NCBI RefSeq assembly: GCF_016756745.1
Contig: NZ_JAESIH010000025.1
Location: 124,001 to 188,000, forward strand
Direction of reading: 5' to 3'
DNA length: 64,000 bases
Origin: Aminivibrio sp.
Lineage (GTDB): Bacteria > Synergistota > Synergistia > Synergistales > Aminobacteriaceae
Shown here in pieces: positions 1-64,000 of the stretch (position 1 is the stretch's first letter; every line of letters starts with the position of its first letter). The notes beneath the pieces are model-generated. The model was given only the letters and a program-made list of their open reading frames with translations. It was not told the origin of the DNA and did no database searches. Made by a program: the position numbers and the translations under genes.

Positions 1-1098
1 AGCAAAGTGTCCCAGGAAATGGTGGAAACCCTGCAGTTCGCGGCCCGGAGAATCCGCGATTTCGCCGTGAAACAGAAGGAGTGCATGAAAGAACTCCGCT
101 GGGAAATTTCCCCCGGCGTTGTCCTCGGGCACAGGCTCATTCCCGTGGCTTCCTGCGGGTGCTATGTTCCCGCAGGAAGATACCCCCTTCCGTCGTCGGC
201 ACTGATGTCGGCCATTCCGGCAAAGGTGGCGGGTGTGAAACGCATAGCGGCCTGTTCACCGGCGAGCAGGGGGCAGGAGGGTATTCACCCCGCCGTTCTC
301 GTGGCCATGGATATTGCCGGCGTGGACGAAATCTACTGCATGGGGGGAGCCCAGGCCGTGGGAGCCTTCGCTTTCGGCACGGAAACTCTGGAACCGGTGG
401 ATATAATCACAGGGCCCGGAAACCGCTATGTGACGGAAGCAAAACGCCAGGTGAGCGGGTCCGTGGGAATCGATATGCTTGCCGGCCCGAGCGAGGTGGT
501 CATCATTGCCGACGGTTCGGCACCCCCCGAATGGGTGGCGGCCGACGCTCTCGCCCGGTGCGAGCATGATCCGAACTCGTGGACGGTTATCGTGACCACC
601 AGCAGGAAACTTGCGGAGAAGACCGCCGAAGAGATTCTCCGGCAGGCTGAGGGTCTTCCCACGGGAAAGGCTGCTCTCGAAGCATGGCAGAACAATGGAA
701 GGATCCTGCTGGCCGATTCCCTGGAGGAAGCCGTGAAAATCGCCGACGGTATCGCCCCGGAACACCTCCAGGTAATGACCGAAAACAGCTTGGAAACCGC
801 GGAAAAACTGACTAATTTCGGTTCACTTTTTATCGGCCCCTATGCCCCGGTTGCGTTTGGGGACTATGTTTCCGGCCCGAACCACATTTTGCCGACCGCC
901 CGGTGCGCACGGTTTTCCAATGGAGTGTACGCCGGAACCTTTATAAAGGTCAGCTCCTACCAGGAAATCACCCGCGAGGGCGCATATTCCCTGGCAGAAA
1001 AATGCGCCGCTTTCGCCGACATGGAGGGGCTTTTCGGCCATAAGCGGTCCGCGGAGCTTCGGAAAAAAGACGGCGTGAGCGACAGGAAAGAAGAATGA
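1..1098 (+). CDS. histidinol dehydrogenase-family protein (5' partial)
   Basis: NAD-dependent dehydrogenase of the HisD/HpsN fold. The reading frame is open to base 1 and the family is about 430 residues, so roughly 65 N-terminal residues lie outside the window; the in-frame GTG at base 7 is unlikely to be the real start. Visible motifs: YVPAGRYP (about residue 54), GPGNRYV (about 139), PEHLQV (about 253, the catalytic Glu-His), GDYVSGPNH (about 287, zinc Asp and catalytic His) and EGLFGH (about 347, zinc His). At the usual Q-A-E-H zinc site it reads R-C-E-H (Arg codon 556-558), so one classical ligand is missing. No his genes are near; it overlaps an ABC importer gene by 4 bases (ATGA). Role in histidine synthesis is therefore doubtful; oxidation of an imported polyol or similar alcohol is an inference. 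Confidence 0.85.
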   Translation, partial: SKVSQEMVETLQFAARRIRDFAVKQKECMKELRWEISPGVVLGHRLIPVASCGCYVPAGRYPLPSSALMSAIPAKVAGVKRIAACSPASRGQEGIHPAVLVAMDIAGVDEIYCMGGAQAVGAFAFGTETLEPVDIITGPGNRYVTEAKRQVSGSVGIDMLAGPSEVVIIADGSAPPEWVAADALARCEHDPNSWTVIVTTSRKLAEKTAEEILRQAEGLPTGKAALEAWQNNGRILLADSLEEAVKIADGIAPEHLQVMTENSLETAEKLTNFGSLFIGPYAPVAFGDYVSGPNHILPTARCARFSNGVYAGTFIKVSSYQEITREGAYSLAEKCAAFADMEGLFGHKRSAELRKKDGVSDRKEE

Positions 1099-2630
1099 TA
1101 GCACCCGCCCTTTCCCTGAACGGGATCTCAAAAATATATCCCGGAACGGTCGCCCTTGACCGGGTGTCCTTTGAGGTCTACCCCGGTGAAGTCCACGGGC
1201 TCATCGGTAAAAACGGGGCGGGGAAGTCCACCCTTGTGGGAATTCTCGCAGGTCTTATTGAACCGACGGAAGGGACTATTTCCCTGGGAGGCCGTTCATT
1301 CCGCTCTCTTTCCCGTGTCCGGGCAAAGAGGGAAGGAGTGGCCATCGTTCCCCAGGAGCCGGAACTGATCCTGGATCTTTCGGTGGCGGAAAACCTTTTT
1401 CTCGGGGAACTTCCCTCCCGAAAAGGCATTCTGGACAGGAAAACAATGCGCGCCGGAGCCGAAGAAGCCCTTTCAGCCTACGGAATCGGCATAAACGCCG
1501 ACCTCCTGGCGGGAGATCTTTCCCTGAGCGAAAGGCAGTTACTGCTCATACTGAAATCCTGCGTGGTGGAAGACGCACCCATCGTCGTCCTCGACGAGTC
1601 TTCCGCACCGCTCAGCGGCAAGGATGCCCGGATCCTCAGGAAAATCGTCGAGGATCTGCGCTCCCGGGGAAAGGCAATAGTGTACATCTCCCATCATATC
1701 GACGAGCTGCTCGACATCTGCGACAGGCTGACTGTCCTGCGGGACGGGAAAACAGTGGCAGTGAGCGAGAGGGCTTCCATGGACCACAAATCTCTTTCAG
1801 AGCTCATCATAGGAGAAGAAACGGCCTTCTCCGGGGGGCGCCATGAAGACGCCCCGCCTCCGGGGGAGGAAATTCTCAGGGTCGAAGGGCTTTCCAAGTG
1901 GGGGACGTTCGGGAATATTTCCTTTTCCCTGAGGCGGGGAGAGATCCTGGGACTTGCCGGGCTCCGGGGAAGCGGGAGGACAGAACTGCTGAAGGCTCTC
2001 GCCGGCATCGAACCCGCCGACGAAGGAGGAATTTTTCTCCGGGGTAACAGCGTTTGTTTCCGTTCTCCGGCGGAGGCTCTTGCCGAAGGAATCGCCTATC
2101 TTCCCGAGGAGAGGGAAAAGGAGGGGCTCCTCAGCTCTTTTTCCATCCGGGACAATCTCCTTCTCAACAGCCTCGGGAAAATCTGCGGCGGCAGGTTCAT
2201 CAACTGGGAAAAAAGCGAGGAGCGTGCACGGGCCGTTTTCAGGGATGTGCAGATAAAAGCTTTTTCGATCCATCAGGGAGTAGAGGAACTTTCGGGAGGC
2301 AACAGGCAGAAGGTGGTCATCGGGCGGATCATGACGAACAGCCCGGAAATTTATCTTCTGGACGAACCCACCAGGGGAGTGGACATCGGCGCGAAAAAGG
2401 CGATCCTGTCCATTGTCTCCGGAAGGATCAGAAACGGAAGCGGCGTCATCATCACCTCCCCGGGGCTGGATGATCTCATTGATATATGTGACAGGATTCT
2501 CGTCCTTTCAAAGGGCGCCGTCTTCAGGGAATATGAACGGAAGGATTTCAGCGAACACAGGTTGTTCCTCGATATGCAGGGATTCGGACAACAGGATCGG
2601 AGAGGTGGAAGAGAATGTCAGGCGGTTTGA
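1095..2630 (+). CDS. sugar-type ABC importer, ATP-binding protein (RbsA-like, two NBDs)
   Basis: Cytoplasmic ATPase subunit of a ribose/galactose-class importer, 511 residues, the usual size. It is a tandem duplication of the ATPase domain. NBD1 has Walker A GKNGAGKST (about 39-47), a weak signature LSLSERQ (about 142) and Walker B VVLDES (about 158). NBD2 has the family's altered Walker A GLRGSGRTE (about 289), a good signature LSGGNRQK (about 397) and Walker B YLLDEPTRGVD (about 418). Its ATG overlaps the stop of the dehydrogenase gene, and its 3' end overlaps the permease gene by 16 bases, so the four genes form one operon. Substrate is not readable from the ATPase. Confidence 0.92.
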   Translation: MIAPALSLNGISKIYPGTVALDRVSFEVYPGEVHGLIGKNGAGKSTLVGILAGLIEPTEGTISLGGRSFRSLSRVRAKREGVAIVPQEPELILDLSVAENLFLGELPSRKGILDRKTMRAGAEEALSAYGIGINADLLAGDLSLSERQLLLILKSCVVEDAPIVVLDESSAPLSGKDARILRKIVEDLRSRGKAIVYISHHIDELLDICDRLTVLRDGKTVAVSERASMDHKSLSELIIGEETAFSGGRHEDAPPPGEEILRVEGLSKWGTFGNISFSLRRGEILGLAGLRGSGRTELLKALAGIEPADEGGIFLRGNSVCFRSPAEALAEGIAYLPEEREKEGLLSSFSIRDNLLLNSLGKICGGRFINWEKSEERARAVFRDVQIKAFSIHQGVEELSGGNRQKVVIGRIMTNSPEIYLLDEPTRGVDIGAKKAILSIVSGRIRNGSGVIITSPGLDDLIDICDRILVLSKGAVFREYERKDFSEHRLFLDMQGFGQQDRRGGRECQAV

Positions 2631-3676
2631 AGCTCAGGCTCGCCCTACTGGACAACATTATCTGGATGATGCTTATCGCGTTTTTTTCGGTGTGCGCTCT
2701 CAGCATACCGGCCTTTGCAACCTGGACCAACCTGGTAAACATTCTGTACCATACGACCATCATGAGCATGCTCGTTCTCGCCCAGGGTTTCGTTCTCATG
2801 AGCGGGAACCTGGACTTGTCCATTGATGCCGTTCTCGCCTTCGCTCCAGGCATGGCGGTTCTGATGTCGGTGAAGTGGTTCCCCGGGATACTCGGCAGCC
2901 CCTGGACAGCAATTTTTCTTACCCTGTCCATCGGGGCCCTGCTCGGGCTTTTCAACGGTTTCTGCGTCGCCCGGCTCGGAATGAACGCCTTCATGCAGAC
3001 CCTCTCCGTCTCCATCATCCTCAGGGGGCTTGTCCTGTTCTTCATTCCCCTGTCTATTTTTCCCCTCGATCCGGTGTATTCCTTCATCGGGAAGGCAAGG
3101 ATAGCCCAGCTCGGCAATATCCCGGCGGCGATACCGGTGACGTTTCTCATTTTTTTCATCTTCCACGGGCTGATCAACTACACGGTCTTCGGAAGAAATT
3201 ATCTCGCCACCGGCGGAAACGCACGGGCAAGCTTCGTCGCCGGCATCAACACGAACCGGATGATCATCCTGGGCTTCATGGTCGCCGGAATTCTGTCGGC
3301 CATAGCAGGAATGCTCACGGCGGGAAGGCAGGATTCCGTATCAAACACCATGGGAAACGGAATGACCCTCCTCGCTTTCGCCGGAGCCCTCCTTGGCGGT
3401 ACATCCATGTCCGGGGGGAAAGGGTCTGCCTTCGGCATGCTCGGAGGGGCTATTTTACTTGGCATGTTTTCCAACGCCCTGAATCTTCTCGGCGTGAAGG
3501 TGACCCTGATCCACGCCGCCCAGGGAACGCTCATCTTTCTTGCGATCCTTGTTGACCGGTTCAGGGTTTCGCTCCGGAGCTCCATGCTGCGGAAAGAACA
3601 GATACGAACGCTCGACAGGGAAGACGACCGTGGAGCGGATCACACAGTCGTGAAACAAAGGGAGGAATCAGTATGA
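2615..3676 (+). CDS. sugar-type ABC importer, permease (RbsC-like)
   Basis: Integral membrane permease of the BPD_transp_2 (RbsC/XylH) family, 353 residues. Many hydrophobic segments begin near residue 14 and continue to about 325, consistent with 8-10 membrane spans. The family stretch GGNARASFVAGIN (about 202) matches the GGN..AA..SGI coupling region, and a glycine-rich LLGGTSMSGGKGS (about 260) near the C-terminus is typical. The start lies inside the end of the ATPase gene and the stop overlaps the binding-protein gene by 4 bases (ATGA), so translation is probably coupled. Substrate unknown. Confidence 0.92.
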   Translation: MSGGLKLRLALLDNIIWMMLIAFFSVCALSIPAFATWTNLVNILYHTTIMSMLVLAQGFVLMSGNLDLSIDAVLAFAPGMAVLMSVKWFPGILGSPWTAIFLTLSIGALLGLFNGFCVARLGMNAFMQTLSVSIILRGLVLFFIPLSIFPLDPVYSFIGKARIAQLGNIPAAIPVTFLIFFIFHGLINYTVFGRNYLATGGNARASFVAGINTNRMIILGFMVAGILSAIAGMLTAGRQDSVSNTMGNGMTLLAFAGALLGGTSMSGGKGSAFGMLGGAILLGMFSNALNLLGVKVTLIHAAQGTLIFLAILVDRFRVSLRSSMLRKEQIRTLDREDDRGADHTVVKQREESV

Positions 3677-4728
3677 AGAAGTTCCTGAACACGGTCATGA
3701 CGGCGGCATTGGTTCTCGCATTTCTGTCCGCGGCGGGCGCAACAGAGAAGAAACTCACAGTGGGACTCGTGGTAAAGGAGCCGACAGCCCCCTACATCCA
3801 GGCATTCATGAAGGCTGCTGAGGAAAAGGCGGGGGAACTCGGCGTGGATCTCCTTATCCGTGACGGCGAGGGAGATTCCATGAAAATAATGGATATTATC
3901 GACACGTACATGGTCCAGGGAATTGATGCCTTTATCCTGGGAGGTGCGGTGGATCTCCGTGCTCTCGTTCCGGGAATCCGCAGGCTCAACGAAGCAAAGA
4001 TTCCTGTGGCGGCCCTGGATACATCTCCGGAAGGAGGGGTTGTGGATTTTTTCCTGTCCTTCGACCTGGCACAGTCGAGCGCAAAAGCGGCCGAACTATT
4101 CGTCGAGGGGATAAAAAAACGGAACGGCGGCACGGTTCCCGCGGGCGTCGTACTCGAAGTTCTCGGGGATAAAGCGGATATGTTCAGCCACGCCTGCACC
4201 GAAGGCTTCAACTCCGTTCTCTCCAGGTATCCCCAGCTCGAAATCGTCCAGGGTGAGGGCAAATGGAACAACACGGATTCCCATGCGGTCGTCTCGGATC
4301 TTCTGACCCGGTTCGAAAACAAGGTTCTCGGGATTTACGTCCAGACTCCGGACATCATGGGACCGGGAGTTGTCGCGGCCATCGAGGCGGCCGGACTGAA
4401 TGCGGCGGATTTCGGTATTACGGGAATCTGCATAGGACCTGAGGGAATCGACCTTATCAAAAAGGGGAAAATGCTCGGGGCTGTCGCTCAGCCGGCATAT
4501 GACGCCGCCGCCCTTGCGGTTCAGTACCTTGTTGACAAGCTGAGGGGAAATCCTGTACCGAAAATCGGAGATACCGTAGTCGTCGAAGGAGCCTTATGGT
4601 CTCCCGCAAGGGTCATACGCAACCCCTGGGCGGACGGCGGAGCTTTCGTAGTGCTCCAGGGACCGCTCGTTCCCCAGGAGGTCAGTCCCGATGACCCGAG
4701 ACTCTGGGAGAATATGCTGACAAAGTAG
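3673..4728 (+). CDS. ABC importer, periplasmic substrate-binding protein (ribose-type)
   Basis: Periplasmic binding protein of the Peripla_BP_4 / RbsB type, 351 residues, with a signal peptide (Lys-Lys, hydrophobic core to about residue 20, likely cleavage after AGA near 23). The first domain begins LTVGLVVKEPTAPYIQAF, a typical sugar-binding opening, and a hinge region LDTSPEGGVVDFF lies near 115. A late stretch LGAVAQPAYDAAALAVQYL (about 272) resembles the C-terminal domain of D-ribose-type receptors. Last gene of the importer operon; it follows the permease with an ATGA overlap. The ligand cannot be named; the adjacent HisD-like enzyme suggests an alcohol or polyol (inference). Confidence 0.9.
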   Translation: MKKFLNTVMTAALVLAFLSAAGATEKKLTVGLVVKEPTAPYIQAFMKAAEEKAGELGVDLLIRDGEGDSMKIMDIIDTYMVQGIDAFILGGAVDLRALVPGIRRLNEAKIPVAALDTSPEGGVVDFFLSFDLAQSSAKAAELFVEGIKKRNGGTVPAGVVLEVLGDKADMFSHACTEGFNSVLSRYPQLEIVQGEGKWNNTDSHAVVSDLLTRFENKVLGIYVQTPDIMGPGVVAAIEAAGLNAADFGITGICIGPEGIDLIKKGKMLGAVAQPAYDAAALAVQYLVDKLRGNPVPKIGDTVVVEGALWSPARVIRNPWADGGAFVVLQGPLVPQEVSPDDPRLWENMLTK

Positions 4729-4744
4729 CATGATGGAGTATAAT
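4717..4744 (+). promoter_or_regulatory. sigma70-type promoter for the pheC-like gene
   Basis: CTGACA (4717-4722), 16-bp spacer, TATAAT (4739-4744). It overlaps the end of the binding-protein gene and would start transcription near 4751, just upstream of the Shine-Dalgarno GGAGGT at 4760-4765. This argues for the ATG at 4772 rather than the upstream in-frame ATG at 4730, which lies within the promoter. Confidence 0.6.
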
Positions 4745-4771
4745 AGGACAAATTTTTCTGGAGGTGCATTC

Positions 4772-5569
4772 ATGATATCCCGTAAAAGAGTGTCGAGGGC
4801 AGTTGTTCTGATTTCCGTTCTTCTTGTTGTGGCAGCAGTGTCGGGAATGGCGTCGGCAGGGCCAAGGCTGGACAGGATCATGGAGACGAAGGTGCTCAGG
4901 GTGGGAACCCCAGGCGATTACCGTCCGTTTTCCATGCTGGACAAGGCATCGGGAAAATACGAAGGTCACGATGTGGAACTTGCGGAGCTTCTTGCCTCGG
5001 AGCTCGGAGTCACGGTGGAGTTTGTCCCCACAACGTGGCCGAAACTCATGGATGAGTATCTTGCCGGATCTTTTGATATCGCCGTGGGAGGAATCACCAG
5101 GAGCCTGGCCCGGATGCTGAAAGGGGATTTTCTGCCGCCCTACGCCCCCAACGGGAAAGTCGCCCTTATCAGAAAGGCGGACAGGGAAAAGTTTTCCTCC
5201 TTGGAAGCGATGGATGTACCGGAAACGACGGTTATTGTGAATCCCGGCGGAACAAACGAAAAGTTTGTCCGGGCCAATTTCAAAAACGCCAAAGTCGTGG
5301 TTCACCAGAGCAATGCTGAAATACCCGCCATGATTGCGGAAGGCAAGGGCGACGTCATGATCACCGAAGTCTACGAGGCTGTGGTGTATTCACGGAAGGA
5401 CGAGAGACTCTACGGCGCATTCACGGACAAACCCCTGACGAAAATAAGTTTTATGGGGTTCTTTATCCAGAAAGATGACCCTGACTTCCTGCGGGTAATG
5501 CACTATCTTTGGAACGATGCAAAGCTTCGGGGAGACCTCGACAGGCTCTTCGACAAGTGGCTCAGATAG
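4772..5569 (+). CDS. secreted cyclohexadienyl (arogenate/prephenate) dehydratase-like protein
   Basis: 265-residue protein of the solute-binding family 3 fold, with a signal peptide (hydrophobic core about 9-25, Ala-rich end near 28). Beyond the fold it closely resembles Pseudomonas periplasmic cyclohexadienyl dehydratase PheC: LDRIMETKVLRVGTPGDY after the signal, PTTWPKLM (the Trp matching the active-site Trp of PheC), NPGGTNEKF (about 153) and a Glu in TEVYEA aligned with the PheC catalytic general acid. PheC converts prephenate to phenylpyruvate or arogenate to phenylalanine. ATG 4772 is chosen for its GGAGGT Shine-Dalgarno. An amino-acid-binding receptor is the alternative, but no permease or ATPase of that class follows it. 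Confidence 0.72.
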   Translation: MISRKRVSRAVVLISVLLVVAAVSGMASAGPRLDRIMETKVLRVGTPGDYRPFSMLDKASGKYEGHDVELAELLASELGVTVEFVPTTWPKLMDEYLAGSFDIAVGGITRSLARMLKGDFLPPYAPNGKVALIRKADREKFSSLEAMDVPETTVIVNPGGTNEKFVRANFKNAKVVVHQSNAEIPAMIAEGKGDVMITEVYEAVVYSRKDERLYGAFTDKPLTKISFMGFFIQKDDPDFLRVMHYLWNDAKLRGDLDRLFDKWLR

Positions 5570-5570
5570 C

Positions 5571-5740
5571 CCTAAATCCGCTAATTTTTCAGGCAGAGGG
5601 AGTGTCGCCGGGCATAAGGTGAATTTGTCCTCCCCAGGGGCGAAGAGATTATCCCCTGGGGGAGGGCGCCTGAGGTGAGAGAAACCGCGGTTTCACAAGC
5701 AGGCCACCGGTGGCGCTCCCCGCTGAGGTGCGGATTCAGG
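5571..5740. repeat. dispersed palindromic repeat, copy A
   Basis: About 170-bp imperfect palindrome in the gap between the pheC-like gene and the SRP RNA gene. The left end (CCTAAATCCGC, then CAGGCAGAGGGAGTGTCG) is roughly complementary to the right end (GGCGCTCCCCGCTGAGG, GTGCGGATTCAGG). Inside are a hairpin with CCTCCCCAGGGG / CCCCTGGGGGAGG arms (about 5629-5664) and a small GAAACCGCGGTTTC palindrome (5681-5694). Copies B, C and D lie at 11690, 40656 and 42876. No convincing protein is encoded; the minus-strand open frame across it has no start signal. Confidence 0.8.
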
Positions 5741-5772
5741 ATAGCTTCGGGCTGGCGGAAAGAAATACTCCA

Positions 5773-5781
5773 TGCTATAAT
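5773..5781 (+). promoter_or_regulatory. extended -10 promoter of the SRP RNA gene
   Basis: TGCTATAAT (5773-5781) is an extended -10 element (TG, one base, TATAAT) about 8 bp before the expected start of the SRP RNA. The -35 region (about 5753, TGGCGG) is poor, as is common for extended -10 promoters. It lies just beyond repeat copy A. Confidence 0.55.
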
Positions 5782-5798
5782 TTCCGGGTTCAACACCC

Positions 5799-5931
5799 CC
5801 GCAGCCGTCTGCGGGGAATCCAGTCCCGTGCGGCGGAGATCTCCGAACCCTGTCAGGCCCGGAAGGGAGCAGCAGTAAGGAAAATTCTCCGGGTGCCACG
5901 GGGAAGCTGGGTTTCCCGCAGACGGCTGCGG
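5799..5931 (+). ncRNA. ffs: signal recognition particle RNA (4.5S type)
   Basis: The core GTCAGGCCCGGAAGGGAGCA (5852-5871), with the GGAA tetraloop and the conserved asymmetric loop bases that bind Ffh, identifies bacterial SRP RNA. A perfect 17-bp terminal stem closes the molecule: CCGCAGCCGTCTGCGGG (5799-5815) against CCCGCAGACGGCTGCGG (5915-5931). The RNA is about 133 nt, slightly longer than the 114-nt E. coli 4.5S RNA; I see no room for a Bacillus-like Alu domain. The true 5' end may be up to 10 nt upstream. The convergent csoR-family gene stops one base after the RNA's last paired base. Confidence 0.9.
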
Positions 5932-6255
5932 TTATTCGTCCCCTTCAGAGGGAATCGTTCTGACAGGAGAAATTTCGACAAGAGCCTCGATGAGCTTCTC
6001 CAGATTGTCAAAATCCGGAGAGTGTGCCTCATGAACGCATTTCTGAAGGTAATTCTTCAGAATTTCTATACAGGCTCTCTGCATGGCCTTCCTGGCCGCG
6101 GAGAGCTGCAAAAGTACATCGTAGCAGGGTTTTTCCTCGATGATCATCCGCTGGATTCCCCGAAGCTGGCCCTCTACACGGCGAAGTCTGTTCAGCATGG
6201 CCTTTTTGTCCTGAGGCAGGTTTTCCAGCCGCTCGATGAGTGATTCTTTTGCCAT
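5932..6255 (-). CDS. CsoR/FrmR/CstR-family transcriptional repressor
   Basis: 107-residue all-helical DNA-binding repressor of the DUF156 family. The hallmark helix KKAMLNRLRRVEGQLRGIQ (about 17-35) is intact. Sensor positions differ from copper-type CsoR: Cys44 (KPCYDV) and Cys73 (LQKCV) are present, but the copper-ligand His, four residues before the second Cys, is Tyr69. This leaves two thiols, as in the persulfide sensor CstR, plus an extra Cys62. Start at 6255 (MAKESL) is preferred: the longer frame to 6372 runs through the promoter and the divergent rpsB promoter. Ligand (persulfide, aldehyde or metal) cannot be decided. Confidence 0.85.
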   Translation of the reverse strand: MAKESLIERLENLPQDKKAMLNRLRRVEGQLRGIQRMIIEEKPCYDVLLQLSAARKAMQRACIEILKNYLQKCVHEAHSPDFDNLEKLIEALVEISPVRTIPSEGDE

Positions 6256-6292
6256 TTCCACATGCCCCCAGTCGTTTGTTTGTCCTGTTGAA

Positions 6293-6332
6293 ATACGGGG
6301 TATATCGTACTTCTTCCGCAGTTGCCGGTCAA
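6293..6332 (-). promoter_or_regulatory. csoR-family gene promoter with a G-tract inverted repeat
   Basis: On the minus strand TTGACC (6332-6327), 17-bp spacer, TACGAT (6309-6304). Just downstream of the -10 lies ATAC-GGG-GTAT (6293-6303), a short inverted repeat around a G tract, the style of operator used by the CsoR/CstR family. This suggests autorepression. The -35 sequence overlaps the -35 of the divergent rpsB promoter. Confidence 0.5.
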
Positions 6333-6351
6333 CTGCGGGTTGTGGTATACT
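6322..6351 (+). promoter_or_regulatory. rpsB-tsf promoter
   Basis: TTGCCG (6322-6327), 18-bp spacer, TATACT (6346-6351) preceded by TG at 6343-6344, giving an extended -10. Transcription would start near 6358, leaving a leader of about 110 nt before rpsB. Confidence 0.6.
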
Positions 6352-6470
6352 CTTCCGGTCCTCATTACACACACAAACTGATGGGGCTGGGGGTTGCTGT
6401 GCCTGAAAAGCATGGTCCCGGTTCCGGATGACGTTTGTGGAGGGAAAAACATTTTTCAGGAGGGGTTATT

Positions 6471-7277
6471 GTGGCAGTAGTCAGCATGAAACAGCTTTTG
6501 GAGTGCGGCGTTCATTTCGGTCATCAGACCCGCAGGTGGAACCCGAAGATGAAGCCCTTCATCTTCACGGAGCGGAACGGAGTGTATATCATTGACCTCC
6601 AGAAGACGGTCAGGGGCCTGGAGAAAGCCTATGACTACATCAGGGAAGTCGCCAAGAACAACGGTTCCGTTCTTTTCGTCGGGACCAAGCGGCAGGCCCA
6701 GGACACCATAAGGGAAGAGGCCGAGAGAAGCGGCCAGTTCTACATTAACCAGCGCTGGCTCGGAGGACTGATGACAAACTTTCCGACGATCCGGAAACGG
6801 GTTGCCCGCATGGTGGAGCTTCGCAAAATGGAGGACGAGGGGAACTGGGCAAACCTTCCCAAGAAGGAAGTTGCCCTTCTGAGGAAAGAACTCGGCAAGC
6901 TCGAAAAGTACCTCAAGGGAATAACCAACATGAAGGCTATTCCCGACGCAATCTTCCTTATCGATCCCCGCAGGGAGGAAAACGCCGTCCTCGAAGCCAG
7001 GAAACTCGGAATTCCCGTCATTGCCATTGTGGACACAAACTGTGATCCCGAAGTCATTGACTTCCCCATCCCCGGAAACGACGATGCCATCAGGGCCATC
7101 AAGCTCATAACCGGTCTTATGGCCGACGCTTTCATCGAGGGACGGCAGGGCGAGGATGCCGGCGTAAAGATGATCTCCTCCGAAGAAGGGGAGGCAGTCG
7201 AAGTCTCCTCAGACAACATAATTGAGGTCAAGGAACGTCTTCACGAAGTGTATGACGATTCCGAGGAAGAAGCTTAA
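6471..7277 (+). CDS. rpsB: 30S ribosomal protein S2
   Basis: Small-subunit ribosomal protein S2, 268 residues, needed for S1 docking and initiation. Near the N-terminus is the diagnostic [19 protein letters not shown]; further on come [17 protein letters not shown] (about 94-103) and [15 protein letters not shown] with a DTNCDPE stretch. The GTG at 6471 ([10 protein letters not shown]) is chosen because AGGAGGGG lies at 6458-6465; the longer in-frame start at 6435 has no ribosome site. The C-terminal tail is acidic. First gene of rpsB-tsf, the near-universal pair. Confidence 0.97.
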
Positions 7278-7299
7278 GCTATAAAGGGAGGCAGTGAAT

Positions 7300-7893
7300 A
7301 TGGGAATTAGCGCCGGAGCTGTCAAGGAACTCCGCGATAGAACAGGTGCCGGAATGATGGACTGTAAGCATGCCCTTGCGGAAAGCAACGGCGATGTGGA
7401 AAAGGCCATTGATTACTTGCGTGAAAAAGGCCTCGCAAAGGCTGCAAAGAAGGCCGGCAGAACCGCGTCTGAGGGAAGGGTGTTTTCCTATATCCATACC
7501 AACGGGAAACTCGGTGCCTTTCTTGAACTGAACTGTGAGACCGACTTCGTCGCCAAGACGGACGAATTCCAGGATCTGGGCCATGAGCTGTGCATGCAGA
7601 TCGCTGCCGCCGCTCCCCAGTTCCTCTCTCCTGAAGAAGTGTCCGCGGACGTGCTGGAGCGTGAGCGCGAAATTTACAGGCAGCAGGCCCTTGAAGAAGG
7701 CAAGCCCGCCAATATCGTCGACAAGATTGCAGACGGAAAGATCAACAAGTTCTACGAGATCAACTGCCTTTTGGAGCAGGCCTGGATCCGTGACGGCGAC
7801 AAGAAGATAAAGGATGTCGTCATGGAAGCCATCGCCAAACTCGGCGAAAATATCGTCGTAAGACGTTTCGCCCGCTTCTCCATAGGCGAATAG
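7300..7893 (+). CDS. tsf: translation elongation factor Ts
   Basis: Guanine-nucleotide exchange factor for EF-Tu, 197 residues. This is the short form (as in Thermus and cyanobacteria) rather than the 280-residue E. coli form. The N-terminal UBA-like domain carries VKELRDRTGAGMMDCKHAL, the TDFV motif (ELNCETDFVAKTDEF, about 78) contacts EF-Tu, and the C-terminal half ends in GENIVVRRFARF. ATG 7300 is preferred over GTG 7294 because the Shine-Dalgarno GGGAGG (7286-7291) would be too close to the GTG. A strong terminator follows. Confidence 0.97.
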   Translation: MGISAGAVKELRDRTGAGMMDCKHALAESNGDVEKAIDYLREKGLAKAAKKAGRTASEGRVFSYIHTNGKLGAFLELNCETDFVAKTDEFQDLGHELCMQIAAAAPQFLSPEEVSADVLEREREIYRQQALEEGKPANIVDKIADGKINKFYEINCLLEQAWIRDGDKKIKDVVMEAIAKLGENIVVRRFARFSIGE

Positions 7894-7905
7894 GCAGAGC
7901 GGCGA

Positions 7906-7936
7906 AAGGCGGGGCGAAATGCCTCGCCTTTTTTCT
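7906..7936 (+). terminator. intrinsic terminator between tsf and pyrH
   Basis: AAGGCGGGGC (7906-7915), loop GAAAT, GCCTCGCCTT (7921-7930) forms a 10-bp stem with one G-U pair, followed by a run of T (7929-7934). It splits the rpsB-tsf and pyrH-frr segments, which are usually co-transcribed. Confidence 0.8.
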
Positions 7937-7978
7937 ATCTTCCGAGTTTATCACACCGGAGAAAGGGAAGGGATAGAT

Positions 7979-8707
7979 ATGCGTTTCAGAAGAATCCTTT
8001 TGAAACTCTCGGGAGAGGTCCTCTCCTGCTCTAACGGATTCGGGTTCGACTTCGACGCCGTGCGCCGCATCGGCGAAGAAATAGTCGAGGTGGCCCAGTC
8101 CGGAATCCAGATCGCCATGGTTGTCGGGGGCGGCAACATGCTTAGGGGCCGGGATCTGGAAAAGCTTGGGGTTGAACGGGCCCAGGCGGACTATATGGGC
8201 ATGCTGGCCACAGTGATGAATGCCCTCTGCCTTCAGGATGTTCTGGAGAAATTCGGCGCTCCCACCCGGGTCCAGACCGCCATCGAGATGCGCCAGATGG
8301 CAGAGCCCTACATCAGGCGCCGTGCCCTCCGTCACCTGGAAAAGGGCAGGATCGTTATTTTTGCCGCCGGCACGGGATCCCCCTATTTTTCAACCGATAC
8401 AGCGGCGGCTCTCCGGGCTGCCGAAATGGAAGCCGATTGCCTGTTGAAAGCCACAAAGGTAGATGGTATATATAATGCTGACCCCAAGAAACACCCCGAG
8501 GCGGTGCTTCTGCACAGGCTGACCTACATGGATGCCCTGCGGCAGCAGTTCGAGGTGATGGACGCGGCAGCGTTTTCCCTCTGCATGGAAAACGCTATTC
8601 CGATAATTGTGTTGAACATACTCAAGAAAGGAAACATGAAGAACTTTCTTTTGAAGGGTACCGACACGGGAACCATCGTTTCTGCGCAAGAGGACGGCGG
8701 GGCTTGA
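7979..8707 (+). CDS. pyrH: UMP kinase
   Basis: Phosphorylates UMP to UDP in pyrimidine synthesis; hexameric cytosolic enzyme of the amino-acid-kinase fold. 242 residues, standard size. Motifs: LLKLSGEVL at the N-terminus (phosphate loop Lys and Gly), [13 protein letters not shown] (about 44), the [23 protein letters not shown] segment (nucleotide-binding Gly-rich loop) and [15 protein letters not shown] 7979 ([12 protein letters not shown]) is chosen since family members begin there; the upstream in-frame ATG at 7919 sits in the terminator stem. Followed by frr. Confidence 0.97.
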
Positions 8708-8762
8708 GAGAACGGAACAGGCGTCCGTCTTTCCATTCTTCATTAAGAGGAGGAATTCCGGT

Positions 8763-9320
8763 ATGCCGAAAGAAGAGCTGAAAGTACTGCGGGAACGCAT
8801 GGAAAAGGTCATCGAGCACCTGAAGGGCGAGTTTCTCGCCATCAGGACAGGTCGGGCTCACCCGGGACTGGTGAGCGACATCAAGGTTGATTATTACGGG
8901 GCCCCCACTCCCATAAAGCAAATTGCTACCATCTCGGTTCCGGAGGGGAGGCAGATTGCCATTTCTCCCTTTGACAGATCTGCCCTTAAGCTGGTCGAGA
9001 AGGCCATACTGGCTTCATCCCTCGGCGTGACGCCCCAGAACGACGGGGAAATTATCCGGATAAACCTGCCGGAGCTGACCAGGGAACGACGGGTGGAACT
9101 CACCAAACTGGTGGGGAAATACGCTGAGGAAAGCCGCATCGCACTGAGAAATCTTCGGAGGGATTCCAACGAAACCCTCAAAAAGATGGAGAAAAACTCA
9201 GAGATCAGCGAGGACGAGCTGAAAAAATACACCAAGGATGTCCAGGACGTAACCGACGAGTTTATCAAAAAAGTCGACGAAATACTGAAGGCGAAGGAAA
9301 AGGAGATCATGGAGGAGTAA
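8763..9320 (+). CDS. frr: ribosome recycling factor
   Basis: Splits post-termination ribosomes together with EF-G. 185 residues, exactly the usual length. Characteristic stretches: [12 protein letters not shown] (about 27-38), [12 protein letters not shown], the [10 protein letters not shown] loop (about 84), [10 protein letters not shown] (about 101-110) and the C-terminal basic/acidic helix. A good Shine-Dalgarno AGAGGAGG stands at 8747-8754. Last gene before a terminator. Confidence 0.97.
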
Positions 9321-9342
9321 GCGGGAACTCCGTATATTTCGG

Positions 9343-9371
9343 AAGGCGGGGGAGCACTCCCGCTTCTTTTT
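9343..9371 (+). terminator. intrinsic terminator after frr
   Basis: Short stem GCGGG (9346-9350) / CCCGC (9359-9363) with flanking A and T pairs, then TTCTTTTT. Moderate strength. It lies just before the Shine-Dalgarno of the next gene, so some read-through is likely. Confidence 0.6.
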
Positions 9372-9386
9372 GCAGGAGGGATGACC

Positions 9387-10367
9387 ATGTCGCTGCCAAG
9401 GGTATATGTAACCCGCAGGATCCAGGATGCGGGACTCAGCCTTCTTCCCGGGCGGGTTGCGTTTGAAGTGTGGGAAAAATCAGCCCCCGTCGACCGGGAT
9501 GTGCTTCTGGAAAAAGCCTCGAAAGCGGAGGGGCTCCTGTGCACTCTTTCGGACAGAATAGACGAAGAGCTTTTCTCCCGCTGCCCCGGGCTGAAAGTGG
9601 TGAGCAATTACGCCGTGGGATTCGACAACATCGACGTGGAAGCTGCCACAAGAAGGGGAATTCTGGTAACGAACACGCCCGACGTGCTTACCAACGCCAC
9701 CGCCGACATGGCTTTTACCCTGATGCTCGCCTCCGCCCGCCGGGTAGTGGAGGCGAACGAGTTTCTCCGTTCGGGAGACTGGGTCACTTGGCATCCTGAT
9801 CTGCTTCTCGGGCAGGATGTGTCCGAATCCGTTCTCGGCATCGTGGGAATGGGGAAAATCGGTCAGGCCGTGGCGAGAAGAGCAGCGGGGTTTTCCATGA
9901 AGATCCTGTTTTTCAATCGCTCCCCGAGACCCGAAATGGAAAGAGAACTTGCGGCCAGACAGGTGTCCCTCGATGAACTGTTGAGAGAGAGCGACTTCGT
10001 TTCCCTTCATTGCCCCCTGAGTGCGGAGACAAAAGGCCTTATCGGGGAACGGGAGCTTCGAATGATGAAGAAATCCTCCATACTCATCAACACGTCAAGG
10101 GGAGCGGTGGTGGACCGGGAAGCTCTTTACAGGGCCTGTTCGGAACAATGGATCTGGGGCGCCGGGATCGATGTCTTCGAGAAAGAGCCTGTTCCCCTGG
10201 ACGAGCCCCTGCTGAAACTGAAGAACGTCACCACCACACCTCACCTCGGAAGCGCCACGATAAAGGCGAGGGAGGGCATGGCACGAAAAGCCGCCGAAAA
10301 CCTCCTGGCCGCGCTGGAAGGAAGAAAACCGGCCGACCTGGTGAACCCCCAGGCCTGGAAAAAATAG
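9387..10367 (+). CDS. D-2-hydroxyacid dehydrogenase (glyoxylate/hydroxypyruvate reductase-like)
   Basis: NAD(P)-dependent reductase of the D-isomer-specific 2-hydroxyacid dehydrogenase family, 326 residues. Rossmann motif GIVGMGKIGQAVARR (about 152), catalytic Arg in NTSRGAVVD (about 233), catalytic Glu in IDVFEKEPVP and catalytic His in TPHLGSAT (about 283). The N-terminal substrate domain has SNYAVGFDNID, closest to glyoxylate reductase-type enzymes. ATG 9387 is used because AGGAGGG (9374-9380) abuts the earlier ATG at 9381 and is correctly spaced only for 9387. Substrate specificity is not determinable here. Confidence 0.9.
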   Translation: MSLPRVYVTRRIQDAGLSLLPGRVAFEVWEKSAPVDRDVLLEKASKAEGLLCTLSDRIDEELFSRCPGLKVVSNYAVGFDNIDVEAATRRGILVTNTPDVLTNATADMAFTLMLASARRVVEANEFLRSGDWVTWHPDLLLGQDVSESVLGIVGMGKIGQAVARRAAGFSMKILFFNRSPRPEMERELAARQVSLDELLRESDFVSLHCPLSAETKGLIGERELRMMKKSSILINTSRGAVVDREALYRACSEQWIWGAGIDVFEKEPVPLDEPLLKLKNVTTTPHLGSATIKAREGMARKAAENLLAALEGRKPADLVNPQAWKK

Positions 10368-10373
10368 CAACTT

Positions 10374-10412
10374 AATCGCCCCTCCGGCGCGATGCCGGAG
10401 GGGCGATTTTTT
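10374..10412. terminator. bidirectional terminator
   Basis: Perfect 15-bp stem AATCGCCCCTCCGGC (10374-10388) / GCCGGAGGGGCGATT (10394-10408), 5-nt loop, with T runs on the plus strand and A-rich sequence on the other side. It serves the convergent hydroxyacid dehydrogenase (+) and aminotransferase (-) genes. Confidence 0.9.
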
Positions 10413-10428
10413 CAGCAGTCGTTCCGGT

Positions 10429-11619
10429 CTATTTCAGCTCTTCGAGGAACTCTTTGAAACGTCTCATTCCCTCGCGGATTTCCGCCTCGGAGTTCGAGTA
10501 GGAAATGCGAACGTTGCCCGGCGCCATGAAAGCACTGCCGGGCACGAGGGCGACGTACTTGGATTCCAGGAATATCCTGCACAGTTCCGTGTCGTCGGAA
10601 AGAACCTGCCCGTTCCACGTTTTGCCGAGGATTTTGTCCACGTTGAACCACACGTAGAAAGCTCCCTTGGGCTCGGTGAAGGATATGTAGGGCATATCCC
10701 TCATGAGCTCCACGATGAGATCCCTTCTTTTGCTGAAGGCCTTGTGCATGGTCCGGACATCCTGATCGGCTTCCTTCAGGGCGCCGACTGAAGCCCACTG
10801 GGCGACGGAGCATGCATTGGAGGTGATGTGCCCCTGGAGGTCGCCGATATATCCCATGATGGACGAGGGGCCGAGGGCGTAGCCGATCCGCCAGCCTGTC
10901 ATTGCGAAGGCCTTGCTGACTCCGTTGATGATGATGGTGAGGTCCTTTGCTTCAGGAACGAGGTTCAGAATCTGGTGGTGCTTTTCGCCGCAGTAGACAA
11001 GCCGTTCATAAATTTCGTCGAAGATGATGACGATGTTGTTTTCCATGGCGAGTTTGCCGAGATCCCTGAGGCACTGCTCGTCATAAATGGCGCCCGTGGG
11101 GTTGTTGGGAGTGTTTACGATCATGGCCCGGGTTCTCGGTGTAATGACTTTTTTTACTTCGTCGTACCGGGGGATGAAATGGGTTTTACTCGTGTCCACG
11201 AGAACCGCTTTCCCGTCGAAGAAGCGGATCTGTTCCACGTAGCTCACCCATGCGGGCGTGAAGACCAGGACTTCGTCGCCCGGGTCGATGACGCAGCCGA
11301 GAGCCTCGTAGAGAAGGGGTTTCGCTCCTGCTCCGACGACGACGTCGGCGGGAGCATATTCAAGGCCGAAATGGTCTTTATAGTAGGCGCAGACCGCCTC
11401 ACGAAGCTCGGGAATGCCCGTTCCCGGGGTATAGTGGGTCTGTCCTTTCTTCATCGCTTCTTCGGCGTAGCGGATTGCCGAAGGGGGAGAGTCGAAGTCG
11501 GGTTCTCCGGCGCCAAAGGAAATAACCGGCTTTCCTTCCCGTTTAAGGCTTTTGGCTTTTGCTGTAACGGCGAGGGTTGCTGAAGGTTCCATCTTTCGGG
11601 CTCTCTCGGAAATGTACAT
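10429..11619 (-). CDS. aspC: aspartate aminotransferase (class I, subgroup Ib)
   Basis: PLP-dependent transaminase, 396 residues, interconverting aspartate and oxaloacetate or acting on a related amino acid pair. Motifs: FGAGEPDFDSP (about 35), YTPGTGIPELREA (about 63), NTPNNPTGAIYD (about 168), IIFDEIYERLVY (about 197) and the PLP-lysine region INGVSKAFAMTGWRIGY (about 229), with the C-terminal Arg in VRISYS. Shine-Dalgarno AGGAGG lies 9 nt before the ATG. Isolated minus-strand gene with its own terminator. Subgroup Ib enzymes vary in acceptor, so exact substrate is open. Confidence 0.9.
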   Translation of the reverse strand: MYISERARKMEPSATLAVTAKAKSLKREGKPVISFGAGEPDFDSPPSAIRYAEEAMKKGQTHYTPGTGIPELREAVCAYYKDHFGLEYAPADVVVGAGAKPLLYEALGCVIDPGDEVLVFTPAWVSYVEQIRFFDGKAVLVDTSKTHFIPRYDEVKKVITPRTRAMIVNTPNNPTGAIYDEQCLRDLGKLAMENNIVIIFDEIYERLVYCGEKHHQILNLVPEAKDLTIIINGVSKAFAMTGWRIGYALGPSSIMGYIGDLQGHITSNACSVAQWASVGALKEADQDVRTMHKAFSKRRDLIVELMRDMPYISFTEPKGAFYVWFNVDKILGKTWNGQVLSDDTELCRIFLESKYVALVPGSAFMAPGNVRISYSNSEAEIREGMRRFKEFLEELK

Positions 11620-11655
11620 GATATACTACCTCCTGCACAATTTGATGTTGGTGTC

Positions 11656-11661
11656 ATTATA
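11656..11661 (-). promoter_or_regulatory. -10 element for the aminotransferase gene
   Basis: TATAAT on the minus strand (11661-11656), about 36 bp before the aminotransferase ATG. No good -35 is visible 16-18 bp upstream, so the call rests on the -10 and its position. Confidence 0.4.
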
Positions 11662-11689
11662 CCCCATTCAGAGGGTGATGAGGGTTTTA

Positions 11690-11875
11690 CTTAAATCCGC
11701 AGGCTTTTCAGGCAGAGGGAGCGTCGCCGGGCATACGGTGAATTCGCCCTCCCCAGGGGCGAAGAGATCTCGCTGGGAGCCTCGGGACTCGCTTGGGCAG
11801 TTGTCCTGGACGACAATCCGCCCCCCTCGCCCCAAGCGGTCCCCGGTGACACTCCCCGCTGGGGTGCGGATTGAG
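11690..11875. repeat. dispersed palindromic repeat, copy B
   Basis: About 186 bp, filling most of the 345-bp gap between the divergent aminotransferase and hpf genes. Ends match copies A and C (TTAAATCCGCAGG, CAGGCAGAGGGAGCGTCG; right end GGTGACACTCCCCGCTGG then GTGCGGATTGAGG). The interior combines a module shared with copy A (CCTCCCCAGGGGCGAAGAG, 11748-11766) and one shared with copy C (GCAGTTGTCCTGGACGACAA, 11798-11817), the latter nested inside CGCTTGGGC / GCCCCAAGCG arms (about 11790-11838). The minus-strand open frame here is a by-product. Confidence 0.8.
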
Positions 11876-11891
11876 GCTTTTATTCCTTTTG

Positions 11892-11920
11892 TTGCCCAGA
11901 ATCTCCCCTGGTGTTAGAAT
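11892..11920 (+). promoter_or_regulatory. hpf promoter
   Basis: TTGCCC (11892-11897), 17-bp spacer, TAGAAT (11915-11920) with an upstream TG (11912-11913) forming an extended -10. Start expected near 11927, 38 bases before hpf. It begins just after repeat copy B. Confidence 0.6.
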
Positions 11921-11964
11921 GATAACATAATCACTGAGCACTGAGCCTGAATGGAGGGATTTGC

Positions 11965-12507
11965 ATGGACATACGCTTTGTCACCCGTGGAGTCGAACTG
12001 AAGGATGACCTGAAGGGCTACATGGAAAACAAGATGTCCAAGCTCGAGAGATTTTTCAGCCGCATCATCGATGGTCAGGTTGTGATGAGTTTCGGACGGG
12101 GACTGTACACCGTGGAGATCACCTCCAACGCCAACGGGGTTATTATGAGAGGGCAGTCCAGCGCCCCGGACATGAGGAAGGCTTTCGACCAAGGGCTTAA
12201 AAATTTGGAGCGGCAGATCAAGAGACACAAGTCGTACCTGAAGGACCGCGCCCAGCTGAAAACCCATGACGTTTCCTTCGAACTGCCTTCGACAGAGACT
12301 GATACTGATCTGCCCATTCCTCCCGAAGAGGAAATAGTGAAGGTGAAGCGTTTCCCTCTGCGCCCCATGAGCGCAAAAGAAGCGACCATGCAGATGGACC
12401 TTCTGGGGCACGAGTTCTTTCTCTTCAAGAACGCGGAGAACGGTTCCGTCAATGTTGTCTACAAGCGCAAGGACGGCGGGTATGGTCTCCTCGAACCTTC
12501 GGAGTGA
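11965..12507 (+). CDS. hpf: ribosome hibernation promoting factor, long form
   Basis: Stationary-phase factor that dimerises 70S ribosomes into 100S particles. 180 residues, so the long (two-domain) form. The N-terminal S30AE domain (about 1-95) starts MDIRFVTRGVELKDDLKGY, and the C-terminal dimerisation domain (about 130-180) contains RPMSAKEATMQMDLLGHEFF and ends VVYKRKDGGYGLLEP. A charged linker separates them. Shine-Dalgarno GGAGGG at 11952-11957. Monocistronic: own promoter and terminator. Confidence 0.95.
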   Translation: MDIRFVTRGVELKDDLKGYMENKMSKLERFFSRIIDGQVVMSFGRGLYTVEITSNANGVIMRGQSSAPDMRKAFDQGLKNLERQIKRHKSYLKDRAQLKTHDVSFELPSTETDTDLPIPPEEEIVKVKRFPLRPMSAKEATMQMDLLGHEFFLFKNAENGSVNVVYKRKDGGYGLLEPSE

Positions 12508-12540
12508 TCCTCCGCTCCCGAAGAGGGTTGTCCGGCACGG

Positions 12541-12567
12541 AGAGGACCCTGCGCGGGTCCTCTTTTT
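12541..12567 (+). terminator. intrinsic terminator after hpf
   Basis: Perfect 9-bp stem AGAGGACCC (12541-12549) / GGGTCCTCT (12555-12563) with a TGCGC loop and a T tract. hypA begins only 18 bases later, leaving no room for a promoter, so hypA must rely on read-through or on a promoter within or before this hairpin. Confidence 0.85.
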
Positions 12568-12584
12568 CTTAGGACGGAACGAAC

Positions 12585-12923
12585 ATGCATGAAGTATCCC
12601 TTGCGGAATCTATAGCGGCCGCACTGCTTCAGATGCAGGAAGAACATCGCTGGAAATCCGTCGTGGAAGTCCGGCTCAGGATTGGTGCCCTGAGACAGGT
12701 TTTCCCCGACATCCTGTCTTTCGCGTTCAATACCGTCACCCGGAGCACCGCCCTTGAAGGGGCCCGCCTGGTAGTGGAAGATGTTCCCCTTTCCTTCCGG
12801 TGCAGAGACTGCGGAACTTCGTGGCAGGAAGAAACTGTCTTGTGCCCTTCCTGCGGCTCGATTCACCGGGAAACGGTTGCGGGGATGGAGCTGGATATTG
12901 AATCGGTGGAGGTAGAAGAATAA
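12585..12923 (+). CDS. hypA: hydrogenase nickel incorporation protein HypA
   Basis: Nickel metallochaperone for [NiFe]-hydrogenase, 112 residues. The N-terminus MHE supplies the nickel site (Met1 amine, His2, Glu3) and is intact. The zinc domain has two CxxC pairs, CRDC (about 74-77) and CPSC (about 88-91). Pairs with hypB two bases downstream. No hypCDEF or hydrogenase structural genes are in the window. The ATG has only a weak Shine-Dalgarno (AGGACGG). Confidence 0.95.
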   Translation: MHEVSLAESIAAALLQMQEEHRWKSVVEVRLRIGALRQVFPDILSFAFNTVTRSTALEGARLVVEDVPLSFRCRDCGTSWQEETVLCPSCGSIHRETVAGMELDIESVEVEE

Positions 12924-12925
12924 TC

Positions 12926-13591
12926 ATGAGCAAGATCGTTACCCTTCAGCAGTCGATTATGGCCGAAGACGAAAAATTCGCAGCATCCATAAGGGAGGCT
13001 AACAGGAAAAGAGGACTCCTCATGGTGAATATCATCGGTTCTCCCGGATGCGGCAAGACGACTCTCCTCGAGCGGACCGCGAAAGAATCCGGCCTCTCCT
13101 TTGCCGTGATCGAAGGTGACCTGGCGACGAACAGGGATGCTGAAAGACTGGACGTTCTCGGAATTCCCGTGGTGCAGGTGAATACCCACGGAGGATGCCA
13201 TCTCGAGGCGAACGTGGTTGAAAAGGCCATGGAAACCCTTCCATTGGACTCCCTCGACATCCTCTTCGTCGAAAACGTGGGAAACCTGGTGTGCCCAGCG
13301 GAATTCGACCTGGGGGAGGATTTCAAGGCAGCCGTGCTGAGCGCTCCGGAAGGGGCGGACAAACCACTCAAATACCCCTACCTTTTCAGCTCCTCAAAGA
13401 TCGTTCTTCTAACCAAGACCGACCTTCTTCCTTACCTCCCCTTCGATATGAAGATGTTCACCGACGATGTGAAGTCCCTCAACCCCGAAGCCCCGGTCCT
13501 GTACCTCAACGGACTGACCGGGGAAGGTTTCGGTGGATGGACGGACTTTCTGAAAGACAGGATCAAGGAGAAAAAAGCGGATGCCCGATGA
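12926..13591 (+). CDS. hypB: hydrogenase nickel incorporation GTPase HypB
   Basis: GTPase that works with HypA to insert nickel, 221 residues. G1 motif GSPGCGKTT (about 38), the metal-binding dimer-interface region HGGCHLEA (about 92) with the expected Cys and His, switch region DILFVENVGNLVCPAEFDLG (about 110) and G4 TKTD (about 163). It lacks an N-terminal His-rich or CxxCGC nickel-storage leader, so it is the simple form. It overlaps the next gene by 11 bases. Confidence 0.95.
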   Translation: MSKIVTLQQSIMAEDEKFAASIREANRKRGLLMVNIIGSPGCGKTTLLERTAKESGLSFAVIEGDLATNRDAERLDVLGIPVVQVNTHGGCHLEANVVEKAMETLPLDSLDILFVENVGNLVCPAEFDLGEDFKAAVLSAPEGADKPLKYPYLFSSSKIVLLTKTDLLPYLPFDMKMFTDDVKSLNPEAPVLYLNGLTGEGFGGWTDFLKDRIKEKKADAR

Positions 13592-15560
13592 GAAAAAACT
13601 GCTGGAAAAACTGAACCCCCGGCAGAGGGAAGCGGTCGCCTACTGCGACGGCCCCCTTCTCGTCCTGGCAGGCGCCGGAAGCGGCAAGACCAGGGTCCTG
13701 GCCCACAAAATCGCCTATCTCGTGGCAAAGGGGCTTTCCAGGCCGGAGGATATTCTTGCCGTGACGTTCACCAACAAAGCGGCCAACGAAATGAAGGAAC
13801 GGGTCAGGGCGCTCCTCGGGGACACGGGACGGGAGATGCAGATTTGCACCTTTCACTCCTTCGGCCTGCGTTTTCTTTTCAGGAACAGGGCATTTCTCCC
13901 CGCGGTCGGCCTGAAGGAAAGATTCGCCATTTTCGACAGGGGTGACAGTCGCTCCCTGGTCAAAGAGATCATGGAAGGGCTCAACATCGATACGAAGCAG
14001 TTCGAGCCTTCATCCATGCTCGACCGTATCTCCACGGTAAAGAACGACTGCCTTCCGGCAGGGAAGAGTTCCCCCCTTCTCGAAGGCATTTACGGCGATG
14101 TCTTCAAAGCCTACAACGAAGCGCTGAGACGCCAGAACGCCGTAGACTTTGACGATCTTCTTCTGCTTCCCCTTCGCTTGCTGGCTGCGGAACCGGATCT
14201 GCTGGAAAGGGAACGGAACCGTCTTTCGTGGGTGCTGGTGGACGAATACCAGGATGTCAACAGACCGCAATACCTCACCCTCGGCAAACTGGTGGGATCG
14301 AAGCGGAAAATAATGGTGGTGGGGGACCCGGACCAGTCCATCTATGGCTGGCGGGGCGCCGACATGACCATGATCCTCAACTTCGAACAGGATTTCCCCT
14401 CGGCAAAGGTCGTCATCCTCGACCAGAATTACCGCTCTTCAGGCACTATTCTTGGGGCAGCGAACGCACTGATCGAAGGGAATTCAAAGAGGCGGAAAAA
14501 GGACCTGTGGACTGCCCGCAACATGGGGGAGAAAGTCTACACCCTCCTCGGCCGGACGGAGTACCAGGAGGCGGATTTTCTGGTATCGGAAATACGGAGG
14601 CTCCATGACAGGGAGGGGTACAGCTACGGCGATATGGCACTCCTGTACCGCATCAACGCCATGAGCCGGGTCTACGAACAAAAATTCCTCGAAAACAGGG
14701 TCCCCTACCGGGTCGTGCGGGGAACCGCCTTCTATGACCGAAAGGAAGTGAAGGACATCCTTTCCTTCCTCAGGGCGGCGGTGAACCCCCTGGACAGGGT
14801 GTCCCTTACCCGCATCGCCAATGTCCCCGCAAGAGGACTTGGGAAGAAAAGCCTGGAAAAAGTGTTCGCCTTCCTGGAATCCCTGCCCGATCTTTCCGCC
14901 GAGGAGTACTGGAAGACCCTTGCTGAAGGGGTCGTGGCGGCGGAGGGAAAGGCAGGAACAGGACTGAGAAACCTGGCACGGCACATGGTGAAGATTCTCT
15001 CTCTTTCCGACAGCCTGGCTGACATACTGACCTACATTCTCGACACCATGGGGTATGAGGACATCCTTCGGAAGGACGATCCCGACGGCTGGGAAGAGCG
15101 GGTGGAAAACATCAGGGAACTCCGATCCATAGTCCCCACTGGCGGTGATCTCTCGGAAATGCTGGCGGAAGCAGCCCTTTTCACGGACCTTGAAAAACTT
15201 GACCTGGACGACAAGAACGCGGTGAACCTCCTGACCCTTCATGCTGCAAAAGGGCTCGAGTTCCCCGTGGTCTTTCTTGTCGGAATGGAGGAGGCCGTCT
15301 TTCCCCACTTCAAATGCCTTGAGGACAGGGAAAATATGGAAGAGGAGCGTCGGCTCTGCTACGTGGGCATGACCCGGGCCGAGGAACGGCTCTACATGAC
15401 CGGGGTCAGGTCCCGCAGGCTCTTCGGCACCACACTACGCAACGGTTTTTCCCGTTTTCTCTGGGAAATCCCTGACAAGTTCAAAACTGTGGACGACAGG
15501 GGCGAGGAGGAAAATCAGCATGCTGGCTTTGGGACTAACAGGAGACGTTGGGGCTGGTAA
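13581..15560 (+). CDS. UvrD/PcrA-family DNA helicase (short)
   Basis: Superfamily 1A 3'-5' DNA helicase for repair and replication-fork upkeep. Motifs: Q motif LNPRQREAV, I AGAGSGKT (about 31), Ia TFTNKAANEM, II VDEYQDVN (about 218; Tyr where Phe is usual), III GDPDQSIYGWRGA (about 249), IV QNYRSS (about 284), V TLHAAKGLEFPVVF (about 551), VI RRLCYVGMTRA (about 591). At 659 residues it is some 60-80 residues shorter than PcrA; it ends soon after domain 2A, so the C-terminal RNA-polymerase-binding Tudor domain is missing. Overlaps hypB (11 bases) and coaE (41 bases). Confidence 0.92.
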   Translation: MPDEKKLLEKLNPRQREAVAYCDGPLLVLAGAGSGKTRVLAHKIAYLVAKGLSRPEDILAVTFTNKAANEMKERVRALLGDTGREMQICTFHSFGLRFLFRNRAFLPAVGLKERFAIFDRGDSRSLVKEIMEGLNIDTKQFEPSSMLDRISTVKNDCLPAGKSSPLLEGIYGDVFKAYNEALRRQNAVDFDDLLLLPLRLLAAEPDLLERERNRLSWVLVDEYQDVNRPQYLTLGKLVGSKRKIMVVGDPDQSIYGWRGADMTMILNFEQDFPSAKVVILDQNYRSSGTILGAANALIEGNSKRRKKDLWTARNMGEKVYTLLGRTEYQEADFLVSEIRRLHDREGYSYGDMALLYRINAMSRVYEQKFLENRVPYRVVRGTAFYDRKEVKDILSFLRAAVNPLDRVSLTRIANVPARGLGKKSLEKVFAFLESLPDLSAEEYWKTLAEGVVAAEGKAGTGLRNLARHMVKILSLSDSLADILTYILDTMGYEDILRKDDPDGWEERVENIRELRSIVPTGGDLSEMLAEAALFTDLEKLDLDDKNAVNLLTLHAAKGLEFPVVFLVGMEEAVFPHFKCLEDRENMEEERRLCYVGMTRAEERLYMTGVRSRRLFGTTLRNGFSRFLWEIPDKFKTVDDRGEEENQHAGFGTNRRRWGW

Positions 15561-16383
15561 ATCGACGTTAACCCGCTTTTGGAAGGAAATGGGAGCTTCC
15601 GTCCTGGATGCGGATGAGATCGTCAGGAACCTGTGGAAGCGCCCGGATATCATCGACGAGGCAGTCTCAAGGTGGGGCAGGGGGGTCGCGGACAATTCCG
15701 GGAACATCCTGTCGGCTGAAATAGCGGCCCGGGCCTTCAGCTCCCCTGAAGATTATGCCTGGCTCTGCGGACTCCTTCATCCTCTCGTCAGGATTGAAAT
15801 GGAACGAATATCCGCTTCCCTGGAAGGCTGGGTTGTGGCCGAAATACCCCTTCTTTTCGAGGGCGGCGTGCCGGAATGGATGGACGCTACGGTCTACCTT
15901 GCCGCACCGGAAGAAAAGAGACGGGATCGAAATTCTGCGAGGGGATGGGACGGAAAAGAAATTCTCAGGAGAGAATCTTTCCTCCTTCCGCCGGATGAAA
16001 AAAAACGGCGGGCTGACATTGTGCTCGAAAACACCGGCACCATTGAAGACCTCAGGGAGACGGCAGGAAAGTATGCGCTCTTTTTCCGCCGTCTCTCAGG
16101 CCTTGTCCGGTGCACCGTGACGTTCCGGCGATACGAGGATGCTCTTCTGTACCGTGATTTTCTCAGGAAGGAACGGCTCGGGAGCGAGTTTGAGTGCTGC
16201 CGGACCGACGCCCTGGAGAAAAACGAGGGAAGCTGGCTCGTCTCCTTCATTTCCCGGGAGAGCTTTTTTGCCCGTCTTTCCCGTCCGCACGTAATGGACG
16301 GCGCCTGGGGCCCGTATACGGCCGCCATACGGCGGATGCCCTACAAAAAACGTATCACCCTTTCGGAGGAACTTGCCCAGTGA
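15520..16383 (+). CDS. coaE: dephospho-CoA kinase with extra C-terminal domain
   Basis: Last step of CoA synthesis: phosphorylates dephospho-CoA. Residues 1-193 form a normal CoaE: P-loop GDVGAGKST (8-16), DADEIVRNLW (30-39), a substrate-domain HPLVR (about 87-91), EIPLLFEGG (108-116) and an ARGWDGKEILRRESF lid segment. The family ends near 200 residues, but here about 94 more residues follow (nucleotides 16099-16380, starting SGLVRCTVTFRRYEDAL). I do not recognise this extension; it alternates beta-like and helical stretches and contains two adjacent Cys (ECC). The 41-base overlap with the helicase gene is unusually large, but the N-terminus fits the family exactly. Confidence 0.9.
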   Translation: MLALGLTGDVGAGKSTLTRFWKEMGASVLDADEIVRNLWKRPDIIDEAVSRWGRGVADNSGNILSAEIAARAFSSPEDYAWLCGLLHPLVRIEMERISASLEGWVVAEIPLLFEGGVPEWMDATVYLAAPEEKRRDRNSARGWDGKEILRRESFLLPPDEKKRRADIVLENTGTIEDLRETAGKYALFFRRLSGLVRCTVTFRRYEDALLYRDFLRKERLGSEFECCRTDALEKNEGSWLVSFISRESFFARLSRPHVMDGAWGPYTAAIRRMPYKKRITLSEELAQ

Positions 16384-18989
16384 AGGTCATCACCAGTCAC
16401 ATGGGCAATGATTTTGACTCGCTGGCAAGCATGGTGGCGGCACAGAAGCTCTATCCCGGCGCCAGGCTCTGCTTGTCCGGCTCCGCAAGCCGCACGGTGA
16501 GAAATTTTCTGAAGAAGCACGGCAGCCGGTGGTCAGTGGCGACACCTAAAAAAATCAAGTTTGACGAGATCACCATGCTCGTCGTGGTGGACGCGAGATC
16601 CCGTTCAAGGATAGGCCCCTTTGCCTCTCTGATGGGGAAAAAGAGCATCCCGGTTCACGTCTATGACCATCACCCCCCCTCATCAGACGATATTGACGCC
16701 GAGTTCATCGCCATCGAGCCGGTCGGGGCGACCACCACCCTCCTCGTGGAAATTCTCCTCGAAAGGAGGATCCCTATTTCCTCCAGCGAGGCGACCCTGT
16801 TCGCCACCGGCATTTACGAGGACACCGGAGGCCTCACCTTCAGCGGCACAACCCCACGGGACTTCGCGGCCGTTGCGAGGATGAAGGAACTCGGGGCCGA
16901 CCTCACAAGCATACCGACGTTCATCGAAATGACCTTCTCCGCTCCGGAGAGGAAAATTCTCGACAGCCTCATTGAAAACAGCTGGGTCAGGTTCATCAAC
17001 GGCGCAAAAGCCGTATTTTCAGCAGTTTCCTCTCCCGGATACGTGGACGGCCTTTCTCTTTTCGTCCACAGGCTGAGGGATTATTTCGACGCCGATATCG
17101 CCATCGCCGCGGTCCGGATGGATACCCGGACTTACCTGATCGGACGCAGCCATGACGATATCCTCGACATGGCTGCCTTCCTTTCCCCCCTCGGAGGAGG
17201 CGGCCATCCACAGGCGGCTTCGGTAACCCTCCATAACGCCAAACCTCTTCCCCTCGTAAAGGAAATGGAGCTTCGGCTTTCCGACGCGATCAAGCCTTCG
17301 CTGACCGCGGGAGACATCATGACGTCGCCCGTCATGGTAATACCGCCGGATTCCTCCGTGGATGACGCCTATAGGATCATGATACGGTACGGCCATTCCG
17401 CCCTCCCCGTGGTGAAGGGAAAGGCCATTCTCGGCCTCATCACGAGGAAAGATCTCGACAAGGCTCACCTCCACGGTTTCGGCAAGACGCTCATAAGGGA
17501 ATTTATGACCGAGGGAGTCATCAGCATTTCGAGGGAAGCCTCGGTGCACGAGGCCCACAGGCTTTTCGTCACCCACAGCATCGGCCGTCTGCCCGTCACC
17601 GACGGAAATCGGATTGCCGGCATCATTACCCGCACCGACCTTGTGAAAGCCCTCTACCCCCTGTCTCTTCCGAGGGAGGAGAGAAGCGATGCCCCTGAGC
17701 TTCCCTGGACCGAGGATGTTTCCTGGCTTCTTGAAAAAAGCCTCTCCCAGGAAACGATCGTTTTGCTGAAAACTTTGGGGGAACGGGCGGAAAATCTCGG
17801 GATGAGAGCCTACATCGTCGGCGGTATTGTGCGGGATCTCTTTCTCGGGCGGGACAATCTCGACCTGGACATCGTGGTGGAAGGGGACGCCCCCCGCTTT
17901 CTGAAAAGCTGGGAAAAAGACGGTCTCCGGGTGTCAGTTCACGAAAGGTACAAGACGGGGACAGTGGTATTCCCGGGAGGCAAGAAAGTCGATGTGGCCA
18001 CCGCCCGGCGGGAATTTTACGAGTTTCCCGTCGCCCAGCCGAAGGTGTCTACCGATTCCCTGAAGCACGACCTCTACCGCCGGGACTTTACCGTCAACGC
18101 CATGGCCGTCTCCATAAACCTGTCCACGTGGGGCATCCTCGTGGATTTCTTCGGCGGACGGAGAGACCTCGGTAAAAAAATCCTGAAGGTCCTCCACAAC
18201 CTGAGTTTTGTGGAAGACCCCACAAGGGTCCTGAGAGGAATCCGGCTTGAGCAGCGGCTCGGTCTTGCCCTGGAGGACAATACCCTGAGGCTCCTGAGAA
18301 GCTGTGTGCGGGGGGGCCTTCTTGTGAGGCTCTCTGGTTTCCGCCTCAGGAGCGAGCTTGAACTTTCCTTCAAGGAGCGTTTCCCCTACCCGGCGGCAAA
18401 ACGGATGGAAGAGCTGGGAGTCTGGGAAGTGCTGTTCCCGGGGCTCCGCATCGGCGAAACCGGAAGAAGAACCTTCAGGCGACTCGGTGCCTTCCTCGGG
18501 CGGATATCCAGGGATTTCCCGGATTTTCGGGGCAGGCAGTGGCTTGCCTTCTTTTCCGCTCTACTCATGGAATCCCCGGAGAATATACGCATTGCCGCCC
18601 TCGATAGGCTGAACCTCCCCGAGTCGGAAAGAGGAATCGTAATTAAGAGCCTTTCCGAACTCGGAGCGGTGGAACATGAACTGGGAGGCCGGTCCGGACC
18701 TTCGAATTCCAGGATCTATGCGTTTCTAAGGGATGCCGACCCGGTGGCCTGCCTTTTCTGGAGTGCCGCTACCGGACGATGGAGGGTCCGGAGGAGGATT
18801 CTTCTATACCTGACCAGACTCCACCGCATATCTCCCGTGTTGAAAGGCAGGGACCTGCTCGAATTGGGATACGGGGCGACCCCGAGAATCGGGGTCATCC
18901 TCGAAAAGCTGAAAATGCTCAGGCTTGACGGCATCCTTGAAAATCGGGATGATGAGGTCCGCTACGTGCGGTATAATTTCCCCCTGTGA
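16380..18989 (+). CDS. DHH phosphoesterase / CBS pair / tRNA nucleotidyltransferase fusion
   Basis: 869-residue multidomain protein. (1) DHH/DHHA1 region, about 1-305: DFDSLASM, VVDARSR, YDHHP and GGGGHPQAA. (2) Two CBS domains, about 312-432, starting GDIMTSPVMVIPP and IREFMTEGVISIS. (3) Class II nucleotidyltransferase head, about 475-600: YIVGGIVRDLFLG, DLDIVVEGDAP, RRDFTVNAMA and DPTRVLRGIRLEQRL, followed by RNA-binding helices. The same architecture occurs in A-adding enzymes such as that of Aquifex, so tRNA 3'-end synthesis or repair is likely. GTG 16380 overlaps the coaE stop (GTGA) and has CGGAGG 13 bases upstream. Whether it adds CCA or only A cannot be told. Confidence 0.9.
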   Translation: MKVITSHMGNDFDSLASMVAAQKLYPGARLCLSGSASRTVRNFLKKHGSRWSVATPKKIKFDEITMLVVVDARSRSRIGPFASLMGKKSIPVHVYDHHPPSSDDIDAEFIAIEPVGATTTLLVEILLERRIPISSSEATLFATGIYEDTGGLTFSGTTPRDFAAVARMKELGADLTSIPTFIEMTFSAPERKILDSLIENSWVRFINGAKAVFSAVSSPGYVDGLSLFVHRLRDYFDADIAIAAVRMDTRTYLIGRSHDDILDMAAFLSPLGGGGHPQAASVTLHNAKPLPLVKEMELRLSDAIKPSLTAGDIMTSPVMVIPPDSSVDDAYRIMIRYGHSALPVVKGKAILGLITRKDLDKAHLHGFGKTLIREFMTEGVISISREASVHEAHRLFVTHSIGRLPVTDGNRIAGIITRTDLVKALYPLSLPREERSDAPELPWTEDVSWLLEKSLSQETIVLLKTLGERAENLGMRAYIVGGIVRDLFLGRDNLDLDIVVEGDAPRFLKSWEKDGLRVSVHERYKTGTVVFPGGKKVDVATARREFYEFPVAQPKVSTDSLKHDLYRRDFTVNAMAVSINLSTWGILVDFFGGRRDLGKKILKVLHNLSFVEDPTRVLRGIRLEQRLGLALEDNTLRLLRSCVRGGLLVRLSGFRLRSELELSFKERFPYPAAKRMEELGVWEVLFPGLRIGETGRRTFRRLGAFLGRISRDFPDFRGRQWLAFFSALLMESPENIRIAALDRLNLPESERGIVIKSLSELGAVEHELGGRSGPSNSRIYAFLRDADPVACLFWSAATGRWRVRRRILLYLTRLHRISPVLKGRDLLELGYGATPRIGVILEKLKMLRLDGILENRDDEVRYVRYNFPL

Positions 18990-19015
18990 GCTTTTTTGAA
19001 GGAGAGTGAAGATCA

Positions 19016-19624
19016 ATGTTTCGTATGCCCGCACTTGCGGACTTGCTGCTGAGCGTTCCCGCCGTTCTCTGGGCCATAACCTTCCACGAGTTCTGCCACG
19101 GCTACATGGCGTACCGGCTCGGAGACCCCACCGCCGCCCGGATGGGCAGGCTGACCCTCAACCCCCTGTACCATTTCGACCCCATAGGGGCCCTCATGCT
19201 CCTTCTTTTCAGGTTCGGATGGGCAAAACCGGTGCCCGTGGACCCGAGATACTTCAAGCATCCCCGGAGGGACATGTTCCTCGTCTCCATCGCGGGAGTG
19301 AGCGGAAACTTTCTCACGGCCTTCCTGTTCGGCATGATCGCCCGGCTCTTTCCGTATCCCTTTCTCGCGATTCCGGCCCTGAGACAGTTTATCTTCCTGA
19401 TGATCGTCATCAATATCGGCCTTGCCGTGTTCAATCTCATCCCCATACCGCCCCTCGACGGCTCGAAGCTGCTGTACCCCCTTCTGCCTCCGGCACTCCT
19501 CGAGAAGTATTTCTGGCTCGAACGGTACGGTTTTTTTGTCCTTATGATCCTGATTGCTCTGGGTGTGGTACAGGCCATCATGGGGCCCGTGGTGATGTTT
19601 TTCCTCAGGCTGATCCTTCTGTAA
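19016..19624 (+). CDS. site-2 protease family (M50) membrane protein
   Basis: Integral membrane zinc metalloprotease-like protein, 202 residues. The HExxH site HEFCH (24-28) lies in the first membrane segment and the third ligand region NLIPIPPLDGSKLL (about 140) in a later one; NPLYHFDPIG (about 49) is also typical. About five hydrophobic segments are visible. There is no PDZ domain, so it belongs to the compact YwhC-like group and not to RseP. Substrate unknown. Shine-Dalgarno GGAGAG; surE follows after 12 bases. Confidence 0.88.
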   Translation: MFRMPALADLLLSVPAVLWAITFHEFCHGYMAYRLGDPTAARMGRLTLNPLYHFDPIGALMLLLFRFGWAKPVPVDPRYFKHPRRDMFLVSIAGVSGNFLTAFLFGMIARLFPYPFLAIPALRQFIFLMIVINIGLAVFNLIPIPPLDGSKLLYPLLPPALLEKYFWLERYGFFVLMILIALGVVQAIMGPVVMFFLRLILL

Positions 19625-19636
19625 GGGAGTTTTATA

Positions 19637-20422
19637 ATGAAACTGCTCATCACCAATGACGACGGCGTTTTCGCCCCCGGCATCGTGGAACTGGCCTCGG
19701 CTCTCTGCCGGCTGGGCCATGAATGTGCCGTAACCGCCCCCGACCGGGAACGGAGCAGCGTCGGGCACTCCATCACCCTGACTCGGCCTCTCAGGCTCTG
19801 GAAGGCCGCTCCGGGACCCTATCCTCCCGAATGCGCAGTATTCGCCTGCGACGGCACTCCGTCCGACTGTGTCGTCCTGGGGATGGAGGAGATCATGCCC
19901 GATCCGGACCTCGTGGTCTCCGGCATCAACAGGGGACCGAACCTGGGCGACGACCTGACCTATTCGGGAACGGTGTCGGCAGCCATGGAAGGGGTCATTC
20001 TCGGACGGGGAGCCATTGCCTTCTCCCTGGACTGCCATGAAAGCGATCAGGAACAGCATTATGAAACCGCCTCCTCGGTTGCGGGAGCCCTGATCGAATT
20101 CATCAGCTCCAATCCGCTTCCCCGCGGAGTCCTTCTGAACGTGAACGTCCCCAATGTACCCTTGTCCCTCCTCAGGGGCATCAGGATCACCCGAAAGGGC
20201 GTCCGGCTGTATGAGGGAAAGGTGACCCGCTTTACCGATCCCGGGGGAAGAACCTACTACTGGGTGGCGGGACGCCCGGAGGACCAGCTCGAAGAGGGGA
20301 GCGACGTCTGGGCGGCGGCAAACGGGTACGTTTCGGTGACTCCAGTGCACATGGACATGACTCATTTCCCTTCCATCGACACGCTCATAGCAGACGGGGC
20401 GGAAAAAATAAACTTCAAGTAA
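19637..20422 (+). CDS. surE: 5'/3'-nucleotidase SurE
   Basis: Metal-dependent nucleoside monophosphate phosphatase, 261 residues. The N-terminal ITNDDGVFAPGI (about 5-16) carries the metal-binding Asp pair; also PDRERSSVGHSIT (about 35), CDGTPSDCV (about 73) and SGINRGPNLGDDLTYSGTV (about 95-113) with the Asn ligand. All active-site blocks are present. Shine-Dalgarno AGGGAG. Ends the compact hypA-to-surE run. Confidence 0.95.
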   Translation: MKLLITNDDGVFAPGIVELASALCRLGHECAVTAPDRERSSVGHSITLTRPLRLWKAAPGPYPPECAVFACDGTPSDCVVLGMEEIMPDPDLVVSGINRGPNLGDDLTYSGTVSAAMEGVILGRGAIAFSLDCHESDQEQHYETASSVAGALIEFISSNPLPRGVLLNVNVPNVPLSLLRGIRITRKGVRLYEGKVTRFTDPGGRTYYWVAGRPEDQLEEGSDVWAAANGYVSVTPVHMDMTHFPSIDTLIADGAEKINFK

Positions 20423-20437
20423 CTGAATGCGAATTGC

Positions 20438-20465
20438 TTGACATATGTTTATTCCTCTGTATAAT
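20438..20465 (+). promoter_or_regulatory. consensus promoter of argG
   Basis: TTGACA (20438-20443), 16-bp spacer, TATAAT (20460-20465): both hexamers are perfect. Start expected near 20472. Such a strong promoter fits control by premature termination downstream. Confidence 0.85.
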
Positions 20466-20471
20466 TTTCTC

Positions 20472-20702
20472 GTCGGCGTTTTGAAAGGCGAAGACGGGGA
20501 AGAGTACTCCTTTGCGGGCAACAGAGAGGAAGAGCCGCGGCTGAAAGCTTTTCCGGCTCCAACGAGGAGGAAGAGGGCCCCTGAGCCTGTTTCGAAGAAA
20601 GGCTTTCGGCCAAGTAGAAACAGACACCGGGCGCATTGCGCGCAAGGCAGGGTGGCACTCGGGCAAACGCCCGCCCTTACCGGGGCGGGTTTTTTATTTT
20701 TA
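20472..20702 (+). promoter_or_regulatory. T-box leader controlling argG
   Basis: The 230-nt leader has T-box landmarks in order: AGTA of the specifier-loop 5' side (20502-20505), the AGAGAGGAAGAGCC / GCGGCTGAAAGC distal stem I block (20523-20547), the T-box AGGGTGGCAC (20649-20658) and a G+C-rich terminator (20670-20700). The tRNA-acceptor bulge reads TGGC, which pairs with GCCA, so it needs a tRNA with discriminator G. A likely specifier is AGG (Arg) at 20574-20576, after GGAAG and before a TGAGC stretch; CGA at 20563-20565 is a less likely alternative. argG makes arginine, so induction by uncharged tRNA-Arg is the natural reading. An in-frame extension of argG through this region is not a coding sequence. 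Confidence 0.82.
20670..20700 (+). terminator. T-box regulated terminator
   Basis: CCCGCCC (20670-20676) / GGGCGGG (20683-20689), 6-nt loop, then TTTTTTATTTTT. It competes with the antiterminator that forms around AGGGTGGCAC. Confidence 0.88.
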
Positions 20703-20723
20703 GAGTATCCTGGAGGGATTTTC

Positions 20724-21950
20724 ATGTCGAAAAAGGGCAAAGTGGTTCTGGCGTACAGCGGCGGTCTTGATACGTCCGTAGCCGTTATGTGGCTTACGGA
20801 ACAGGGATACGACGTGGTCACCATGACGGCCGACGTGGGCCAGCAGGCAGTGGATCTCGAGGCGGCGAAGAACAAGGCGCTGCGAAGCGGAGCGGTGAAA
20901 GCCTATGTTCTCGACCTCAAGAAGGTCTTTGTGGACAAATTCGTCTGGCCCTCCCTGAAGGCAAACGGTATGTACCAGAGCACCTACCCCTTGAACTCAG
21001 CCCTTTCGCGGCCTCTCATCGCAGAGGTTATGGCGGAGATAGCGAAGAAGGAAGGGGCGGTGGCCGTGGCCCACGGGTGCACCGGAAAAGGCCAGGACCA
21101 GGTCCGCATCGAAGTGTGCACCAATGCGCTCAACCCCGAGCTGCAGGTACTCGCGCCCGTCCGCGACTGGCACTTCACCCGCGAGGCGGAGATGGAGTAT
21201 GCTCAGGCCCACGGCATCCCCGTCCTTGCTACGGCCGCTTCGCCCTACAGCATTGACGACAACATCTGGGGCAGGTCCATCGAATGCGGCATTCTCGAGG
21301 ATCCGTGGAACGAGCCCCCATCGGACGCCTTCACTCTTACCGTCGATCCCTGGGACGCGCCGGATGAGCCGGAATACGTGGAGATCGCCTTCAACAAGGG
21401 GATCCCGGTAGCTCTTGACGGACAGAAGATGGATGGTCCGCTCCTCATCGAAACGCTGAACGCCAGGGCCGGACGGCACGGAGTTGGAAGGATCGATATG
21501 CTGGAAGACCGGCTTGTGGGGTTCAAGAGCAGGGAGGTCTATGAATGCCCGGCGGCTGTTACTCTGATCAACGCCCACCGGGCCCTTGAGACCCTGACTC
21601 TTGACAAGAAGGTCATTGCGGCAAAGAAAGAACTGGAAATCAAGTTCAGCGAGCTGACCTATGAAGGCTACTGGTTCTCTCCCCTGAAAGACGCCATCAA
21701 CTCCTTTATCGAAACGACCCAGGAGTACGTTTCCGGGCTTGTTAAAGTCAGGCTGTACAAGGGAGAAGCCGTAGTGAGAGGCATGAAGTCCGTGGATTCC
21801 ATCTACAGCCATGCCCTCGCCACCTATTCGGAGGGAGACGCTTTTGATCACAGCGCCGCCGTAGGTTTCATCAAGATCTGGGGACTTCCCATAAAGACCT
21901 GGAGGCAGGTCCACGAGTCAAAGGAAGCCATCGAGATTCCCGCCCAGTAA
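20724..21950 (+). CDS. argG: argininosuccinate synthase
   Basis: Joins citrulline and aspartate with ATP in arginine synthesis; 408 residues, standard size. ATP-pyrophosphatase P-loop AYSGGLDTSVA (about 10-20), substrate loops STYPLNSALSRPLIA (about 93-107), HGCTGKGQDQVR (about 121-132), PYSIDDNIWGRSIECG (about 180-195) and YECPAA. ATG 20724 has TGGAGGG at 20711-20717 and matches the family N-terminus; frames extending upstream pass through the T-box leader. No other arg genes are adjacent. Ends at a bidirectional terminator. Confidence 0.97.
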   Translation: MSKKGKVVLAYSGGLDTSVAVMWLTEQGYDVVTMTADVGQQAVDLEAAKNKALRSGAVKAYVLDLKKVFVDKFVWPSLKANGMYQSTYPLNSALSRPLIAEVMAEIAKKEGAVAVAHGCTGKGQDQVRIEVCTNALNPELQVLAPVRDWHFTREAEMEYAQAHGIPVLATAASPYSIDDNIWGRSIECGILEDPWNEPPSDAFTLTVDPWDAPDEPEYVEIAFNKGIPVALDGQKMDGPLLIETLNARAGRHGVGRIDMLEDRLVGFKSREVYECPAAVTLINAHRALETLTLDKKVIAAKKELEIKFSELTYEGYWFSPLKDAINSFIETTQEYVSGLVKVRLYKGEAVVRGMKSVDSIYSHALATYSEGDAFDHSAAVGFIKIWGLPIKTWRQVHESKEAIEIPAQ

Positions 21951-21964
21951 CAGGGACGGCAATC

Positions 21965-22008
21965 AAAAAACCGGGGTCTTCCCTTCGAAGGGAGACTCCG
22001 GTTTTTTT
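21965..22008. terminator. bidirectional terminator between argG and purE
   Basis: Near-perfect long stem: AAAAAACCGGGGTCTTCCC (21965-21983) against GGGAGACTCCGGTTTTTTT (21990-22008), loop TTCGAA. A run on one side and T run on the other serve both the plus-strand argG and the minus-strand pur operon. Confidence 0.9.
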
Positions 22009-22032
22009 GAATGCAGCCGCAAAAGAGATTTG

Positions 22033-22566
22033 TCAGGAAAAGACGTCTTCAGAGGGGCAGGGGAGACCGCCGAGATCTTTCCTCACCGAACGGACCGCTT
22101 CCTTTCCCTTTTCGGACCATTCCTCGAGCTTGGCCGCGATATCGTCCCGGTGGAGACCAAGAATCCTTACGGCGAAAAGGGCGGCGTTCTTTACCCCGTC
22201 GATTCCCACCGAGGCAACGGGAACGCCGGGAGGCATCTGGGTCACTGCCAGCAGGGCGTCAATCCCTCCCACGGACCCGGCATTCACCGGAATTCCTACC
22301 ACGGGAAGGGTAGTATGGGCGGCCACCACCCCGGGAAGGGCGGCGGAAAGCCCCGCTGCCGCAACCAGGACCTGTATGCCCCGTTCTCTCGCCCTGGAGG
22401 CGTATCGTGCCACATCCTCCGGGGTCCTGTGGGCCGACGCAACGGTAATTTCCCACGTCACGCCGAAGAAGGTGAAGACGTCCTCAACCTTCTTCACAAG
22501 GTCGAGGTCGGATTTCGATCCGAGCAGAATGCCGATTTCGGGTGCTGTTTTCTCTTCATCTCTCAT
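22033..22566 (-). CDS. purE: 5-(carboxyamino)imidazole ribonucleotide mutase / AIR carboxylase PurE
   Basis: Carboxylation step of purine synthesis, 177 residues. Conserved GILLGSKSDLDLV (about 12-24), SAHRTPEDV (about 44) with the active-site His, and QMPPGVPVASVGID near 110-123. The substrate loop usually reading AGGAAHLPG is AAGLSAALPG here. No purK lies in this operon. Both points raise the possibility that it uses CO2 directly (class II behaviour) rather than N5-CAIR; this is not settled by sequence. Last gene of purCSQLFMNHDE. Confidence 0.93.
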   Translation of the reverse strand: MRDEEKTAPEIGILLGSKSDLDLVKKVEDVFTFFGVTWEITVASAHRTPEDVARYASRARERGIQVLVAAAGLSAALPGVVAAHTTLPVVGIPVNAGSVGGIDALLAVTQMPPGVPVASVGIDGVKNAALFAVRILGLHRDDIAAKLEEWSEKGKEAVRSVRKDLGGLPCPSEDVFS

Positions 22567-22581
22567 TGTGCAGTTCCTCCT

Positions 22582-23859
22582 TTACCTGAATGCCTTTCGG
22601 CCTATGTCCTTTCTGCAGTGCATGTTTTGAAACGTGATCCGGGAAGCTCCCTCGTACGCCTTTGCAATAGCCTCCTCCAGGGTATTCCCCAAGCCTACGG
22701 CGCTGAGTACCCTGCCGCCGGAGGTGACAAAACGACCTTCCGGGTCCAGGGCGGTGCCTCCGTGGAAAACGAGGAAATCCGTCATTCCGGATGCTTCGTC
22801 GAGGCCCGCGATTCTTTTCCCCTTTTCGAATGGCCCGGGATATCCTCCGGAAGCCAGAACCACATCGGCGGCCCAACGAACGGGGTCACGGTATGAAAAT
22901 TCGCTCAGCCGTCCTTCACAGCATGCGATGATCATCTCCCCGAAATCATCCTCGAGAAGAGGCAGCACCACCTGGGCTTCAGGGTCTCCGAACCGGACAT
23001 TGTACTCGATGACCCTGGGCATCCTGTCCGGGCCGATCATCAATCCCGCGTAGAGTACGCCGCAGTAGGAGATGCCGTCATCCCGAAGGCCCCGGAACGT
23101 CGGCTCGAGAATCAGGTTCCTGATCCTGTCGGCAAGGGACGAATCAACCCACGGCACAGGGGAAAAGGCACCCATTCCACCCGTATTCGGGCCTTTATCC
23201 CCGTCGAACACTCTTTTATGGTCCTGGCTCGGGGGAAGCATCCTCCAGGTCCGGCCGTCGGTGACGGCGAGAATAGTCAGTTCCTCTCCTTCCAGGGCAT
23301 CCTCAATGATGACCTTTCTTCCTGATTCTCCGAGGATGCCATCTTCGATCATCCCCCGGGCGGCCTGTATCGCTTCCTCCATGGAAGAAGCGATAACCAC
23401 GCCCTTGCCTGCGGCCAAGCCGTCGGCTTTGACTATAAAGGGAGGACGGCGTTTTTCAAGGGCTGCCCGCACTTCCCCCACGGTTGAGCAAAGATCCCAC
23501 GGCGCCGTGGGGATGCCGTGCCTCCCCAGAAATTTCTTGGCGTGGAGCTTGCTGCCTTCGAGCATTGCTCCGGCCTTTCCGGGGCCGAATACTGAAAGCC
23601 CCTCATTCCGGAGGTCATCTGCGAGACCGGCGACAAGAGGACCTTCCGGACCGATGACCACGAGGCTGATGGAATGAGCCCGAATAACGGGAAGAAGCTC
23701 CCCGGCGGTAGGGCCTGCGGAAGGGTGGAGAACGGCGATAGAAGCCATGCCCGCATTTCCCGGAGCTGCATGAATGGTCCCCACGGCCCCCGATTTCGAG
23801 AGGGCCCACACGATGGCGTGTTCCCTGGCTCCACTGCCGACAACCAGAACGTTTTTCAT
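22582..23859 (-). CDS. purD: phosphoribosylamine-glycine ligase
   Basis: GAR synthetase, 425 residues, ATP-grasp enzyme making glycinamide ribonucleotide. N-terminal NVLVVGSGAREHAI (3-16), the ATP-grasp block VKADGLAAGKGVVIA (about 143-157), DHKRVFDGDKGPNTGGMGA (about 215-233) and NVRFGDPEAQ (about 288-297) with metal ligands. Sits 13 bases after purH and 15 before purE in the minus-strand operon. Confidence 0.97.
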   Translation of the reverse strand: MKNVLVVGSGAREHAIVWALSKSGAVGTIHAAPGNAGMASIAVLHPSAGPTAGELLPVIRAHSISLVVIGPEGPLVAGLADDLRNEGLSVFGPGKAGAMLEGSKLHAKKFLGRHGIPTAPWDLCSTVGEVRAALEKRRPPFIVKADGLAAGKGVVIASSMEEAIQAARGMIEDGILGESGRKVIIEDALEGEELTILAVTDGRTWRMLPPSQDHKRVFDGDKGPNTGGMGAFSPVPWVDSSLADRIRNLILEPTFRGLRDDGISYCGVLYAGLMIGPDRMPRVIEYNVRFGDPEAQVVLPLLEDDFGEMIIACCEGRLSEFSYRDPVRWAADVVLASGGYPGPFEKGKRIAGLDEASGMTDFLVFHGGTALDPEGRFVTSGGRVLSAVGLGNTLEEAIAKAYEGASRITFQNMHCRKDIGRKAFR

Positions 23860-23872
23860 TCTCCCCGCCTCT

Positions 23873-25402
23873 TCAATGCCGGAACGCGCGCCATCCGCTG
23901 ATGAACATGGAAATGCCGAGCTTTTCGGCTAACGAGAAGACTTCGCTATCCCGTATCGATCCGCCGGGCTGGATGATTGCCTCGATACCGGCGTCCGCAG
24001 CCGCCTTGATACAGTCGGAAAAGGGGAAGAAGGCATCAGAGCCCATGACTGCTCCCCGTGCCTTTTCTCCCGCTTGCCTCACCGCAAAATCAACGGCATG
24101 CAGCCTGCTGCAGAAGCCTCTTCCTATACCCACCGCCTCCCGGTTCTTCACGATGGAGATGGCGTTGCTCTTGGACAGTGCCGCCACTTTCCAGGCAAAG
24201 AGAATGTCTTCCCAGAGATCCGGCCGCGGTTTTCCTATCCATTCGCCCTTATCGGGAAGGGGAAGGGGTGGAAGGCTGTCCTGCTGTACCAGGAGGCCGC
24301 TCCAGGTTCCTGTGAACTGCATCGGAGACACCCTGCCGCCCTTCCAGCGGAGCACCCTGAGGGAAGGTTTCTTTTCCTTCAGGATTTCTACCGTTTCTTC
24401 GTCGTAATCAGGGGCGAGGAGCACCTCGGTGAACCTGTCAGCTATGGCGAGTACCGTTTCCATGTCCAGTTTTTTCGATATGCCCACCACTCCGCCGAAG
24501 GCGGAAACAGGGTCGCATCCCACCGCTTTCTCGTAGGCCTCCCGCGGAGAGGAACCGCAGGCCATGCCGCAGGGTGTGGTATGTTTGACCACCAGGGCTC
24601 CGCAGCAGTCCTGGAGAAGGGCGGACCCTCTCATGGCGCAGTCTGCGTCGAGAATATTGTTGTAGGATAGGGGCTTGCCGGAGATCTGTTCCCACGGCAG
24701 ATCCGCCAGGGGTGGCAGGTAAAGGGACGCTTCCTGGTGGGGGTTTTCGCCGTACCGGAGGTCCTGTTTCTTTACAAACGCCAGGGACATTTTTTCCGGA
24801 AGATGTGAGAGGGCTGCCCCCGTCACTTCAGAGAGTCCGTCGACGATGGCGGCATCATAGGCCGAAGTGGAGCGAAAGGCCTTTAATGCCAGCATCAGCC
24901 TTGTTTCCTGGGAAACATCCCCTTCGGAACGGAGTTCGGCGACGGTGCTGCCGTAATCGGCCGGGTCAGTAAGCACGACGACCTGCCGGTAGTTTTTGGC
25001 TGCGGCTCTCAGCAGGGAGACTCCGCCGATATCGATGTTCTCGAGAAGCTCTTCCAGTTCAGGAGAGCGCCGGGCCGTCTCCTCGAAGGGGTAAAGGTTG
25101 CAGACGATCATGTCGAGCAGGGGAATGCCGAACTGCTCTGTCTCTTTCATGTCCTCAGCCGCGTCTCTCCGGGCGAGAATTCCTCCGAAGACGAGGGGGT
25201 GGAGCGTTTTCACTCTGCCCCCGAGAATATGGGGGTACCCGGTGACGTCGGAAACCTCTGTGACGGGCAGGCCGGCCTTCCTGAGATGATCGGCCGTTCC
25301 GGAACTGGAAAGCAGTTCCCAGCCCAGGGAGACAAGTTCTTCCGCGAACGGGACAATCCCTGTCTTGTCGAAAACGGAGAGAAGCGCTTTGTTGCCTTTC
25401 AT
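23873..25402 (-). CDS. purH: bifunctional AICAR transformylase / IMP cyclohydrolase
   Basis: Last two steps to IMP, 509 residues. The N-terminal IMP cyclohydrolase domain (about 1-195) begins KALLSVFDKTGIVPFAEEL with a typical SSSGTADHLR. The C-terminal transformylase domain has DLRYGENPHQ (about 211), the catalytic VVKHTTPCG segment (about 271-279) with the Lys-His pair, and ends in a variant of the QPGGSIRD block. Standard length and complete. Confidence 0.97.
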   Translation of the reverse strand: MKGNKALLSVFDKTGIVPFAEELVSLGWELLSSSGTADHLRKAGLPVTEVSDVTGYPHILGGRVKTLHPLVFGGILARRDAAEDMKETEQFGIPLLDMIVCNLYPFEETARRSPELEELLENIDIGGVSLLRAAAKNYRQVVVLTDPADYGSTVAELRSEGDVSQETRLMLALKAFRSTSAYDAAIVDGLSEVTGAALSHLPEKMSLAFVKKQDLRYGENPHQEASLYLPPLADLPWEQISGKPLSYNNILDADCAMRGSALLQDCCGALVVKHTTPCGMACGSSPREAYEKAVGCDPVSAFGGVVGISKKLDMETVLAIADRFTEVLLAPDYDEETVEILKEKKPSLRVLRWKGGRVSPMQFTGTWSGLLVQQDSLPPLPLPDKGEWIGKPRPDLWEDILFAWKVAALSKSNAISIVKNREAVGIGRGFCSRLHAVDFAVRQAGEKARGAVMGSDAFFPFSDCIKAAADAGIEAIIQPGGSIRDSEVFSLAEKLGISMFISGWRAFRH

Positions 25403-25406
25403 TGTT

Positions 25407-25991
25407 TCAGCTCCTTTCAGATACGGAGGCGCCGGAAAAAAGCGCCGCGAGGGTTTTCCAGTAGAGTCCGTGCTCCGCCCTGTGGATTCGTTTCTCCAGG
25501 GATTCGAGGGTATCGGAGGGGCGGACGGGAACTGCCTTCTGGGCCAGTATGGGGCCGGAATCGATGCCTTGATCCACCAAGTGGACCGTTACTCCGGTAA
25601 TTTTGACCCCGTACTTCCACGCATCCCCGATGCCGTCCCTGCCGGGAAAAGAGGGAAGAAGAGAGGGATGGATATTCACGATGCGACCTCTGTGGGCGGC
25701 AACGAATTCAGGAGAGAGGATGCGCATGAAGCCCGCGAGAACGATCCACTCCACCCTTTTCAGGGAGCAGAGGCCGGCGAGCTGCCGTTCGGCACCCGAT
25801 CTCCCCTCCTTCCCGTAGTCGAGGATTTCCGTCGGGTACCCCATTTCCCCGGCGATTTTCAGTCCGGCCGCCTTCGGGTTGTCGCTCGCGACAAACTCGA
25901 GCCGGGCTTCGATCTTTCCCTGGGAGGCAGCACGGGCGATAGCCGCCATATTTGTTCCCCGTCCGGAGATGAGGACGGCAAAGGATGTCAT
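25407..25991 (-). CDS. purN: phosphoribosylglycinamide formyltransferase
   Basis: Folate-dependent GAR transformylase, 194 residues. ISGRGTNMAAI (about 8-18) binds the ribonucleotide phosphate; GFMRILSPEF (about 86), NIHPSLLPSFPG (about 104-115; catalytic Asn and His) and the GVTVHLVDQGIDSGPI block (about 132-147; catalytic Asp) are all present. Its ATG overlaps the purM stop by 4 bases. Confidence 0.97.
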   Translation of the reverse strand: MTSFAVLISGRGTNMAAIARAASQGKIEARLEFVASDNPKAAGLKIAGEMGYPTEILDYGKEGRSGAERQLAGLCSLKRVEWIVLAGFMRILSPEFVAAHRGRIVNIHPSLLPSFPGRDGIGDAWKYGVKITGVTVHLVDQGIDSGPILAQKAVPVRPSDTLESLEKRIHRAEHGLYWKTLAALFSGASVSERS

Positions 25992-26986
25992 GCTGAAACC
26001 CCGCCGATGACATACCCCTTTTCTCCCAGGCCCTCGAGAAGGGAAAGAAACTCGGGGAGCTTCTCTTCCCGGACGATAAAGGCAAAGCCGATGCCAAGGT
26101 TGAACACCCTGCGCATTTCGATTTCGTCGATTCCATGGTCCCGAAGAAGGGAAAATATGGGGGGGCGGGGCCAGGCTTCGTAGTCTATAGCAAGGGAAAG
26201 ACCGCCGGGAATGACCCGCCGGATGTTGTCATAGAGTCCTCCGCCGGTGATGTGGGCCATGCCCCCCACAAGCCCCGACCGGGCCGCCTCGAGGGCGACG
26301 GAGACATATAGTCTGGTGGGAACGAGAAGGCTCTCACCGAGAGTTTTTCTCTCAAGGATTTCCGGCGTGTCGGAAAGGCCGCAGGGATTTTCGGACGAGA
26401 AAAGAGCCTTCCGGACAAGAGAAAAGCCGTTGCTATGAACTCCCGAACTCGGGATGCCCACCACGGCGTCGCCCGGGGCAATCCGGCTTCCGTCGATAAT
26501 TTCATCCTCCCGGAGCATGCCGACGGAAAAACCAGCAAGATCCAACCCGTCTTCGCCGTAGGTACCGGGCATTTCCGCAGTTTCCCCGCCGAGGAGGACG
26601 CATCCGCTGTCCCGGCAGGCCCTGGCGGCGCTTTCCACGATGGGGCCGAGAATCTCTGGTTTCAGCCTTCCGCAGGCGATGTAGTCGAGGAAGAAGAGGG
26701 GCCGAGCACCGCAGGTGACAAGATCGTTCACATTCATGGCCACCAGATCTTGGCCGATCCCGTCAAACTTTCCCGCTGCCTTGGCCACTTCGATCTTCGT
26801 TCCCACGCCGTCGCAGCAACCCGCCAGTACAAGACCCCCGGGCAGCCTGTAGAGGCCGCTGAATCCCCCTATGCCCCCGAGCACGTTCGGGGCGGGCGGC
26901 ATGGACCGGACGATATTCCTGATGGTCTCTACCCATTGGTCCGCAAGGAGAATGTCCACCCCCGCGTCCCTATAGTTCAGGTTCAT
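25988..26986 (-). CDS. purM: phosphoribosylformylglycinamidine cyclo-ligase
   Basis: AIR synthetase, 332 residues. YRDAGVDI at the N-terminus, GIGGFSGLYRL (about 40), CCDGVGTKIEVA (about 57-68), the VNDLVTCGARPLFFLDYIA block (about 86-104) and GGETAEMPGTYGEDGLDLAG (about 134-153). The start at 26986 has a strong GGAGGGAGGAG Shine-Dalgarno and overlaps the end of purF by 17 bases; a longer frame to 27037 has no such site. Confidence 0.96.
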   Translation of the reverse strand: MNLNYRDAGVDILLADQWVETIRNIVRSMPPAPNVLGGIGGFSGLYRLPGGLVLAGCCDGVGTKIEVAKAAGKFDGIGQDLVAMNVNDLVTCGARPLFFLDYIACGRLKPEILGPIVESAARACRDSGCVLLGGETAEMPGTYGEDGLDLAGFSVGMLREDEIIDGSRIAPGDAVVGIPSSGVHSNGFSLVRKALFSSENPCGLSDTPEILERKTLGESLLVPTRLYVSVALEAARSGLVGGMAHITGGGLYDNIRRVIPGGLSLAIDYEAWPRPPIFSLLRDHGIDEIEMRRVFNLGIGFAFIVREEKLPEFLSLLEGLGEKGYVIGGVSA

Positions 26987-28343
26987 GGTCTTCTCCTCCC
27001 TCCATATATTGGCCGGAAAAGCAGGCCGTGCAGACATCGCCGCTGGGAAGGCCGATCGCTTCGATGAGGTCCTCTTCTGTGATGTAGGAGAGGGAATCCG
27101 CCCCCACTTCCCGTTCGAGCTGCCGGAGATTCATCCGGGCCGCCGCAAGCTCCACCCTCGTCGGCGTATCGATGCCGTAGTAGCAGGGGAACCGCACCGG
27201 TGGAGACGAAATCCTGACATGAACCTGGTTTGCGCCGCATGCCTTTATCATGGAGATCATCCTCTGGCACGTGGTTCCACGGACGATGGAGTCGTCCACC
27301 ACAGCGACGTTCTTTCCAGAGAGTATCTCCGTGATGGGGTTGAGCTTGATTCTCACGCCGAGTTCCCGGACCCTCCGGGTGGGTTCGATGAAGGTCCTGC
27401 CGACATACCTGTTCCTGACCACGGTCTGCTCGTAGGGGATGCCGCTTTTTTCCGCATAGCCGAGGGCGGCGATGGTTCCGCTGTCCGGCATTCCCGTGGC
27501 GATATGGGCTTCGGGGCAGGGCGCCCGGTCGGCAAGCTTTCTTCCAAGTTCTTTCCTGACTTCGTAGACAGAACGACCGCTGATGACGCTGTCCGGCCTG
27601 GCAAAATAGACGAACTCGAAGGCACATCCATACCGGCGCTTCACGTCCACCGGAATGGGGATGGAATCCATACCGTTCAGGCCGAAAATGACCACCTCTC
27701 CGGGTTCCACTTCCCGTACCACCGATGCGCCTACAAGGTTCAGGGCGCAGGTTTCGGAGGAGACGTAGAACACGTCGTCCCGCTTCCCTATGACGAGCGG
27801 CCGGAATCCCCAGGGGTCCCTGGCTGCCACGAGGTCCTGGCCTACCAGCATGGCAAGTGAGTAAGCCCCCCTCAGCCTGGCGAGAGAATCCAGCAATGCG
27901 TCCAGGGATTCTTTGTGGGGCTGGTGGGCCATGAGGTGGAGGATGACCTCCGTATCCGTGGCTGAATGGAAAATGGCGCCCCGGTTTTCAAGGAAGAGCT
28001 TGATCCCGCCGGCATTGGTCAGGTTGCCGTTGTGAGCCACCGCGAGAGACGTTTTCGAAGTACTCGCGGTAAGCGGCTGGGCATTGGCCAAATCAGGTCC
28101 TCCAGCCGTAGAGTACCTGACATGCCCGATGGCGCACGATGTCTCGACGGCTGCAAGTTCCGCCTGGTTCAGGGCAAGGTGGACCAGCCCGGCTCCCTTG
28201 ATCGAGGAAATCCGGCCTTGGGAATTGACCCAGGCCACACCCGCCGCTTCCTGGCCTCTGTGCTGGAGGGCGTAGAGGCCCAGGTAAACGTCCTCGAGGA
28301 CTTTTCCCCCCATGGGTGAGTAGGCACCGAAAATACCGCACAT
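26970..28343 (-). CDS. purF: amidophosphoribosyltransferase (Fe-S type)
   Basis: First committed purine step, 457 residues. Starts Met-Cys-Gly-Ile: the nucleophile Cys2 is exposed simply by Met removal, so there is no propeptide. Glutaminase residues include RYSTAGG and HNGNLTNA; the PRPP motif is VAVVDDSIVRGTT (about 341-353). Four Cys fit the Bacillus-type 4Fe-4S cluster: RYGCAFEF, RFPCYYG and the C-terminal CTAC pair. This suggests an oxygen-sensitive enzyme, in keeping with an anaerobe. Confidence 0.97.
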   Translation of the reverse strand: MCGIFGAYSPMGGKVLEDVYLGLYALQHRGQEAAGVAWVNSQGRISSIKGAGLVHLALNQAELAAVETSCAIGHVRYSTAGGPDLANAQPLTASTSKTSLAVAHNGNLTNAGGIKLFLENRGAIFHSATDTEVILHLMAHQPHKESLDALLDSLARLRGAYSLAMLVGQDLVAARDPWGFRPLVIGKRDDVFYVSSETCALNLVGASVVREVEPGEVVIFGLNGMDSIPIPVDVKRRYGCAFEFVYFARPDSVISGRSVYEVRKELGRKLADRAPCPEAHIATGMPDSGTIAALGYAEKSGIPYEQTVVRNRYVGRTFIEPTRRVRELGVRIKLNPITEILSGKNVAVVDDSIVRGTTCQRMISMIKACGANQVHVRISSPPVRFPCYYGIDTPTRVELAAARMNLRQLEREVGADSLSYITEEDLIEAIGLPSGDVCTACFSGQYMEGGEDHEPEL

Positions 28344-30497
28344 TCAGTTATTCCTCCATATTTCCTGTATACGGGCAACCGTCAGGCTGAAGGCTCCCTC
28401 GACTGATAGGCTGTCGCCGCCTGCCCGCCCCAGCTCAAGACAGGGATAGCCGCTCCAGATGACTTTGAAGAGAGGTACCCTGGCCATGGGAACGGCATAC
28501 AGCGCTCGAGCTCCTCCTTCGCCGAAGAGAACCACGTCTTTTCTTGTGGGGATCCCGAGGGTGATTCGTGCCCCGAGGCCGCTTTCAGCGGAGTCTTTCG
28601 CCAGGGCGGCGGCAAGCCCTCCTCCGGCGAGAGCCCGCCCGCTTCGTGCTGCTTTTGCACGAGCCGTTCCGACAGCTCTTTCGGAAAAATCCTTCTCGGC
28701 CTCACCGGAGAATTCGAGAGGCCGCCCAGACTCCGGCAGCCCAAGGGACCGGATGTACAGGCTGCCTGCGAGAGAAGCGTTACAGGGGCCCACGAGGAAG
28801 AGGACGTCCCCTTCTTCCCAGGCACCGGAGGGAAGACAATCTTCGGGGGAAGGAATGAGCCCCACCGTTCCCACCACGGGAGTGGGCAGTATAGCTCCGG
28901 ATTTCGTTTCGTTGTAAAGGCTGACGTTCCCTGAGACCACGGGGCAGCCAAGGGCTTCGCACGCCGCCGCCATGCCCTTGATGCATTCTTCCAGGGCCCA
29001 GTATTGCCCGGGAACCTCCGGAGACGGGAAATTGAGGCAGTCCGTCAGCCCGAGGGGCTCAGCCCCCGCAACCGAAAGGGCACGAACGGTCCGCGCGACC
29101 GTTTCCGCTCCCCCCCTGAAAGGATCGAGACCGCATTTCCATGGGTCCGCGTCGAAAACCAGGGCGATAAGAGAATCTCTTCCCTTGATTCTGAGGACGC
29201 TCACCGGATGTCCCGGCCCCCTTACCGTATTGAGCTGCACCATGGAGTCGTACTGATCGAAAATCCAGTGTTTGGGGGACATGGAAGGGTTCCCGAGGAG
29301 GGAAAGCAGCGTTGTATTCCAGTCTCCCGGAGCGGTGAGCCCGTCCAGATCGAAATTCCATCTTGTTTCGAAATCCGCCGGCCTTTCCGACGGCCAGTGA
29401 ATAGGAGGGCACCTGTCCCCGATGAGCGAGACGGGAAGGGAGGCGACTTTTTCTCCGTGGAAGAAAATGGAGTAGTCATCCCCCTCCTCGGTTTCACCGA
29501 TGACCGCGCAGTCAAGTTCCCATTTCCGCGCAACCGAGGAGACGTCTTCCATGTGCTCCGGGTCGATGATGAGCAGCATTCTTTCCTGGGATTCGGAAAG
29601 AGCGATCTCCCATGGCTCCATGTCCGCAGCCCGAAGAGGCACCCTGTCGAAGTGGAGTTTCATGCCGACACCGCTCTTTGCCGCCACCTCGCTCGAGGAT
29701 GATGTAATTCCTGCCGCACCCATATCCTGCATACTGACGATGAGATTTTTCTCCTTCAGTTCAAGGCATGCCTCGATAAGCATTTTTTCCGCGAAGGGGT
29801 CGCCGATCTGTATGGAAGGCCTGCTTTCCTTCGCGTCCTCCGAAAGTTCCGCCGATGCGAAAGCGGCTCCGGCAATGCCGTCACGGCCCGTTTTAGAGCC
29901 GAGAAGAACCACGAGCTGCCCCGGACGGGCAGTCTGGGAACTGACAATTTTATCCAGCTCGACGAGACCGATGCAAAAGGCGTTGAGAAGGGGGTTTTCG
30001 TTGTAGCATGAGTCGTAGGCTGTTTTCCCTCCGACGGTGGGGACGCCCACGGCATTCCCGTAGTCTCCAACGCCCTTCACGATTCCTGCGGAAAGATGCC
30101 CCGTTCTCCGGTTGTCAATATCGCCGAAAAAGAGACCGTCCATGGAGGCAAGCGGCCTGGCTCCCAGGGCGAGGATATCCCGTATGATGCCGCCCACTCC
30201 AGTGGCTGCTCCCTGGTAGGGCGCAACGGCGGACGGGTGGTTGTGGCTTTCCGCCTTGAACGCCGCTCCCAGGCCATCCCCGAGGTCGACGATTCCCGCG
30301 TTTTCGCCGGGTCCGAGGACTACTTTCGGTCCCCTGACGGGAAAATGCTTCAGAAGGTGTTTCGTGGACTTATAGCTGCAGTGTTCAGACCACATTACCC
30401 CGAGGATCCTGAGTTCACATTCATTGGGTTCCCTTCCCAGGGCGGCTTCGGCGACGGCGAATTCTTCCTTCCTGATGCCGTATTTACTGAAGTCCAT
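28344..30497 (-). CDS. purL: FGAM synthase, PurL subunit (small type)
   Basis: 717 residues, the short PurL that works with separate PurS and PurQ. Conserved blocks: GVMWSEHCSYKSTK (about 30-43), the LGPGENAGIVDLGDG segment (about 57), ESHNHPSAVAPYQGAATGVG (about 77-96), QDMGAAGITSSSSE (about 255-268) and NVSLYNE (about 525). The ATG at 30497 (MDFSKYG) overlaps the purQ stop by 14 bases; a longer frame into purQ is not credible. Confidence 0.96.
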   Translation of the reverse strand: MDFSKYGIRKEEFAVAEAALGREPNECELRILGVMWSEHCSYKSTKHLLKHFPVRGPKVVLGPGENAGIVDLGDGLGAAFKAESHNHPSAVAPYQGAATGVGGIIRDILALGARPLASMDGLFFGDIDNRRTGHLSAGIVKGVGDYGNAVGVPTVGGKTAYDSCYNENPLLNAFCIGLVELDKIVSSQTARPGQLVVLLGSKTGRDGIAGAAFASAELSEDAKESRPSIQIGDPFAEKMLIEACLELKEKNLIVSMQDMGAAGITSSSSEVAAKSGVGMKLHFDRVPLRAADMEPWEIALSESQERMLLIIDPEHMEDVSSVARKWELDCAVIGETEEGDDYSIFFHGEKVASLPVSLIGDRCPPIHWPSERPADFETRWNFDLDGLTAPGDWNTTLLSLLGNPSMSPKHWIFDQYDSMVQLNTVRGPGHPVSVLRIKGRDSLIALVFDADPWKCGLDPFRGGAETVARTVRALSVAGAEPLGLTDCLNFPSPEVPGQYWALEECIKGMAAACEALGCPVVSGNVSLYNETKSGAILPTPVVGTVGLIPSPEDCLPSGAWEEGDVLFLVGPCNASLAGSLYIRSLGLPESGRPLEFSGEAEKDFSERAVGTARAKAARSGRALAGGGLAAALAKDSAESGLGARITLGIPTRKDVVLFGEGGARALYAVPMARVPLFKVIWSGYPCLELGRAGGDSLSVEGAFSLTVARIQEIWRNN

Positions 30498-31203
30498 GAC
30501 GCCTGCTTCCTTTCTCAAGGAAAGAAGCGACGGACCGCCAGAAAAGCCGGCCGTCCTCTCCTCCGAGAATAGCCTCGCATGCCCTTTCGGGGTGGGGCAT
30601 AAGTCCGAGAACATTGCCCTGCGGATTGACGATGCCCGCGATGTTGTTCACTGATCCGTTGGGATTCCACTCGTCTCCCCCGTCGCCACGGGGAGAGACA
30701 TAACGGAACACCGTTCCCCCTCTGTTTTCGAGGTCTTCAAGCTCGTCAGCGGGAAGAAAGAAAAGGCCGTCCCCGTGGGCGATGGGAAACTGCACCACCT
30801 GTCCTTTTTCGAAGAGGCAGGTAAAGGGAGTTTCCGTGTTTTCCACCGACAAAAAGCAGGACCTGCAGATAAAAGAAAGAGTTTTATTGGGCAGCAGCAC
30901 TCCCGGAAGAAGGCGGGATTCAGTCAGTATCTGGAATCCGTTGCAGATGCCAAGGACGAGCGCCCCCCGTTCGGCGTGTTCCCTTACCGCCCCCATGACG
31001 GGGGAACGGGCCGCTATGGCGCCGCTTCTCAGGTAATCCCCATAGGAAAAACCGCCCGGAAGAATGACGAGATCTGTCCCTTCCGGGATCCGTTCTTCCC
31101 TGTGCCAGACGGCATTCACTTCGCATCCGAGAGTATCCCGGACGGAGTGAATGACGTCCTGGTCACAGTTGCTTCCCGGGAAAATGACAACAGAGGTCCT
31201 CAC
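30484..31203 (-). CDS. purQ: FGAM synthase, glutaminase subunit
   Basis: Class I glutamine amidotransferase subunit supplying ammonia to PurL, 239 residues. Catalytic Cys in LGICNGFQIL (about 86), catalytic His-Glu in GLMPHPERA (about 207-215), and GSNCDQD / GGFSYGDYLRSG near the N-terminus. Adjacent genes purS and purL encode its partners. Confidence 0.97.
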   Translation of the reverse strand: MRTSVVIFPGSNCDQDVIHSVRDTLGCEVNAVWHREERIPEGTDLVILPGGFSYGDYLRSGAIAARSPVMGAVREHAERGALVLGICNGFQILTESRLLPGVLLPNKTLSFICRSCFLSVENTETPFTCLFEKGQVVQFPIAHGDGLFFLPADELEDLENRGGTVFRYVSPRGDGGDEWNPNGSVNNIAGIVNPQGNVLGLMPHPERACEAILGGEDGRLFWRSVASFLEKGSRRHGLQ

Positions 31204-31458
31204 CTACTCTCCCTCCACTTCGATGCGGTACTGTTCGATTATGGGGTTGACCAGAAGATCATCGCACATCTTTTCCGCCTCTTTCCTGGCGTCGGCCGGG
31301 GAATCGGCGTCGATCCAGAGCTGAATGTACTTCCCGACCTTTGCGGATTCAAGGGATTCGTGGCCGAGGGATACAAGAGAATTGGCCACGGCCTTTCCCT
31401 GAATATCGAGAACTCCGTCCTTGAGCTGTACAAAAACATGGACGTGGTGGAGCATCAC
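31204..31458 (-). CDS. purS: FGAM synthase, PurS subunit
   Basis: 84-residue PurS, the small scaffold that joins PurL and PurQ. Typical LKDGVLDIQGKAVANSLVSLG (part of residues 12-32) and VGKYIQLWID (about 42). Overlaps the purC stop by 4 bases and ends directly before purQ. Confidence 0.95.
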   Translation of the reverse strand: MMLHHVHVFVQLKDGVLDIQGKAVANSLVSLGHESLESAKVGKYIQLWIDADSPADARKEAEKMCDDLLVNPIIEQYRIEVEGE

Positions 31459-32174
31459 AAGGCCCCCGCGGAGGATACCCGTCTCCAGATTTCTTCGTAG
31501 GCTCCCAGAACGTCACCGAGATCTTTACGGAAACGGTCTTTGTCGAGGCGGTTTTTGGTGTCCCTGTCCCAGAAACGGCAGGTATCGGGAGAAATTTCGT
31601 CTGCGAGAAGAAGGTTTCCTTCCGTGTCGATACCGAACTCGAGCTTGAAGTCCACCAGGATGATCCCGAGAGCGAGGAAATATTCGGAGAGAAGAGAATT
31701 GACCTTGAGGGTTATTTCCTTTATTTTATTTAACTGCTCAGGGGTCGACCAGCCGAAAAGAAGGGCATGGTCTTCCGTTATGATCGGATCCCCAAGGGCG
31801 TCGTCCTTCAGGTAGAGTTCAACCAGGGGGCGGGGAAGCACCTTGCCTTCCTCGACACCGAGACGTTTGCAGAGGGTTCCGGTGGTAATGTTCCTCACCA
31901 CGACCTCGATGGGGATGATGGTGACCTTTCGGACAAGCTGCTGGAGATCGTCGATCCTGCGGATAAAATGGGTGGGAACGCCTTTTTTCCCCAGGTACTC
32001 GAACAGAGCCGAGCTGATGAGGTTGTTGAGCCTTCCCTTGCCTTCGATGGAATCTTTTTTCAGTGCGTTAAAGGCCGTGAGGGAATTTTTATATTCCACG
32101 ACGTACACTGAAGGATCGTCAGTGGTCCAGACTTTTTTCGCCTTTCCATCGTACAGGAACTCTTTTTTTTCCAT
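31455..32174 (-). CDS. purC: SAICAR synthetase
   Basis: Adds aspartate to CAIR, 239 residues. KKEFLYDGKAKKVW at the N-terminus, IPIEVVVRNITTGTLCKRLG (about 92-111), LVDFKLEFGIDTEGNLLLAD (about 172-191), DEISPDTCRFWD (about 191-202). First gene of the minus-strand pur operon. Shine-Dalgarno GGAGGTG. purB, needed for the next step, is not in the window. Confidence 0.97.
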   Translation of the reverse strand: MEKKEFLYDGKAKKVWTTDDPSVYVVEYKNSLTAFNALKKDSIEGKGRLNNLISSALFEYLGKKGVPTHFIRRIDDLQQLVRKVTIIPIEVVVRNITTGTLCKRLGVEEGKVLPRPLVELYLKDDALGDPIITEDHALLFGWSTPEQLNKIKEITLKVNSLLSEYFLALGIILVDFKLEFGIDTEGNLLLADEISPDTCRFWDRDTKNRLDKDRFRKDLGDVLGAYEEIWRRVSSAGAL

Positions 32175-32203
32175 GGGGCACCTCCGCTGAGTGATGTGCT
32201 CAC

Positions 32204-32232
32204 ATTATTTACTAGAATGCCAAAAATGTCAA
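32204..32232 (-). promoter_or_regulatory. pur operon promoter
   Basis: On the minus strand TTGACA (32232-32227), 17-bp spacer, AATAAT (32209-32204). Start expected near 32197, 23 bases before the purC ATG, so there is no room for a purine riboswitch. Control is more likely at this promoter, for example by the PurR encoded at 42078. Confidence 0.7.
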
Positions 32233-32253
32233 TAAAAGGAGATCTCCCGAAAA

Positions 32254-32895
32254 ATGAAGCCGCTGGAAGAGTTTCCCGTATCGGTCATTGTCCTTGCCGG
32301 CGGTTACGGCCGGCGGATGGGTGGAGAAAAACTGTTTGTCGAGATCAACTCTGTTCCCCTCGTTCTGAAGGTGCTCAGGAAAGTGTCCCGATTTTCGGCG
32401 GAAATACTGCTTTCCATAGCGCCGAGACAAACACCGTATGTTTCCGCCATGCTCTCGGGTATAATCTCTCAGTACGGCCTGCGTCTCGTGGAAGACAAGC
32501 AGGAAGAGGGCGGACCCCTCGGCGGCATCCTGGAGGGATTGAAGCAGGCTTCCCTGAAGTGGTCTTTCGTCTGTGCCTGTGACATGCCCTGGATATCCGA
32601 GCCCGTGGTTAAAACCCTGTGGCGCCGCTGCGAGGATGACACCTATGCGATCGTGCCGAGAATAGGCGGATATTTTGAACCTCTCCACGCTTTTTACGAC
32701 AGGGAATGCATACCGGCAATCGAAAGGGCGGTTCGCTCGGGAGAACGGAAGATCACGTCTTTTTATGACTCGGTGAAGGTAACTGCTGTGGATGAAGGGC
32801 ATTTTTCCCATCTTCCCGGCTACAAAAAATCTTTCGACAATCTGAACAGCAGAAACGATCTCCTGGATCCGGGAAACGCACACCTCTTTGATTAA
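32254..32895 (+). CDS. mobA: molybdenum cofactor guanylyltransferase
   Basis: Transfers GMP to molybdopterin, making the bis-MGD cofactor; 213 residues. N-terminal nucleotide-binding VIVLAGGYGRRMGGEK (about 11-26), the GGPLGGILEGL segment (about 85-95) and CACDMPWI (about 107-114) with the metal Asp. Divergent from purC, with AAGGAG at 32237-32242. No other molybdopterin genes are near. A related nucleotidyltransferase (MocA-like) is possible, but the motif set fits MobA. Confidence 0.85.
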   Translation: MKPLEEFPVSVIVLAGGYGRRMGGEKLFVEINSVPLVLKVLRKVSRFSAEILLSIAPRQTPYVSAMLSGIISQYGLRLVEDKQEEGGPLGGILEGLKQASLKWSFVCACDMPWISEPVVKTLWRRCEDDTYAIVPRIGGYFEPLHAFYDRECIPAIERAVRSGERKITSFYDSVKVTAVDEGHFSHLPGYKKSFDNLNSRNDLLDPGNAHLFD

Positions 32896-32928
32896 AGGAG
32901 ATTTTGGCACTTTTGGAAGGAGAACAGC

Positions 32929-34740
32929 ATGGAACAGCAGTACATACGCAACTTTTGCATCATCGCCCACATTGACCACGGCAAATCAACCCTTGCCGAC
33001 CGTCTTCTCGAGAAGACAAACACCATCGGCCTGAGGGACATGAAGCAGCAGATTCTCGACTCTCTCGACCTTGAACGGGAACGGGGCATAACCATCAAGC
33101 TCGTTCCGGTGAAGATGAACTATACGGCCAGGGACGGCAGGGAATACGTTCTCAACCTGATAGATACCCCGGGACACGTTGACTTCGGCTACGAGGTTTC
33201 CCGGTCCCTTGCCGCCTGTGAAGGAGCGCTGCTGGTAGTGGACGCTACCCAGGGAGTGGAGGCCCAGACACTGGCAAACGCCTACATGGCAGTTGACCAG
33301 GGGCTTGAGATCATTCCGGTGATCAACAAGATCGACCTTCCGTCTTCCCGGCCGGACTACGTGATCAGGGAAATCGAGGACGTGGTGGGCCTTGACTGTG
33401 ACAACGTCATCCTCGCCAGTGCAAAGGAGGGGTGGGGGATTGATGACATCCTGGAACGGGTCGTGGAAAAAGTTCCCACTCCTTTGGGCGACCGTGACGC
33501 TCCTCTCCAGGCGATGATTTTCGATTCCATCTACGACAATTACAAGGGTGTCATCTGTTATGTCCGCGTGGTCAACGGCAGGATCCGTGCAGGACAAACC
33601 ATCCGTTTCATGGCGACCGGAGGGGTCTTCCCCGTGGAGGAAGTGGGGGTGTTCCGTCCGGGCTTCCAGCCCTGCGATGAGCTTGCAGCCGGAGAGGTCG
33701 GCTATGTGGTCTCCAATATAAAAACAGTGGCGGAAGCCCACACAGGCGATACAATAACGGACAACAGCAGGCCGGCCGCCTTGCCTTTGCCAGGTTACCG
33801 CAAGGTCAAGCCGGTGGTCTTCTGCGGGTTTTACCCCGTTGAGCGGGACGATTACCCCCAACTCAGGGATGCCCTGGAAAAGCTGACCCTCAATGATTCA
33901 TCCATCAATTTCGAGCCTGAAACATCCGTGGCGCTCGGTTTCGGTTTCCGGTGCGGTTTTCTCGGCCTCCTGCACATGGACGTTTCCAAGGAAAGGCTCC
34001 GGAGGGAGTTCGGGGTGGATCTTGTGGCCACGGCCCCTAACGTGGTCTACGAAGTAGTGACGAAGGACGGAGGAATCATCGAGGCTCACAGGCCTTCCGA
34101 TTTTCCCGAACTCGGCGACATCCAGGAAGTTCGTGAACCGGTCATCAAGATTTCCCTTTTCGTTCCCACGGAATATGTCGGAAAGGTAATGAAACTCTGC
34201 CAGGACAAGCGGGGCACCTACATTTCCATGGATTACCTTGCTCCGGACAGGGTACGGCTGGTGTATGAACTTCCCCTGGCAGAATTCATCATTGACTTTC
34301 ATGACAAGCTCAAATCCCAGACGAGAGGGTATGCATCCCTTGACTACGAATTCTCCGGCCTGAAAGCGGCGGATCTCGTGAGAGTGGACGTGCTTGTGAA
34401 CGGCGAAGCCGCGGACGCCTTTTCCTTCATCTGCCACAGGGATTCAGCCTATTACAGGGGACAGGCTGCCGTGAGGAAGCTCAAGGAACTCATCCCCAGC
34501 CAGCTCTTCGAGGTTCCCATCCAGGCCTCCGTGGGGAAGAAGGTCATCGTGCGCCAGAATGTGAAGGCCCTTCGTAAGGACGTTCTCGCAAAATGCTACG
34601 GGGGAGATATCACCAGGAAGAGGAAGCTTCTTGAAAAGCAGAAGGAAGGAAAGAAACGGATGAAACAGATCGGCAAGGTCTCCATTCCCCAGGAGGCATT
34701 CCTCGCATTTCTTCAGGTGGAAGAGGATGAGGAAAAATAG
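32929..34740 (+). CDS. lepA: elongation factor 4 (LepA) GTPase
   Basis: Ribosome-associated GTPase, 603 residues, the usual length. G1 AHIDHGKST (about 13-21), G2/effector [10 protein letters not shown]3 DTPGHVDFG (about 81), G4 NKID (about 135). The LepA-specific C-terminal domain ends with [19 protein letters not shown] and [17 protein letters not shown]. Shine-Dalgarno GGAAGGAG. Overlaps hemW by 14 bases. Confidence 0.97.
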
Positions 34741-35896
34741 CCCTTTGTCGGAAGAGATCGGTTCTTCGCTGGGAACACTTTCCGGGTTCTTTTCGATCTA
34801 TTTTCATATTCCCTTCTGCCTGCGGAAGTGTCCCTACTGTTCCTTTTTCAGCGTTCCGACCACACCCGGTGAGTGTGAAAAGTACCTGGACCTTCTGAAA
34901 AAGGAGATCCTCTTCTACCGGTCTTTCCTCCGAGAGGGATCCGAAGCGTCCACCCTCTACTTCGGAGGCGGCACACCCACCATGCTCACACCGGATCAGT
35001 GGGATGACCTGCTGTCGTTCATAGGTGAGAACATTCCCATTTCACCGACCGCGGAAATTACCGTGGAAGCGAATCCGGAATCTTTTACGGAAAGGCATGC
35101 CGCAGCCTGGAGGAAAGGGCGGGTTTCTAGGGTGAGTATCGGTGTCCAGAGTTTTTTTGACAGGGATCTTCTCTGGCTCGGACGCCCCCATGATGCCTCA
35201 AAAGCACGCAAAGCCGTCCGGACAGCGGTACGGGAGGGTTTTTCCGTCAGCACCGACCTGATGTTCGGGCTGCGGAATCAGACGCTCCGCTCCTGGGCAT
35301 CTTCTGTGAAGACGGCTCTTGAACTTGGAGCGGGGCACATCTCCATCTACCAGCTGAGCATTGACGAAGGATGTCGATGGCATTCCTCCCCTCCTTCGGG
35401 AATGGCTGAAGGATATCCCTTTTACAGGTGGAGCCAGTGGTATCTTCCGCGGAAAGGCTTCAGCCAGTACGAAATCGCCAGTTTTTCCCGCCCCGGACTC
35501 CACAGCCGTCACAACACCGCATACTGGCGGAGAGATCCCGTTCTGGGGCTTGGAGCCGGAGCCTGGGGTTTCCTCGGGGAGAAACGGTACCGGAATGAAG
35601 ACAGCCTGGAGGGGTATGCTTCCTCCGTGCGGGAGCAGGGGGGGAGCGTGGCGGAAATCGAGTCGGTTTCCGGGGAGAAGGCTGCCAGGGAAGCCGCAGT
35701 GCTTTTGCTCCGTACAAAATGGGGCATATCTTTCGATACTTTTTCGCACAAATACGGTCAGGCGGTACTTGACAGCATTCTGGACACCCTCAGGCGGGAA
35801 GCTCCCGGCGACTGCCTTTCGGAAAACCCGGGCAGCCTTTCGCTGACACCGAAAGGGATGAGGGTCGCAAACGCCCTCTGGAGCCTGATCGTCTGA
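34727..35896 (+). CDS. hemW: radical SAM heme chaperone HemW-like (coproporphyrinogen oxidase-like)
   Basis: Radical SAM protein, 389 residues. The cluster motif CLRKCPYC (CxxxCxxC, about 32-39) is followed by SFFS, as in HemW rather than true HemN. Also FGGGTPTML (about 83), VEANPESF (about 112) and [12 protein letters not shown] (about 137). HemW lacks oxidase activity and delivers heme; lepA-hemW adjacency is common in bacteria. The start lies inside lepA. Confidence 0.88.
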
Positions 35897-35901
35897 GAAA
35901 A

Positions 35902-36501
35902 ATGAAAGGGGCTGCTCCTGTGGAATATGGAATGATCCGCTTTGGTTCAGGGGAAGATTACGTGGTGGAAGACGTGCTGATGTGTCTCGCGAGGTTTTCG
36001 CCTTCGCGCCCCGTAAAGGGGTATGCGGTGAATGTCTCCGACTCCCTGAGGGGAGGCCTTTCCTTCATGGATGGTATGGAGGGGGGAAACGGGTTCAGCG
36101 GGGGATCACTCCTTCCTCTGTCGAGGGTCTATGTTTCCCTGGATGAGGAAGGGGGATCCCTTCTTATCGCAGCGGACTCTATGGAGGAGCGTGCCCGGTG
36201 GATCAGCGGCAGGATCGTCTCCCGTTCGGGGAGAAACTTCAGCGGTGTGATTCACCATACCTATCCCGGGACGGACTGGACTCTGGTGGGGATCACGACG
36301 CCGGGATGGATGCTTCTTTTCGACGAAGACGCCCCGAGAGCTGAACAGGATATCCTCGACAGCGAGGTCCACGTGGCCTATCTCCCGGCTGAGGAACGGC
36401 TTATGACGTTTCTTTCCCCTGACAAAAGCACCGGAGAAGCTCTTTCTTTCCTGGCGGAGCACCTGCTTTCATGCCTCCCCTTCAGGGAAGGGGAGGCATG
36501 A
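35902..36501 (+). CDS. hypothetical protein
   Basis: 199-residue protein I do not recognise. No signal peptide, membrane segment or known catalytic motif is visible. It is acidic and mixed alpha/beta in character, with a beta-rich middle (VYVSLDEEGGSLLIAAD, about 76) and a helical tail. It follows hemW after 5 bases on the same strand and is probably co-transcribed. ATG 35902 has no clear Shine-Dalgarno; ATG 35932 is an alternative. Its last 13 codons lie inside a 22-bp perfect inverted repeat (36461-36509). Confidence 0.6.
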   Translation: MKGAAPVEYGMIRFGSGEDYVVEDVLMCLARFSPSRPVKGYAVNVSDSLRGGLSFMDGMEGGNGFSGGSLLPLSRVYVSLDEEGGSLLIAADSMEERARWISGRIVSRSGRNFSGVIHHTYPGTDWTLVGITTPGWMLLFDEDAPRAEQDILDSEVHVAYLPAEERLMTFLSPDKSTGEALSFLAEHLLSCLPFREGEA

Positions 36502-36509
36502 AAGCAGGT
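36461..36509. terminator. 22-bp perfect inverted repeat between convergent genes
   Basis: Arms 36461-36482 (ACCTGCTTTCATGCCTCCCC, then TT) and 36488-36509 are exact reverse complements around a 5-base loop CAGGG. The hairpin covers the end of the unknown gene and stops 4 bases before the end of convergent yedF. No T tract follows on either strand, so it is a non-canonical terminator or an mRNA-stabilising hairpin. Confidence 0.6.
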
Positions 36510-36513
36510 CTCT

Positions 36514-37107
36514 TCAGACGGTAAGCTGCTTCTCCGCGGAAAGCAGGGCTTCCGTAATCTCGAACATGTTGGAGATTACTCCCGCCCCGATGTCCGCCGT
36601 GATGCCGAAATGGTTGGTGCAGGTGCCGCAGACGAGGATTCTGGTTCCCTTCTTCCGAAGAGCGGAGAGATGGTCGCAGGACGACGTGTTTTTCAGGGCG
36701 AGCTTGACGCCCTCGTTCATGAGCGCCACCACCGACGGCGGGTTTGAGAGCTGGGATAGGGTGCCGAGGAACCCCTTCATGAGCACTTCCCCCAGGACCT
36801 GGTCTCCTCCCCCGATAACACTGTCGGTGATCAGGACGGCCGCATTCTGCAAAATCTTTTCCTGCTCCTCCGTTGCCTGCCCCGGGTCTGTTGCCCAGGC
36901 GTTTTTCGTTCCCCTGATGGTAATGGTTCCGTCTTCGTCTATGATCTGAACCCGAAACCCGTTTTTTTCAAGAAAACGCTGGACATTGGATGCGGACACC
37001 GCATTGTCGAGGTAGACCTCGAGTTCCTTCTCTCCAGAATCCACATGCGTTTTGGTCATCATGACCGGCTGGGGGCAGCTTTTGCCCCTGGCGTCGATCT
37101 TCGCCAT
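36514..37107 (-). CDS. yedF: YedF family selenium-metabolism protein (TusA + DsrE-like)
   Basis: 197 residues in two domains. The N-terminal TusA-like sulfur-carrier domain (about 1-75) has the CPxP motif in DARGKSCPQPVMMTK with the active Cys. The C-terminal DsrE-like domain (about 88-197) has VLITDSVIGGGDQVLG and ILVCGTCTNHFGI. This two-domain form is typically found next to selenium genes, and selA-selB are directly across. A role in handling reactive selenium or sulfur is inferred. Own promoter at 37158-37186. Confidence 0.87.
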   Translation of the reverse strand: MAKIDARGKSCPQPVMMTKTHVDSGEKELEVYLDNAVSASNVQRFLEKNGFRVQIIDEDGTITIRGTKNAWATDPGQATEEQEKILQNAAVLITDSVIGGGDQVLGEVLMKGFLGTLSQLSNPPSVVALMNEGVKLALKNTSSCDHLSALRKKGTRILVCGTCTNHFGITADIGAGVISNMFEITEALLSAEKQLTV

Positions 37108-37157
37108 ACTGTCGCCTCCCCGAAGTGTTTTGAAAATCCTGATTCGTACTGCCTGAT

Positions 37158-37186
37158 ATTATAGGGTAGAATATGGCCGGGAGCAA
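37158..37186 (-). promoter_or_regulatory. yedF promoter
   Basis: On the minus strand TTGCTC (37186-37181), 17-bp spacer, TATAAT (37163-37158). Start near 37151, 44 bases before yedF. The -35 lies inside the hairpin described at 37175. Confidence 0.6.
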
Positions 37187-37212
37187 AGTATTTTGCCGCC
37201 TCCCGGCCTTTT
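37175..37212 (+). terminator. terminator-like hairpin upstream of selA
   Basis: Perfect 9-bp stem GGCCGGGAG (37175-37183) / CTCCCGGCC (37200-37208), 16-nt loop, then TTTTCT. It stands 53 bases before selA in the divergent gap. It could attenuate selA-selB or simply block transcription coming from upstream; the short T run makes it moderate. Confidence 0.5.
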
Positions 37213-37264
37213 CTGATGCCGGGGTTTATATTTCTTTTCTCCGGAGAAAGGTGATGTTTCTTTC

Positions 37265-38668
37265 ATGAAGGCACAGGCTACAGAAAAAAACAGACTCCGT
37301 GCGCTTCCCGCCATGGACTGCCTTCTCGGCATGCCGGGCATGGAGCCCTTTCTGGATAACATGGGCCGGGAAGCTGTGAAGACGGTCCTTGGCGAGGCCC
37401 TTGACATCCTTAGAAAAAAAATACTTGAAGGCGAGGGGGCCGAGCCTTCAGCGGAATCAGTCCTTAAACTTGCTCTTCCCGTACTTGCCGCCAGATCCGG
37501 TGGGACTCTCAGGCCGGTTGTGAACGCAACGGGTGTAGTCATTCACACGAACCTGGGCAGGTCATGCCTGGCCTCCGAGGCCGGCCATGCGGTTCTGGCC
37601 GTGGCTGACAGGTACAGCACTCTGGAATACGATCTTTCCGAAGGCAAGCGGGGGCACCGGAGCGACCACATTGAATGGCTCCTGAAGGAAATCACTGGAG
37701 CGGAGGCAGGACTTGCGGTCAACAACAACGCAGGGGCGGTCCTTCTCATGCTGGCGGGGCTGTGCGCAGGAAAAGAAGTGATCGTCTCCCGGGGTGAACT
37801 CGTAGAAATAGGCGGGTCCTTCCGTATTCCCGACATAATGGCCTTTTCCGGGGCCCGCCTCGTGGAGGTGGGATCCACGAACAGAACCCACCTGAGGGAT
37901 TATGGAAACGCGGTGACGGATAACACGGCAGCCCTTCTGAAAGTTCACCCATCGAATTTTCGGATGGAGGGTTTTACCTCCTCGGTTCCGAGGAATGAGC
38001 TTGCCGGTCTCGCCAAAGAAAAGGGGCTCCTTTTTCTCGAAGACTTGGGGAGCGGGACCCTCATCGACATGGCCTCCTTCGGCCTGAAAGGGGAGCCGAC
38101 GGTCTCCTCATGCATCGACGAGGGAGTGGACCTTGTGACTTTTTCAGGGGATAAAATGCTCGGCGGCCCCCAGATCGGAGGATTGGCCGGCAAAAAAGAG
38201 GTTGTGGACAGGCTGCGAAATTACCCCCTTCTGAGGGCACTGAGAGTTGACAAGATGACTCTCGCCGCCTTTGAAGCTACGCTCCGCCTTTATCTTTCAG
38301 GAAGACATCTCAGGATTCCGACCCTCGCCATGCTGAATGAAACAGGGGACTCCCTCCGGAAAAAAGCCCGGAGGCTCTCGAATAAACTGAAAATGATTCT
38401 CCCGGCAGGCACCGTTTCCCTGGCGGAAGCTGATGACGCCGTGGGCGGAGGCGCTTTCCCGGCGGAACGGCTTCCGGGATGGGCTGTAGGAATTGTCATG
38501 GAATCCCTGGGGAGCGCCGGCACCATTCTCTCTTTACTGCGATCCCTTCCCGTTCCCGTCATTGCTGGAGCAAAGGACAATATGGTCCTCCTGCACGTCC
38601 GGACTCTCCTTCCGGGAGACGAAGAAAAAATCTGCGATGCCTTCAGGGCAGTCGCTTCCGGGAGGTGA
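37265..38668 (+). CDS. selA: L-seryl-tRNA(Sec) selenium transferase
   Basis: PLP enzyme converting seryl-tRNA(Sec) to selenocysteyl-tRNA(Sec), 467 residues. N-terminal ALPAMDCLLG is the tRNA-binding region; VVNATGVVIHTNLGRSCL (about 84-101), the YSTLEYDLSEGKRGHRSDH block (about 119-137), AVNNNAGAVLL (about 151) and the PLP lysine in TFSGDKMLGGPQ (about 292-303). Complete. selB begins 4 bases after the stop; with yedF it forms a selenium locus. selD and tRNA-Sec are not in the window. Confidence 0.96.
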   Translation: MKAQATEKNRLRALPAMDCLLGMPGMEPFLDNMGREAVKTVLGEALDILRKKILEGEGAEPSAESVLKLALPVLAARSGGTLRPVVNATGVVIHTNLGRSCLASEAGHAVLAVADRYSTLEYDLSEGKRGHRSDHIEWLLKEITGAEAGLAVNNNAGAVLLMLAGLCAGKEVIVSRGELVEIGGSFRIPDIMAFSGARLVEVGSTNRTHLRDYGNAVTDNTAALLKVHPSNFRMEGFTSSVPRNELAGLAKEKGLLFLEDLGSGTLIDMASFGLKGEPTVSSCIDEGVDLVTFSGDKMLGGPQIGGLAGKKEVVDRLRNYPLLRALRVDKMTLAAFEATLRLYLSGRHLRIPTLAMLNETGDSLRKKARRLSNKLKMILPAGTVSLAEADDAVGGGAFPAERLPGWAVGIVMESLGSAGTILSLLRSLPVPVIAGAKDNMVLLHVRTLLPGDEEKICDAFRAVASGR

Positions 38669-38672
38669 CGCC

Positions 38673-40619
38673 GTGGACCACCGGGAAATATCCCTTGTGC
38701 TCGGTACGGCAGGACATATCGACCACGGAAAGACAACCCTTGTAAAAGCGCTTACGGGCATCGACTGCGACCGCCTCAGCGAGGAAAAAAAACGGGGAAT
38801 AACCATAGAGCTCGGATTCGCCCCCCTCGTCCTCGACGACGGAAGAATTGTAAGCATTGTGGATGTCCCCGGCCATGAGCGTTTTATCCGCCAGATGGTG
38901 GCCGGTGCCTCGGGAATTGACGGCGTGCTCCTTGTGGTGGCCGCCGACGAGGGGGTAATGCCTCAGACAAGGGAACATCTCGAGATACTAAAAATCCTCG
39001 GTGTAAAGGATGGGCTTGTCGCAGTGACGAAAGCGGATTCTGTCGACGAGGATTTCCTGGAGCTCGCCCTCGAGGATGTCCGTGAGTTCCTTCGCGGTTC
39101 CTTTCTGGAGGGAAAACCGGTAATACCCGTTTCCGCAATTTCGGGAACGAACCTTTCCCTTCTCAGGGAGGAACTCGGGAATCTCGTGAACAGAATCCGC
39201 CCGAGGCCCAGGAAAGGTCCGTTTTTCCTTCCGATTGACCGGACATTCCCGGTGGCGGGCTTCGGAGTCGTGGTCACAGGTACGGCCTACAGGGGAGAAA
39301 TATCCGTCGGCATGGAAACCGCAGCTCTACCCTCAGGCCGCGAAGGCAGGGTCCGCAGCGTCCAGGTTCACGGCACCGGGGTCCAGACAGCATGGGCCGG
39401 TCAGAGGGTCGCCGTGAGCATAGCCGGTATTTCTTCGGAAGAACTGTCACGGGGAGACGTCCTCTGCGCAAAAGGCGTCTACAGGGCCACGCGGTGTTTC
39501 GAGTGCGAGCTCCGGCTGCTTGAAAGCGCCCGAGAACCGGTTCGTCACTGGCAGAGGGTCCGGCTGCACATCGGCACTTCCGATGTAGTGGCCCGGATAG
39601 CCCTTCTCGAAAATCCGTTTCTCCAGCCCGGAGAAACGGCCCCGGCACAGATCGTTGCCGAGGAGAATATCGTTTGCCTGGTGGACCAGCGCTTCGTTCT
39701 CCGGAGATACAGTCCCCTCGAGACCATCGCCGGAGGGAGAGTCCTCTTCCCCTACGCGGTCAAGCCCAAGGGGAAAAAAGCCAGGATTTCATGCATCGAA
39801 AGAGTGCGGAACCTTGCCGCGGTTCACGACCCTGAAGAAAGACTCCTTGCCCTGGTCAGGTCTTTTTCAATGCTGGAGCTTTCGGATGGGGCGCTCTACA
39901 TCCAGGAATCCCCCGATGAAACGACCCGGCTAGCAGAAAAGCTCAGGAAAAGGGAAGACACCGTGTTTCTCCAGGGGGGAAAAAAACTCCTTCTTTCAAA
40001 GAACTGTTTTCTTCGCCTGGCGGGGGACGTGGAAGCCTTTCTCTGGTCATACCATGATTCCCATCCGTCACAGAAAGGCGCTCCTCCCGACGTGACTGTC
40101 CTTTCAGCCCTCAAGTCCTTCGACTCGAGGACGGCAAAGGCTTTTCTCGAGGCTCTCGTATCAGGCGGTTCCGTTGTTGTTTCTGAAGAAGGGCTTCTCC
40201 GCATGAAGGATTTTCAGCCGAGGGACGACGAGACCTTTGAAAGGCGGTCCGCCGAGATCCTTTCCCTGTGCAGGGAAAGAGGATTCCAGCCTCCCGTCAT
40301 TTCAGAAGCGAGAGAGAGACTCGCCATCGGCGAGGATGCCTTTTCAACCCTCCTCAACGGCATGCGGGAGACAGGCATGGTTTCCATAGTATCCGGCGAA
40401 TTTCTTCTTTCAGCGGAGATAGAGAATGAACTCCTCCGAATTCTCCTCAAGGAAAAAGAAGGCGTCACCCTGGCCCGGGTACGGGATATAACAGGCAGTT
40501 CGAGAAAATTCATTCTTCCACTGCTCGAATATCTCGATGCAAAGGGCTACACCAGGAGAGCGGGAGAAAAAAGGGTCCTTCTTGCATCGAAGCTCCCCCG
40601 GGGAATAGCGGGACCCTGA
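38673..40619 (+). CDS. selB: selenocysteine-specific elongation factor
   Basis: Delivers Sec-tRNA to UGA codons marked by a SECIS element, 648 residues. G1 GHIDHGKTT (about 13-21), RGITIELGFA (about 43-52), DVPGHERF (about 66-73), TKAD (about 121). Domains II-III follow to about residue 370, and the C-terminal winged helices that bind SECIS RNA fill the rest. GTG 38673 is chosen: GGAGG at 38661-38665 is well placed and the longer frame overlaps selA by 176 bases. A repeat element follows the gene. Confidence 0.95.
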   Translation: MDHREISLVLGTAGHIDHGKTTLVKALTGIDCDRLSEEKKRGITIELGFAPLVLDDGRIVSIVDVPGHERFIRQMVAGASGIDGVLLVVAADEGVMPQTREHLEILKILGVKDGLVAVTKADSVDEDFLELALEDVREFLRGSFLEGKPVIPVSAISGTNLSLLREELGNLVNRIRPRPRKGPFFLPIDRTFPVAGFGVVVTGTAYRGEISVGMETAALPSGREGRVRSVQVHGTGVQTAWAGQRVAVSIAGISSEELSRGDVLCAKGVYRATRCFECELRLLESAREPVRHWQRVRLHIGTSDVVARIALLENPFLQPGETAPAQIVAEENIVCLVDQRFVLRRYSPLETIAGGRVLFPYAVKPKGKKARISCIERVRNLAAVHDPEERLLALVRSFSMLELSDGALYIQESPDETTRLAEKLRKREDTVFLQGGKKLLLSKNCFLRLAGDVEAFLWSYHDSHPSQKGAPPDVTVLSALKSFDSRTAKAFLEALVSGGSVVVSEEGLLRMKDFQPRDDETFERRSAEILSLCRERGFQPPVISEARERLAIGEDAFSTLLNGMRETGMVSIVSGEFLLSAEIENELLRILLKEKEGVTLARVRDITGSSRKFILPLLEYLDAKGYTRRAGEKRVLLASKLPRGIAGP

Positions 40620-40655
40620 TATACAGGGCTCCTGGGCGGCCCGAGCTCCACAAAA

Positions 40656-40821
40656 CCTAAATCCGCAGGTTTTTCAGGCAGAGGGAGTGTCGCCGGGCAC
40701 AGCGCCCGGGGGAGAGAAACCGACACGGATGTCGGTTTCAGGTGCAGTTGTCAAGGACGACAATCTGCACCCCCCGCCCAAGCGAGCACCGGTGACACTC
40801 CCCGCTGCCTGCGGATTTAGG
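40656..40821. repeat. dispersed palindromic repeat, copy C
   Basis: 166-bp element bounded by a perfect 14-bp terminal inverted repeat, CCTAAATCCGCAGG (40656-40669) and CCTGCGGATTTAGG (40808-40821). Subterminal arms GGCAGAGGGAGTGTCGCC and GGTGACACTCCCC also pair. Inside are two clear hairpins: GAAACCGAC / GTCGGTTTC (about 40716-40739) and GGTGCAGTTGTC / GACAATCTGCACC (40741-40771). It occupies most of the selB-veg gap. This is the best-formed copy. Confidence 0.88.
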
Positions 40822-40835
40822 CAAAATACTGATAT

Positions 40836-40864
40836 TTGATATTTTTTCATATTTATGATAAGAT
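40836..40864 (+). promoter_or_regulatory. veg promoter
   Basis: TTGATA (40836-40841), 17-bp spacer, TAAGAT (40859-40864) in a very A+T-rich stretch. Start near 40871, 28 bases before veg. The upstream in-frame start at 40836 lies in the promoter and is rejected. Confidence 0.55.
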
Positions 40865-40898
40865 CTATAAAACATTTATAGTGCTGGGAGTGACCCGA

Positions 40899-41135
40899 AT
40901 GGCGACAATTACTTCGATCCGTGAACAGGTTGCGTTGTACAAGGGATTGAAAGTCCGGTACCGGACAGCCAAGGGGCGCCGCAAGGTTGAAGAACGCCAG
41001 GGAGTCATACTGGAAACCTATCCGAACCTCTTTACCCTTTACGTCGAATCTCAGGAAAGCAAGGTATCTTTCAGCTATGCGGAGCTTCTGACCCGGGAGG
41101 TCGAACTGGAACTTCTTTCCGGAAGCAGGAACTAA
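40899..41135 (+). CDS. veg: Veg family protein
   Basis: 78-residue protein of the Veg/DUF1021 family, known in Bacillus as a highly expressed gene affecting biofilm formation. Family signature: a short helix (SIREQVALYKG) then a small beta barrel with KVRYRTAKGRRKVEERQGVI and LETYPNLFTLYV, SFSYAELLT near the end. ATG 40899 has GGGAG 9 bases upstream. In Bacillus veg lies just upstream of ispE and purR, exactly as here. Its own terminator follows. Confidence 0.9.
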   Translation: MATITSIREQVALYKGLKVRYRTAKGRRKVEERQGVILETYPNLFTLYVESQESKVSFSYAELLTREVELELLSGSRN

Positions 41136-41152
41136 TCCTTTTCGAACGTCAG

Positions 41153-41196
41153 AAAAAAGACGCCCCGACGCCCCTGCGTGCCGGGGCATCTTTTTT
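41153..41196 (+). terminator. intrinsic terminator after veg
   Basis: AAAAAAGACGCCCCG (41153-41167) pairs with CGGGGCATCTTTTTT (41182-41196) with one mismatch and a loop of about 14 nt; the T run forms part of the stem. Confidence 0.8.
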
Positions 41197-41218
41197 GCTT
41201 TCACAAGGGGAGGCTTCT

Positions 41219-42070
41219 ATGTCTTTTTTTGTCCAATCGGACGCAAAAATCAATATCTCGTTGCGGATTACCGGCAAACGGCCTGACGGATACCACGAAC
41301 TCAGATCGGTTTTTTTGCGACTTTCAGCGGTAGAATCATTGACAATTACCCCGCAATATGATCATAATGTTCGGAACATCTTGTCCGTTTACGGAGAGAA
41401 GGTCCCGGGGAAAAATATACTTGAGGAAGTGCTGGCCCGTGCTGGGCAAACCACGAAACTACCGCCCCTTCACATCAGCCTTGTGAAGAATATTCCGCCT
41501 GGGAGCGGACTGGGCGGAGGGAGCGGAAATGCTGCCGCCTTGCTCTCCTGGCTGCACCGTATGAGCGGAAAAAAGGATCCCGGGCCTGGAGAGTTCGGAT
41601 CCGACGTCCCATTCCTTTTCAGTGATGCCGAATGGGCTGCGGTGAGCGGAAGAGGGGAGATCATTATGCCGATCCCATCTCCTCCGGAAACGCCCTCGGT
41701 CCTTGTCGCGGTACCTTCATGGGAGATGTCAACCCAAAGAGCTTTTTCCCAGCTCGACAAAACATGGGGAGGACGGTTCCCCATGAATGCCGACGAGGCA
41801 GAGAAGGAAACGGAAGATCTTCTTGACGACTTACGAAACAAACGGAACGTTGGACTTTTGCCGAACGATTTTCTGCCGATACTTCATAATTTGTACCCCC
41901 GTTATTCGGACCTGTTCAGCGCTTTCGGCGAATACGGTGCAAATGGGTGGGGAATCACGGGAAGCGGGAGTGCCTGTTTCGGGCTCTTCTATGAAAAAAG
42001 CGGTCTCGGCGATTTTTTTAGAGACATGACGAGATACGACTGGATACGGAAAATTTTCTGCCTGGAGTGA
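41219..42070 (+). CDS. ispE: 4-diphosphocytidyl-2-C-methyl-D-erythritol kinase
   Basis: GHMP kinase of the MEP isoprenoid pathway, 283 residues. N-terminal DAKINISLRITGKRPDGYHE (about 8-27), the ATP loop PPGSGLGGGSGNAAALL (about 93-109), a DVPFLF segment (about 130) carrying the catalytic Asp, and a C-terminal GWGITGSGSACFG (about 244). ATG 41219 has AGGGGAGG at 41206-41213. Followed 7 bases later by purR, the Bacillus order. Confidence 0.93.
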   Translation: MSFFVQSDAKINISLRITGKRPDGYHELRSVFLRLSAVESLTITPQYDHNVRNILSVYGEKVPGKNILEEVLARAGQTTKLPPLHISLVKNIPPGSGLGGGSGNAAALLSWLHRMSGKKDPGPGEFGSDVPFLFSDAEWAAVSGRGEIIMPIPSPPETPSVLVAVPSWEMSTQRAFSQLDKTWGGRFPMNADEAEKETEDLLDDLRNKRNVGLLPNDFLPILHNLYPRYSDLFSAFGEYGANGWGITGSGSACFGLFYEKSGLGDFFRDMTRYDWIRKIFCLE

Positions 42071-42077
42071 TGACGAA

Positions 42078-42875
42078 ATGAAAGGACAAAGAACAGAACG
42101 GCTTATCCGTACTGCAGCGAGGTTTTTAACCTGCCCATCGAAGCAGCTTTCTCTTACATCCCTCGCCGAGGACTTCCTCGTTTCAAAGACGGTCATCAGC
42201 GACGATGTGGCGATTATCGACGAGGCCCTTTCCCGGGAAGGAATGGGAGGCATCAGCGTCGACAGGGGAAGAACGGGCGGCGCTTCCTTCGTTCCGAGAA
42301 TGGCGGCGGCGGTAAAGGAATCCCTCTTGAAGGAAATAACAGACCTCCTCAACTGCGAAGAGCGGTTTCTTCCAGGAGGATTGGTCTATTATAGCGATAT
42401 CCTTTTCAATCCCCACTATGCCCTCCGCCTAGGATACGCCATGGCGTCCCTCTTCAGCGAGACGAGACCGGATGTGGTCATGACCTCCGAGGTTAAGGGA
42501 ATCCCTCTCGCCATTTTTACCGCTCATGCCATGGGTATTCCCCTGGCGGTGTGCCGTTTTCGGAACAGGGCGAGCGACGGATCGGCTGTTACCGTCCATT
42601 ACCCCACGAAGAACGGCGACGTCAAAGCCATGTACATGGGAACCAAACAGCTTGGGAAGGGGAAGCGGGTCCTCATCGTGGACGACTTCATGCGCGGCGG
42701 GAGCACCGCGGCCGGAATGCTTCTGGTGGCAAAGGAATTCGGAGCTGAAGTCACAGGAACGGGAATCTTCATGCTTTCCTCAGACCCTGAGGTCAAGGCG
42801 GTTTCCTCCTATAAGGCCTTACTTCGGCTCGACGGCGTGGAAAAGAGGCAACCGAAGGTAGCCCTGTGGGAGTGA
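42078..42875 (+). CDS. purR: PurR purine operon repressor (Bacillus type)
   Basis: 265 residues: an N-terminal winged helix (about 1-75; LSLTSLAEDFLVSKTVISDD) fused to a phosphoribosyltransferase-fold effector domain with the PRPP motif VLIVDDFMRGGSTAAGM (about 197-213). In Bacillus this protein represses pur genes and is released by PRPP. The likely target is the purC promoter about 10 kb away. It ends directly at repeat copy D. Confidence 0.92.
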   Translation: MKGQRTERLIRTAARFLTCPSKQLSLTSLAEDFLVSKTVISDDVAIIDEALSREGMGGISVDRGRTGGASFVPRMAAAVKESLLKEITDLLNCEERFLPGGLVYYSDILFNPHYALRLGYAMASLFSETRPDVVMTSEVKGIPLAIFTAHAMGIPLAVCRFRNRASDGSAVTVHYPTKNGDVKAMYMGTKQLGKGKRVLIVDDFMRGGSTAAGMLLVAKEFGAEVTGTGIFMLSSDPEVKAVSSYKALLRLDGVEKRQPKVALWE

Positions 42876-42912
42876 GCCCCGGTGACGCTCCCCGCTGAGG
42901 TGCGGATTTAGG
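42876..42912. repeat. dispersed palindromic repeat, copy D (right end only)
   Basis: 37 bp starting at the base after the purR stop: CCCCGGTGACGCTCCCCGCT, then GAGGTGCGGATTTAGG. It matches the right end of copy A with about two differences. The left end and internal hairpins are absent, so this is a decayed or partial insertion. Confidence 0.75.
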
Positions 42913-42926
42913 CGGAACGAGCAGGT

Positions 42927-42955
42927 TTGACGGTAGCCCTCCGCTGATATACAAT
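42927..42955 (+). promoter_or_regulatory. ferredoxin gene promoter
   Basis: TTGACG (42927-42932), 17-bp spacer, TACAAT (42950-42955). Start near 42962. It begins 15 bases after repeat copy D. Confidence 0.6.
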
Positions 42956-42987
42956 CCCCTTGATGGAAGGAGGTGACCACATCTTTC

Positions 42988-43170
42988 ATGGGTGTATCTA
43001 TCAATAAGGAAGAATGTATCGGTTGTGGTGTGTGCGCTCAGGTGTGCCCCGAGGTTTTTTCAATGGACGAAGATGCCGGGGTATCAAAGGTGATTCGCCC
43101 CGAAGGCGGCGAGTGCGCTCAGGAAGCTGCCGAGAGTTGCCCTGTGGGATGCATAGTCATAGAGGAGTAA
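42988..43170 (+). CDS. 4Fe-4S ferredoxin
   Basis: 60-residue soluble electron carrier. N-terminal CIGCGVCAQVCP (CxxCxxCxxxCP) and a C-terminal CP in SCPVGC. This is the single-cluster type: the second half lacks a CxxCxxC, although Cys in GECAQ and VGC make seven Cys in total. ATG 42988 is used because AGGAGGTGA (42968-42976) precedes it; the earlier in-frame GTG at 42973 is part of that site. A possible partner is the pyruvate:ferredoxin oxidoreductase at 58590. Confidence 0.9.
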   Translation: MGVSINKEECIGCGVCAQVCPEVFSMDEDAGVSKVIRPEGGECAQEAAESCPVGCIVIEE

Positions 43171-43202
43171 TCGGCGGATTTTTTAGAAATAAGGCATGCT
43201 CC

Positions 43203-43232
43203 TTGCATTTTCTCAGAGTCGGGGCGTATAAT
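43203..43232 (+). promoter_or_regulatory. tRNA(CAU) promoter
   Basis: TTGCAT (43203-43208), 18-bp spacer, TATAAT (43227-43232). Start near 43239, 11 bases before the tRNA. Confidence 0.65.
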
Positions 43233-43249
43233 TGGCAACGCTTCTTTCC

Positions 43250-43326
43250 GGGCCTATAGCTCAAGTGGTTAGAGCCACCGGCTCATAACCGGAAGGTTCC
43301 TGGTTCGAGTCCAGGTAGGCCCACCA
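43250..43326 (+). tRNA. tRNA with CAU anticodon (Met or Ile2)
   Basis: 77-nt gene with encoded CCA (43324-43326). Acceptor GGGCCTA / TAGGCCC pairs fully, T arm has GGTTCGAGTCC, anticodon CAT at 43284-43286 with a CCGGC / ACCGG-type stem. A fully paired first base pair excludes initiator tRNA. Elongator Met and lysidine-modified Ile2 share the CAU anticodon; I lean to Met but cannot exclude Ile2. Confidence 0.92.
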
Positions 43327-43334
43327 CGAAATCG

Positions 43335-43363
43335 CCGTTTCCTTCCGGGGAAACGGTTTTTTT
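43335..43363 (+). terminator. intrinsic terminator after the tRNA
   Basis: CCGTTTCC (43335-43342) / GGAAACGG (43349-43356), 6-nt loop, then seven T. Confidence 0.88.
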
Positions 43364-43383
43364 ATTTGGGAGGAGGAATCCCG

Positions 43384-44166
43384 ATGCTGGTGAAGGATCT
43401 TCTGGGGAACCTTGACGCCATGGTTCCCTTCAGTTGGGCAGAGGAGTGGGACAATTCGGGGCTCCTCGTGGGCGATCCGGAGTCTCCTGTGACGGGAGTA
43501 GTTGTATCCCTCGACCCGACTCCCGAAGCCGTGGGATACGCGGTCGAAAAGGACTGCTCCGTCCTGGTAAGCCACCATCCTCTTATCTTTTCTCCGCTGA
43601 AAAAACTGGATGTCTCCACCGCTACAGGGAAGGCCGTCTCCTTCGCGCTGAAAAAGGACATTGCCGTGATCTCCATGCATACAAACTGGGACTCCAGCCC
43701 GAGAGGCGTCAACGCCGCCATTGCCGCCGCCATAGGGCTGGAGTCCGTCAGTCCTCTTGTTCCCTCCGTCTCCGGTGCATGGGGGCTCGGAGCCCTGGGA
43801 AATCTTCCTTCAGCTTTGACAGGGCGGGAACTGGGGCAGGCAATCCGTTCCGCCCTGATGCTCTCCCGTCTCGACCTCTATGGCGACTCTCACCGTCCCG
43901 TGTACAGGCTCGCCCTGTGCGGAGGGTCCGGCGGCGGCCTGTGGGACGGAGCGAAAACCGCCGGGGCAGATGCTTACTTCACATCGGACGTGAAGTACCA
44001 CGAAAGACTGGAAGCTCTTTACGAAGGGCTCATTCTTCTCATTGGAGATCACGGGGAAGTGGAGTCTTTTTCTCTCGATGCCCTGGCGGGGGCTGTTTCA
44101 GAAGCCTCAGGATTCGAGGCGTCTGTTTTCAGAAGCACGCCCCGTCTTCCTGTCGTCATTGACTGA
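43384..44166 (+). CDS. Nif3-like dinuclear metal centre protein
   Basis: 260 residues, Nif3/YbgI/YqfO family, hexameric with a two-metal site; cellular role still unclear, proposed as a GTP cyclohydrolase type 1-like or cofactor-related enzyme. Metal ligands: SHHPLIF (about 64-70), HTNWD (about 99-103), and GDHGEVES near 227 with the His and Glu. WDNSGLLVGD near the N-terminus is typical. The PII-like insert of YqfO is absent, so this is the short form. ATG 43384 has GGGAGGAGG upstream. Confidence 0.9.
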   Translation: MLVKDLLGNLDAMVPFSWAEEWDNSGLLVGDPESPVTGVVVSLDPTPEAVGYAVEKDCSVLVSHHPLIFSPLKKLDVSTATGKAVSFALKKDIAVISMHTNWDSSPRGVNAAIAAAIGLESVSPLVPSVSGAWGLGALGNLPSALTGRELGQAIRSALMLSRLDLYGDSHRPVYRLALCGGSGGGLWDGAKTAGADAYFTSDVKYHERLEALYEGLILLIGDHGEVESFSLDALAGAVSEASGFEASVFRSTPRLPVVID

Positions 44167-44197
44167 CACATTCAGCCTATGACGATTTCGGTTCAAA

Positions 44198-44206
44198 TGG
44201 TATGAT
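44198..44206 (+). promoter_or_regulatory. extended -10 promoter of the trpS operon
   Basis: TGGTATGAT (44198-44206): TG, one base, then TATGAT. No clear -35. It would start a transcript near 44213 and lead the trpS-scpA-scpB-rluB run and perhaps more. Confidence 0.45.
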
Positions 44207-44261
44207 ATCCTGGATTTTTTGACGGATTTTTCCGGACATTTCCCATTCGAGGTGGTTAGAA

Positions 44262-45257
44262 ATGAACCAGCGTGTTTTCAGCGGAATGAGACCGACAGGA
44301 CAGCTCCACCTGGGACATCTTGCGGGAGCCCTGACGAATTGGATCAAGCTCCAGGAAGGATATGAGTGTTTTTACAGCATCGTCGACTGGCATGCTCTCA
44401 TGTCGGACTATGCCGACAGCTCCAAGATAGAATCGAACTGCTGGGAGGTTCTCATTGACTGGCTTTCGTCCGGCCTTGACCCTGAAAAGTGCGTCATTTT
44501 CGTTCAGTCCCACGTCCCCCAGCATGCGGAGCTGCACCTTGCCCTTTCCATGGTCACACCGCTCGGCTGGCTCCAGAGATGTCCCACGTACAAGGAACAG
44601 ATCATCAACATACAGAACAAGGATCTCGGCAATTACGCTTTCCTCGGATACCCTGTCCTCATGGCGGCGGACATTCTTCTGTACAAGGCTGGAATCGTGC
44701 CCGTCGGCGAGGACCAGAGCGCCCACCTGGAAATCGCCAGGGAAATGGTGCGGAGATTCAACGGTTTTTTCGGCGAGGTCCTGATCGAACCGCAGATCAT
44801 GCTGACCCCCACTCCGAAGGTTCCCGGGACGGACGGGAAAAAAATGAGCAAATCCTACGGAAATTCAATCAACCTTGCCGACAGCCGGGAAGAAGTTTGG
44901 AACAAGCTGCGGACCATGGTGACCGACCCGGCCCGGGAAAAACGGACTGACCCCGGCGATCCGGAAAAATGCCCTGTGTGGGATATTCACAGGGTCTTCA
45001 ACAACTGTGACAGCGAAAAAGCCGAGATTGCGGAGGGCTGCAAAACCGCCGGCATAGGCTGCGTGGACTGTAAAAAGAAGCTGAATATTCACGTGGAGCG
45101 GGTCATGAACCCCATACGAGAGAAAAGAGCCTTTTATGAAAAGAACCCCGATCTTCTCGGCGACATCCTCAGGGAGGGTGCGGTGAAGGCCGGGGATGTC
45201 GCCCGGAAAACAATGGACGAGGTCGTGAACTCCATAGGATTCGTCCGGAGAGGGTAG
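44262..45257 (+). CDS. trpS: tryptophanyl-tRNA synthetase
   Basis: Class I aminoacyl-tRNA synthetase, 331 residues. N-terminal FSGMRPTGQLHLGHLAGAL (about 6-24) includes the HIGH-like LGHL; YPVLMAADILLYKA (about 130), VPVGEDQSAHLEIARE (about 147-162) and the KMSKS loop GKKMSKSYGN (about 193-202) are all present. A Cys-rich CVDCKKK stretch occurs near residue 267. No T-box precedes it. scpA begins 9 bases after the stop. Confidence 0.97.
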   Translation: MNQRVFSGMRPTGQLHLGHLAGALTNWIKLQEGYECFYSIVDWHALMSDYADSSKIESNCWEVLIDWLSSGLDPEKCVIFVQSHVPQHAELHLALSMVTPLGWLQRCPTYKEQIINIQNKDLGNYAFLGYPVLMAADILLYKAGIVPVGEDQSAHLEIAREMVRRFNGFFGEVLIEPQIMLTPTPKVPGTDGKKMSKSYGNSINLADSREEVWNKLRTMVTDPAREKRTDPGDPEKCPVWDIHRVFNNCDSEKAEIAEGCKTAGIGCVDCKKKLNIHVERVMNPIREKRAFYEKNPDLLGDILREGAVKAGDVARKTMDEVVNSIGFVRRG

Positions 45258-45266
45258 GTCGATGAG

Positions 45267-46046
45267 GTGGTTCAAAACCACGACCTGAGCGTTTTTCAGG
45301 CGGAGGTAAGCGGTTTTTCCGGCCCTTTCGACCTGCTCTGCTACCTTGTTGAAAACAGGCAGCTCGATGCCGCCGGAATTTCAGTAGGCCAGGCGGTCAG
45401 GATATACGGAGCCTACCTGGCCAATACGAGGCGGGTCTCCGTCGCTGTGGTTTCTGAATTTTTAACACTGGCGGCATCGCTGGTGCTGAACAAGATACGG
45501 TCCCTTCTCCCGGGGAAAACAGCAGGGGGAGAAGACGAACCGTCCGGTATGGAAGAAATGGCCCTCGACGAGTACGATGTCGAGGGGAAACTTTCCCGGT
45601 ACAGGCCCTACAGGAAAGCAGCCCTGTTGCTGTGGAACAGGAAGGAAAAGCAGGATCTCGTTTTTTTTCGTCCTTCCTCCGAAGAAGAGGGACAATCCTG
45701 GGACCTTGGCAACCTCTACGGCCTGTGCAGCCTCTGGTGGGATCTTCTGGAAGAAAAACGGGCCTCCTGTCCTTCGGGAAAGACTTCATGTATGGACAGG
45801 GATGATGACTGGGAAGGTATGCCTGTTCCTCTCCCTGATGAAGAGCAGATTGATATGAAGATTTCCGAGATAATGGGAATTCTTCATAATGTTCCCGCGG
45901 TCTCTTTTTCTCACCTTCTCGGAAACAGCAGAAGCGTGCGTGTTTTCGTCGTGACGCTTCTTTCGCTGCTCGAAATGAGCAGAATGGGGCGAATTCGCAT
46001 CGTTCAGGAGGAGCTGTTCAGGGATGTGCTCATATACAGTATCTGA
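45267..46046 (+). CDS. scpA: segregation and condensation protein A
   Basis: Kleisin subunit of the SMC-ScpAB condensin, 259 residues. N-terminal VSGFSGPFDLLCYLVENRQL (about 14-33) is diagnostic, then VVSEFLTLAASLVLNKIRSLLP; the C-terminal winged helix (about 195-258) ends LLSLLEMSRMGRIRIVQEE. GTG 45267 lies 9 bases after trpS; Shine-Dalgarno weak. Overlaps scpB by 23 bases, so the pair is probably translationally coupled. Confidence 0.94.
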   Translation: MVQNHDLSVFQAEVSGFSGPFDLLCYLVENRQLDAAGISVGQAVRIYGAYLANTRRVSVAVVSEFLTLAASLVLNKIRSLLPGKTAGGEDEPSGMEEMALDEYDVEGKLSRYRPYRKAALLLWNRKEKQDLVFFRPSSEEEGQSWDLGNLYGLCSLWWDLLEEKRASCPSGKTSCMDRDDDWEGMPVPLPDEEQIDMKISEIMGILHNVPAVSFSHLLGNSRSVRVFVVTLLSLLEMSRMGRIRIVQEELFRDVLIYSI

Positions 46047-46659
46047 AGGCATTTCTGACATCGGCCGCAGGATTCAGGCAATTCTCTTCGTCGCCGGGTC
46101 TCCTGTCGGGGATGAAGAGCTCGCCTCGGTCCTGTCATTGCCTCTTTCGGTCACGTCAGGAGAAATAAAGATTCTTGGAGACTTTCTCAGACGGATCAGA
46201 TCGGGCGTTCTCCTCCAGAAATCGGCAGGAGGATGGAGAATGGTGACGGCGGAGGATGTGGCCGATTCGGTCTCCCTGTTTCGCGATACAGCCCGGACAC
46301 AGAAAATCCGCCTGAGCAGGGCTGCGGTCGAAACGCTGGCCGTGATTGCCTATAACCAGCCGGTGACCAGGAGCGAAGTGGAGGACATCCGGGGGGTAAG
46401 GTGCGAACGGGTTATTGAAACCCTCCTTTCCCACGGGATGATCAGAATTGCGGGAAGGAAGAAGGGCACAGGTTCGCCGCTGCTCTACAGGACAACGGAC
46501 ATCTTCCTGGAGACGTTCGGGCTTTCGTCCATTTCGGAACTTCCCACCCTCGAGGAACTTCAGGAACTTGCGCCCCCTCCCGAAGAAAAACCCAGGAAAG
46601 CAGATGCCCTTCCGGTGGAAGAAAACGACGAACAGGGGGAGGAGGACGATCTGCCGTGA
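46024..46659 (+). CDS. scpB: segregation and condensation protein B
   Basis: Kleisin-associated dimeric subunit of condensin, 211 residues, two winged-helix domains. Conserved IQAILFVAGSPVG (about 17-29), LSRAAVETLAVIAYNQPVTR (about 96-115), EVEDIRGVRCERVIETLL and GMIRIAGRKKGTGSPLLYRT. A tail of about 35 acidic and Pro-rich residues follows the core. Starts inside scpA; GTGA overlap with rluB. Confidence 0.95.
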   Translation: MCSYTVSEGISDIGRRIQAILFVAGSPVGDEELASVLSLPLSVTSGEIKILGDFLRRIRSGVLLQKSAGGWRMVTAEDVADSVSLFRDTARTQKIRLSRAAVETLAVIAYNQPVTRSEVEDIRGVRCERVIETLLSHGMIRIAGRKKGTGSPLLYRTTDIFLETFGLSSISELPTLEELQELAPPPEEKPRKADALPVEENDEQGEEDDLP

Positions 46660-47384
46660 ACGCGAAGATCAGGCTCAACCGGTACCTGGCCATGTGCGGA
46701 CTGGGTGCGAGAAGAAAAGTGGAGGGAATAATAGCTTCCGGCCGAGTAAAGGTTGACGGGAAAGTGGTCCTCATGCCGGCTTACCGCGTGAACGAAGAAA
46801 ATGAAGTTTCCGTTGACGGCAGCCCGGTTACGCCTGAAAGAAAGGTCTACGTCGTCATGAACAAACCTGCGGGCTGGGTATGTTCCGTTAGCGACCCCTT
46901 CGATCCGGTCATTGCGGGTCTGCTTCCCGAAAAGTTCAGTTCCTTCCGCCTTTTTCCGGTGGGGCGGCTTGACAGGGAAACGGAGGGTCTGCTTATCCTC
47001 ACCAACGACGGTGCTTTTGCCCAGGAGGTTGTGCATCCCTCACGGAGAATACTCAGGGAATACCACGCTCTCCTCGACAGGGAAATCAACAGAAAGGCTG
47101 TAAAAGGCTGGCTTTCCGGTGTCGAGCTCGACGGACGCCTGCTGAAGCCGGCGAATGTCCGCATCCTTGACCGGGAACCTGCGGACAGGTGGGTCTCCGT
47201 GGTCCTGGCTGAGGGAGTCAAGCGTGAGGTGCGCCGGATGGCCCAAAGCCTCGGTTTTGAGGTCGAAGTGCTTGTTCGGAAAAGAATTGGTAAAATGGAG
47301 CTGAAGGAACTCCCTGCAGGAAAGTTTGTCGAGATGTCCCGCAGGGAACTCTGGAATGCGATTCGGTTCGGGGGAAGCATTTAG
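46656..47384 (+). CDS. rluB: pseudouridine synthase (RluB/RsuA family)
   Basis: Makes pseudouridine in rRNA, 242 residues. N-terminal S4 domain (about 1-60; RLNRYLAMCGLGARRKVEGI), catalytic block VGRLDRETEGLLILTNDG (about 105-122) with the catalytic Asp, EYHALL and VKREVRRMAQSLGFEV (about 188). GTG start overlaps the scpB stop. scpA-scpB-rluB order is widespread in Gram-positive and related genomes. RluB versus RsuA or RluF target cannot be fixed from sequence. Confidence 0.9.
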   Translation: MNAKIRLNRYLAMCGLGARRKVEGIIASGRVKVDGKVVLMPAYRVNEENEVSVDGSPVTPERKVYVVMNKPAGWVCSVSDPFDPVIAGLLPEKFSSFRLFPVGRLDRETEGLLILTNDGAFAQEVVHPSRRILREYHALLDREINRKAVKGWLSGVELDGRLLKPANVRILDREPADRWVSVVLAEGVKREVRRMAQSLGFEVEVLVRKRIGKMELKELPAGKFVEMSRRELWNAIRFGGSI

Positions 47385-47405
47385 GTCATTCTAGGAGGGC
47401 GGAAG

Positions 47406-48296
47406 ATGGACGGAATTGACGAGCGATCACGGGAACTCATTAAAACACGCATTCTCAAAAAAATAAAGGAAATCAAATCTTTTCCTCAGTTCGTCGTAGA
47501 AACGATGCGCAAGCTGAATGACCCGGACAGCAGCGCCCAGGATGTGGCCGCCAGCCTTTCCCGGGATGAAGGGCTCGTGATCCGGACCCTCAAACTGGCC
47601 AATTCAGCCGCCTACGGAATTTCCAGGGAGATTTCAAGTATCGCGGAAGCCATCGCCCTTCTGGGATACAAGAATATAAGCAACATCGTTCTTTCAGCTT
47701 CGGTTTACTCCGTAATGGACAAATCCCTCTCGGGGTATGCCCTCGACAGGGGAGTCCTCTGGCGTCATTCCCTCACAGTGGCCTACGCTGCCCGCTACAT
47801 TTCCCAGAAGACCAGGAAAGCCCTTCCGGAAGAAGCCTACGTCGGCGGTCTTCTTCACGATATCGGGAAAGTGGTGCTGAACGATTACGTCCGTTTCGGA
47901 TACGGCATCATCGTCAAGCTGGTGGAGGAACAGCACATTCCCTTCCTTGACGCTGAAATACAGGTTCTCGGTTTTGACCACGCCGCTGTGGGAACCCTGC
48001 TGGTGGAAAAATGGGGCCTTCCCGACCCCTTCAAATTCGCCGTGGCCCATCACCATGCTCCAAACGCCCTACAGGAACCGAAATATCAATCCCTGGTCGA
48101 CGTGGTCCATGTCGCCAATTCCCTTTGCCTCATGCTCGGCGTCGGACTTGGCGCTGACGGACTCCAGAGCTATCTCTATCCCGAATCCCTTGAAAGGCTC
48201 GGCATCACGGATTATGAAAACCTTATGTCCGAACTTGTGGATTTCGTCGCCCAGGCAGAAGCCGAGCTCTCGGAAATGGAGGAAGCTTTCCAATGA
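47406..48296 (+). CDS. HDOD domain protein
   Basis: 296-residue single-domain HDOD protein, a signalling module related to HD hydrolases. LIRTLKLANSAAYG-like region (about 58-73) is the HDOD core. It retains an HD-like motif GGLLHDIGKVVLN (about 147) and AVAHHHAPN (about 214). HDOD proteins usually lack full catalytic metal sites and regulate motility, stress or development; nothing here sets the partner. Shine-Dalgarno AGGAGGG. Overlaps cmk by 4 bases. Confidence 0.88.
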   Translation: MDGIDERSRELIKTRILKKIKEIKSFPQFVVETMRKLNDPDSSAQDVAASLSRDEGLVIRTLKLANSAAYGISREISSIAEAIALLGYKNISNIVLSASVYSVMDKSLSGYALDRGVLWRHSLTVAYAARYISQKTRKALPEEAYVGGLLHDIGKVVLNDYVRFGYGIIVKLVEEQHIPFLDAEIQVLGFDHAAVGTLLVEKWGLPDPFKFAVAHHHAPNALQEPKYQSLVDVVHVANSLCLMLGVGLGADGLQSYLYPESLERLGITDYENLMSELVDFVAQAEAELSEMEEAFQ

Positions 48297-48985
48297 CGGG
48301 CCGGCCGCTCATCGTGGCCATCGACGGACCGGCCGGAGCCGGCAAAAGCACCATAGCGAAACGTGTAGCCGGGTCTCTGGGGATACCCTACCTTGACACC
48401 GGGGCATTGTACAGGGCCCTTGCCTTCTTTCTCGATGCCAGGGGCATTCCGCCCGTAGAATCAGATATGCTTTTTTCCGCCCTTCAGGAGGTCTCGCTGG
48501 AAATCACCGGAAAAGGAATCCTGCTTGAGGGGAAATACGTCGGGGCAGAGATCCGCGCTCCGCGTATTGACGCCATTGTTTCGGCCTACGCATCGCTGCC
48601 CATGGTCCGGAACCGCCTTCTTGACCTCCAGCGTGAACAGGGAAAAAGAAAAGGACTTGTCGCGGACGGGCGCGACATGGCGACCGTCGTATTCCCGGAC
48701 GCCCAGGTGAAGATTTTTCTTACTGCATCTGCGGAGGAAAGGGCACGGCGCCGTTTTCTCGAGCTCAAGGAGCGGAAGGAAAATGCCCGCTTTGAAGATG
48801 TGCTTGAACAGATAAGGGAGAGGGACCGGGCGGACAGCAGTCGCTCCGCTGCTCCCCTGAGGAAGGCCGACGACGCTGTCGAACTGAGTACAGACGGGCT
48901 CACCATCGGAGAAGTGACCGGCGAGGTACTCGCTATCGTAAGAGAAATCCTGAACAAGGAGAATCATAATGACGCTGTCCAATAA
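48293..48985 (+). CDS. cmk: cytidylate kinase
   Basis: Phosphorylates CMP and dCMP, 230 residues. P-loop IDGPAGAGKST (about 10-20), YLDTGALYRALA (about 33-44), LVADGRDMATVVFPDA (about 122-137) and a lid RRRFLELKER. Followed with a 17-base overlap by the acyltransferase gene; cmk-plsC pairs are common. Confidence 0.96.
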   Translation: MTGRPLIVAIDGPAGAGKSTIAKRVAGSLGIPYLDTGALYRALAFFLDARGIPPVESDMLFSALQEVSLEITGKGILLEGKYVGAEIRAPRIDAIVSAYASLPMVRNRLLDLQREQGKRKGLVADGRDMATVVFPDAQVKIFLTASAEERARRRFLELKERKENARFEDVLEQIRERDRADSSRSAAPLRKADDAVELSTDGLTIGEVTGEVLAIVREILNKENHNDAVQ

Positions 48986-49607
48986 ACTGTTTTATTTTTT
49001 AGTAAAATGGTTTTTCTACATCGCTCTCAAGGCGTACAACAGGATTTCAATCCGCTGGTTCTCGCCGCTTCCCCGCCGGAATTACATCGTCATAGCCAAT
49101 CACTGCAGCAATCTTGATCCCGTGGTCCTTGGAGCTATTTTCCCCGGAAGGCTGCGTTTTCTGGCCAAGTCGGAACTGTTTGAGCCCTTTATTTTCGGGA
49201 GCATGGTCCGTGCCCTTGGCGCCATTCCGGTGCAGAAACAGGACAGCCAGAGTGCCGGAGCGGCCCTGAGGACATTTTTAAAGCTGCTCGAAGAGGGTGA
49301 AAATGTGCTTCTTTTTCCTGAGGGCGCCCGGTCCCTCGACGGGAAACTCCAGCCTTTGGAAGGAGGAGCCGCCCTTATCGCGGTCAAATCAGGAGCGCCT
49401 GTCGTTCCTGCCTTTGTCGCCGGAACATTTGAGGCCATGCCTCCGGGAGCAAAATTCGTCAAGCCGCTCCACCTGTCGGTGATTGTCGGCGAGACCATTG
49501 AAACAAGCGACTATGCAAGTCTGGGCAGAGAGGGAAGAGACAAGCTGCTCAAAAAACTGGAAGAAGAACTGGCATCCCTGGAACCCAAGGCCAGGGCCCT
49601 TCTTTGA
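48969..49607 (+). CDS. plsC: 1-acyl-sn-glycerol-3-phosphate acyltransferase
   Basis: Membrane-associated acyltransferase for phospholipid synthesis, 212 residues. An N-terminal hydrophobic helix (about 6-22), block I NHCSNLDP (about 44; the HxxxxD catalytic pair), block III FPEGARS (about 115-121) and block IV VVPAFVAGTF. All catalytic motifs are intact. Start lies within the end of cmk. Confidence 0.93.
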   Translation: MTLSNKLFYFLVKWFFYIALKAYNRISIRWFSPLPRRNYIVIANHCSNLDPVVLGAIFPGRLRFLAKSELFEPFIFGSMVRALGAIPVQKQDSQSAGAALRTFLKLLEEGENVLLFPEGARSLDGKLQPLEGGAALIAVKSGAPVVPAFVAGTFEAMPPGAKFVKPLHLSVIVGETIETSDYASLGREGRDKLLKKLEEELASLEPKARALL

Positions 49608-49612
49608 CGGCC

Positions 49613-50737
49613 ATGCAGGAACGGACGGCGGTGCTCGCGGGACTGGAGCTCCCGGATCAGCCCTTTTCTCCTTCGGTGCTTCTGGAGGAGCTGGAACTTC
49701 TCCTCAAAAACCTCGGGATAACATCCGCCGGTTCGGTCATTCAGCGGCGAAGCCGGCCGGACCCTGCCTTTCTTCTCGGAAAGGGAAAGGCTGAGGAGCT
49801 GGCTCTCTTCTGCAAAACCGTGGGCGCAACGCTTCTCGTTTGCAACGAACCGCTGACTCCGGGCCAGAAAAACAACCTCCAGAGGACTACAGGGGTGGAG
49901 GTTTGGGACCGTCCCTTTGTCATAATGAAAATTTTTGAACTCCGGGCGAGTTCGTCGGAAGCGAAGATGCAGGTGGAGATGGCGCTGTGCAAATATGAGA
50001 TCCCTCACCTGAAGGGACTTGGAGCCCAGATGTCCCGTCTCGGGGGCGGAATCGGAACCAGGGGCCCCGGAGAAACGGAATTCGAACGGCACAGGAGAAA
50101 GCTTGAGCGGCGCGTACGAGACATTAGCAAAAAACTCGGGGTGCTGAAAAGAAAGAGGACGCTTCAGCGCGACCGGAGGAAGAAAATGAATCTTCCCGTT
50201 GTTTCGCTTGTGGGTTATACAAACAGCGGAAAATCTTCCCTTCTCCGGGCGCTGAGCAGGGATTCGTCCCTGGTGGCAGAGAACATGCTCTTTTCAACCC
50301 TGGACACCTTCATGAGGAAAGTGAGCCTGCCGTCAGGAAGAGAGATCCTGCTTTCCGATACGGTGGGCTTTATAAGGGATCTGCCTCCCGGTCTCGTGGC
50401 TGCTTTCAGGACAACGCTTGAAGAAATAGTGTCCTCCGCGTTTCTCGTTTTTGTCCTTGATGTGGCGGCACCGGATTACCAGGAAGTCAGGGAAGTCGTC
50501 GAGAAAACGGTTCAGGAAATCGGCGGAGGAGATATCCCCCGTTTTTTTGCACTAAACAAATGCGATCTTCTTGATCCGGATAAAAAACAGGCTGTAGAGG
50601 AGAGATTCCGGGAAACAGGAGAAGCCGCCGTTTCAATCAGTGCCCTTTCCGGAACCGGTCTGCCCGAACTGCTCGCGACTCTTGACGCCTTTCTCCAAAA
50701 GACTGAGACGATTTCCAGAGAAAGGAATGGGGACTGA
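49613..50737 (+). CDS. hflX: GTPase HflX
   Basis: Ribosome-binding GTPase that rescues stalled or heat-damaged ribosomes, 374 residues. N-terminal domain with FLLGKGKAEELA (about 49) and RLGGGIGTRGPGETEFE (about 142), G1 GYTNSGKSS (about 200), G3 DTVGFIRDLP (about 248), G4 NKCD (about 320). A TTG at 49604 overlapping the plsC stop is an alternative start; ATG 49613 gives the usual N-terminus. yicC starts at the last base of the stop codon. Confidence 0.94.
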   Translation: MQERTAVLAGLELPDQPFSPSVLLEELELLLKNLGITSAGSVIQRRSRPDPAFLLGKGKAEELALFCKTVGATLLVCNEPLTPGQKNNLQRTTGVEVWDRPFVIMKIFELRASSSEAKMQVEMALCKYEIPHLKGLGAQMSRLGGGIGTRGPGETEFERHRRKLERRVRDISKKLGVLKRKRTLQRDRRKKMNLPVVSLVGYTNSGKSSLLRALSRDSSLVAENMLFSTLDTFMRKVSLPSGREILLSDTVGFIRDLPPGLVAAFRTTLEEIVSSAFLVFVLDVAAPDYQEVREVVEKTVQEIGGGDIPRFFALNKCDLLDPDKKQAVEERFRETGEAAVSISALSGTGLPELLATLDAFLQKTETISRERNGD

Positions 50738-51621
50738 TGATACGAAGCATGACGGGATTTACGAGGGAAAGCAGAAACTTCGAATGGGGCACTCTCACGG
50801 TTGAGATTTCGTCGGTAAACCACAGGTACCAGGAACTTTCGATCCGACTGCCGAGGGAACTGGCTTCCTTCGAATCGGCAATCGGCGGTCTTCTCCGTTC
50901 CGGCCTGGGACGGGGAAAGATACGATTTTTCGCCGAAATCAGCTGGGCCCCGAGGTACAAGGCCCTTGCCATTGACGGAGAGGTCCTCCGCAATTATTAT
51001 ACCCAGATCCTCTCTCTTTCCGATGAACTCGGTACCGGGCAGAAACCAGGGCTTCCGTCACTCCTCTCCCTTCCGGGCGTTCTCGAATCGCCCTCTGTTC
51101 TCTCCATGGTGGAGGCTCAGGTGGGCGGAGCCCTGGAAGAAATCGTCGGGGCGTGTATAAAGAGCCTCGCCGGGATGCGCGAAAAAGAAGGAGAGAACCT
51201 GCGGCGGGCGGTGGAGGAGTATCTTGACTCCTTTGAAACCCTCGTCGGTTCCATCGAGAAATACTGGACAGGGAAAAAAGAGGAGCTCTTCGAAGAACTC
51301 CGGAAACGGGTCACTCTTCTGCTCGAAGGAGTGGCCAACGAGGCCGACCAGGGACGGGTAGCCCAGGAACTCGCTCTCATGGGGGACAAATGGGACATCT
51401 CCGAGGAATTTGTCCGATCCGGGAGTCATTGCAGACAATTCCGCGCTATCCTTGCAGGTCCCTCTTCAGAGGGAAGGAAACTTGATTTCCTGATTCAGGA
51501 AATGAACCGGGAAGTCAATACCATGGGCTCCAAAATTACCGATGCCGAACTCCGTTGGATGGTGGTGGAGGCAAAGACTCTTCTGGAGAAAATCCGGGAA
51601 CAGGTTCAAAACGTGGAGTGA
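50737..51621 (+). CDS. yicC: YicC/YloC family endoribonuclease
   Basis: 294 residues. N-terminal [16 protein letters not shown] (about 3-18) and [17 protein letters not shown] (about 27-43) are diagnostic; the C-terminal DUF1732 part has [12 protein letters not shown] and [19 protein letters not shown] (about 247-265). Members cleave RNA in E. coli and Bacillus. First gene of yicC-remA-gmk-rpoZ-coaBC-priA. Confidence 0.95.
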
Positions 51622-51626
51622 GGGCG

Positions 51627-51896
51627 ATGACCGCAAAACTGGTTCATATAGGATTCGGCAATATGATCGTAGGGGAGAGGATCGTGGCCATTATTCATCC
51701 GACCTCAGCCCCGATAAAACGTCTCAAGGAAGAAGCGAAGGAACAAGGCAGGCTCATCGACGCCACACAGGGCCGGAAGACAAGGGCAATACTGGTTACC
51801 GACAGCAACCATGTGGTGCTGTCGGCCATTCAGCCCGAGACAATCGTGAACAGATTCGAGGAAAATACAGAGGATGAATCGCTCGGACAGGGGTAA
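51627..51896 (+). CDS. remA: RemA/DUF370 family DNA-binding regulator
   Basis: 89-residue protein of the RemA family; in Bacillus RemA oligomerises on DNA and activates matrix and osmoprotection genes. Conserved [17 protein letters not shown] (about 6-22), [20 protein letters not shown] (part of 27-46) and [19 protein letters not shown] (about 49-67). ATG 51627 follows the weak site AGTGAGGG; the longer frame upstream overlaps yicC. It overlaps gmk by 23 bases. Confidence 0.93.
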
Positions 51897-52461
51897 GCTC
51901 TTTGTCCTTTCCGGCCCGAGCGGTGCCGGCAAGGGGACGCTGCGGAAAAAAGTCTTCGAAACGGTGCAGGGCATCAGATTTTCGATCTCATGCACCACGA
52001 GACCTCCCAGGAAGGGAGAGAAGGACGGAACAGACTACCGGTTCATTTCTGAAGAGGCCTTTCTTTCCCTTCTGAAGGAGGACAAGTTTCTCGAACATGC
52101 GAAAGTGCATGGTCATTACTATGGCACCCTGAGGGACGACGTGGAAAAGGCCCTTTCAGAAGGCTATGATATGGTGCTTGAAATTGACGTACAGGGGGCT
52201 TTTCAGATCAGGGAAAAAATGCCCGAGAGCATCCTCGTGTTCGTCTCTCCTCCTTCTCTTGAAGAACTTGAACACCGCCTGATGGAAAGGGGAACGGAAA
52301 GCGTGGAAAATCTCCGGCTTAGGCTCGACAATGCCAGGCTTGAGATGATGAAAGCCAAAGATTATGATTACGTTATAATAAACGATGATGCCGAACGGGC
52401 TTCCGAAGAGCTGAAGTCCATAATTATCGGCTGCAGATCTAACAGGGGGGAACGAAAATGA
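51874..52461 (+). CDS. gmk: guanylate kinase
   Basis: Phosphorylates GMP to GDP, 195 residues. P-loop [12 protein letters not shown] (about 12-23), [19 protein letters not shown] (about 38-56) for GMP binding, [12 protein letters not shown] (about 77-88) and LEIDVQGA (about 104). Starts inside remA and overlaps rpoZ by 4 bases (ATGA). Confidence 0.97.
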
Positions 52462-52688
52462 TTTTTTACGATTTGGATTCTCTGGCCCAGAAACAGGGCA
52501 TAAATAACAAGTATCTTCTCACCGCCGCAGTGGCTGCCCGTGCCCGTGCTCTCAGTGAGCAGAAAGGGCGCACCCTGGATGAAGACAATGAAAAATTCAT
52601 CTCCACAGCTCTTCAGGAGTTTGATCTCGGTACAGTCCGCCTCTCCCTGGAACAAGAAACCGCCTCGGAGAACGGCGCCGATTCATGA
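52458..52688 (+). CDS. rpoZ: RNA polymerase omega subunit
   Basis: 76-residue omega subunit that helps fold beta-prime. NKYLLTAAVAARARALSE (about 17-34) corresponds to the conserved R-F-x-L-V-x-A-A-x-R-A-R-Q-L helix. Position between gmk and coaBC is the standard one. The C-terminus is acidic. Confidence 0.9.
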   Translation: MIFYDLDSLAQKQGINNKYLLTAAVAARARALSEQKGRTLDEDNEKFISTALQEFDLGTVRLSLEQETASENGADS

Positions 52689-52695
52689 TCCGGCC

Positions 52696-53913
52696 ATGCC
52701 CGATTGGAAGCGGAACAGAAAAGTAGTACTCGGCATAACAGGAGGCATTTCCGCCTATAAAGCGCCGGAGATCGTCCGGGCTCTCGTCAAATCCGGGTGC
52801 GACGTGGAGGTTGTGCTAACCTCCGACGGTGAAAAGTTCGTCAGCCCCATGGTGCTTTCCACGCTGGCCGGCAAGCGTGTCTGGAGACAATCCGACTTCC
52901 TTTCCGACGACACGGGGTGGAAAATCCCCCATATAACACTGGCGGACTGGGCGGATGTGATCATTGTCGCCCCCTGTACAGCGGAAACGCTGTCGAACAT
53001 GGCGAGGGGAGCGGGAAAGGAACTTCTCTGCTCCCTACTCCTTGCTGCCGGGTCGCCAGTAGTGGTTTTCCCGGCCATGAACGTGAACATGTTCAATCAT
53101 CCGGCAACGGCCAGGAACATTGAAATCCTGAAAGAAACAGGAATCATCATTGCCGACCCGGAAACGGGAAGCCTGGCATGCGGATACGAGGGAAAGGGAA
53201 GACTCCCCTCCGTGGAGGTCATACTGGAGGAAATGTGGAAAGCCCTGTGCCCCTCAAAGAAGCTCGAGGGGAAAAATGTCCTCGTCACCGCCGGGCCCAC
53301 CCGGGAATTCCTGGACCCTGTCCGTTTTCTCAGCAACCCAAGCACGGGGAAGATGGGGTATGCCATGGCAAGATCCGCCTGGTACCGCGGCGCCTCGATA
53401 ACGTTTGTTCATGGTCCCGCAGTATTTTCCAACCTCGGCGGTTTTGACGTCAAATCCGTCGTGTCCGCGGAGGAGATGAAGCGGACGGTCTTGTCCCTTT
53501 CAGAAGAGATGGACTATATCGTAAAGGCAGCCGCTGTCGGTGATTTCAGGGCAGCCTCTTTCAGCGACAGGAAAATAAAGCGGGCGAATGTCGATACCCT
53601 CACGGTAGACCTGGTTCAGAACACGGACATAGCCGCTGCGCTCGGGGAACGGAAGCGACAGGGCCAGATCCTTGTCGGATTCGCAGCGGAAAGCCATGAT
53701 CTGCTCCTCAACGCCTCTGAAAAAATGAGGCGCAAAAATCTCGATTTTATTGTCGCCAATGATATTACAGCTTCAGGTTCAGGTTTCGGGACCGAGACCA
53801 ACACTGTCAAACTTCTTTCAGTTGACGGGAGCGCCGAAGAATTCTCCGGAACAAAGGAGGATGTGGCCGAAAGCGTGTGGAGCAGAATTCTTGAAGAGGA
53901 CTGGCTTCTGTGA
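52696..53913 (+). CDS. coaBC: phosphopantothenoylcysteine decarboxylase / synthase
   Basis: Bifunctional CoA enzyme, 405 residues. The CoaC part (about 1-185) has [20 protein letters not shown] (about 10-29), PAMNVNM (about 121) and the reactive Cys in [13 protein letters not shown] (about 156). The CoaB part starts [23 protein letters not shown] (part of about 194) and has AAVGDFR and KKNPD-like [11 protein letters not shown] 52696 matches the family start; longer frames overlap rpoZ. Together with coaE at 15520 it covers much of CoA synthesis. Confidence 0.95.
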
Positions 53914-55745
53914 ATACTGCGGGGGCTTCGTGCTTCTGCAACGTCATCGTCCCGGGGCCATGGTGGAATCTTCTGACCTACGAACTGCCTTCTCCTCGTC
54001 GCCGGGGAAGCCGCCTGAGAATACCCTTGGGAAGGGGAACACGGTTCGGAATAATTGAATCGTGTTTTGCCGCTCTTCCTGAAGAGAACGGATTTACCGT
54101 TCGTCAGGCGGAACCTTTTTGCGACGGCGCCCCCCTGCTGCCGGAAGAGAATGTCGAACTCCTCGACTGGACGGGAAAAACATTCCTCTGCGGTGCAGGC
54201 GAGGTTCTGAAGATGGCGGTTCCTCCCGCCATTCTTTCTTCCCCCGCCGCACTTGAAGACTTCGCTCCCCTCGACGGGCCGGCGCCGGAGAACCCAGGCC
54301 GGTACGAAGAGTTATTTCTTTACGAATGTGATACAGTCACCCGCTGGAAAAAACTGCAGGAATCCCTGGACAACGGTTATCCCTTTCTGGCCCTCTTCCC
54401 GGAACAGAGGCTGGCCACAGCGTTTTTTGATTTTCTTTCACCTGCTCTCAGAGAATCTTCTCTTCTGTGGCCCGCTACTGGCGGTAAAAAACTACAGAAT
54501 GCATGGATTACTGCTCGAAAGGGCGGAGCAAGAGGCATAATCGGAGGCCCCGGCGCCGTTTTCGCTCCTCTGGAACATATCCGGTCCGTCATTGTGGATG
54601 AAGAAAGCAGCGGCGCTTACAGGACCTACAGGCGCCCCTTTCTCAACATCAGGTCGGTTGCCGCAAGAAAAGCCCTTCTGGCAAAGGCGGCTCTCACCAT
54701 GTCAGGACGGCTGCCCTCCTCGAGAGTCTATCTCCGGGGAAAACCGAAGTGCACCAGGCGCCCTTCACGGGAATCCGTAAAATTCGTTGATCTTAAAAAC
54801 AGCCTTTCTTCGGAATTTCAGGGCATTTCGGGCTCCCTTCCCCTTTCCGCCGCTCTTTTCTCTGAAACATCGCGGGTTCTCTCCGCTGGAAAGACGGCCC
54901 TCTGGCTTCTGGACAGGAAAGGTTATGCCGGGGAGGTGGCCTGTGAGGAATGCGGGAACCCTATTTTATGCAGTGTCTGCGGCCGGGTGGCAGCCTGGGA
55001 GGAAAAACGGCAAAGGCTCCGGTGCTCATCCTGCGGCAGGATTTTCCCCCTTCCCGAGACCTGCCCCTCATGCAGGGGAGTCCTTCTCACCGGGAAACGT
55101 CCAGGTCTTGAGGCCCTCCTTCCGGTCGCCCGGGCGACAGCGTCCGATGAAAAACCGGTATTTATCTGGGATGGAACGAAAATCTCAGGGAAGAAGGCGG
55201 ACCATAACCTCAGGAAGGAACTCTCCGAGGGAGGCATTGTCCTTGGAACCCGTTCCGCCCTGGCACTGTGCGACACGACTGACGTAGGATTTTCCGCCTG
55301 GATTGATGCCGACAGCGAGGTGCGGAACGTTTCGTTTCAGGCTAAATTCACGGCCTATTCCATGATATGGGAATCTCTCTGGAGAGGGAACCCGGAGGGA
55401 CGCACGGTTCTGCTCCAGAGCAGACGTCCCGGCAGCGGATGGCAGAAAGGGATCCTGCTCGGCTGGGATCATTTCTGGAACGATGAACTCCGTGAAAGAA
55501 AGGAATTGGAGCTGCCTCCTTTTTCTTTTCTCCTGGAGATCAAGTGTCCTTCCCAGCGCCTGAAAGAGAGTATAATGGCACAACTGAAGGAAACCGGGCT
55601 GTGCCCGATGGATCCGGGAGAACCGCCTCTTGTCTTCTGGGTTACGGTTTCTTCACCGGCCAGGGTTTGGAATGCCCTTGCTCCTTTTTATTCCATAGGA
55701 AACTCCAGGACCGGTTTTCCCGAAATTACCGTCTGGATAGATTGA
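53910..55745 (+). CDS. priA: PriA-like primosomal protein with degenerate ATPase
   Basis: 611 residues against 730-830 in typical PriA. Identity rests on place (after coaBC) and on a complete zinc region: Cys345, 348, 354, 357, 372, 375, 385 and 388 in four pairs (CEEC, CSVC, CSSC, CPSC), plus LLDRKGYA and the C-terminal ERKELELPPFSFLLEI. The helicase motors are ruined: the Walker A GxTGSGKTE position reads LYECDTVTRW (137-146), DEEH is DEES (230-233), and the QVAGRAGR motif is replaced near residue 495. The frame is intact, so this is not a frameshifted gene. Probably a DNA-fork-binding protein without helicase action, as reported for actinobacterial PriA. Confidence 0.85.
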   Translation: MNTAGASCFCNVIVPGPWWNLLTYELPSPRRRGSRLRIPLGRGTRFGIIESCFAALPEENGFTVRQAEPFCDGAPLLPEENVELLDWTGKTFLCGAGEVLKMAVPPAILSSPAALEDFAPLDGPAPENPGRYEELFLYECDTVTRWKKLQESLDNGYPFLALFPEQRLATAFFDFLSPALRESSLLWPATGGKKLQNAWITARKGGARGIIGGPGAVFAPLEHIRSVIVDEESSGAYRTYRRPFLNIRSVAARKALLAKAALTMSGRLPSSRVYLRGKPKCTRRPSRESVKFVDLKNSLSSEFQGISGSLPLSAALFSETSRVLSAGKTALWLLDRKGYAGEVACEECGNPILCSVCGRVAAWEEKRQRLRCSSCGRIFPLPETCPSCRGVLLTGKRPGLEALLPVARATASDEKPVFIWDGTKISGKKADHNLRKELSEGGIVLGTRSALALCDTTDVGFSAWIDADSEVRNVSFQAKFTAYSMIWESLWRGNPEGRTVLLQSRRPGSGWQKGILLGWDHFWNDELRERKELELPPFSFLLEIKCPSQRLKESIMAQLKETGLCPMDPGEPPLVFWVTVSSPARVWNALAPFYSIGNSRTGFPEITVWID

Positions 55746-55767
55746 GCCCAAGGAGGAAATAGTATCC

Positions 55768-57084
55768 ATGCCAGTAGTATCCATCATCGGAAGACCGAAT
55801 GTCGGCAAATCAACTCTTTTCAACCGGCTTATCGGCCATCGGGAAGCAATCGTCGACGATATGCCGGGGGTGACCAGGGACAGGCTGTACGGCGAAGCGG
55901 AGTGGAAAGAAAGAAAGTTTTACGTTATCGACACTGGGGGCTTTCTTGCCAAGGATGAAAACGCTTTCGTCCATGGCATGAGACAGCAGGTTGGGACGGC
56001 CGTAGCCGAAAGCGATCTCGTCCTTTTCGTCATCAATGGAAGGGAAGGCCCTACGTGGATGGACGAAGACGTGGCGGACATGCTGAGGAAATCCGGAAAG
56101 CCGGTTATTGTCGTTGCAAACAAAATTGATGATGGAATCCACGAGGACTCCGTCTTTCAGGCCTACTCACTGGGTTTTGAAGATGTCATCGGTGTCAGCG
56201 CCGAACATAAACGGTATATTTACGACCTTATGGACCTCATTCTTGAAAAGATTCCCAAAGATGAACCGGCTCCCCAGGATGAAAGTGCCGTGAGAGTCGC
56301 CATCGTAGGCAGACCGAACGTGGGAAAATCAAGTATCCTCAACCGCCTCGCAGGGGAAGAGAGGGCACTGGTGAGCGATATCCCCGGAACAACCAGGGAC
56401 GCCATCGACACCCTGGTCAGGATTGACGAAACCACATTCAGGCTGATCGACACCGCCGGCCTGAGGAGAAAAAGCCGGGTCGAGGACAATATAGAATATT
56501 ATTCCTACGTCAGAACCCTCCAGGCCATCGACAGGTGTGATGTTGCCCTCCTCGTCATGGATGCCGGGGAACCCTTTACCGACCAGGACAAAAAACTTGC
56601 AGGGGAAATCATCGAACGGGGAAAAGGGATAGTGCTGCTTCTGAACAAATGGGATCTCCTCGGCAAGAAAGATACCCTCGGAGATTCCATGAAAAAGAAG
56701 ATGAAGGATGAAATGGTCTTCGTTTCCCATGCCCCTGTGCTTTTCGTCTCTGCCCTTACGGGCAGAGGGATGCAGAAAATATCGGACGTTGTGATCAAAG
56801 TGTTTGAAAACCGGAAGAAACGGATCAAAACCACTTTATTAAACAGGCTTCTCCGTGATATCCTCGCTTTTGACAGGCTGCCGACCGACAACAGGGGGAG
56901 AGCTTTCAAGATTTTCTATTGTACTCAGGCAGAGATAGAGCCGCCCACGTTTATCTTTTTTGTGAACTATCCGGAACTGGCGGAAAAGGCTTTTGAAAAC
57001 CACATAGAAAACGAACTGCGTGAACTGGAAAACTTCGAAGGGGTGCCACTTCGCATTTTCTGGCGTGGGAAAGAGGAAAAATGA
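55768..57084 (+). CDS. der: ribosome-assembly GTPase Der (EngA)
   Basis: Double-GTPase for 50S assembly, 438 residues. First G domain: IGRPNVGKST (about 6-15), DTGGF (about 54), NKID (about 118). Second: VGRPNVGKSS (about 181-190), DTAGLRRKSRVEDNIEYYS (part of about 231), NKWD (about 295). KH-like C-terminal domain ends FEGVPLRIFWR. Shine-Dalgarno AAGGAGG. Intact and typical. Confidence 0.98.
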   Translation: MPVVSIIGRPNVGKSTLFNRLIGHREAIVDDMPGVTRDRLYGEAEWKERKFYVIDTGGFLAKDENAFVHGMRQQVGTAVAESDLVLFVINGREGPTWMDEDVADMLRKSGKPVIVVANKIDDGIHEDSVFQAYSLGFEDVIGVSAEHKRYIYDLMDLILEKIPKDEPAPQDESAVRVAIVGRPNVGKSSILNRLAGEERALVSDIPGTTRDAIDTLVRIDETTFRLIDTAGLRRKSRVEDNIEYYSYVRTLQAIDRCDVALLVMDAGEPFTDQDKKLAGEIIERGKGIVLLLNKWDLLGKKDTLGDSMKKKMKDEMVFVSHAPVLFVSALTGRGMQKISDVVIKVFENRKKRIKTTLLNRLLRDILAFDRLPTDNRGRAFKIFYCTQAEIEPPTFIFFVNYPELAEKAFENHIENELRELENFEGVPLRIFWRGKEEK

Positions 57085-57094
57085 AGTTTAATGC

Positions 57095-57123
57095 TTGACC
57101 AGAACTGGACTTACTGCTAATAA
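57095..57123 (+). promoter_or_regulatory. hup promoter
   Basis: TTGACC (57095-57100), 17-bp spacer, TAATAA (57118-57123). Start near 57130, giving a leader of about 78 nt before hup. Confidence 0.6.
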
Positions 57124-57207
57124 TAAACGTAATGATGGTTCGGACCTGAGTTGGCTTTATTTTACTCGAACCTGTACCATATTTTAATCCAGAGGAGGCT
57201 GTAAAAA

Positions 57208-57483
57208 GTGACCAAGGCAGAACTGGTAACTGAGGTTGCAAAGGCGACAGGGTTGAACAAAAAAGCTTCCGGCGCTGCCGTCGGAGCGGTTTTCGAAGCC
57301 ATCGAAAGTGCCCTTGCCAAGGGTGAAAAGATCCAGCTGGTTGGCTTCGGAACGTTCGAAGTCCGTGAAAGGGCTGCCCGCGAAGGCCGGAACCCCCAGG
57401 ATCCCAAGAAAGTCATCAAGATCCCTGCGAAGAAAGTCCCCGTTTTTAGGCCCGGAAAAGCTCTTAAGGACAAGGTGGAATAA
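57208..57483 (+). CDS. hup: HU family DNA-binding protein
   Basis: 91-residue nucleoid protein. [20 protein letters not shown] at the N-terminus, the signature [20 protein letters not shown] (about 47-66) and the DNA-arm [21 protein letters not shown] (part of 68-88). The DNA-bending proline sits in GRNPQ. GTG start with GAGGAGG 10 bases upstream. Confidence 0.97.
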
Positions 57484-57506
57484 TCGTTCTCCTTTCTTTT
57501 TTTGTT

Positions 57507-57558
57507 GGTCTCTTCTCTTTTTTTCAGAGAAGAGACCTTCATTTTTTTATTTTTTGGT
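57507..57558. terminator. bidirectional terminator between hup and rsmA
   Basis: Perfect 12-bp stem GGTCTCTTCTCT (57507-57518) / AGAGAAGAGACC (57526-57537) followed by a long T-rich run. The minus-strand gene ends at 57539 and may use the same hairpin, with A-rich sequence on the far side. Confidence 0.85.
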
Positions 57559-58339
57559 GCAGTGCGAGCCATTTTTCCGCGGAAAGCTCTTCAGCCCGCG
57601 CATTTTTCCCTATTCCCAACTCCGCAAATACCTCCGGCCACGGAATATCCTCCCTGAAAGTCTTCAGGTTGTTCAGCAGCTTTTTTCTCCTCTGGGCAAA
57701 ACCGCTTCTGAGCATTCCTCTCCAGGACCCGTCCGTGGCAAGTTCCCGGTGCTCTTTTCCCAAAGTTATTTCCAGCAGGCAGGAATGGACCGCCGGAACC
57801 GGACGAAAAGCCGCAGGCGGCACATTCAGCACTTTCCGGGCACTCCCCGTCAGCTCAAGAGTTACCCCCAGCGGATATCGTTCTTTTGTTGAGGGGGGAG
57901 CTGTTATCCTCTCCGCAGACTCTTTCTGAACCATGAGAAGGAAATAACCGGCTGAAGGAAGGGTTTCGAGAAGCTTCCAGAGAAGGGGAGTCGTTATGTT
58001 ATAGGGGATGTTTGCTACAACCTTCGACGGTGCAGGGGAAAGAAGAGAATAGTCCGCCTCGAGGGCGTCACCCCAGATGAGGCAAAAACGGCCGGGGTGG
58101 AGAAGGGAAATATCGGAAAGAAAGGGCTCCAGCCCCCTGTCGATTTCCATGCTGAACAAAAAAGTGCAGGGAGAGGCAAGAAGCTCCCTGGTAAGCACTC
58201 CCTGGCCGGATCCCACTTCAAGGATGACATCTCCTGCCGCCGGAGCGGCCCTTTCGACGATTTTACGGAGAATGTTTCTGTCGGCAAGAAAGTTCTGGCC
58301 CAGGTTTTTTTTGTGTCGGAACGGTTTCCTTTCAATCAT
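57539..58339 (-). CDS. rsmA: 16S rRNA adenine dimethyltransferase (KsgA)
   Basis: Dimethylates A1518 and A1519 in 16S rRNA, 266 residues. KKNLGQNFLADRNILRKIV (about 10-28), the SAM motif ILEVGSGQGVLTREL (about 39-53), WGDALEAD (about 88) and the catalytic VVANIPYNITTPLLWKLL (about 105-122). C-terminal helical domain ends with FAQRRKKLLNNL. ATG 58339 fits the family N-terminus; the longer frame runs into the tRNA-Pro gene. Confidence 0.96.
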   Translation of the reverse strand: MIERKPFRHKKNLGQNFLADRNILRKIVERAAPAAGDVILEVGSGQGVLTRELLASPCTFLFSMEIDRGLEPFLSDISLLHPGRFCLIWGDALEADYSLLSPAPSKVVANIPYNITTPLLWKLLETLPSAGYFLLMVQKESAERITAPPSTKERYPLGVTLELTGSARKVLNVPPAAFRPVPAVHSCLLEITLGKEHRELATDGSWRGMLRSGFAQRRKKLLNNLKTFREDIPWPEVFAELGIGKNARAEELSAEKWLALHQKIKK

Positions 58340-58399
58340 GATGTTTTCACTCCAGTAAGAATACAAAAAAGCGGGGTAATAAACCCCGCTTGTTATTCC

Positions 58400-58477
58400 T
58401 GGTCGGGACGAGAGGATTCGAACCTCCGACCACCTGCACCCCATGCAGGTACGCTAACCAGACTGCGCTACGTCCCG
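58400..58477 (-). tRNA. tRNA-Pro (GGG)
   Basis: 78-nt tRNA with encoded CCA, minus strand. Acceptor CGGGACG / CGTCCCG pairs fully, T arm GGTTCGAATCC. Anticodon arm CCTGC-ATGGGGT-GCAGG gives anticodon GGG (Pro). The C1-G72 pair is typical of bacterial proline tRNAs. Confidence 0.95.
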
Positions 58478-58542
58478 TACTGACCGGGATATTTTACCCT
58501 TTCCCGGCGCTCCGGTCAAGGGAGAAAATAATGTACTCTTTT

Positions 58543-58576
58543 AAAAAAGAGGAAGAGGCAACGCCTCTTCCTCTTT
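58543..58576 (-). terminator. intrinsic terminator of nifJ
   Basis: Read on the minus strand: AAAGAGGAAGAGGC, loop GTT, GCCTCTTCCTCTTT and further T. Stem of 14 perfect pairs (58546-58559 / 58563-58576). Confidence 0.92.
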
Positions 58577-58589
58577 CGAGTGATTGAAC

Positions 58590-62165
<3,576 letters not shown>

Positions 62166-62342
62166 TCAGGCGGGGGCGCCTTGAGCCCCTTGGCCTGATT
62201 ATTATTCCTTATGAAATAGATGCGAAAGGCAAATCCGGACTGTCGTGTATTCTTATTTTACAACAAAACGGGGATTTTGCATTCTGTATAATTCGGGAGC
62301 GACGTCCGGTGAAAAACCAAATACACACTATTTCACTTGCTG

Positions 62343-62370
62343 ATCTTACCATAAAGTTTCGTCCGGTCAA
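62343..62370 (-). promoter_or_regulatory. nifJ promoter
   Basis: On the minus strand TTGACC (62370-62365), 16-bp spacer, TAAGAT (62348-62343). Start near 62336, giving a leader of about 190 nt in which I see no known riboswitch. This lies in the 435-bp gap between nifJ and trmB. Confidence 0.6.
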
Positions 62371-62405
62371 TTTGTGAAATGATTTGTGAAATGATTTCTG
62401 AATCG
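62370..62405. repeat. 12-bp tandem repeats upstream of nifJ
   Basis: Two exact copies of ATTTGTGAAATG (62370-62381, 62382-62393) and a degenerate third ATTTCTGAATCG (62394-62405). The first base overlaps the -35 of the nifJ promoter. An inverted core ATTTCAC occurs at 62330-62336 by the expected start site. Arrangement suits a regulator binding side by side; no family can be named. Confidence 0.7.
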
Positions 62406-62528
62406 TAATCCGTGCAGACACCCGCCGTCGGGAAATTTTTTAAATCGAGCGGCCGGACTGTTGGTCCCTGTTTTTCCGGGAGATGAAAGCCTTCTTCTCC
62501 ACCGGTTGTGCGGCAGCAGGATCAGGAC

Positions 62529-62537
62529 TGTTATAAT
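62529..62537 (+). promoter_or_regulatory. extended -10 promoter of trmB
   Basis: TGTTATAAT (62529-62537): TG, one base, perfect TATAAT. Start near 62544, which rules out the upstream in-frame start at 62508 and supports ATG 62580. Confidence 0.6.
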
Positions 62538-62579
62538 TGTAGCCCTGAAATCTTTGAAATGAACGAAGAGGGGTCCCGA

Positions 62580-63548
62580 ATGGTGAGCGATATGAACAGA
62601 GTCGTTGTCCTGCCTGAGAAAGAAGATCTTCCCCTCGAAATGGACAGGGGAATGACCGGATCAGATGTGTTTCTGGAGATCGGATTCGGCAACGGAGAAT
62701 TTCTCGAGAACCTCGCCGGAGAAAACAGGCACGGGGTTTTCTGGGGAGTGGAAATGTCGAAAGCCTGCCTGATGAGAGCCTACAGAAGAATTGAAAAAAA
62801 AGGGCTCCATAATGTTTTCCTTATTTGCGGGGATGCCAGGTTTATATTGAAAGAATGCGTCCCTTCCTGTTCTCTTGAGGGGGTTTTTATGAATTTCCCC
62901 TGCCCGTGGCCGAAAAAAAAACATTCGAAGCGACGGGTGTCAAGCGGTGAATTTTCGGCGGAAATCGCTAGAGTCCTGAGGCCCGGAGGTTTTTTCGAAC
63001 TGGTCACCGATGAGGAATGGTACGGGAAGGAAGTTCGGGACGTTCTCTCATCCCATCCTTTGCTTTCCCTCTTTGCATGGGAGGTTAATCCTCCTCGAAG
63101 TATCAGGACGAAATATGAAAGAAAATGGCTCGAAATGGGGAAAAAAATATATCTTTCACGATTTTTGAAACAGGACGGGAAGTGCGAAAGAAAATCCGGT
63201 TTCCTTGGGAGGGCTGAAGAAGTGCATGTTCGGGTAATGGGAAAATATGATCTGGATTCTTTCCTCGGCAGTCTTTATGGCACGGAAGGCGACGTGCCGG
63301 ATGGGCGCTGGGTCTTCAGGAAACAGTACGCTGCCGAAGACGGAGTCCGCCTGATTGAGGTGGTCGCCGCTGACGGAGCCTTTGAACAGAAGTTTTTTCT
63401 CCAGGCGGTCCAGCGGGAGGAAGACGTGCTGATCAAAGTATCACCCTATTCCGCTCCCTTTCTGACCCCTGCGGTAAGGGGCGCTATAGAAAATCTCGCT
63501 GAAAAACTTGGAGTGCGCGCGGAAGCAGAGTCTCTCCACAGACAGGTC
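62580..63548 (+). CDS. trmB: tRNA (guanine-N7-)-methyltransferase, long form
   Basis: Makes m7G46 in tRNA; 323 residues (stop 63549-63551) against about 215-240 for E. coli-like TrmB. SAM motif VFLEIGFGNGEFL (about 30-42), GVEMSKA (about 56), GDARF (about 84), and the catalytic region FPCPWPKKKHSKRR (106-119). In the family this reads FPDPWPK; here the Asp is Cys108 (TGC 62901-62903). About 100 extra C-terminal residues (from about 220) resemble those reported in thermophile TrmB. Shine-Dalgarno GAGGGG. rsmD-like gene follows. Confidence 0.88.
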
Positions 63549-63566
63549 TGAGGAGGTGCGGCTCAT

Positions 63567-64000
63567 ATGAAGGAAGCCCGTCCAACCTCAGGGAAAGTCC
63601 TGCAGGCTCTTTTCAACATTCTCGGCAACATGCGGGACAAATCGTTCCTCGACCTGTTTTCCGGGACGGGCAGAGTGGCCCGCATGGCGAGGGACCGTGG
63701 AGCGGCTCCTATAGCGGCCGTGGAAATCGTGCCCCGGAGGGTGAAGGAAATAAGATCCCTTTTTCCCGGAGATGAAGGTGTTACCATACTGACCATGGAT
63801 GTCAGAAGAGCCGTTGTTTTTTTGCGGAGAAAGGGCTTTTTGTTCGACGTAATTTTCGCCGACCCTCCCTACGGGGCAGGGTGGCCTTCCGTTTTGGGAT
63901 CAATTCTCTTCCCCCCCGAAGGATCCCTTCTCGCTCCGGGAGGAGCGGCGGTCGTGGAACATTCGGCAAGGGAGAAAATGCCGGAAGGGGAAGGGTGGCG
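63567..64000 (+). CDS. rsmD: RsmD-like 16S rRNA guanine-N2 methyltransferase (3' partial)
   Basis: The frame starts at ATG 63567 and is still open at the window edge after 144 codons. RPTSGKVLQALFNIL (about 5-19), SAM motif FLDLFSGTGRVA (about 27-38) and the catalytic DPPY (about 108) are the RsmD set. Compared with the family it lacks the first 15 or so residues (the usual RIIAGxxKGR strand); an in-frame stop (trmB's) at 63549-63551 rules out a longer start. Shine-Dalgarno AGGAGGTG at 63551-63558. Confidence 0.85.
   Translation, partial: MKEARPTSGKVLQALFNILGNMRDKSFLDLFSGTGRVARMARDRGAAPIAAVEIVPRRVKEIRSLFPGDEGVTILTMDVRRAVVFLRRKGFLFDVIFADPPYGAGWPSVLGSILFPPEGSLLAPGGAAVVEHSAREKMPEGEGW

Follow-up and report, generated by a model that had tools for sequence, protein, structure and literature searches.

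The leader of the argininosuccinate synthase gene argG in this Aminivibrio genome is very probably a genuine class I transcriptional T-box that reads tRNA-Arg, to judge from family homology, covarying helices, an arginine specifier and a bulge complementary to the end of the matching tRNA. Its homology, its specifier and its UGGN sequence are the grounds for classing the leader as a T-box; its departures from the ACC sequence and the G-U pair of the discriminator core concern consensus features, not the definition, and it is a T-box with an unusual sensor and not a new class. All positions refer to the window, the stretch of 64,000 nucleotides that was analysed.

Family match and architecture of the argG leader

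Searched with the Rfam model RF00230, the check named by the initial annotation for its proposed T-box leader on argG, the window gave a significant full-length match at 20482-20680 (E = 2.4e-13; all 219 model positions) with the Stem I landmarks aligned, although its score of 62.1 bits misses the gathering score of 93 bits; a default Rfam scan of the window is silent, and the match is shown in E-value mode. This cut-off is strict rather than diagnostic, because the six T-boxes of this genome score from 53 to 91 bits, every one of them below it, and 86 of the 135 T-box-bearing Synergistota genomes are without any T-box above 93 bits (49 have one).

The elements of the leader are listed in Table 1. 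The promoter, described at first sight as perfect, stands with its coordinates; the strong terminator predicted before argG was also recovered. The spacer between the promoter boxes (20444-20460, TGTTTATTC or near) is conserved even in relatives that have no T-box, and is possibly an operator. The argG reading frame is open through the leader from an ATG at 20445 (20445-20723); gene callers may set the start of argG too early and in this way mask the T-box. On the 3' side, argG is followed by a terminator-like hairpin and by a gene on the opposite strand. The ArgG protein is 97% identical to its counterpart in a metagenome assembly assigned to Synergistaceae; the matches that follow all belong to Synergistota. 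Elsewhere in the window, positions 5817-5916 match the bacterial small SRP RNA (76.9 bits).

Table 1. Elements of the argG leader and gene, in window positions.
Feature	Position	Strand	Sequence elements	Basis or remark
Sigma-70 promoter	20438-20466	+	TTGACA 20438-20443, TATAAT 20461-20466, spacer 17 bp	Kept in relatives with and without T-box
T-box Stem I	20487-20587	+	Basal GGC/GCC, GGGG/CCCC, CTCCT/AGGAG, distal GGAAGAGC/GCUUUUCC; distal bulge AGAGAG 20523-20528	RF00230 alignment; helices 1-4, 93-100% paired, two-sided changes
Specifier AGG (Arg), decoded by tRNA-Arg(CCU)	20574-20576	+	AGG	Fixed-position rule and tRNA gene
Stem II with S-turn	20588-20622	+	S-turn strands GAAGAAAGG and AAGUAG (20612-20617)	RF00230 alignment; covariation of helices 5 and 6
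Stem III	20627-20647	+	GCGC/GCGC (20631-20634 / 20640-20643); CC/GG extension possible	Minimum-energy fold
Antiterminator	20649-20677	+	A1 AGGG/CCCU, A2 CGGGC/GCCCG; 7-nt bulge UGGCACU 20653-20659, with UGGC 20653-20656	RF00230 alignment; calculated energy; helices 9 and 10
Intrinsic terminator	20670-20695	+	CCCGCCC/GGGCGGG (20670-20676 / 20683-20689), then T6	Shares 3' strand of antiterminator; calculated energy; conservation
Ribosome-binding site	20712-20717	+	GGAGGG	By inspection
argG, argininosuccinate synthase	20724-21950	+	408 aa	Monocistronic by position

Conserved and covarying structure

Across 12 aligned leaders belonging to the same family, pairing at the 41 named pairs of Stem I, Stem II, Stem III and the antiterminator amounts to 93%, a figure that leans towards the window sequence from which the fold was drawn; this applies much less to the two-sided changes, which affect 25 of the pairs and are not reached in any of 500 shuffles. 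When the pairing partners are shifted by one column, pairing in the 12 leaders falls to approximately 55%. Terminator pairing is complete (100%) in 12 relatives. Antiterminator and terminator exclude each other through their common strand, and both hairpins are intact, with calculated energies of -11.9 and -18.2 kcal/mol, respectively; the mean terminator-antiterminator gap in relatives, 14.5, is larger than that of the window leader. The minimum-energy fold of the leader as a single sequence gave no T-box fold, and its stability is ordinary (z = -0.78).

Specifier and tRNA discriminator

The specifier was located by position only, by a rule that is blind to codon identity: counting back from the conserved GAGC at the base of the 3' strand of Stem I, one base, four lower-helix bases and one further base precede the triplet. 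For argG this rule returns AGG, the triplet already picked out as the likely specifier; for the other T-boxes of the genome, whose genes were named from their translations, it returns ACC (thrS and threonine synthase) and AAG (dapA, asd and lysA). The discriminators in this genome are G for tRNA-Arg (bulge UGGC), U for tRNA-Thr (UGGA, UGGG) and A for tRNA-Lys (UGGU). The expectation that TGGC, pairing with GCCA, calls for discriminator G agrees with the tRNA genes: the single tRNA-Arg(CCU) gene has a G-CCA end complementary to the UGGC bulge, and five of five tRNA-Arg genes carry G. Neither outcome that the initial annotation had named as refuting its reading, a lack of a significant RF00230 match or a different discriminator, was observed. 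Shifting the frame at the argG specifier to either side would call for tRNA-Gly(CCC) or tRNA-Glu(CUC), the discriminators of which (U and A) are unfit for UGGC; tRNA-Glu(UUC) has discriminator G and could conceivably read GAG by wobble, a reading ruled out by the arginine specifiers of the relatives.

Within the phylum, all 63 argG leaders scored carry an arginine specifier (AGA 34, CGC 18, CGT 5, AGG 3, CGG 3), counted over related sequences and not over independent events. A plain regular-expression search had misplaced the T-box site or the specifier in some leaders, and the rule was revised; in its automatic form it includes a stem check and omits approximately 12 leaders of family f8 and that of genome G121, which by eye have CGC or AGA. 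Moves between AGR and CGN that always remain within arginine are the pattern that codon-like reading by tRNA-Arg would predict. The fourth base of UGGN in the 63 leaders is C (33) or T (30) and no other, which fits the discriminator G of tRNA-Arg; this base is G in 43 of 45 tRNA-Arg genes from 30 Synergistota genomes, and the two others (anticodons UCG in G029 and UCU in G003) are not the isoacceptors for the specifiers of those genomes. The AGG specifier was seen only in the host genus, in three genomes (G000, which is the present one, G025 and G026). AGG is also the top arginine codon in the long reading frames of the window (354 of 1276). T-box specifiers are usually rare codons, and AGG usage in the window runs contrary to this habit.

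T-boxes across Synergistota

RF00230 matches were found in 135 of 188 Synergistota genomes, representing 57 of 63 genera. The argG gene was located in 166 of the 188 genomes; the upstream DNA was read for 106, and a T-box precedes argG in at least 69, distributed over families f1 to f5 and f7 to f11. In the genome studied here, further T-boxes are found at thrS (L001, C74:28654), the threonine synthase gene thrC (L002, C41:40269) and, with specifier AAG, at dapA (L003, C24:16201), asd (L005, C53:17952) and lysA (L006, C47:54214); AAG is the less usual lysine specifier, at 13% (PMC7778990).

T-boxes are best known in Firmicutes, and occur also in Actinobacteria, Chloroflexi, Deinococcus-Thermus and the two delta-proteobacteria Geobacter and Pelobacter (PMC2494555, PMC3766115). 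The initial annotation suggested that a T-box of the arginine pathway beyond Firmicutes and Actinobacteria would extend the range, and rightly took this leader for such a case: the host belongs to Synergistota, and argG T-boxes are present in at least nine GTDB families of this phylum, the outlying f11 included. One survey reported riboswitch enrichment in Synergistota in general terms (PMC12452182); the literature searched, with the main T-box surveys lying outside it, yielded no description of T-boxes for Synergistota, an earlier mention being possible, and the text of the TBDB paper does not name the phylum (PMC7778990). With 49 genomes above the Rfam cut-off, Synergistota T-boxes have probably been annotated automatically. 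The regulated gene and the mode of control belong to a known type; what is added is the host range, the AGG specifier and the variant discriminator. A T-box regulon is thereby documented throughout Synergistota, together with an evolutionary series on one gene, in which the arginine specifier takes five synonymous forms, Stem IIA/B is lost, a variant discriminator arises and the T-box can vanish altogether.

An altered discriminator core in the host genus

The initial annotation quoted AGGGTGGCAC from the antiterminator region correctly, and overlooked that the next bases are TCGGG where the consensus has CGCGG, so that the core of the T-box is non-canonical in its 3' half. Tested for ACC at the end of the bulge and for G-U at the base of A2, the window leader has ACU and C-G instead. 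The bulge reads UGGCACU, UGGCACA or UGGCAGU in the three AGG-specifier genomes (consensus UGGNACC), and the A2 base pair is C-G in all three. Among the other argG T-boxes, ACC is kept in 65 of 66 (the exception, G121, has AUC), and the A2 base pair, scored in 65, is G-U in 57, G-C in seven and A-U in one. In front of Stem III, where RRRxG-Stem III-AA is expected, the purine string is ACCGG with the short GCGC/GCGC stem or AGACA with the extended stem; in relatives, several stems were misplaced by the automated search for Stem III, and its RRRxG readings do not enter any count.

According to a review of crystal structures, ACC stabilises the discriminator and the G-U pair rejects charged, 3'-aminoacylated tRNA (PMC7583486). 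The disappearance of both in all three AGG-specifier genomes, while most other argG T-boxes, and as regards ACC the remaining five T-boxes in this genome, retain them, raises the question whether this T-box binds tRNA-Arg and separates charged from uncharged tRNA only poorly; it would then respond to total tRNA-Arg(CCU), or its sensor would have changed. The seven argG T-boxes with G-C for G-U look otherwise intact, which indicates that the A2 wobble is not indispensable, and the longer form of Stem III would place AGACA, AAACA or AGACG before the stem, near RRRxG, so that the other element of the charge sieve may have survived. Poor charge discrimination is the less likely state of affairs, if one to be taken seriously. 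With a similarly tentative standing, it can be proposed that the genus kept its argG T-box under strong purifying selection after the charge-sensing core had changed along with a switch of the specifier from AGA to AGG, and that in sensing tRNA-Arg(CCU) its check for aminoacylation may now be altered or absent.

It is considerably less probable that the T-box is functionless now and decaying towards loss. Loss has occurred nearby: G027 of the same genus and the near relatives G036 and G103 no longer have the sensor and retain the promoter and a terminator-like hairpin, and the argG T-box of G025 (L143 2724-2961) has its Stem II S-turn changed from AAGTAG to AGGGAG. Yet the ratio of leader to fourfold-site divergence in the AGG group, 0.11-0.25, is no higher than that of intact pairs (0.21-0.50), the AGG-group leaders diverging by 4-7% as compared with 28-38% at argG fourfold sites (in three genomes only); both alternative hairpins are intact, and UGGC and the specifier are constant in all three genomes. 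At the T-box-less loci of G027, G036 and G103 (L150, L146 and L147) the middle part is deleted, and one of them still has TGGCAC before the hairpin. In the ArgG tree the AGG species stand together with G028 (specifier AGA) as sister; the placement of the T-box-less species is not given by this tree. That the leader is a plain attenuator with a chance likeness to a T-box, for which its ordinary fold stability and the missed Rfam cut-off might be cited, is extremely improbable and is contradicted by the E-value, the phylum-wide orthologues before argG, the covariation and the invariably arginine specifiers.

Predicted mechanism and comparison with known systems

In the preferred reading, a T-box sensing tRNA-Arg, RNA polymerase would begin near 20473 and transcribe the leader, and the anticodon of tRNA-Arg(CCU) would meet the AGG displayed by Stem I. 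The GCCA end of an uncharged tRNA would pair with the UGGC bulge and stabilise the antiterminator (AGGG-UGGCACU-CGGGC/GCCCG-CCCU), blocking the terminator and permitting transcription of argG; with ample arginine, charged tRNA would let the terminator form and argG would be switched off. Binding of the tRNA, sensing of its charge and the direction of regulation are here predicted from sequence. Points that speak against this reading are the score below the Rfam cut-off, the altered charge-sensing core, the missing Stem IIA/B and the lack of a T-box in G027 of the same genus. The variant core offers a naturally occurring way to test which bases of the discriminator are truly required for sensing tRNA charging. 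Control by ArgR and an ARG box would act on the same gene; in this genome (100 contigs, rated complete) the best match to PF01316 reaches 13.7 bits, with the cut-off at 27, leaving the host without an ArgR above cut-off.

The leader resembles the T-box family RF00230 (type B. subtilis tyrS) in its Stem I with specifier and AGAGAG distal bulge, its Stem II S-turn and Stem III, its UGGN bulge, the strand common to antiterminator and terminator, and the biosynthetic gene downstream. It differs from the consensus in the 3' half of the core (ACUCGG vs. ACCGCG) and in the missing Stem IIA/B stretch, which shows in the alignment as a deletion of 25 consecutive model positions; close relatives, which retain the canonical core, share this absence and likewise have a short linker. 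Stem IIA/B is an optional module of the family; in ileS T-boxes it is required for tRNA binding (PMC7583486). The glyQS T-boxes are without Stem II and Stem IIA/B; the argG leader likewise has no IIA/B pseudoknot, yet it retains Stem II and the S-turn. With the arginine T-boxes of TBDB, in which CGC accounts for 52%, AGA for 24% and AGG for 4% of specifiers (PMC7778990), the argG leader has the arginine specifier in common, its AGG being a minority form there.
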